From a virus: DNA of 26,010 nucleotides. A program made the position numbers and the translations under genes. The DNA lies in the IMG/VR virus record IMGVR_UViG_3300031539_000274, positions 1 to 26,010 of that record, one strand, 5' to 3'. This document shows positions 1 through 26,010 of this stretch, piece by piece (positions within the stretch are counted from its first letter, which is position 1; each line of letters starts with the position of its first letter). The notes beneath the pieces were generated by a model that was given only the letters and a program-made list of their open reading frames with translations, did no database searches and was not told the origin of the DNA.

Positions 1-1
1 G

Positions 2-1615
2 AAGAACCCGAGGAAGCTATTCACCGGGCCGAAGCGCGACGAGCTCATGGCGTCGATCAAAGAGAAGGGCGTCATCGAGCCGATCATCGTCAGGCCGAAG
101 AAGTTCAAGAACACGAACTACGAGATCGTCGCCGGCGAGAGGCGGTTCCTTGCCTCGGAGATGCTCGGCCTGAAGACGATCCCCGCGATCGTCCGGGAGC
201 TGACCGACGAGCAGGCTTTCGAATTCATGCTGATCGAAAACCTGCAGCGGGAGGATCTGACAGAATTCGAGGAGGCGGAGAGCTTCCGGCTTTACGTCGG
301 AAAGCATGGCGAGGAAGGAATCCGGGAGCTCGGCCAGAAGACCGGGATATCGCCGCGGTACATACGGCGCCGGCTGGCGGTCCTGGGTCTCCCGGGATAC
401 ACGATTGAGGCCTGGAAGAAAGACCGGATCCGGTACGGGCACCTTGAGCAGCTCCTCCGGGTCAAGCAGTCGCCCGCGAAGGTCAAAGAATTTTTCAAGA
501 TGGCCTCGGAGGTTGACCGATGGGACGGCCCGACGACCGTCGAGGAGCTCAAGCGGCGGATTGACAACGAGTCGCCGGCACTCAAGCTGGCATATTTCCC
601 GGTCACTCCGGAGGGCTGCGGGTCATGTCCGAAAAACTCGATGGTCCAGCGGGAGCTGTTCGGTATTGACGACGCCCAGGCCTCCCGCTGCCTCGACCCC
701 GCCTGCTTCAAGAAAAAGCAGAACGACTGGCTCCTCGCGCATTGGAAAGAATCCCCGCCCGGGAAGAAATACGGGACGAACGGGTTCAAGTTCCGGGACA
801 AGGTTCAGTATAACGATCACGAGTCGGTCCGCTATCATTTCAAGCCGGACGAAAAATGCAAGGCCTGTCCCCATTTCCTGACGATCATCCACGAGACGGG
901 CGAGCCGGCCCAGGGCGACGAGCAGGAGTGCTTCAACAAACCCTGCTTTCGCTCCCGGCTGGCGAAGATGAGGGGCCCCATCTCGGAGAAGGAGAAGCAA
1001 GAGCGGAAGCCGGGCGACGTCCGAGTCTCCTGGCACGGCGAATATTTCCGCGACGTCTTCCTCGAGACGCGGATCCCCCAGGCCCTCGAGGGGCTCTCGC
1101 CGGGCTCGCAGGAAATGCTGACGCTCCTCTTCGTGGTGGCGCTCCATGGGAATGTCAACGCCCGGGAGGCGGTCGGCAGAGCGCTCAAGATCAATGATGC
1201 CGGCCAGTGGATGAACCAGGCGCAGTGCTACGCGAAGATCTTGGAGCTGCCCTACCCCGAGGTCGACAAGCTCATCCCGGAGGCGGTCAAGGCGATCGTG
1301 ATGGAGGGTCCGCACGTCGGTGACTACAGCGGCTTCGGGACAACGAACCGTTTCTCGGCGGCCCGGTTTCTGGGGATCGACGTCGGCAAAGAGTGGGTGA
1401 TAACCGAGGAGTACCTGCAGAAGAAAACGCGGGCCGAGATCCTGGAGTTCGGGAAGAAACTCAAGATCTTCGCCGATGCGAAGGCGAAGGCATATCTCCA
1501 GAAGAAACTCAAGGGCCGCGATGTCGACAAGCTCAAGAAGGGCGAGCTCGTGGACCTGGTCCTAAAGTCGGGCGTCGAGCTCGTGGGGAAAGTGCCGGCC
1601 GAGATTCTGAAGTAG
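2..1615 (+). CDS. ParB/Spo0J-like partition protein with two Cys clusters (5' truncated)
   Basis: The frame is open to the left edge of the window: codons from base 2 already read as the ParB signature NPRKLF, so the ATG at 47 is internal and the gene starts outside. Residues counted from that ATG: ParB nuclease/CTPase-type domain with GERR at about 30-33 and the second box ENLQRED at 64-70, then a KorB-like helix-turn-helix at about 91-116. Two similar cysteine clusters follow, each CxxC, about 20 residues, then CxxxxC (C191/194/215/220 and C271/274/295/300), probably zinc sites; this Cys-rich extension is known from plasmid and phage ParB-like proteins. The C-terminal quarter is Lys-rich and helical. 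No ParA is visible in the window. Role could be partition, DNA-binding regulation or genome organisation during replication; the family call is firm, the role inferred. Confidence 0.9.
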   Translation, partial: KNPRKLFTGPKRDELMASIKEKGVIEPIIVRPKKFKNTNYEIVAGERRFLASEMLGLKTIPAIVRELTDEQAFEFMLIENLQREDLTEFEEAESFRLYVGKHGEEGIRELGQKTGISPRYIRRRLAVLGLPGYTIEAWKKDRIRYGHLEQLLRVKQSPAKVKEFFKMASEVDRWDGPTTVEELKRRIDNESPALKLAYFPVTPEGCGSCPKNSMVQRELFGIDDAQASRCLDPACFKKKQNDWLLAHWKESPPGKKYGTNGFKFRDKVQYNDHESVRYHFKPDEKCKACPHFLTIIHETGEPAQGDEQECFNKPCFRSRLAKMRGPISEKEKQERKPGDVRVSWHGEYFRDVFLETRIPQALEGLSPGSQEMLTLLFVVALHGNVNAREAVGRALKINDAGQWMNQAQCYAKILELPYPEVDKLIPEAVKAIVMEGPHVGDYSGFGTTNRFSAARFLGIDVGKEWVITEEYLQKKTRAEILEFGKKLKIFADAKAKAYLQKKLKGRDVDKLKKGELVDLVLKSGVELVGKVPAEILK

Positions 1616-1623
1616 GCGAAGAG

Positions 1624-1761
1624 ATGAGCGAACTACGATTGTGTCACTGCTGCATGGGCGATAGGTACTTCTGGGACTGCGGGAAGAAGCGGACGTGCTC
1701 CCATTGCCACGGCTCTGGAGTCGAGCCGGACGAGGATGAAGAGGAAGACGGCGATGAGTAG
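1624..1761 (+). CDS. small zinc-ribbon-like protein
   Basis: A 45-aa protein starting 9 nt after the ParB stop. It carries CHCC near residue 7, a further Cys at about 19, then CSHCHGSG, which is the CxxCxGxG motif of DnaJ-type zinc fingers, and ends in an acidic tail of Asp/Glu. Such tiny Cys-rich proteins are common in phage early regions. It lies in the same direction as its neighbours and its last 8 nt overlap the next gene. No function can be given beyond probable zinc binding. Confidence 0.6.
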   Translation: MSELRLCHCCMGDRYFWDCGKKRTCSHCHGSGVEPDEDEEEDGDE

Positions 1762-1945
1762 ACCAAGGTTCAGAATCCGGGCCATCCTCGTCGCGTTTCT
1801 CTGCCTCGTGGTCCTGGCCGCGATCGCCTTCCTCGTCGTCGTGGGCATCGACGAAAGGACGTCCCGCCATGAAAACGAGTGGGCGAAGCAGCGCCAGGGG
1901 ATCGTCCAGGAGAGCCCGAGCGTGAAGCCGAGCGATGGAGATTAA
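1754..1945 (+). CDS. small single-pass membrane protein
   Basis: A 63-aa protein with a basic N-terminus, one strong hydrophobic segment (about residues 9-30) and a charged C-terminal tail. I prefer ATG 1754 over the ATG at 1736 because GAGGAAG at 1741-1747 sits six bases before it. It overlaps the preceding small gene. The topology (short N-in, one TM, charged tail) would fit an accessory lysis or membrane protein, but there is no family match I can name. Confidence 0.55.
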   Translation: MSRPRFRIRAILVAFLCLVVLAAIAFLVVVGIDERTSRHENEWAKQRQGIVQESPSVKPSDGD

Positions 1946-1965
1946 ACCAAGCAGGAGGAATTGAG

Positions 1966-2424
1966 ATGATCTATCTCGAGATCAGCGGCCGCACGCCCGG
2001 CAAAAAGACTTCCCAGAAAATCATCCGGCTGAAAAGCTCCGGGAGAACCAAGCTCCTTCCAAACCCCAAATATTCGGAATGGGAAGGTCGGGCGGTCCTC
2101 GAGCTCAAAGGCCAGAAGATCCGCGAGGAAATCGAAACGATCGACTACCCGGTGAACCTCATGGCCCTTATCTATCGTTGGCCGGGGAGGAGTGCGGACC
2201 TAATCAACCTCCTGCAGTTGATCTGCGACGTCCTTGAGGGATCCGGAATCATCAAGAACGATTCCCTCATCGCCTACCTCAACGGCTCCAGGATCCTGCC
2301 GGCCGATTGTCCCGAGGACGAGAGGGCCGAGATCTATATCCTTGACAGGCCAGAGACTCGGGAGACCTTCGGGGATATCTGCATAAAGGAAAGCGAAATC
2401 GAAACGAAAGGAGGTGACGCATGA
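1966..2424 (+). CDS. rusA-like: RusA-like Holliday-junction resolvase
   Basis: A 152-aa protein started at ATG 1966 after AGGAGG at 1953-1958. The middle of the protein has the RusA pattern: a beta strand, then ADLINLL, CDVLEG and a NDSLI segment, placing three acidic residues as in the Asp triad of RusA that binds Mg2+, followed by a C-terminal strand AEIYIL. Length is close to the usual 120-150 aa. RusA-type enzymes cut four-way junctions symmetrically and are used by phages to clear recombination intermediates before packaging. Its stop overlaps the next start as ATGA. Confidence 0.75.
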   Translation: MIYLEISGRTPGKKTSQKIIRLKSSGRTKLLPNPKYSEWEGRAVLELKGQKIREEIETIDYPVNLMALIYRWPGRSADLINLLQLICDVLEGSGIIKNDSLIAYLNGSRILPADCPEDERAEIYILDRPETRETFGDICIKESEIETKGGDA

Positions 2425-2627
2425 AACCATATTTTTTTGCCGTTGCTATCATTGTTATTGGATGTGCCATTGGTTTGATCGTCAGGGCGCTGGACAAAAG
2501 GGGCGGCGTTTGTAGGGGCAAGAAAACTCCGCCGCACCCGTTCTCCGGTTTCCGTTGGCCGGACCCGCCGGAGGATGATGACTATCCACCAACCACGGCA
2601 AAAGAAGGAAGGCAATATGATGATTGA
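2421..2627 (+). CDS. small membrane protein
   Basis: A 68-aa protein with one N-terminal hydrophobic helix (about residues 4-22) and a soluble Pro-rich, acidic tail ending in GRQYDD. Very strong ribosome binding site AAGGAGGTGA just upstream, coupled by an ATGA overlap to the resolvase gene. The 18 bases around its start recur exactly at the start of the next gene (2627-2644). Function unknown. Confidence 0.6.
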   Translation: MKPYFFAVAIIVIGCAIGLIVRALDKRGGVCRGKKTPPHPFSGFRWPDPPEDDDYPPTTAKEGRQYDD

Positions 2628-2639
2628 AGGAGGTGACGC

Positions 2640-3023
2640 ATGAAGCGTCTTAAAGTTTTCGTTTTTCTCTCGGTCATGCTCTGCGCTCTGTTCTCTCTCG
2701 GTTTCGCGCAGGGAGAGGAGGGCTTCCATTTCGACATTGACCAGGCGATCCTGGCGTCGATCATGACGGTCGGCGGCCTCGGGGTTATTGCTATAACCCA
2801 GCTTGTCAAGAATGCCCTGGTGAAGCTCTTCAATGTGGTCAAGGACAAAGTCAAGGATGTCCTGGGCTACGTCTCATCCCTCGTCGTGAGCGCGGGAGCG
2901 ACGGCTTTCATCCTGCTCCAGGCCAAGAAGTTCGCGTGGCTCCCACTATTGGGCTACACGGTTTACGTCTGGCTGGAGTCGAACCAGATCTTCAAAGTCG
3001 TCAAAAAGCCAAGCGTAGCATGA
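2640..3023 (+). CDS. multi-pass membrane protein, possible holin
   Basis: A 127-aa protein with a typical signal-peptide-like N-terminus (hydrophobic core at about 5-22 followed by FAQ/GEE), then hydrophobic helices at about 36-56, 75-95 and 100-113. Strong ribosome binding site GGAGGTGA. Small size and three or four membrane segments fit phage holins, but it lies 1.4 kb from the endolysin and shows no named family motif, so holin is only a suggestion. An alternative is a phage-encoded membrane protein acting in exclusion. Confidence 0.6.
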   Translation: MKRLKVFVFLSVMLCALFSLGFAQGEEGFHFDIDQAILASIMTVGGLGVIAITQLVKNALVKLFNVVKDKVKDVLGYVSSLVVSAGATAFILLQAKKFAWLPLLGYTVYVWLESNQIFKVVKKPSVA

Positions 3024-3031
3024 CCCGCGAG

Positions 3032-3066
3032 GGGGGCGGGCAGCACAACCGCGGCCGCCCGTCCCC
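3032..3066 (+). other. GC-rich hairpin between genes
   Basis: The 10-nt arms GGGGGCGGGC (3032-3041) and GCCCGTCCCC (3057-3066) can pair with one G-U wobble around a 15-nt loop. No run of T follows; instead the ribosome binding site of the next gene begins at once. It may stabilise or process the mRNA rather than end transcription. Confidence 0.45.
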
Positions 3067-3090
3067 TGCAGGAGAGGAAGGAGAGAAATT

Positions 3091-3348
3091 ATGGCTGAGA
3101 AAAAGAGCTTGAAAAAGCAGGTCCAGGCTGATCTCGAGAAGATAACAGTCGAGGCGACTCCCGAGAAGGAGCCGAACCTGTTCGGGAAAAAAGACGAACT
3201 CATTAACGCCATATCGACTGAGATGGCGGACCTGACGACGAGAGCCGAGGCATTGGAAAAACGGATCGAGTCGGCCGAGGAGATGAAAGGGGATCTTGAA
3301 GGCCGGCTTCATAACCTCAGGTTATTGCTCAAAGACCTCCGGGGGTGA
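3091..3348 (+). CDS. coiled-coil protein, unknown function
   Basis: An 85-aa, highly charged, almost entirely helical protein with heptad-like spacing of Leu/Ala from about residue 40 to the end. The start ATG follows the purine-rich leader GGAGAGGAAGGAGAGAAAT at 3071-3089, repeated exactly before the next gene. No recognisable family. It lies between membrane-protein genes and a putative regulator. Confidence 0.6.
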   Translation: MAEKKSLKKQVQADLEKITVEATPEKEPNLFGKKDELINAISTEMADLTTRAEALEKRIESAEEMKGDLEGRLHNLRLLLKDLRG

Positions 3349-3389
3349 CCTGACCGCCGGCGGGAAAGAGGAGAGGAAGGAGAGAAATC

Positions 3390-3890
3390 ATCAACAACCT
3401 TCGCGAGCTGAGACTGCGGGCCGGGCTGAGCCAAAGCAAACTCGGCCGGTTGAGCGGAATTAGTCCGTCAGCCATTTGTATAATCGAGGCAGGAAAAACA
3501 AAGCCAAGAGACCTGACCCGGAGAAAGATACTTCAGGCTCTTCCCGGGACCCAAAAGGAAAACGAACAGCCTGAGCAGGACTATCCCGGGGTTCATCCTT
3601 TCGGCGAAATCCTGGGCCGCGATGAATTCTTCCGCCGCCTCAAGCCGAAGATGAACGAAAAGCTGAAGGTCTTTTTCAGCGGGCCCCTGATCTTCACGCT
3701 CGTTGACAACGCCGAATTTTTCTCCCGGCAGCGATACTACCCGGGCGACTTCGCGACCGCCGTGCAGGTCCTGGGTGAGCTGCTGAGGGCGCAGAGACGA
3801 TTATTCATGCCGGACGTCGCGGAGGATGCCGGTGAGGGAGCAGGGCTCAGCAGGAAGCGAGCCCGCCGAGAGTTTAAGAGAAGCATTTAA
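3390..3890 (+). CDS. XRE-family HTH protein, probable ATC start
   Basis: About 166 aa. The N-terminus is a Cro/C1-type helix-turn-helix: LRELR, then LSQSKLGRLSGISPSAICIIEAGKTKP (shown only to locate it at 3399-3500). The only ATG/GTG/TTG in frame before 3500 is TTG 3450, which would delete half the domain; an in-frame stop at 3351-3353 limits the upstream side. The 19-nt leader at 3370-3388 is identical to the one before the gene at 3091, and aligning them puts ATC 3390 exactly where that gene has ATG. The C-terminal 115 residues are not recognised. Probably a regulator of this module. CTG 3408 or 3414 are less likely starts. Confidence 0.7.
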   Translation: MNNLRELRLRAGLSQSKLGRLSGISPSAICIIEAGKTKPRDLTRRKILQALPGTQKENEQPEQDYPGVHPFGEILGRDEFFRRLKPKMNEKLKVFFSGPLIFTLVDNAEFFSRQRYYPGDFATAVQVLGELLRAQRRLFMPDVAEDAGEGAGLSRKRARREFKRSI

Positions 3891-3913
3891 CTGGGGAGGA
3901 AGGAGAGGAAAAA

Positions 3914-4261
3914 TTGTCCGAGGCCGCCATTAAGAAGGAACTAAACCGTATAAAGAAAGCCATCATCACCCATCTCCGCAATGCGGATTATAAGATCATC
4001 CGCTGCACCAATGATCCCGTCTGCGCTATCGGGGCCCGGGAAAATGAGTGGCGTTGCATCGTTGGCCATCTCCGGTCCATTTCCCATGAGATAGTGAAGG
4101 AGCTTGAGAGCCTCCCGTGCCCGGACCATAGGATTATCAAGAAAGAGATTTGGCTGCGGAATAAGGGAGAGGTCCAATTCTATAAGCTATTGTGGGATCC
4201 CGGAAAGCATGCCTGGGTCGACCAGTTCGGTGAAGTCATCCGCTTCAAGCCGGACTCCTAA
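3914..4261 (+). CDS. unknown 115-aa protein (TTG start)
   Basis: Starts at TTG 3914 behind the strong purine-rich site GGGGAGGAAGGAGAGG (3893-3908). Helical N-terminal third, then a compact segment with GARENEWRC, a Cys-Pro-Asp-His stretch and EIWLRNKGE followed by Trp-rich strands. The spacing of acidic residues and Lys would allow a small PD-(D/E)xK-like fold, but I cannot assign it. It is the last gene before the promoter-like element at 4276. Confidence 0.6.
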   Translation: MSEAAIKKELNRIKKAIITHLRNADYKIIRCTNDPVCAIGARENEWRCIVGHLRSISHEIVKELESLPCPDHRIIKKEIWLRNKGEVQFYKLLWDPGKHAWVDQFGEVIRFKPDS

Positions 4262-4275
4262 AAACCCCGTCCTGC

Positions 4276-4346
4276 CGTCCGTTTCCCCCGCCATTTCGAG
4301 AATTACCCCCACTTCTTTGACTTCTTATAACCCCGCTCCTTAGAGT
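4276..4346 (+). repeat. intergenic element, copy A of a two-copy set
   Basis: About 70 nt directly after a stop codon that recur, diverged but collinear, at 15919-15990. Shared blocks: CGTCCGTTTCCCCCGCC, then TTCG, then TTACCCCC or TTTACCCCC, then TTGACT, CCCGCT and a CTTA block. Only single-base indels separate the copies. Each copy lies immediately upstream of an operon and ends in a sigma70-like -35/-10 pair. Confidence 0.75.
4317..4346 (+). promoter_or_regulatory. putative promoter for the lysis/envelope operon
   Basis: TTGACT (4317-4322), an 18-nt spacer, then TAGAGT (4341-4346). The weak -10 is offset by exact conservation of the spacing in the second copy at 15961-15990. The C-rich conserved block just upstream could bind a phage activator. 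Transcription would start near 4353, about 50 nt before the endolysin gene. Confidence 0.5.
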
Positions 4347-4363
4347 CAAGGCGTGGAGTAGTG

Positions 4364-4373
4364 TCATTAATGA
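4364..4373. promoter_or_regulatory. 10-bp perfect palindrome, possible operator
   Basis: TCATTAATGA is a perfect palindrome located just downstream of the predicted transcription start of the element at 4317. It is AT-rich in a GC-rich region. It could be an operator, but a 10-bp palindrome can occur by chance and no second copy was noticed at 15991-16165. Confidence 0.25.
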
Positions 4374-4403
4374 GTTAGTCGTCTGCCCAGGCGGAGGAGT
4401 CTT

Positions 4404-4772
4404 GTGACGAACACCGAGCACCGCGTCCTTTTCTTCCAGAAGCTCTGCCATTTCATACTTCAGGCTCAGTCCGGGGGGATCCTCCTCATGCCCTATTGGA
4501 TCAACAGGACGGCCGAGCAGCAGTTCGCGCTCTATCAACAGGGCAGGACGACGCCGGGCAGAATCGTCACGAACTGCGATGGCTACAAGAAGATCTCGAG
4601 GCACCAGCGTTGGCAAGCCGGCGACTTCGTCATCGTCGGGGACGACGGGAAGCTAATTTGGATGGCGACGGCCCGATACGAGCTCCTCGGCGAGATGTGG
4701 AGAAATCTGGGCGGGAAATGGGGAGGGGACTTCAAGACGCCGTCCCGGGACCTGGGGCACTTCGAGCTTTAG
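4404..4772 (+). CDS. M15-family peptidoglycan peptidase (endolysin)
   Basis: A 122-aa protein starting at GTG 4404 after GGAGGAG. It has the layout of VanY/CwlK-like M15 peptidases: QFALYQQGRTTPG, then SRHQRWQAGDF (the SxHxxGxAxD-type motif with Zn ligands His and Asp), a Glu in the following helix, YELLGEMWRNLGGKWGGD, and the C-terminal GHFEL with the last Zn-binding His. Such phage enzymes (for example T5 endolysin-type) cut L-Ala-D-Glu or similar bonds in the stem peptide. It is a single catalytic domain without a binding domain or signal peptide, so it should need a holin. First gene of the lysis/envelope operon. Confidence 0.85.
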   Translation: MTNTEHRVLFFQKLCHFILQAQSGGILLMPYWINRTAEQQFALYQQGRTTPGRIVTNCDGYKKISRHQRWQAGDFVIVGDDGKLIWMATARYELLGEMWRNLGGKWGGDFKTPSRDLGHFEL

Positions 4773-4780
4773 GAGAAAAA

Positions 4781-4969
4781 ATGACCGACCTTTCGAAGAT
4801 CCTGAATCTCCTCGACGAGGCCATTAGGATCGAGAAGAAAATCGAGGAAGCCATCGCCTCCGAGGGCGATATAAAACGGAGGGAGAAAATTGAGAAAGCA
4901 TTCAAGGATAAAAGCCTTACTGCAGACCAGCGCCGCGCTCTTATTGCTGATCTGCTTTATAAGCCTTAG
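4781..4969 (+). CDS. small helical protein downstream of endolysin
   Basis: A 62-aa, wholly charged helical protein without a membrane segment; start ATG 4781, with AGGAG overlapping the endolysin stop. Its last 80 nt are shared, in another frame, with the start of the lipoprotein gene. The position and overlap recall Rz/Rz1 pairs, but it lacks the N-terminal membrane anchor of an i-spanin, so that role is not supported. Unknown function. Confidence 0.55.
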   Translation: MTDLSKILNLLDEAIRIEKKIEEAIASEGDIKRREKIEKAFKDKSLTADQRRALIADLLYKP

Positions 4970-5225
4970 CCCGGCCTGCCACAGCTACAACCCGGCGCTC
5001 TATCCCTCCTACGACGTCCTGAATCCCGGGCCTGAGGTCAAAGCAAATCCTCTCGGATGGATTACCATTGACCCGGTGACGGGCGCGATCTCCGTGGAAT
5101 GGACGTCGACGGCCGAGCCTTACAAGAAAGACAGACTCACGGTCGTCAATGAGGCTTTCACCCTCTGGGTCTATGAGCTCAAGGAAGAGGTGAAGAAGCT
5201 GCGGGCGGAGCTGGCGAAGAAATGA
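4890..5225 (+). CDS. lipoprotein with C-terminal coiled coil, o-spanin-like
   Basis: A 111-aa protein starting at TTG 4890 behind GGAGGGAG (4878-4885), inside the 3' end of the preceding gene. Basic N-terminus, hydrophobic core at about 10-26 and an imperfect lipobox SPAC with Cys30. The mature part is short with Pro/Gly-rich loops and ends in a helix LKEEVKKLRAEL. A lipoprotein nested in a lysis region points to an outer-membrane spanin or lysis-accessory lipoprotein, which would suit a Gram-negative host. The lipobox lacks the usual Leu at -3. Confidence 0.6.
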   Translation: MRKHSRIKALLQTSAALLLLICFISLSPACHSYNPALYPSYDVLNPGPEVKANPLGWITIDPVTGAISVEWTSTAEPYKKDRLTVVNEAFTLWVYELKEEVKKLRAELAKK

Positions 5226-5251
5226 ACCCGTTTAATGTGAGGAGGTCCATT

Positions 5252-5668
5252 ATGAAAAAGTGGCTGTACATAGCCCTGGCCATTCTGGCCATCGTCGTCA
5301 TCGCTGCTGTCGCCTTCTTCATCGGCCAGGAGAATCCGCCGATCACGAAGACCGCGATTGTGACGGTTGAGGTCCGTCCTTCGCCGAGCTTTACCCTGGA
5401 AGTTACCCCGGAAAACATCATCACGTACCCGAACCGAACGATCGCATTTAACGCGCTCTGCACGGGGACCAATGAATTCGCCGGGGTCGTCATTATGTCC
5501 GCAAGCGGGCTGCCGGCTGGGGTTACGGTGGAGTTCTTCCCGTCCAGCACGTTCACGTTGGGGCTAGAGCCGAGGGGTGTCCAAATAAACATCACGTTCC
5601 CGGACGACCAGGCGCTCGTCGGTATCCACACTCTAACCGTGAAGGCGGTCTCGACGAACTACAACTGA
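5252..5668 (+). CDS. membrane-anchored Ig-like (NEW3-type) surface protein
   Basis: 138 aa from ATG 5252, chosen over ATG 5222 because GAGGAGGT (5239-5246) precedes it. One N-terminal signal-anchor helix (about residues 3-24), then a beta-rich ectodomain of about 100 residues with the pattern SGLPAGVTVEF and later GIHTLTVKA, typical of NEW3/COG1470-like Ig-fold domains found in secreted bacterial proteins. It probably sits on the outer face of the inner membrane or in the periplasm. In a phage, such a protein may serve exclusion or conversion; this is inference. Confidence 0.6.
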   Translation: MKKWLYIALAILAIVVIAAVAFFIGQENPPITKTAIVTVEVRPSPSFTLEVTPENIITYPNRTIAFNALCTGTNEFAGVVIMSASGLPAGVTVEFFPSSTFTLGLEPRGVQINITFPDDQALVGIHTLTVKAVSTNYN

Positions 5669-5679
5669 GGCCCGATGCA

Positions 5680-6027
5680 ATGATCCAGGACAAGCTCCCC
5701 CAAATAAGCCTCGAGGCGATTAAGATCCCGGCTTATGGCGTATTTATGCTTCTGGTTTTGGATAAGGTGCTTGCCTGGACGCTGAAATGGAAAGACAGGA
5801 AGGCGGATAAAAACTGCAACGGCAAGGACGGGAAGAAGCCTGTCTGCATGGAATCGGTCCCCTGGGCCCTCCATTCCAAGACGACTGAGGATCTGAAACT
5901 CTGCGCCGAGAAGACTGTCGACCTTCAGACGAAGACGCTGATTGCCCTGCACAGACTGGCCGACGCCGGCGAGGCACAGGCGACGGCGATCCAGGGCCTG
6001 GGAGAGAAGCTCACCAAGCAGCCATGA
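5680..6027 (+). CDS. single-pass membrane protein, unknown
   Basis: A 115-aa protein with an amphipathic N-terminus, one membrane segment at about residues 15-34 (YGVFMLLVLDKVLAW), a basic stretch with two Cys, and a long helical C-terminus. The ribosome binding site is weak. Its stop overlaps the next ATG (ATGA), tying it to the ParB/PP-loop fusion gene. Membrane plus long helix resembles small phage holin or i-spanin proteins, but no family motif is seen. Confidence 0.55.
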   Translation: MIQDKLPQISLEAIKIPAYGVFMLLVLDKVLAWTLKWKDRKADKNCNGKDGKKPVCMESVPWALHSKTTEDLKLCAEKTVDLQTKTLIALHRLADAGEAQATAIQGLGEKLTKQP

Positions 6028-7199
6028 ACATCATCACCGTCCCGATCAACCAGGTTGTCCCCTGGGAGAAGAACCCGCGTGGGATCCTGAAAGCCGACTA
6101 TGAGGATCTCAAGGAGGAGATCCGGGAGCTCGGCGTCTATAAACCGCTCATCGTCTATCAGGAGAACGGGCGATACGTCGTCCTTGGCGGGAATATGAGA
6201 ATCAGGGCGCTCAGAGAACTCGGCCATGAAGAGGTTGACATCTCCGTCGTGGAGCCGAAGTCGGAGGCCGAGAAGATCAAGTACGCGCTCTCGGACAATG
6301 ACAGGAAGGGCTTCTATGAGGAGGAAAAGCTCGCGGAGCTCCTCATGCCCCACCTCGAGGAGATAAATCTCGAAGTTTATAAGGTCGACATCGGCGAGTC
6401 CATCAACCTAAAAGAATTATGGGAGCAGTTCGGGCCCAGCCAGGCGGAGGATAGCCTTGAGCAGAAAATCACGCTTCCGGATCCGCCCCAGGACGTCCTG
6501 GAATTCGCGGGCCGCTTTGAGCATATCGTCGTCGAGTTCAGCGGCGGGAAAGACTCCCTCCTGGCACTCCTCTGGACGAAAAACATTTGCGAGAAACTTG
6601 AGCGGCCCTTCGAGGCCCGATTCGTCGAGACGGGCGCCGAGTTCCCGGACCTCGTGAGTTATATCTGCCGCTTCTGCAAGGATCAAAAGATTACCTTCCG
6701 GCTGATCATGGCCAAGCAGAACATCGTCGAGCATTACGTCAAGAAAGGGAAATGGCCTGACACGATCTTCCGGGACTGTCAGCATCGGTTTATCAATGAG
6801 GTCCTCGACTCGGCCACGGCAACGCCGGCGGATAAGACTCTCAAGATCCGCGGGGGCCGGCCCGAACAGAAAGTGGCCCGGACGCCGAAAGCCGCCTACA
6901 CGACCAACGCCCAGGGCTTTCACCTCTACGCGCCATATTATGAAATGCCCTTAACCGAGTATGCCGAGCTCTTAAAGAAAGTCCAGCCGCTGCTCTGGCC
7001 AGGCTATGCCCAGGGATTCAAGCGGACCGCCTGCTGGATATGTCCCTTCCAAACGCCTGAGCAGTGGGAGGCGATGAGGAAGTATTATCCGCCGCTATGG
7101 GAAGAGATGAGGATCCTTTCGCAGCGGCTGAAGTACCCGCGGCACGCGGGAGACAGCACGATCCGAAGGTTTTGGCGCTATTGGAATAAATTCCGTTGA
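6024..7199 (+). CDS. ParB-like nuclease domain fused to PP-loop PAPS-reductase/DndC-like domain
   Basis: 391 aa. Residues 1-110 are a ParB/sulfiredoxin-fold domain: KNPRG at 16-20, a KPLIV strand and GGNMRIRAL at 55-63. After a linker, residues 165-390 form an adenine-nucleotide alpha-hydrolase (PP-loop) domain with SGGKDS at 173-178, ETGAEFPD at 202-209, CRFC at 215-218, Cys252 and CWIC at 337-340, as in PAPS reductase, DndC and IbrA. The separate proteins IbrB (ParB-like) and IbrA (PAPS-reductase-like) are a known pair in prophages; here they are one chain. Likely chemistry is ATP activation of a substrate with sulfur or phosphate transfer, possibly nucleic-acid modification; target unknown. 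Its 3' end overlaps the minus-strand DUF523 gene by 22 nt. Confidence 0.85.
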   Translation: MNIITVPINQVVPWEKNPRGILKADYEDLKEEIRELGVYKPLIVYQENGRYVVLGGNMRIRALRELGHEEVDISVVEPKSEAEKIKYALSDNDRKGFYEEEKLAELLMPHLEEINLEVYKVDIGESINLKELWEQFGPSQAEDSLEQKITLPDPPQDVLEFAGRFEHIVVEFSGGKDSLLALLWTKNICEKLERPFEARFVETGAEFPDLVSYICRFCKDQKITFRLIMAKQNIVEHYVKKGKWPDTIFRDCQHRFINEVLDSATATPADKTLKIRGGRPEQKVARTPKAAYTTNAQGFHLYAPYYEMPLTEYAELLKKVQPLLWPGYAQGFKRTACWICPFQTPEQWEAMRKYYPPLWEEMRILSQRLKYPRHAGDSTIRRFWRYWNKFR

Positions 7200-7627
7200 T
7201 AAGGAAGGTTCAAGAATTGAAAAAGTCGCTCTCGCCAGTCATTATCCCGATGGCAGGTGATCGTCGGGATCAAGCCGGCGAGCTTTTTGCCGAAAACCCC
7301 GAAGCCCGGATCGCAGGACGGACTATTCAAAAGGAGAAGAGCCACTGCCGGCTTCGCGGCGGCAGCTATGGTCAGGGCTCGATATGCGCCGATTTCGAAA
7401 GCCTGGGTGACATCCTTTCTGAGTTGGAGAACCCGGCCCTCTCGAATATAGGACGCCGGCCTCGGGCAGGGGAGCCCGCCGAGCATTTCAGGGCAGGCAT
7501 CGACGAAGAAATAGCCGAGGCCCTCGAGGTATTTGATAGCGGAGAGTGCGAAGGTGGCCGGCCTCCCATGGTAGAGGCAGCGCTTGCCGATGAGACAGGA
7601 GGAGCTAAAAAGGCACTTCATCGGCAT
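7178..7627 (-). CDS. DUF523/TudS-like [4Fe-4S] thiouracil desulfidase family protein
   Basis: 149 aa from ATG 7627 (a second ATG at 7621 is equally possible). The three conserved cysteines of DUF523 are present: SSSCLIG (Cys11), ACPEMLGGLPCPRP (Cys45) and SPSC (Cys105), with the family landmarks YHG near 19-21 and DVTQAF at 72-77. TudS, a characterised member, uses a [4Fe-4S] cluster held by three Cys to remove sulfur from 2-thiouracil. Length is usual for the family. It starts inside the end of the upstream minus-strand gene and runs tail-to-tail into the PP-loop fusion gene. An accessory gene in this phage; activity is inferred from the family. Confidence 0.8.
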   Translation of the reverse strand: MPMKCLFSSSCLIGKRCLYHGRPATFALSAIKYLEGLGYFFVDACPEMLGGLPCPRPASYIREGRVLQLRKDVTQAFEIGAYRALTIAAAAKPAVALLLLNSPSCDPGFGVFGKKLAGLIPTITCHRDNDWRERLFQFLNLPYQRNLFQ

Positions 7628-8066
7628 CTTCTGGCTTGGCGATCCCTTCCGGCCATTCATCTTCTTCTCCGGGATGGTAGGGATCTCCGGGGTCGTCGCA
7701 ACGATCTTCAATCGGCTCATGTTCACTCCTTCGGCCTTGGTGGTGCCAGCGGCAGAAAGCCGCGTTTGCGAGATCTCGCATTAGGTCGCTGTCACTCTCC
7801 AGGCCGAGCAGTTGGGCGACCTTGTCGAGTGCCAGACCGCTCTCATAATTCCGGAGGAGCGGCGGGACCACGTTCTGGAATTCTTCAAGCTCGAGCCATC
7901 CTCCGCCCGGGCGCCGGTAGGGACGAATTCCCTTGCCGGAAGTCTTCTCGAGGATCCGACGCCAGAGGTTCTCATCCTTGGGGCAGCCCTGGAATCGGCC
8001 CCGGCTTGATAGCCGCGCATACAGGCGGAGCTGGGCCTCTGTCGGCCCGCGTCTCTTTTTGCTCAT
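7605..8066 (-). CDS. unknown protein, first gene of minus-strand unit
   Basis: 153 aa from ATG 8066, with GAGG about 11 nt upstream on the minus strand. Basic N-terminal half (KKRRGPTEAQLRLYARL, a Gly/Arg-rich turn), a middle part that may form a helix-turn-helix-like bundle (VAQLLGLESDSDLMRDLA), one Cys and HH, and a very acidic Pro-rich C-terminus. No family recognised. It is preferred over the plus-strand reading because it leads directly into the DUF523 gene (23-nt overlap) and has a good promoter just upstream. Could be a small DNA-binding regulator or a partner of the desulfidase. Confidence 0.6.
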   Translation of the reverse strand: MSKKRRGPTEAQLRLYARLSSRGRFQGCPKDENLWRRILEKTSGKGIRPYRRPGGGWLELEEFQNVVPPLLRNYESGLALDKVAQLLGLESDSDLMRDLANAAFCRWHHQGRRSEHEPIEDRCDDPGDPYHPGEEDEWPEGIAKPEDADEVPF

Positions 8067-8085
8067 TTTTAGGTGCCTCGATATA

Positions 8086-8115
8086 TATATAAATTCGGGA
8101 AGATTGTGCCGTCAA
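8086..8115 (-). promoter_or_regulatory. sigma70-like promoter for the minus-strand unit
   Basis: On the minus strand TTGACG (8115-8110), an 18-nt spacer and TATATA (8091-8086) within a longer TA repeat at 8080-8090. Transcription would start near 8079, giving a leader of only about a dozen bases before ATG 8066. This is the best consensus-like promoter in the window. Confidence 0.6.
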
Positions 8116-8125
8116 GATTGCGAAG

Positions 8126-8150
8126 ATTAAAAAATAAAAAAATTTTTAAT
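8126..8150. repeat. AT-only inverted repeat in the divergent region
   Basis: ATTAAAAA (8126-8133) and TTTTTAAT (8143-8150) are perfect inverted arms around a 9-nt A-rich centre. The 25 bases contain no G or C, in strong contrast to the flanks. It lies between the minus-strand promoter and the terminase small-subunit gene, so it may be an operator, an UP-like element or a recognition site for the packaging machinery. Confidence 0.45.
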
Positions 8151-8164
8151 ACGGAGTGAGAAAG

Positions 8165-8677
8165 GTGTCTGGACGCGGTAGGAAATCTAAGTATCAAGAT
8201 GATTTTCCCCTCCGGGCCGAAGGCCTGGCGCGGAGTGGCCTGACCGACAGGCAGATCGCGATAAAACTCGGGATCTCGAAGACCGCGTTCTATGAATACC
8301 TAAAGTTCTATACGGACTTTGCGGACTCCTTAAAAAGGGGGAAGGCGCCGGTCGACACCAAGGTCGAGAACGCGCTCCTCAAGCGGGCCCTGGGCTATGA
8401 GCTCGAGGAGGTCATGACCGAATATGACATTGCCGGCAAGAAGAGGGATGAGACGGCTCTCCCGTCGAAGGTCCGGAAGACGAAGAAGGAAGTCCTCCCC
8501 GACGTCACGGCGCAGATCTTCTGGCTCAAGAACCGGCAGCCGATGAAGTGGCGCGATAAGCAGGAGCTCGAGCACAGCGGCCAGATGACCATGATCAACG
8601 TCATCTCGGCGGTTCCCCGGCCGGCCAAGCCGGATCCGGCGGCCGCGGCAGCGTTGGCTTCTGGGAAGGACACATGA
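8165..8677 (+). CDS. terS: terminase small subunit
   Basis: 170 aa from GTG 8165; the GTG at 8156 is in frame but GGAG at 8153-8156 fits the later start. The N-terminal third is a helix-turn-helix (LTDRQIAIKLGISKTAFYEYL) for DNA recognition; the middle is helical (oligomerisation), and the segment WLKNRQPMKWRDKQ is characteristic of phage TerS proteins. The C-terminus is Ala/Pro-rich. TerS forms a ring that picks the packaging site and controls TerL. It heads the packaging and morphogenesis genes, and its stop overlaps the next start (ATGA). Confidence 0.85.
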   Translation: MSGRGRKSKYQDDFPLRAEGLARSGLTDRQIAIKLGISKTAFYEYLKFYTDFADSLKRGKAPVDTKVENALLKRALGYELEEVMTEYDIAGKKRDETALPSKVRKTKKEVLPDVTAQIFWLKNRQPMKWRDKQELEHSGQMTMINVISAVPRPAKPDPAAAAALASGKDT

Positions 8678-8886
8678 GAGTCTCCTGGTCCCTGACAGTG
8701 GCCATCCGGAAGCGGCTCCTCCGGCTCCGGATGAAGAGGGCACTATCGCTTCTCCGTGGGATGGACTCGGCGATGGGGCGGCTCGGCTGGTCCCGGCAGC
8801 GCCAGCGGGCCTTCTGGCGCGCGATCTCGAAGGCGCACGGCCTGCCCGAGGAGCTCCTCGAGGGGCTCGCAAGGAAAATGGAATGA
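8674..8886 (+). CDS. small basic protein between terminase genes
   Basis: A 70-aa Arg-rich helical protein with ATGA overlaps on both sides, which argues that it is translated. It has no recognised domain. The position between TerS and TerL suggests a packaging accessory, but a simple spacer ORF cannot be excluded. Confidence 0.55.
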   Translation: MRVSWSLTVAIRKRLLRLRMKRALSLLRGMDSAMGRLGWSRQRQRAFWRAISKAHGLPEELLEGLARKME

Positions 8887-10241
8887 TCGGGGCTCAGGAG
8901 ATCACGGTCGACCTCTCCCAGGTCTACGACCCGCGGCGGAACGGGAAGCAGCTCCTCTTCCACCGGGCCCCGGAGACCTACAAGCTCTTCGGCGGCGCCA
9001 TGGGCGGAGGGAAGACGGCCGCGCTGATAAATGAGGGGATCGCCCTGAACTTCGACTACCCGGGCAACTTCGGGTTGCTCATGAGGAAGACCTGGCCGTC
9101 ATTCCGGGACACGGTCCTCCCGCAACTCGAGCACTTCCTCGACCGGCGTCTGATCCGGGATTGGAATAGGTCGGAGAAGCTGATCGTGTACTGGAACGGC
9201 TCGAGGGTCCGCTATGGAGGCGTTGGTGAGCATCCGGACGACTGGCAGAAGTTCATGTCCGGGGAGTACGGCTGGATCGCACTCGACCAGGCCGAGGAGT
9301 TCACGGAACACGAATTCCTGATGCTGGCGACCCGGCTGAGGCTCAATCTGCCCGGGCTGCGGCCATTCTTTCTCCTCTCCTGCAACCCGACGGATAGCTG
9401 GATCAAGCAGCGTTTCATCGAAAGTTCGCAGCCGGACCATATCTTCATCCCGTCGTTCTGGACGGATAACATCGCTAACCTGCCGGCGGGATACATCGAG
9501 AGAATGAAGCAAATCCTGCCGGTGGAGCTGCAGGATAGGTACTTGAGGGGCGACTGGAGCGGAATAGCTGATCCCCTGGCCGTTTTCCCCTGCCTCAAGG
9601 TCAAGGAGGCCATGGAGCGGAAAGTCGAGCGGGGATTGCCGGTAGTCATCGGGGTCGACGTGGCCCGGGGCGGAGATGATGAGTCCGTCCTGGCACTCCG
9701 GGAAGGGGGGAGACTTGAGATCTTCAGCCAGGCCCAGGGGCATGACACCATGCGGACGACGGGGGAGGTCTGGCGCTGTGTCCAGGAGCGCATCCTGCCG
9801 GCCTGGGGAAAGGCCCTTTCCGAGGTCACGGTCCAAGTGGACGCGATAGGCCTGGGGTCTGGAGTCGTGGATCGCCTCAGGGAGGTCCGGAAGGAAAAAG
9901 AGGCGGCCTTCAGGGAGCAAGGGTTCGAAATAGCCTTTAGGATCATCGAAATCATCGGCAGCGCCCGGGCGCGCAACCGCAGCCGGTTCAGGAACCTCCG
10001 GGCCGAGGTCCATTGGGGGGCCCGGGAGGCACTGGACTGGATCGAGCTTCCCGGGGACTCTGAGCTCTCGCGTCAGCTCCTGGGGATTAAGTACCGGCTA
10101 AATTCGGCTGGCCTGATTGAGATCGAGCCGAAAGAGGAAATCAAGAAGCGGCTTAAAAAGAGCCCGGACCGGGCCGAGGCGGTCATCTACGCCTTGGCCG
10201 AAGTCAAGCCTAAGGGAGTGGGTCATGTCTGCACAGGTTAA
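8883..10241 (+). CDS. terL: terminase large subunit
   Basis: 452 aa. N-terminal ATPase: Walker A GGAMGGGKT at 37-45, Walker B WIALDQAEE at 131-139 with the catalytic Glu, and coupling motif SCNPT at 166-170. C-terminal RNase H-like nuclease: GVDVARGGDDES with Asp259, VQVDAIGLG with Asp320, and SPDRAEAVIYAL near 427-438 with the third acidic residue. All elements needed for DNA translocation and cutting are visible. Close to the usual length for PBSX-like large terminases. It overlaps the portal gene by 17 nt. Confidence 0.95.
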   Translation: MIGAQEITVDLSQVYDPRRNGKQLLFHRAPETYKLFGGAMGGGKTAALINEGIALNFDYPGNFGLLMRKTWPSFRDTVLPQLEHFLDRRLIRDWNRSEKLIVYWNGSRVRYGGVGEHPDDWQKFMSGEYGWIALDQAEEFTEHEFLMLATRLRLNLPGLRPFFLLSCNPTDSWIKQRFIESSQPDHIFIPSFWTDNIANLPAGYIERMKQILPVELQDRYLRGDWSGIADPLAVFPCLKVKEAMERKVERGLPVVIGVDVARGGDDESVLALREGGRLEIFSQAQGHDTMRTTGEVWRCVQERILPAWGKALSEVTVQVDAIGLGSGVVDRLREVRKEKEAAFREQGFEIAFRIIEIIGSARARNRSRFRNLRAEVHWGAREALDWIELPGDSELSRQLLGIKYRLNSAGLIEIEPKEEIKKRLKKSPDRAEAVIYALAEVKPKGVGHVCTG

Positions 10242-11655
10242 GATCGGAAAGCCGAAAGGCAGGGTGTTCGTCTATACTTCGATGAAGGAGCTCGTCCCGG
10301 GCGAACGGCTCAGGGAATTCGAGATCCAAAAGGACTCCAAGCAGGTCCGCGAGGAGGAGAAGCTCTTCCTCCATGAGGGCCTCGTCAGCCCGCCGTTCCC
10401 GCCGGAGTCTTTCCTCGAGCTCCAGCAGTCGAATGTCTATTTCGACCGCTGCGTCTGCCGCATCGCCGAGGACGTCGCCGGCCGCGGCCTGCGGCTCGTC
10501 CTGGCCGAGGGGAAAGAAGAAATCGAGGAGGAGAAAAAGGCCATTCAACAGTTCCTGGCCAAGCCCAATAAAAACCCGAACGAGAGCATCCGGGGCATTA
10601 TCCAGGCCTGCGTCGAGGATTTGGAGGTTGTCGGCTGGATGGGGATGGAGGCCGTGCGCAGCCTCGATGGTCTGGTCAATGAAGTTTACCATGTTCCAGC
10701 TCATACTCTCCGGGTCCATAAATCGCGGAAGAAGTACCGCCAGGAGCGCGGCCAGTCCAAGGTCTGGTTCAAGGCCTTCGGCGTCAAGGAGGATATCAAC
10801 AAGGACACCGGGAAGCAGGAAAAGGGCCTCGATGAGAAGACGCGGGCGAATGAGCTGATCTATTACAAGCACTATTACGCCAGGAGCGATTATTACGGTC
10901 GCCCCCCCATCCTCGGTGCCGTGGGATCCGTGCTGGCCCTGATTGGGATTCGGGACTATAACCTGGCCTTCTTTGAGAATTATGGCGTCCCGGCCGCCAT
11001 CATCGTCCTGGAGGGCGACTGGGAACCAGGCTCAGACCAGAAGCTTAGGGAGTTTCTCGATACCGAGATCCGGCGGACTGAGAATGCCCACAAGACCATG
11101 GTCCTGGTCACTCCCGAGGGCTGCAAGGCCACCTGGATACCGCTGGTCACGGAAGTCAAAGAGGCGGCGTTCAAAATTTACCTCAAGATCCTGCGCGATG
11201 AGGTGCTGGTGGCCTATTCGATGCCCGGTTATCGGATCGGCCTCTCGGAGACGGGTTCGCTGGGCGGGTCGACGGCCGAGGAATCGACGAAAATCTATAT
11301 CTCCTCGGTCATTGACTCGCTTCAACTGACCATGGAAGAGATCCTGAACCAGATCCTTAAAGAGAAGGGGCTGGTGAACTACCGCGTCGAATTCATCGAC
11401 CTGGACGTCCGGAACATAGACGCCGAGGTCGACCGATTCGAGAAGCTCTTCGGCATGGGCGCGATCACTCCCAATGACATCCGCAACCGCCTGGACCTGG
11501 GCGACCCATACGATCTCGGGAATCAGTATTACGTGGATAACCGTTATATCCCGGTCGGCGGCGCCGAGCTCGAGAAGGCCGACCAATTCTCGATCGCGCT
11601 CAACGAGCTTCGGAGGACGGCCAGGGCGATCCTCGATGAACGAAAAACTTCTTAG
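10225..11655 (+). CDS. portal protein (PBSX/HK97-like)
   Basis: 476 aa from ATG 10225 behind GGGAG; the longer reading frame from 10117 lies inside terL and is not used. Typical portal features: N-terminal segment with FLELQQSNVYFDRCVCRIAED, a wing with YYKHYYARSDYYGRPPI, the conserved FFENYGVPAAIIVL stretch, and GSTAEEST near the crown. Portals form the dodecameric ring at one capsid vertex through which TerL pumps DNA. The start overlaps terL and the end overlaps the Mu F-like gene. Confidence 0.9.
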   Translation: MSAQVKIGKPKGRVFVYTSMKELVPGERLREFEIQKDSKQVREEEKLFLHEGLVSPPFPPESFLELQQSNVYFDRCVCRIAEDVAGRGLRLVLAEGKEEIEEEKKAIQQFLAKPNKNPNESIRGIIQACVEDLEVVGWMGMEAVRSLDGLVNEVYHVPAHTLRVHKSRKKYRQERGQSKVWFKAFGVKEDINKDTGKQEKGLDEKTRANELIYYKHYYARSDYYGRPPILGAVGSVLALIGIRDYNLAFFENYGVPAAIIVLEGDWEPGSDQKLREFLDTEIRRTENAHKTMVLVTPEGCKATWIPLVTEVKEAAFKIYLKILRDEVLVAYSMPGYRIGLSETGSLGGSTAEESTKIYISSVIDSLQLTMEEILNQILKEKGLVNYRVEFIDLDVRNIDAEVDRFEKLFGMGAITPNDIRNRLDLGDPYDLGNQYYVDNRYIPVGGAELEKADQFSIALNELRRTARAILDERKTS

Positions 11656-12466
11656 GCTCCACGACGCCATCACGGCCTTCCTGAAGCGGACGGGCTTCAG
11701 GGAGCGTCAACGCGTCCGCGCCCGTAGCGGAGAACGGGAGGCCCGCGCCAGGCTTCAGCGGGGCGTGCTGGAATGGCTGCAGCATATTCGGCGGGAGGCA
11801 GTTGTCCTCGAGGAGCCCGATGAGGAGAAGATCCTGGACTGGAAGGCGATAGAAGAGAAGGGCGGGCGCCTGCTCCGGGCCGCTTATCTCGACATTCTGA
11901 AAGCCCAGGCCGAACGGGCCGGCCTGTCGAAGCAGGAGGCCGCCGGGGTCCTCAACACTCAGGCCATCACCTGGGCCGAGCTCTTCGCCGCCCGCATCAT
12001 AAAGCAGATCATCGAGCAGACTAAGCGGGCGGTCCGCTCGATCATCGTCTTGGGTCTGAAGCGGGGACTCTCCATGTCGGCTATCAATATGCAGCTCCGG
12101 CCGATCATCGGGCTCAACGATCGCCTGGCCGGCGCGGTCAGCCGCTATTCGACCGAGCTCTTTACCCGGCCGAAGTGGGCCGGCCTGACCGATGAGGAAC
12201 GCTCCGGCCGGATCGAGCGGTATGCGCAAAAACTCCAGCGCTACCGGGCGGATAATATCGCCAGGACGGAAACGGCACACGCCATGGATGAGGGGACGCT
12301 CCTCCGTTTTGAGGAGCTCGGGGTCCAGGAGGCGGAAATTCTCGCCGCTTCCGGCTGCTGCGGCGATTGTGCCGCGCTGGACGGCCAGCGCTATCCCCTC
12401 GCCGAGGCCCATGGCATCCTACCCGCCCATAACTGCTGCCGCTGCGCCTGGGGGGCAGTGACATGA
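11636..12466 (+). CDS. Mu gpF/SPP1 gp7-like minor head protein
   Basis: 276 aa from ATG 11636, overlapping the portal end by 20 nt with a weak ribosome binding site (translational coupling likely). The C-terminal domain matches the Phage_Mu_F pattern: RADNIARTETAHAMDEG, then SGCCGDCAALDGQRYPL and a final Cys-rich segment with HNCCRCAWG, probably a metal site. The N-terminal part is helical. These proteins sit inside the capsid near the portal and help with head assembly and early infection. Four nt overlap with the giant fusion gene follows. Confidence 0.85.
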   Translation: MNEKLLRLHDAITAFLKRTGFRERQRVRARSGEREARARLQRGVLEWLQHIRREAVVLEEPDEEKILDWKAIEEKGGRLLRAAYLDILKAQAERAGLSKQEAAGVLNTQAITWAELFAARIIKQIIEQTKRAVRSIIVLGLKRGLSMSAINMQLRPIIGLNDRLAGAVSRYSTELFTRPKWAGLTDEERSGRIERYAQKLQRYRADNIARTETAHAMDEGTLLRFEELGVQEAEILAASGCCGDCAALDGQRYPLAEAHGILPAHNCCRCAWGAVT

Positions 12467-15400
12467 AGATAGAGGACATCACCGGAAAATCAATCCGCGA
12501 GGTCACGGACCGGGAGCTCTATAACCTTCGCTTGCGCAGCATCCAACTGTGGGAAAAAATCTATAAGAAGAAACGCGGCCAGGAGGTCGCCGACTTCCTG
12601 AGCCATTACCGGGACCTTGTCGCCGAGATGAATCGGCGCGGGATCGCCCGTCAGAACGTCTTCGAGCTGGACCGGGAGCTCATGAAGGGCATCCTCTACC
12701 GGCTCCTTCCGCAGATGCTCGATGAGCTGGTCTACGTTCCCGATTTCGTCTCCCTCGGCGGAAGTTTCGTCCGCACGCCGAAGCAGGCCCACGACATCGA
12801 CCTCATCATCCGCAAGGATAGCCCGGATCTGGGCCTGACGCTCAAGCTCGGCCGGGTCCTGGAAAAGTATCTCGGGCCGGCGCTCCATTTCGTCTTCTCG
12901 CCGACGGGCCCCCATAGCAGCTACATTCCGCTCTTCGATCTGGTCTTCCGGCCCAAGCAGAGCCTGGTCAAGGTGGAGATCCAGGACATCCTCAAATCGG
13001 AGAACGGCTATTATGCCGGCCTGGACATCTGGGATGAGGGCCTCATGGTCGATAACCTGGCCGTCCTCCAGGCCCTGGCGCCCGGGAGTGTGCTCGACCT
13101 GGGCTGCGGGACGGGGAAGTTTCTCCAGGCCTGCCGGAAGGCCGGCCGGCGGACCGTAGGGATCGACAACAATGACACTGCCCTTTCCTACTGTGCCATG
13201 CGCGAGATCGAGACGCGCAAGCTCGACCTCGACACTCAGGAGATCCCGCCGGACCTCGGCGAGTTCGATAACGTCACCGCGATCCATGCCCTGGAGCATT
13301 TCCGGGATCCGCGCCGCATCGCGGACCTGGCCAGGGAAGCCGCCCTCAAGAAGGTCATTTTCCTGATCCCCCTGGGCGATCGTCAGGACCCTTCACATCA
13401 GCAGGCCTATAAATCGGTCGACGATCTTCAAGCCGGCCTGGGGGAGGGCTGGCAGGTAGTCGAGATCGAGGAAACACACTGCGCCCTGGCCATGTATGAC
13501 AAAATCGAGAAGGCAGGTCAGCTCAAGCCCCTCCAACGGTTCATCCCGCTCAAGACGGCCAGCGGATACTCGATGCAGGAAGAGTTCGACATCGAGACCA
13601 TGTGGGAGAAATGGGCCAAGAGTTACATCGACGAGGGGATCGACCTCGTCGTGCAGAAAAAGTTCTCCGGCTGGCGGACCGTTCTTGAGCTCGATGAGAA
13701 GGGCCGGACCCTGATATACTTCGAGGATACGAAGAAGGACCGGAGCGGCCAGTTCGAGGAGCTGGCGGAGGAGCTCAAGACTATCAAGCAGCCGGTCATC
13801 CTGGATGCCGAGATCGAAGGCATCAGCCTCCAGGGAAAGCCGATCCCCCGGAAGGACATCTCCGGCTGGGGCGGGAACATCAAGGTGCCCGTGGAGTTCA
13901 CGACCGCAGCCGGCATCAAGGGCCGCTACGTGGTCCATGTTTTTGACATTCTTTACCTGGGCGCCGCGGATGGAGGCGGGGACCTCCACGGTCTGGCTTA
14001 CCGGGAGCGACGCGAGACATTAAAAAAACTATTCGGCGCCTTCGACTTCAAGCTGATCAAGCTCATCCCGGAGACGGTCGTCTCCACGAAATCGGCCTTC
14101 ATCCGGGCCGTCGGGCGCGTCAGCCGGCTGCCCGGATCGGAGGGCGCCGTCATCAAGACCGTGACGGGTGACTATCCCCTGACCGGCCAGACCTCGACCT
14201 GGGCGAAGATCAAGACCGTCGTCGAGTTCAAGGTGCAGGTCCTCGAGCGGATCCCGGTCAAGGGTTCGAATGACATCTTCAACTATCGAGTCGGCTGCCT
14301 CCGGGCCGGGAAAGTCGTCGAGATCGGAAAGACCATCAACGTCCAGCTCAAGGCTTCCGAGGGCGCCGTCCTGACGATCACGGCCCAGGAGATCATCCCG
14401 AAAATCCAGGATGGCAAGCTTGAGATCTCTGCCGTCGTGCCGGGGGTCCAGGACATCGACCTCGACCGGAAAACCCCGGAGACGGCGGAGGAGATTGCCC
14501 GGAGGGCCTATAAGGCCGGGATCCTGCAGCTCACCGCGGAGCTCGAGCGTGAGCTCAGGGAGCTCAAGATCCTGAAGGCCGAGGAGGGCACCGGAGGCGA
14601 GTTCGGGAACCTTGACTTCGAGGCCGGCACGAAAGGTAGCGGCGTCCTGCAGATCCATATCATGGGCATCGAACCGGACCGGGCGGAGGCGCTTCGGGCG
14701 GCCTCGTCCCGGATCATGGTCACCCGGGGAGACCTGAAGAAATTCCAGCGCCTCCTCCTCGAGACTGTCGGCGAGCAGGGCGCTCATCTTGACATCCGGC
14801 TCCGGCCGGCCGGCAAGGACTTCTGGGAAGGCGGCGAGGTGATGCTCGGAAACCTCACCGGGCTCGCCAAGTTCATCGAAGCGGATGAGGGCCGGAAGCT
14901 CCGGTTCGCCTGGAAGCAGAGCCGGGCCGGGGAGGAAAAGACGCCGGTGGTCCGGGGCCCGCTGAGCTGGCTTGAGATCGGAAAGAGAAAGGTCGAGCTC
15001 TTCGCGCCCGGGGAGATCGGCGCGACGACGAACCTGCACGCGGCCATGATCGCCCTGGACTCCTTCACCTGGGAGCTCTACCTGGCCGATGAGCACGCCA
15101 AGAAGATCCATTTTGCGAACCGCTATCTCAAGGGGAACTGGCTCTTCGCCTCTGTCCCGGTCAGCGCCGCCGGCAAGCGCGGAGAGCGGGTCTGGATGAT
15201 GTCGCGGCTTGCCGAGGATGATCACAAAAAGGTCGCCAAGGAGCTCACGGCGGCGGAGCAGAAAGATTATGACGAGGAGACTGAGCGCATCCGGGAATCG
15301 AAGAAAACACCGGAGGCCCAGAAGCCCCACCAGTTCAGGCGGGCGAAATGGACGCATCCGAACGGCCATCCCCGCTGCCTTATCTGCGGCGACGAGGAAC

Positions 15401-15903
15401 CGATAGGCCTGGTCTGCAATATGCCGGCGGAGTGGTATGGAAGGCGCGAATGGGATGACGATACCGGCTGGGCAGAGGAGCGCAAGAAGCTCCGGGCCGA
15501 CGGCATCATTAAAGCGGAAGGCCCGCCGGCCAAAGACTTCAAGAAGGAGCTCGAGGTCTTCATCACTAAAGAGGACGAGCACATTATCGGCGGCATCGTC
15601 TATGAGCCGGACATCGTCGACAGCCAGGGCGACTCGGCCACTACGGAGGAGATCCGTCGGGCGGCCTTCGACTTCATGGCGAACATCCAGCGCTTCGACG
15701 TGCGCCACTCCGAGCAGGCGAACCCGCAGATCAAGGTACTCGAGAGTTATATTGCCCCCCAGGAGCTGCTGATCAACGGCCATCGCATCCGGAAAGGGTC
15801 CTGGTACATGACGCTGCGTGTGCTGGATGAGCAAGTCTGGCGCGATATAAAAGCCGGAAAGCTCACGGGATTTTCCATTTTCGGCACAGCCTTCCCGGGT
15901 TAA
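12463..15903 (+). CDS. giant fusion: nucleotidyltransferase, methyltransferase, ATP-dependent ligase, PE-like region, XkdF prohead protease
   Basis: 1146 aa. In order: helical N-terminus (1-85); Pol-beta-type nucleotidyltransferase with GGS at 99-101, DID at 111-113 and third Asp159; class I SAM methyltransferase with DLGCGTG at 212-218, GIDNND at 233-238 and HALEHF at 275-280; ATP-dependent DNA ligase with KFSG at 400-403 (normally KxDG), VFDILY at 493-498, DAEIEG at 448-453, EGAVIK at 560-565, WAKIK at 580-584, then an OB fold to about 660; a region at about 728-920 resembling LigD phosphoesterase (HLDIR at 775-779, GNWLF and WMMSRL); Cys/His cluster at 969-985; XkdF-type protease at 1030-1146 with His1082 and Ser1138 in GFSIFG. 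Its place between the Mu F-like and scaffold genes is that of the prohead protease. The protease presumably releases the other enzymes in the head. Alternative: the enzymes act in the cytoplasm before assembly. Confidence 0.85.
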   Translation: MKIEDITGKSIREVTDRELYNLRLRSIQLWEKIYKKKRGQEVADFLSHYRDLVAEMNRRGIARQNVFELDRELMKGILYRLLPQMLDELVYVPDFVSLGGSFVRTPKQAHDIDLIIRKDSPDLGLTLKLGRVLEKYLGPALHFVFSPTGPHSSYIPLFDLVFRPKQSLVKVEIQDILKSENGYYAGLDIWDEGLMVDNLAVLQALAPGSVLDLGCGTGKFLQACRKAGRRTVGIDNNDTALSYCAMREIETRKLDLDTQEIPPDLGEFDNVTAIHALEHFRDPRRIADLAREAALKKVIFLIPLGDRQDPSHQQAYKSVDDLQAGLGEGWQVVEIEETHCALAMYDKIEKAGQLKPLQRFIPLKTASGYSMQEEFDIETMWEKWAKSYIDEGIDLVVQKKFSGWRTVLELDEKGRTLIYFEDTKKDRSGQFEELAEELKTIKQPVILDAEIEGISLQGKPIPRKDISGWGGNIKVPVEFTTAAGIKGRYVVHVFDILYLGAADGGGDLHGLAYRERRETLKKLFGAFDFKLIKLIPETVVSTKSAFIRAVGRVSRLPGSEGAVIKTVTGDYPLTGQTSTWAKIKTVVEFKVQVLERIPVKGSNDIFNYRVGCLRAGKVVEIGKTINVQLKASEGAVLTITAQEIIPKIQDGKLEISAVVPGVQDIDLDRKTPETAEEIARRAYKAGILQLTAELERELRELKILKAEEGTGGEFGNLDFEAGTKGSGVLQIHIMGIEPDRAEALRAASSRIMVTRGDLKKFQRLLLETVGEQGAHLDIRLRPAGKDFWEGGEVMLGNLTGLAKFIEADEGRKLRFAWKQSRAGEEKTPVVRGPLSWLEIGKRKVELFAPGEIGATTNLHAAMIALDSFTWELYLADEHAKKIHFANRYLKGNWLFASVPVSAAGKRGERVWMMSRLAEDDHKKVAKELTAAEQKDYDEETERIRESKKTPEAQKPHQFRRAKWTHPNGHPRCLICGDEEPIGLVCNMPAEWYGRREWDDDTGWAEERKKLRADGIIKAEGPPAKDFKKELEVFITKEDEHIIGGIVYEPDIVDSQGDSATTEEIRRAAFDFMANIQRFDVRHSEQANPQIKVLESYIAPQELLINGHRIRKGSWYMTLRVLDEQVWRDIKAGKLTGFSIFGTAFPG

Positions 15904-15918
15904 AATCCTCTTCCTGGG

Positions 15919-15990
15919 CGTCCGTTTCCCCCGCCTATTCGGGTTTTACCCCCGGCTTTATTGACTCCGAATAGCCCGCTGTCTTATGAG
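15919..15990 (+). repeat. intergenic element, copy B of a two-copy set
   Basis: Collinear with 4276-4346: CGTCCGTTTCCCCCGCC, TTCG, TTTACCCCC, TTGACT, CCCGCT and CTTAT in the same order and nearly the same distances. Both copies begin 14-16 nt after a stop codon and precede an operon. Conservation across the C-rich upstream part exceeds what a bare promoter would need. Confidence 0.75.
15961..15990 (+). promoter_or_regulatory. putative promoter for the capsid/tail operon
   Basis: TTGACT (15961-15966), 18-nt spacer, TATGAG (15985-15990), with the same -35 and the same spacing as at 4317-4346. The start would fall near 15997, giving a leader of about 170 nt with a hairpin before the scaffold gene. 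Confidence 0.5.
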
Positions 15991-16026
15991 AGGAGTGTAC
16001 TCGGTGCGATTTGAGGACGCTTCGGG

Positions 16027-16068
16027 TCCATGCCCGCCGGGTCGCCGGTTCGAGCCCAGCGGGATGGA
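16027..16068 (+). other. strong hairpin in the scaffold-gene leader
   Basis: TCCATGCCCGC (16027-16037) pairs with GCGGGATGGA (16059-16068) with one bulged G; GGGT (16039-16042) and GCCC (16054-16057) extend the stem, leaving an 11-nt loop. No T-run follows, so it is not a normal terminator. It may protect or regulate the late mRNA. Confidence 0.5.
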
Positions 16069-16165
16069 CGAGACGCCCAGCGAGTCCCTTCTTACCGATC
16101 GGAGCTCGCCAGGTCGGCGACGCTTAAATCAGACCAAAAAGCTTTCCGTGTGGAGGTGTGCGGCG

Positions 16166-16783
16166 ATGCCCAAGCTCAAGGACATCCAGGTCAAGCTGGT
16201 CAGTATCGTCGAGACGCCGGCCATCCGGAGGAAATTCTGTGTCATCAAGGAGGCACAAAGCATGGACAAGTTGATCGAACTTCTGAAGTCGATCCTGGGC
16301 GAGGTTCCCGCCGAGGCCGTCGAGTTCCTTAAAAAGCTCGATGCCGCGGCGGCCGAGGCGCTGAAGAAGGCGCTCGAGATCCTGAGCAAGTACGTCGGCG
16401 ACTTCCCTGACGACGTCAAGGAAGCCGTGGCGATCCTGGCCCGGGCCGCTTCCTCTGGCTACGGTTATCCCAAGCCAAAGGAGGGCGCGGCCGACGATGA
16501 GAAGGCGAAACTGGAGCGCGAAAAGGAATGCTCCGATCTCGAGAAACAGTTCCTCGGGAAGGCGACCACCGCAATCGCCGATGCCATCAAGAAGGTCACC
16601 GATGACCTGACGGGAAAGGTGGGGACGATCCAGGCCGACCTTAAAAAGTCGGCGGATGGCCTCGAGGCCCGCCTCAAGAAGATCGAGGAGACTCCCGGGA
16701 TCAAGAAAGGCCTGGAGGGCCAGGACGGCGACCCGAAGCCATCCAAGTGGCCTTCATTCTTCTCTGAAGGAAGTGAAAGATGA
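16166..16783 (+). CDS. scaffold-like protein
   Basis: 205 aa from ATG 16166 after GGAGG at 16152-16156. The first 25 residues (KLVSIVETPAIRRKFCVIK) resemble the opening of XkdF-like proteins, where a SLV..PA motif is common. The rest is highly charged and helical, with Ala/Lys-rich coiled-coil segments at about 35-90 and 130-180 and a Pro/Gly-rich C-terminus. Position just before the capsid gene and after the protease gene, plus composition, indicate a scaffold that guides capsid assembly and is then cleaved. The stop overlaps the capsid start (ATGA). Confidence 0.65.
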   Translation: MPKLKDIQVKLVSIVETPAIRRKFCVIKEAQSMDKLIELLKSILGEVPAEAVEFLKKLDAAAAEALKKALEILSKYVGDFPDDVKEAVAILARAASSGYGYPKPKEGAADDEKAKLEREKECSDLEKQFLGKATTAIADAIKKVTDDLTGKVGTIQADLKKSADGLEARLKKIEETPGIKKGLEGQDGDPKPSKWPSFFSEGSER

Positions 16784-18048
16784 AAACCGCAAAGGAGCTG
16801 CTCTCTAAGGCAGCAATCAAAAAGGGCATTTTCCCCGTTGACATCAGCTTCTCAGCCGAGGAGGCTGACCGGTTCCTGGACTACATCATCGACGAGAGCA
16901 CCTTCAAGGACCATGCCCGGTTCGTGAAGATGACGAAATCCACACGCAACGTCCGGGCGATCGGCCTGGGCACGAGCGCCATCATGTACCCGGCGGCCGC
17001 GTTCGACGACACCAAGGTCAAGAAATCGACCGTGGCCAACCTGATCACCCTGACCTCGCAGAAAGGCAGGGGGGGGGCCTGCGTCTACGATGACGACCTC
17101 GAGGACAACATCGAAGGCGAGGCCTTTGTCGATCATCTCCTGAAGATGATCGCGGCCCAGGTTGTCAACGAGCTCGAGGCGGCCTATTACCTGGGCACCG
17201 CCGTCCCCCAGGGCGTGACGCCCAAGACGATGCTCGACATCTGGAACGGCTGGCGGTACCGGATCCTCAATCAGACCAATATGGTCACCGGCGGTGCCTC
17301 CATCCTGGATGCTCGCAACACGAGTGACTTCGCCCTGGCCAACGGCTATATCGCCGAGCAGAACACCGAGCCGCCCTACAACTGGGAGTTCAAATTCTCC
17401 AAGATGCTGAAGAAGCTGCCGTCCAAATACAAGAAGCTCGGGCTCGAGAACTTCCGCTTCTTCATCAATGACCAGCTCGTCCAGGACTATATCGACGCCC
17501 TGGCTTCCCGGTCCACGATCATCGGCGACCAGGCCATTATCGGCAAAGGCGAGCTCAAGTTCGGGACTGTCCCCCTCATCCCCACGCCCCTGATGCCGAT
17601 TGACTTCCCCGTTCCGGTTGCCTCAGGCGGCTCGACGACCGTCGACGCCGACTCTGCCGCCGGCCAGAAGGTCCTCAATACCCTTGCCACCGACACTTTC
17701 ACCGTCGCCGATTACGTCCACGTCACCAAGGCCCTGCTCGAGTATAAATCCGAGATCTGCAAGATCGCATCCATCCAGGCGGGAGTCTCCCTGACCATGG
17801 TGGACAACCTGGAGTGGGTGCACACGGGGACGGATGCCGAGACGGTCAAAGAGGTGACTCTGGACGGCGCCGACGGGATCCTGACGCACAAGGAGAATCT
17901 CGTCATCGGCCTGCAGCGCGATATCAAGATGGAGACCGAGCGGAAGGCGTCCGAGGAAGCGACCTACTTCTACTATTCCATCCGCTCGGACATCGCGGTC
18001 GAGAACCTGAACGCCGTTATCTTCATCAAGAACCTCAAGGCCAAGTAA
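16780..18048 (+). CDS. major capsid protein (HK97 fold expected)
   Basis: 422 aa. N-terminal helix, then a segment typical of phage capsids (YIIDESTFKDHARFVKMTKSTRNVRAIG marks the E-loop/N-arm region near 35-62), an inner helix with FVDHLLKMIAAQVVNELEAAYYLG, FFINDQLVQDYIDALA and the C-terminal strand ENLNAVIFIKNL. Length and position after scaffold are those of HK97-type major capsid proteins of the XkdG-like group. No delta-domain cleavage site can be read from sequence alone. Confidence 0.85.
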   Translation: MKTAKELLSKAAIKKGIFPVDISFSAEEADRFLDYIIDESTFKDHARFVKMTKSTRNVRAIGLGTSAIMYPAAAFDDTKVKKSTVANLITLTSQKGRGGACVYDDDLEDNIEGEAFVDHLLKMIAAQVVNELEAAYYLGTAVPQGVTPKTMLDIWNGWRYRILNQTNMVTGGASILDARNTSDFALANGYIAEQNTEPPYNWEFKFSKMLKKLPSKYKKLGLENFRFFINDQLVQDYIDALASRSTIIGDQAIIGKGELKFGTVPLIPTPLMPIDFPVPVASGGSTTVDADSAAGQKVLNTLATDTFTVADYVHVTKALLEYKSEICKIASIQAGVSLTMVDNLEWVHTGTDAETVKEVTLDGADGILTHKENLVIGLQRDIKMETERKASEEATYFYYSIRSDIAVENLNAVIFIKNLKAK

Positions 18049-18215
18049 TGTCCTTCAGGATCTGGAACTTCGGCAGGACCAGGGAAATCCCGTACCAGGG
18101 TAAAGCGATATTCCTGCAGAAGGATACTCTGGTCGAAACGGGTGACGCCAAGCTCGCGGCGGAGTGCCGGAAGTATCCCTATATCGAGGTCAAGCGCATA
18201 CCGAAGAAGAAATAG
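18048..18215 (+). CDS. small basic protein after the capsid gene
   Basis: 55 aa from ATG 18048, sharing one base with the capsid stop (TAATG). Short beta-rich protein with a basic C-terminus (VKRIPKKK). Small proteins at this position are often head-tail joining or decoration factors, but I recognise no family. Coupled translation with the capsid gene is likely. Confidence 0.6.
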   Translation: MSFRIWNFGRTREIPYQGKAIFLQKDTLVETGDAKLAAECRKYPYIEVKRIPKKK

Positions 18216-18251
18216 GCCGGCCCTGCCGCGGCTTGATGGAGTGGAGTGGCG

Positions 18252-18797
18252 ATGTCTAACTATGCAGAGATCTCCGATATCAACAACTGGCCGGCCGGTA
18301 TGGAGGAGGGTGAAAAGCAGGCCAGGCTCGACCGGATCGAGGAGGAGGTGGAGCGGATCACGCGGGACGTCTTTTATATCCAGACCTTCGATATCTTGAT
18401 CAGCGGCAACGGCAAAGGCCGCCTCTTTCCGGGCCTGCCCCAGCGAATCCTTTCTGTCACGGCCATAACGGTCGAGGGTGAGGCCTTGCCGGTCGGCTCC
18501 TGGGGCTCTGACGACTTCTCCATCTTCCGGACCGATGAGGGGACATTCGACGCCGGAGTAAGGAACATCCGAATCCAGGGGACCTGCGGCTGGCCTCAGA
18601 TCCCCCAGGCCATCAAGCAGGTGACGGTCATCCTGGTCCGGAATGAGAACGACCCGACCCTTTATGAGCACTTCATCAAGGGGAGTGAATCCCTCGGCGA
18701 CTACCGCTATGACAATGGGGCGCCGGTCTACACGGGGAACCTGGAGGCAGATAAGATCCTCCACCGCTATATTAACAGGAGGGGGTCCTTTCTATGA
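18252..18797 (+). CDS. head-tail connector (adaptor, gp6-like)
   Basis: 181 aa from ATG 18252 with GGAG at 18243-18246 (GTG 18246 is also possible). N-terminal helical part with DINNWPAG and a helix RLDRIEEEVERITRDVF, then a beta region with PQRILSVTAITVEG and a GTCGWPQIPQAIKQ segment, matching gp6/gp15-type adaptor proteins that bind under the portal. Four-nt overlap with the next gene. Confidence 0.75.
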   Translation: MSNYAEISDINNWPAGMEEGEKQARLDRIEEEVERITRDVFYIQTFDILISGNGKGRLFPGLPQRILSVTAITVEGEALPVGSWGSDDFSIFRTDEGTFDAGVRNIRIQGTCGWPQIPQAIKQVTVILVRNENDPTLYEHFIKGSESLGDYRYDNGAPVYTGNLEADKILHRYINRRGSFL

Positions 18798-19114
18798 TCG
18801 GGCTCTATAACCTGAAGGCCGACTTCGAGCGGCTCACCAGAGTCGACGACAGGCTCGGGGGGTATGAAGAGACATGGGTCACCTTCAAGACCGGCTGGCC
18901 GTGCCGCCTGCAATCGGCGACCTCCCGGACCTATTCCTATCTCGACAAGACCGAGATTGAGGCCGACGGTGTCCTTTATGGCCCGTACTTCGCAGGACTC
19001 ACGGAGAAGGATCGGGTGAAGCTCAAGGGCAGAATATTCACTATCTCGCTCGTTGACAACTGGAATGAGGCGAACCGCTACCTCAAGCTCTATATCCAGG
19101 AGGGGAAAGTATGA
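18794..19114 (+). CDS. head closure / head-tail joining protein
   Basis: 106 aa, beta-rich. Features: a TRVDDRLGGYEETWVTF segment, then Trp-Pro-Cys-Arg, and a C-terminal GRIFTISLVDNWNEANRYLKLYIQEG typical of SPP1 gp16-like or HK97 gp7-like stoppers. These proteins close the portal channel after packaging and form the tail-binding surface. Starts and stops overlap its neighbours (ATGA). Confidence 0.7.
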   Translation: MIGLYNLKADFERLTRVDDRLGGYEETWVTFKTGWPCRLQSATSRTYSYLDKTEIEADGVLYGPYFAGLTEKDRVKLKGRIFTISLVDNWNEANRYLKLYIQEGKV

Positions 19115-19470
19115 AGGTCAGCTTGAAGGTGATCGGCCTCGAGGGAGTCCAGGAGGCCATCAAGGACCTCGGCAAGAAGGTCCAGGGTGTGACAGAAGAG
19201 GAGATCCGCGCTGTCGCCATAGATACCGAGAAGCGCTCCAAGGAGAACCTGATCGCCAATAAATCCGTAGTGACCGGTACCCTGTTGCGGTCGATGACGA
19301 CCGAGATCCTTCCGCGGGGCCTTGAGGCCGAGGTGGGCACTGTCACTGTATATGCGCCATACGTTGAGCTGGGCACGAGGAGGTCGAGGGCGAAGCCATA
19401 TCTCGGCCCGGCTTTCGAGACGGCAGCCCAAGGTGTGGATGGACGAATCGGGGGGAAGCTCGAGAAATGA
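19111..19470 (+). CDS. HK97 gp10-like head-tail/tail completion protein
   Basis: 119 aa. Starts with a strand and EGVQEAIKDLGKKV, then a helix with EKRSKENLIAN, TGTLLRSM, and the family signature YAPYVELGTRRSRAKPYLGPAF near residues 84-106. The HK97 gp10 family is found at this position between the head closure and tail terminator genes. Overlaps neighbours by 4 nt on both sides. Confidence 0.85.
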   Translation: MKVSLKVIGLEGVQEAIKDLGKKVQGVTEEEIRAVAIDTEKRSKENLIANKSVVTGTLLRSMTTEILPRGLEAEVGTVTVYAPYVELGTRRSRAKPYLGPAFETAAQGVDGRIGGKLEK

Positions 19471-19853
19471 AATCGCCTGAACTCATACTCCAGGAGGCCC
19501 AGTTAGGGCGCCTTAAGAATTCCCTCACCTGCCCGGTCTACGATGCCGTGCCGGATGATGCGCCCTATCCCTTCGTTGCCCTGGGGGAAACCACGGGGCT
19601 CGACGAGTCGGCCAAGGGGGAGCCGGTTTTAAGAGTGACCTCAACCCTGCACATTTACTCCCGGTATGCCGGGATGAAAGAGGTCAAGGAGATCCTGAAC
19701 CAGATTTTCTCTGCACTGACCAAGCGGAAGCTCGACTTGGGTCCCGAGTTCAGGGTCATTATGGACAAGCTGGATGGGACATCGAATCTAAGGGAGGATG
19801 AGTCGACGCGCCACTCTGTTATCCGATGGTGGTACCTAATCGAGGAGGTTTGA
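19467..19853 (+). CDS. tail terminator / DUF3168-like protein
   Basis: 128 aa. Pattern of DUF3168/gpU-like tail completion proteins: PVYDAVPDDAPYPFVALGE, then strands with LRVTSTLHIYSRYAGMKEVKEILNQI and a C-terminal RWWYLIEE. They form a hexamer capping the tail tube and joining it to the head. The following gene starts one base after this stop region, behind GAGGAGG. Confidence 0.8.
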   Translation: MKSPELILQEAQLGRLKNSLTCPVYDAVPDDAPYPFVALGETTGLDESAKGEPVLRVTSTLHIYSRYAGMKEVKEILNQIFSALTKRKLDLGPEFRVIMDKLDGTSNLREDESTRHSVIRWWYLIEEV

Positions 19854-19854
19854 G

Positions 19855-20448
19855 ATGAAAAATAAATTCAGCAATGAAATCGACCAGAAGCACCATTTTG
19901 CACGGGTCGCGGATGAAAAGCATCCACACTCTCATGCCGGAGAAAGCGGTGTCGATATTGAGGATCCGCCTATTATCAAGCCAGGCGTGAAAATAGATTT
20001 GGGCGGAATCATCCGGAAGAGGGTCGTTATCTTCCCGGCCCTGGAGAAGGAGCCGAAGAGGGAACCTCCGAGCTGGGGAGTCTTCCCCCCGTTCACCCTC
20101 ACGAAAGAGCAGCTCGCGGAGAACCTGGAGTACCGCTACCCGGCCTCCCTTTTCAGCCCGTCCCCGGCGGAGCTCACCGCGATGACGGACCGGGCCATCC
20201 GCGCCGGCCAGGAGGTGGTCGACGCCGGCGACTGGGAGCTCTGGCTCTACGCCACGTCGATCAGCCCGGCCATGCGGGTGAAGGGGAAGCAGCTCTTTGA
20301 AATCAGGATAACCTTTATTTTCCGGGCCAGGAAGGTCTATTTCGCGCCTGCGGAACCGGCCTCCGGCTCAATAGTCGAGATACCGGCGGAGCCGACTCCG
20401 GAGGATCTCGAAAAGAAAGAACCCAAAGAGGAGGTAAAAAATGGGTAA
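19855..20448 (+). CDS. tail-region protein of unknown function
   Basis: 197 aa. His-rich N-terminus (KHHFAR, KHPHSH), a central domain with EYRYPASLFSPSP and a well-predicted helix TAMTDRAIRAGQEVVDAG, a strand ELWLYATSISP, and a Pro/Glu/Lys-rich C-terminus. No family recognised. Position between terminator and tail tube genes suggests a tail assembly or structural role. The His cluster might bind metal. Overlaps the next start by 8 nt. Confidence 0.6.
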   Translation: MKNKFSNEIDQKHHFARVADEKHPHSHAGESGVDIEDPPIIKPGVKIDLGGIIRKRVVIFPALEKEPKREPPSWGVFPPFTLTKEQLAENLEYRYPASLFSPSPAELTAMTDRAIRAGQEVVDAGDWELWLYATSISPAMRVKGKQLFEIRITFIFRARKVYFAPAEPASGSIVEIPAEPTPEDLEKKEPKEEVKNG

Positions 20449-20851
20449 AGTCAGAGGAATCGACATCTATGTCGAGGTTAACACCGGCACCTTCGGGTCC
20501 CCCGTTTGGACCAAGGTCGGCGGGCAGAAGGACGCCTCGATTACCATGGGGCTCGACGAGATCGACGTCACCGACAAGGACTCGGCCGGCTGGCCGGAGA
20601 ACCTTCCCGGCAACCGGAACGTCGAGATCGAGTTCGACGCCTTCCTGATCGAGGACAACCCTGGCTTCGACGAGATGAAGAAGGGTTTCTGGGATGTCCC
20701 GCCCAAGGATCTCGACCTTCGTCTCAAGACGCCTGCGCACACCTATCGCGGTTATTTCCGGCTGACCGAGATGCCGATCGAGGCGCCGCTCGACGACGCC
20801 GCATCGGTGAGCTTCTCGCTCAAGCTGACCGGCGTCTTGACCCCGGCGTAA
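20441..20851 (+). CDS. major tail (tube) protein
   Basis: 136 aa behind AGAGGAGG. Typical tube-protein layout (TP901-1/phi13 family): VEVNTGTFGSPVWTKVGGQKDAS, EIDVTDKDSAGW, then a strand-helix-strand part with DEMKKGFWDVP, and a C-terminal VSFSLKLTGV. Hexameric rings of this protein stack around the tape measure to form the tail tube. Position upstream of the chaperone genes supports this. Confidence 0.85.
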   Translation: MGKVRGIDIYVEVNTGTFGSPVWTKVGGQKDASITMGLDEIDVTDKDSAGWPENLPGNRNVEIEFDAFLIEDNPGFDEMKKGFWDVPPKDLDLRLKTPAHTYRGYFRLTEMPIEAPLDDAASVSFSLKLTGVLTPA

Positions 20852-20863
20852 AGGAGGTGAGAA

Positions 20864-21193
20864 GTGTCCACATTGAATATCCAGAAGGTTGTGCTTGCCG
20901 GCCTCTCCCCGACCTACGGGGAGGCGGCCGTGGGCGGGGACGAGTTCGTCAACTCCGGCCGTGAGTTCATCCACGTCAAGAACGGGCACACGAGCCCGCA
21001 GACGGTCACGGTGAACTCCCAGGCGGTCTGCTCGCAGGGCTTCGACCACGACGTCGCCGTCGAAATCCTCGCGAGCGGGGAGCGGATGATCGGGCCGTTC
21101 CCGAAGGACCGCTTCGACGACACCGGTGGCAAGGTCCAGATCACCTACAGCGGCGTCACGCTGCTGACGATCGCCGCCATCCAGGTGGCTTAG
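20864..21193 (+). CDS. small beta-rich protein next to tail tube (GTG start)
   Basis: 109 aa from GTG 20864 behind AGGAGGTGA, one of the strongest sites in the window. Beta-rich, with GREFIHVKNGHTSPQTVTV, GFDHDVAVEILASGERMIGPFPKDRF and a C-terminal TLLTIAAIQV. It looks like a small Ig-like or decoration-type domain, related in style to proteins encoded beside tube genes. Function unknown; a tail or head surface protein is plausible. Confidence 0.6.
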   Translation: MSTLNIQKVVLAGLSPTYGEAAVGGDEFVNSGREFIHVKNGHTSPQTVTVNSQAVCSQGFDHDVAVEILASGERMIGPFPKDRFDDTGGKVQITYSGVTLLTIAAIQVA

Positions 21194-21586
21194 ATGAAGG
21201 GTTTCATCCTCGAGCTCGACAAGCCGCGGAGGCTCGTCTTTGATTTCGACGCCTGGGACGTCATTGCCGGGAAGTATTGGCCCAAAGAGGACAAGGGCGG
21301 CTTCGACGTCTCGAAGCTCGAGATCACCGCTCGCGAGCTCCCGTTCCTGGCCTTCGCCGGCCTGATCTGGGAGGATCCCGGGCTCACGGAGGAGAGCGCG
21401 AAGGCGCTGCTCAATGCCGCGATCCGCGAGGGTAAATGCTCCATCCTCTCCATCCTGAACGTCGTCTCGGACGCGATCTTCGCCCAGAGCGGGCTCCAGA
21501 AAGTCCCGGTCGAACTTGGCGAGGCCGAAAAAAAAGCGAAGGGCCCGACAGCTCTCATCCCCGCTTCGAGAAAGAGAGGAAAATAG
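21194..21586 (+). CDS. tail assembly chaperone (gpG-like, zero-frame product)
   Basis: 130 aa, starting next to the previous stop. N-terminal LELDKPRRLVFDFDAWDVI, middle LPFLAFAGLIWEDPGLTEESAKALL and SILNVVSDAIF are those of siphophage tail assembly chaperones preceding the tape measure gene. In the zero frame it ends at TAG 21584-21586. Eight A at 21528-21535 allow a -1 shift to a longer product. These chaperones coat the tape measure protein during tail building and are not in the virion. Confidence 0.8.
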   Translation: MKGFILELDKPRRLVFDFDAWDVIAGKYWPKEDKGGFDVSKLEITARELPFLAFAGLIWEDPGLTEESAKALLNAAIREGKCSILSILNVVSDAIFAQSGLQKVPVELGEAEKKAKGPTALIPASRKRGK

Positions 21587-21885
21587 CGGCGCGGCTCGGG
21601 ATCATCCGGGAGGCCGACTTCCGGCGGCTGACGCCCGGCGAGCTCCGGCTGGCTGTCGAGGCCCAGGCTGAGCAGGAGGAGGAGCGGGAGAGGGCCGAAT
21701 GGTACAAGCTGGCCTGGTTCGTCTCCTATCTCCTCCAACCCTATGTGAAACGCGGCCGGACGATCGACCCGGAGAGGTTGCTGCCGAAACGTATGCGGAG
21801 CAGGAAGAAGCCGAGGACCAAAGAGGAGGCCCGAAAGGAACTCAGGGAACTCAAGAAGAGCGTGGGAATGAAAGATGACGGTTAA
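21194..21885 (+). CDS. tail assembly chaperone G-T fusion by -1 frameshift
   Basis: Slipping back one base on A AAA AAA (21529-21535) joins residues 1-114 of the zero-frame protein to the reading frame that ends at 21885, giving about 230 aa. The added part contains DFRRLTPGELRLAVEAQ and EWYKLAWFVSYLLQ, the pattern of gpT-like extensions, and ends in a Lys/Arg-rich helix. It has no start codon with a ribosome binding site of its own near its beginning. This is the lambda G/GT arrangement, where the extension recruits tube protein. Its end overlaps the tape measure start by 11 nt. Confidence 0.8.
21529..21535 (+). other. -1 ribosomal frameshift slippery heptamer
   Basis: A AAA AAA in the zero frame (codons GAA AAA AAA GCG, 21527-21538). 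Slippage moves reading to AGC at 21535. GC-rich sequence with GGGCCC follows and could form structure that promotes slipping. The overlap of frames and the gpT-like downstream sequence support use of this site. Confidence 0.75.
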
Positions 21886-24550
21886 GTCGCTACTGGTTAA
21901 AATTTCCGCCGACGCCTCCGAACTGCAGGGGGGCCTCGACAAGGCCAAGAAGGGGCTCGAGGCGCACGAGGCGGCCTTCAGGAAGGTCGGGCTCGCCATG
22001 ACCGCCGCGGGCGGCATAATGACGGCGTTCTTCATGAAGGCCGTTGATGCAGCCGCCAAGGAAGAAGCCGCACAGGTAAGGCTCGAGACGATGCTGAAGA
22101 ACGTCAAGACGGCCACGGAAGGCGGGGCCGCGATGCTGATCCAATATGCCGGCGCCCTCCAGGCGGTCACGGGCTATGAGGACGAGGAAATCGTCTCCGC
22201 CCAGGCCATGCTGGCCACGTTCCAGCTCAACGAGAAGCAGATCGCGGCGATCACGCCGCGGCTCCTCGACATGGCGGCCGCCACGGAGAAGGCCACGGGT
22301 GAGAAGCAGGACCTCCAGGCGATCGCCATCGCCCTCGGGAAGGGCTTCACCGGAATGGCCGGCAGTCTCAGCCGCTACGGCGTCGTCCTCAGTGACGAGA
22401 CGAAGAAGACGGGCGACTTCAACGCCATCCTCAAAGACCTCGACATGAACTTCAAGGGTGCGTCCGAGGCCGCGGGGAAGACCTTCCAGGGGCAGCTAAG
22501 GATACTGAAGGCGACGATCGGCGACGTGGTCGAAAAAATCGGGGCGCAGCTCATTCCCGTCCTTATCCCGCTCATCCAAAAAGGGGCTGCGGTTGCGAAA
22601 ATGATCATCAGCTGGATGGACGCCCACCAGGGACTATTGAAGACCCTTGTCCCCGTGATCGCCGGCCTGGGGGTGGCCATGACGGTCCTCGGCCCGCTGA
22701 CCATGGTCCTACCCAAAATCATAGGAGGAGTGCTGGGCCTCGGGAAGGCCCTCCTTTTCTTGGCGGCGAATCCGGCCGCGCTTGCCTTCGCGGCCGTGGG
22801 AGCGCTCGCGATCGTCATCTACAAGTTGACGTCGGCCATGAAAGAGGCCGCCGGGATGGAAGGCGTTTTCAACGTGGCGAATAAGACGCTCGTCGAAGAG
22901 ATGCTGGAGGCCAGCCAGATCGTTGGATTGGTGGCGCAGGAGTTCATGAACCTGGAAAAGAAATACAAGGGGAACGCCATTCGCATGAAGGAGGCGATCC
23001 TCGCCGGCAAGGAGGGGAAGAAGCTCCAGGAGCAGTTGATTTTCGTCATGAGAAAGCACGGAGCGGTGATAGACGAGCAGGGCCAAGCCTACGACAAATC
23101 CAAGGAGGAGCTGGACAAATTTTTAGAGGAAGTGAAAAAGCTGACCAGCGCCGGCAAAATAGATGAGGAGCAGACGAAAAAGATAATCGCCGCAAGGGGC
23201 CAGCTCGCGGACGAGATCGCCAAGGCGACGATGAAGGAACGGGATTATCAGAAGTTCGCGATTACCGCGGCCTATGAAGCGCGGAAGACCGAGATCAAGG
23301 ATACAATCACCGACGCGAAGGAGAAAGGTGCTCTCCTGGTCCAGGCAGAGAAGTCCTGCAACGCCCAGCTCGCCGCGCTCGGGAAGCAATACCGGGACGA
23401 GGAGCTCCAGGGGAGGATTGACTTCGCCAAGGAGATCGCCGATCAGGAGGACCAACAGACGGTCGACAAGATCACGGCGGCGAAGGACGCGGCGAAGGAC
23501 TATCTCGCGCAGAGGAAACAGATGGTCGACGCCATCCGGACGATGAACATGAGCCAGCTCGAGGGCGAGCGGTACATGATCGAGCAGGAGCATGCGGACA
23601 AGATCAAAGCGATAAATGATAACTTGGCCCTTACAGATAAACAGAAAGCGGACCTCACGCAGATAGAGAATGACTATTATGCGTGGCTCATCGCAAAGAA
23701 CTATACGACGGCCCAGATAATAGCCGAGAAGTGGCGCGAGCAAATAGAGAAGATCACCCAGCTGGTCGCCTATTTCATAAGCGGGTTGGACACCCTCTTC
23801 TCCCAGGCCGCGGAGAACGAGCAGATCAGGCTGGACAATGAAGAGAAGGTAAAGACCGAGGCGCTGAGCAGGGAGTACACGGCGAAGGAGACGGCGCTCA
23901 GCAACGCGAACGCCCAGTCCCTGGCCGCGATCGAATCCGAATACGCGGCCAAGGCGAAGGCCATCGAGGACAACATCAAGGACGAGGAAAAAAAAGAGGC
24001 GATGCTCTCGGCGCTCGAAAAACAAAAAGCCGCCGAGACTGAAGCCCTGAAAATCACCAGTGACGAGGCCATGAACAAGCTCGAGCAGGAGAGAGCGGAC
24101 GCCGAGGCCAGGATCGCCGAGGACCTGGAGAGGAAGAAATTGGACCTCCGGAGGAAGGAAGCAAAGCAGCAGAAGGCCGTTGCTCTCCTGAGTGCGATTG
24201 TCAATACTGCCTCGGCGATCGTGGAGGCTTTGCCGAATATCCCCCTGGCCATAGCCGTCGGGATCATGGGCGCCGCCCAGGTGGCGCTAATCGCCCGGCA
24301 GCCGCTTCCCCTGGCCGAAGGCGGCCTGATCAAGAAGCCGACCTACGCCATGCTCGGAGAGGAGGGCCCGGAGCTGGTTCTCCCGTTGAAGGATTTGAAG
24401 CCGGCCTTCGCCATGGCCGGCGGCGGGGTGACGCTCCGGCAGTCGATCTATTTCTACGGCAACATCAACAACGCCGGCGACCTCGACGAGATCTCGCGCC
24501 GCTTGGCCGAGCGGACCGTCCAGGCGATCTCGAAGGGCAGGAGATACTGA
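21875..24550 (+). CDS. tape measure protein
   Basis: 891 aa. Starts with VKSLLVKISADASELQGGLDKA, usual for tape measure proteins. Hydrophobic helices at about 255-317, long helical and coiled-coil stretches from about 330 to 800 rich in Ala, Glu and Lys, another hydrophobic segment at about 775-815 and the C-terminal LAEGGLIKKPTYAMLGEEGPE motif common in this family. At about 1.5 angstrom per residue the tail would be about 130 nm, so a siphovirus. It may also help DNA cross the inner membrane. No lysozyme or peptidase motif was seen. The stop overlaps the Dit start by one base. Confidence 0.9.
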   Translation: MTVKSLLVKISADASELQGGLDKAKKGLEAHEAAFRKVGLAMTAAGGIMTAFFMKAVDAAAKEEAAQVRLETMLKNVKTATEGGAAMLIQYAGALQAVTGYEDEEIVSAQAMLATFQLNEKQIAAITPRLLDMAAATEKATGEKQDLQAIAIALGKGFTGMAGSLSRYGVVLSDETKKTGDFNAILKDLDMNFKGASEAAGKTFQGQLRILKATIGDVVEKIGAQLIPVLIPLIQKGAAVAKMIISWMDAHQGLLKTLVPVIAGLGVAMTVLGPLTMVLPKIIGGVLGLGKALLFLAANPAALAFAAVGALAIVIYKLTSAMKEAAGMEGVFNVANKTLVEEMLEASQIVGLVAQEFMNLEKKYKGNAIRMKEAILAGKEGKKLQEQLIFVMRKHGAVIDEQGQAYDKSKEELDKFLEEVKKLTSAGKIDEEQTKKIIAARGQLADEIAKATMKERDYQKFAITAAYEARKTEIKDTITDAKEKGALLVQAEKSCNAQLAALGKQYRDEELQGRIDFAKEIADQEDQQTVDKITAAKDAAKDYLAQRKQMVDAIRTMNMSQLEGERYMIEQEHADKIKAINDNLALTDKQKADLTQIENDYYAWLIAKNYTTAQIIAEKWREQIEKITQLVAYFISGLDTLFSQAAENEQIRLDNEEKVKTEALSREYTAKETALSNANAQSLAAIESEYAAKAKAIEDNIKDEEKKEAMLSALEKQKAAETEALKITSDEAMNKLEQERADAEARIAEDLERKKLDLRRKEAKQQKAVALLSAIVNTASAIVEALPNIPLAIAVGIMGAAQVALIARQPLPLAEGGLIKKPTYAMLGEEGPELVLPLKDLKPAFAMAGGGVTLRQSIYFYGNINNAGDLDEISRRLAERTVQAISKGRRY

Positions 24551-25335
24551 TGACGATTCCCGTGATTTATGTCGAGCAGTCGGACCAGAAGATCAAGCTC
24601 ATCGACAGCGTCGGCCAGGAGTTCTACCTCCCCAAGACCTTCGAAGTCCGCTCGGAGCCGATCGCGAAGAAAAGCGCCGTCCTCGACGTCGCCTACGTGC
24701 ACGGCGCCAAGGACGTCTCCGACGGCATGTTTTCCCAGCGCGTTATCGAGATCTCGGGGAAGATCTGGGCCTTCTCCGACGCCGCCTATAACTCGAAATG
24801 GGACGCCCTGGCCGAGCACCTCATCAAGGAGGACTTCAGGATCCAGAACCGCGACCGGCAGATCCGGATCCGGAAGATCGAGGAGGTCTCCCACGAGTAC
24901 CCCTCGACCGTGGGCTACGACTACGGCGTCGTCACGATCCGGATGCTGGCCGTGGATCCCTTCTGGTACGGGAAGACGGTGCAGCAGAAGGAGATCACGA
25001 TCACGACCTCGCCGAAGGAGTTCCAGTGGGACATCGGGGGGAAGGTAGAGACATTTCCAACGATCATCATCCTCCAAAACGCCGACAACGCCGACTTCAA
25101 GCTCGAGAATACGACCGACAGCTCCCGCGAGTTCAGAGTCCAGGACGCCCTGAACGTGAACGGGACGACGGTCACGGTGGACTGCATAAACGGCACCGTC
25201 AAGCGCGGGACGACGGACATCATCTCGAAATTCTCCGGTCTCTTCCTCCGGCTTCTCGGCGGCCGACCGAACCTCTTCAAGTACACCGGTTCGAATTGCA
25301 AGATCACGATGCAGTATTACGAGGCCTGGATCTGA
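24550..25335 (+). CDS. distal tail protein (Dit-like)
   Basis: 261 aa after the tape measure gene, sharing one base with its stop (TGATG). N-terminal part with strands and DKVSDG-like turn (KDVSDGMFSQRVIEISGKIW), then a helix WDALAEHLI and strands with RKIEEVSHEYPS and MLAVDPFWYG, the typical belt domain of Sipho_tail/Dit proteins; the C-terminal half (FPTIIILQNADNADF onward) is a galectin-like beta domain. Dit hexamers form the hub at the tail tip. Confidence 0.8.
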   Translation: MTIPVIYVEQSDQKIKLIDSVGQEFYLPKTFEVRSEPIAKKSAVLDVAYVHGAKDVSDGMFSQRVIEISGKIWAFSDAAYNSKWDALAEHLIKEDFRIQNRDRQIRIRKIEEVSHEYPSTVGYDYGVVTIRMLAVDPFWYGKTVQQKEITITTSPKEFQWDIGGKVETFPTIIILQNADNADFKLENTTDSSREFRVQDALNVNGTTVTVDCINGTVKRGTTDIISKFSGLFLRLLGGRPNLFKYTGSNCKITMQYYEAWI

Positions 25336-25336
25336 A

Positions 25337-26010
25337 ATGCCGAGGCTAAGGGAAGAGAAGCGGCTCCGCGAGCAGCGGCTGATGGGGATCAAGACCGGGA
25401 TCCCGACCTATGTGCCGCCCGAGCTTACGCTCAAGGGCTTCAAGCTCGTCTTCTACAACACCAGCCAGGCGAAGGTCGGCGAGCTCGGCGCCGACGTCAA
25501 GATCGGCAGAGTCTCGGAGATCGAGTTCGAGCTCATGGATTTCGGCTGCGGCGCTTTCTCCTTTGTTCTCGATTCGTTCCCCGCATTCCCGATCGGGTAC
25601 CGGATGCGGGTCGACGTCCATCCTTACTTCGACGCGGCGCCCTGGTTCTCCGGGTTCGTCCAGACGATCCCGAAACCCGGCCAGAAGCCGCCCTACCGCT
25701 ATATCGGGTTCGGGTTCTTCGAGCAGCTCGATTGGGTGATGGTCACGGCTTCCTATCAGAACACGGAGATAAGCGTCATCATCAAGGACATCGTCCAGAA
25801 CATCGTTGCGCCGAACACGCAGATCGCCTACAACGCCTCAAAGGTCGAGGCGACCTCCTACACGGTCGCGGATATCTCGTTCGACCACGCGCTGGCCAAG
25901 GACGCCATCCAACAGCTCGCGGCGATCGCCCAGGGCTACGAGTTCGGCGTCGACAATTCCCGGGAGTTCTACTTCCGGCCGATCGACACCGAGGAATACT
26001 ACTTCTACTG
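25337..26010 (+). CDS. tail hub / Tal-like protein, 3' truncated by window
   Basis: Open from ATG 25337 to the end of the window, 224 codons so far. Basic N-terminus, then a domain with GFKLVFYNTSQAK, VSEIEFELMDFGCGAFSFVL, PWFSGFVQTIP and RYIGFGFFEQLDW, a beta-barrel like the gp27/Tal N-terminal hub domain, followed by ISVIIKDIVQNIVAP and QLAAIAQGYEFGVDNSREFYFRP. Position after Dit fits the tail-associated protein that forms the baseplate hub and carries fibre or lysin parts at its C-terminus, which lie outside the window. Confidence 0.75.
   Translation, partial: MPRLREEKRLREQRLMGIKTGIPTYVPPELTLKGFKLVFYNTSQAKVGELGADVKIGRVSEIEFELMDFGCGAFSFVLDSFPAFPIGYRMRVDVHPYFDAAPWFSGFVQTIPKPGQKPPYRYIGFGFFEQLDWVMVTASYQNTEISVIIKDIVQNIVAPNTQIAYNASKVEATSYTVADISFDHALAKDAIQQLAAIAQGYEFGVDNSREFYFRPIDTEEYYFY

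Follow-up and report, generated by a model that had tools for sequence, protein, structure and literature searches.

A single viral gene encodes an 1146-aa chain in which four nucleic-acid or methyl-transfer enzyme domains are joined to a protease. The order is nucleotidyltransferase (NTase), methyltransferase, LigD-like ligase with its OB domain, LigD-like phosphoesterase, zinc-knuckle-like linker and XkdF; the fusion protein is an analogue of LigD with a Pol-beta-type NTase, and it is more than an XkdF protease. The identities of these modules are near certain, the exact activity of the NTase excepted. As to what they do together, we consider it an evenly balanced proposition that the chain is a head-carried polyprotein for healing and sealing viral DNA ends, analogous to LigD and built into the prohead protease. 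Dozens of uncultured viruses have the same chain, which suggests, rather than proves, a DNA-repair kit built into their particles.

Composition and integrity of the fusion protein

The window analyzed here is a complete IMG/VR record (IMGVR_UViG_3300031539_000274) of 26,010 bases. The fusion gene is placed between the MuF/portal and scaffold/capsid genes, and its ATG overlaps the stop codon of the MuF gene (ATGA). The features are as follows, with positions in the window and, where given, residues of the fusion protein:

8156..8677, + strand: terminase small subunit (phrog_309, 2.7e-50)
8883..10241, + strand: terminase large subunit (Pfam, PHROGs)
10117..11655, + strand: portal protein (Pfam, PHROGs)
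11474..12466, + strand: MuF-like minor head protein (Pfam, PHROGs)
12463..15903, + strand: whole fusion gene, 1146 aa, an uninterrupted ORF
12463..12987, + strand: domain 1, residues 1-175, helical N-terminus and Pol-beta-superfamily nucleotidyltransferase (G100 S101, D111, D113, D159)
13006..13497, + strand: domain 2, residues 182-345, class I SAM methyltransferase, MetW-like (Pfam Methyltransf_23, 1.7e-14)
13558..14217, + strand: domain 3, residues 366-585, nucleotidyltransferase domain of an ATP-dependent ligase (Pfam DNA_ligase_A_M; catalytic Lys400)
14218..14478, + strand: OB domain of the ligase, residues 586-672 (family alignment, HMM built here)
14626..15216, + strand: domain 4, residues 722-918, LigD-type 3'-phosphoesterase (AF2 model and PDB fold matches)
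15346..15417, + strand: zinc-knuckle-like linker KWTHPNGHPRCLICGDEEPIGLVC, residues 962-985 (from sequence; also in relatives L005 and L114)
15553..15894, + strand: domain 5, residues 1031-1144, XkdF/Peptidase_S78_2 prohead protease (Pfam, PHROG; His1082, Ser1138)
16166..16783, + strand: scaffold-like protein, its likely start being the internal Met61 of the ORF at 15986-16783 (phrog_3017 positions 3-34)
16780..18048, + strand: major capsid protein (phrog_1623, 1.6e-47)

The 1146-aa ORF, first proposed in a sequence-only reading of this DNA, is real, intact and conserved, and the residues which that reading had singled out (G99-G100-S101, D111, D113, D159, DLGCGTG at 212-218, His1082 and Ser1138) are all where it had placed them. 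A chimera or frameshift artefact could be ruled out, as the identical domain order recurs in many independent contigs, and the low dN/dS between close relatives (~0.03-0.14 in each domain that could be compared) likewise argues against a chimera. Judged by these ratios, every compared domain of the fusion is under purifying selection. In the one near relative whose gene looked broken (L114), there are runs of N within the ligase region. Antisense to the fusion gene is a 601-aa open frame (window 14029-15834, - strand), which is probably a by-product of base composition.

The methyltransferase, ATP-dependent ligase and XkdF protease named in the sequence-only reading all have Pfam matches above curated cut-offs. 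The Methyltransf_23 match spans residues 198-340, and the methyltransferase is an optional module. The DNA_ligase_A_M match (1.5e-11) covers residues 393-584 and is accompanied by a PHROGs match to ATP-dependent DNA ligase, and the best NCBIfam ligase matches are to DNA ligase D (TIGR02776, 3e-12; TIGR02779, 1.9e-10), with scores far under the equivalog cut-offs and with ends at residue 624, inside the OB domain. Lys400 is kept in 55 of 56 family proteins, in which motif I is mostly KxNG rather than KxDG. The Peptidase_S78_2/XkdF match (residues 1034-1143, 4.2e-28) reaches 98.3 bits against a cut-off of 24, the match to the head maturation protease family PHROG 3017 (phrog_3017) has an E-value of 2.5e-39, and His1082, Ser1138 and Asp1053 are kept in 72/72 proteins. 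Protease, ligase and phosphoesterase all have catalytic residues that scarcely vary across the family.

The N-terminal domain contains the G-S...D-x-D...D motif of the Pol-beta superfamily. There is no Pfam match in the NTase sequence of the 1146-aa protein itself, while the NTases of relatives match DNA_pol_B_palm (best 4.1e-6) and NTP_transf_2, and the family profile matches DNA polymerase beta weakly (E 0.22). With the predicted structure (pLDDT 89.8), Foldseek finds weak matches to MNT-type NTases alone (E>0.1), MNT antitoxins that AMPylate proteins among them, and nothing in the PDB at E<0.1. No archaeo-eukaryotic primase-type polymerase is matched in the 1146-aa protein by Pfam or NCBIfam. 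The Pol-beta identity claimed earlier is thus upheld by motifs and weakly by profile and fold, and we regard the domain as a Pol-beta-superfamily-like NTase with putative polymerase activity.

The domains named in the sequence-only reading stand, but its list of enzymes lacked the one at residues 722-918, a stretch whose conservation ranks with the highest in the family. In the 1146-aa protein these residues match no Pfam or PDB sequence profile, and Pfam LigD_N has no direct match anywhere in the chain. An AlphaFold (AF2) model made from 32 relatives (pLDDT 90.7) has as its top three Foldseek matches in the PDB 3n9b, the LigD phosphoesterase of P. aeruginosa, and 3p43 and 3p4h, both archaeal LigD phosphoesterases. 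Because these are the sole matches at probability 1.00, we assign residues 722-918 to a LigD-type phosphoesterase. Among the relatives, the ORF after the NTase-ligase ORF of L111 matches LigD_N (PF13298) directly (2.6e-15), and the divergent members L087, L098 and L099 match it weakly.

Gln730, His732, His775, Asp777 and Arg779 of the phosphoesterase are invariant in 42/42 proteins and correspond to Gln40, His42, His48, Asp50 and Arg52 of LigD. According to passages of PMC8656161, His42, His48 and Asp50 of LigD bind Mn, and the catalytic set consists of His42, His48, Asp50, Arg52, His84 and Tyr88. The last two positions are Gly832 and Trp836 in the viral protein, and as this pair is replaced, the viral phosphoesterase may act differently or be impaired. 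His878 is invariant across the family; that it substitutes for the second catalytic pair of LigD is only a guess.

The fusion to an XkdF-type protease within a morphogenesis operon, another point of the earlier reading, is borne out by the Pfam and PHROG matches and by synteny with head genes. A scaffold homolog lies downstream in 75, and a capsid homolog in 63, of the 78 family loci with room for them, some of these loci being the same contig. The scaffold-like protein at 16166-16783 begins with the N-terminal segment of other phages' XkdF proteins (the phrog_3017 positions listed above), as if a split had placed protease and scaffold in separate genes in this virus. Elsewhere in the window, a 391-aa protein (6024-7199, + strand) joins a ParB N-terminal domain with a PAPS-reductase domain, and a second ParB-domain protein, with a long C-terminal part that has no family match, lies at 2-1615.

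A candidate cleavage motif, [ILVM]-x(1,2)-K-A, occurs 90 times in linkers versus 44 +/- 6 in shuffled linkers. It was dropped as a cleavage site, as its rate is nearly equal in linkers and in domain interiors (5.4 versus 4.6 per 1000), both of its recurrent sites fall at ligase-domain ends and it is not common to capsid or scaffold N-termini.

The protein family and its cargo

Three scans of viral contigs yielded about 110 family loci, and the domain HMMs built here identified 59 non-redundant proteins with NTase and XkdF in one ORF. A search for homologs with the same order, proposed in the earlier reading, succeeded: the whole order (NTase, methyltransferase, ligase, OB, phosphoesterase, XkdF) is shared by 22/59, while ligase and phosphoesterase occur without methyltransferase in 13, NTase and XkdF only in 19, and odd architectures in the remaining 5. 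Ligase and phosphoesterase are the most constant cargo, and in almost every member XkdF comes last, at the C-terminus. The minimal NTase-XkdF proteins (L005, L072, L076 and others) are about 330-630 aa long, and the NTase active site is broken in most of them. In three loci (L004, L029 and L032) the chain is divided into two ORFs; an ADP-ribosyltransferase seen by eye at the end of the NTase ORF of L004 (8001-9254) was not confirmed by Pfam and was rejected. The family is almost absent from isolated phages: across 50,697 phage records, the NTase gave a weak match and ligase-phosphoesterase a partial match, and both were found just in the archaeal virus ANMV-1. Relatives are located on bacterial and archaeal MAG contigs, although the binning of viral contigs is unreliable.

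Other relatives carry D12 DNA-adenine methylases (L035, L019, L094, L104, L106 and L115), uracil-DNA glycosylase (UDG; L087, L098, L107 and L109) or metallo-beta-lactamase domains (L037, L045 and L111), and the cargo therefore leans toward DNA repair and protection. One such ORF, of 2177 aa (L035:943-7473), has three matched D12 stretches (213.7 bits in all) in addition to a class I methyltransferase, ligase, phosphoesterase and XkdF. In L111 (3429-5966), the ORF after the NTase-ligase ORF has two phosphoesterase copies between a metallo-beta-lactamase and a weak prohead-protease match.

These data bear on whether the substrate could be RNA. The NTase, methyltransferase, ligase and phosphoesterase might act on tRNAs cleaved by host anticodon nucleases, healing and sealing them after the model of phage RNA ligases with RlaP-type NTases or of bacterial Pnkp/Hen1, and the module set does resemble RNA-repair sets (RlaP NTase with RNA ligases, as described in parts of PMC7824862). 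Weak RNA_ligase matches are also present in L045 and L062; in L045, however, the RNA_ligase match (2.7e-5) compares with 2e-28 for DNA_ligase_A_M, the highest-scoring matches for the ligase of the fusion are to DNA ligase D and further DNA ligases, and the cargo added in relatives is UDG and DNA-adenine methylases. We consider RNA repair very improbable.

Coupling of the modules and proposed function

Counting Glu as acceptable at its first two positions, the Asp triad of the NTase is intact in 45/45 proteins whose ORF also encodes a ligase and in 3/19 of those whose ORF does not (Fisher 2e-12). This contrast is confounded by descent, since the NTase tree has just two independent ligase losses (pairs) on well-supported branches, too few to give a formal tree test of the coupling any power; on this tree the ligase label changes 7 times and the triad 6 times. 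Joint action of NTase and ligase would predict a coupling in this direction. Where the ligase is missing, the NTase domain seems to be kept for another, perhaps structural, role. One could also regard the NTase as chiefly a structural adaptor for the prohead protease, with the enzymes in the middle as replaceable hitch-hikers, given that 19 proteins consist of NTase and XkdF only and that the domain is retained in the 16/19 ligase-less proteins whose triad is broken. Ligase-bearing proteins, however, lie on both sides of the deepest split in the NTase tree, so that the minimal form looks derived, and purifying selection on the middle domains is strong; we find this explanation hardly credible.

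The same coupling weighs against the idea of a polyvalent protein injected for counter-defence or to modify the host, by which an MNT-like NTase or the methyltransferase would modify host proteins or restriction targets and repair would be secondary. The AMPylating MNT antitoxins among the weak fold matches of the NTase are consistent with such a role, the DNA-adenine methylase modules of relatives would block restriction, and polyvalent proteins are a known theme (parts of PMC5512222). However, the NTase active site follows the presence of the ligase rather than that of other cargo, and it is ligase and phosphoesterase that are most constant, leaving counter-defence as the main role improbable.

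We propose instead that the C-terminal XkdF protease would bring the chain inside the assembling prohead, as its fusion and synteny suggest, where the protease would mature the head and possibly divide the chain into individual enzymes. Some of the enzyme may then remain with the packaged genome and enter the cell alongside it. Going by families, folds and catalytic residues, the phosphoesterase would clean the 3' ends of viral DNA to 3'-OH, the Pol-beta-type NTase would add nucleotides and the ATP ligase would seal, the result being repair or circularization at breaks, gaps or genome termini. A set of packaged enzymes working on the ends of phage DNA, as put forward in the sequence-only reading, is the best-supported reading, and it gains from the LigD-like phosphoesterase, from the DNA-modifying and repair domains of relatives and from the coupling of NTase residues to the ligase. 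The modules form a LigD-like healing and sealing set, tied to an enzyme that works in the prohead; a head-borne kit to repair the viral genome is the most economical reading. From the sequences, a DNA-repair function is reasonably likely, while delivery of the enzymes in the virion could go either way. The fullest form of the proposal remains tentative, a little short of even: that uncultured tailed viruses of bacteria and archaea, as a widespread group so far undescribed, have a capsid-borne LigD-like break-repair machine, made with the prohead protease at its C-terminal end and set free by that protease, for genome healing, circularization or protection on entry.

The main rival places the same chemistry in the cytoplasm at packaging time. 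The enzymes would be cut off during assembly or earlier and would repair nicks and gaps in concatemers so that packaging is not blocked, and the fusion to the protease would just set timing, stoichiometry or location at the portal. In T4, DNA ligase helps packaging. The division of the chain into two ORFs in three loci is in keeping with this rival, as is the NTase-ligase-phosphoesterase protein of ANMV-1, which lies beside the portal although the annotated prohead protease is a different protein, but the position of the protease as C-terminal domain in nearly all members is left unexplained. A comparison of L061 with L020 (35% for XkdF, 88% for the ligase) is the clearest case in which the protease domain was swapped while ligase and phosphoesterase stayed alike, suggesting that a tie to a protease is itself selected. 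We therefore regard cytoplasmic late repair as unlikely.

Relation to known systems

Like LigD, the fusion combines a ligase, a 3'-phosphoesterase and a polymerase-like nucleotidyltransferase in one chain, and the phosphoesterase fold and metal triad match. It is not a true LigD: its NTase is of Pol-beta type, whereas LigD has an archaeo-eukaryotic primase-type polymerase; the phosphoesterase site is changed, without His84/Tyr88; and a search of 34 records, many of them fragmentary, gave no Ku, with a host Ku still possible. The viral chain is further distinguished by its fusion to a methyltransferase and a prohead protease and by its place in a virus head operon.

The XkdF proteases of Lactococcus phage 28201, psiM100 and Rhizobium phage RHph_Y1_11 have the same protease domain as the fusion, and their genes are similarly placed near portal/MuF and capsid, most clearly in 28201. 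As the earlier reading had remarked, prohead proteases are normally small, and annotated XkdF genes in four isolates encode about 212-406 aa; in contrast, the protease of the fusion ends a multi-enzyme chain of 1146 aa, and its scaffold is a separate gene. With at least two unrelated enzymatic domains in a single virus-encoded chain, the fusion also resembles the polyvalent proteins of Iyer et al. 2017 (PMC5512222), which, in the portions of that paper considered here, likewise combine unrelated enzymes with an embedded peptidase, exchange domains as mosaics and have recurrent NTase and N6A-methylase domains. The peptidase there is of MPTase type rather than XkdF, the cargo of the fusion centers on LigD-like ligase and phosphoesterase, and the same portions of the paper do not include this combination of domains. 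The fusion thus fits the broad polyvalent-protein idea with new cargo and a different peptidase.

In mycobacteriophages Omega and Corndog, according to passages of PMC4351075 and PMC7719229, a phage Ku and the host LigD circularize the genome. The reaction we propose would likewise be of NHEJ type and act on the virus's own genome ends after entry, but these phages bring Ku and borrow LigD, whereas the fusion virus encodes a LigD-like chain and a Ku was not found. About 3,000 actinobacteriophages surveyed had no NHEJ components, as stated in part of PMC7719229. Within the open literature, as covered by titles, abstracts and selected passages and with subscription papers and preprints mostly outside, we found no description of the fusion architecture.

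If the proposal is true, a virus-encoded LigD-like chain is tied to an enzyme built inside the prohead, where known phage cases borrow the host LigD, and fusion to XkdF would be a natural signal for loading cargo enzymes into tailed-virus heads. The loading of DNA-repair enzymes into capsids, and the closing or mending of linear viral genomes in poorly known hosts, become testable, and genes annotated merely as 'ATP-dependent DNA ligase' or 'head maturation protease' gain a functional hypothesis.

A close counterpart in a named virus is the ANMV-1 gene AJP62006, which has the order NTase-ligase-OB-phosphoesterase and adjoins a portal-like gene, but lacks the methyltransferase and a fused protease, the protease being annotated separately at 27069-28388. 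This gene (L119:3200-5800), annotated as 'ATP-dependent DNA ligase', is an NTase-ligase-phosphoesterase chain, and the 'MutT-like phage hydrolase' upstream of it resembles, by eye, a portal protein.
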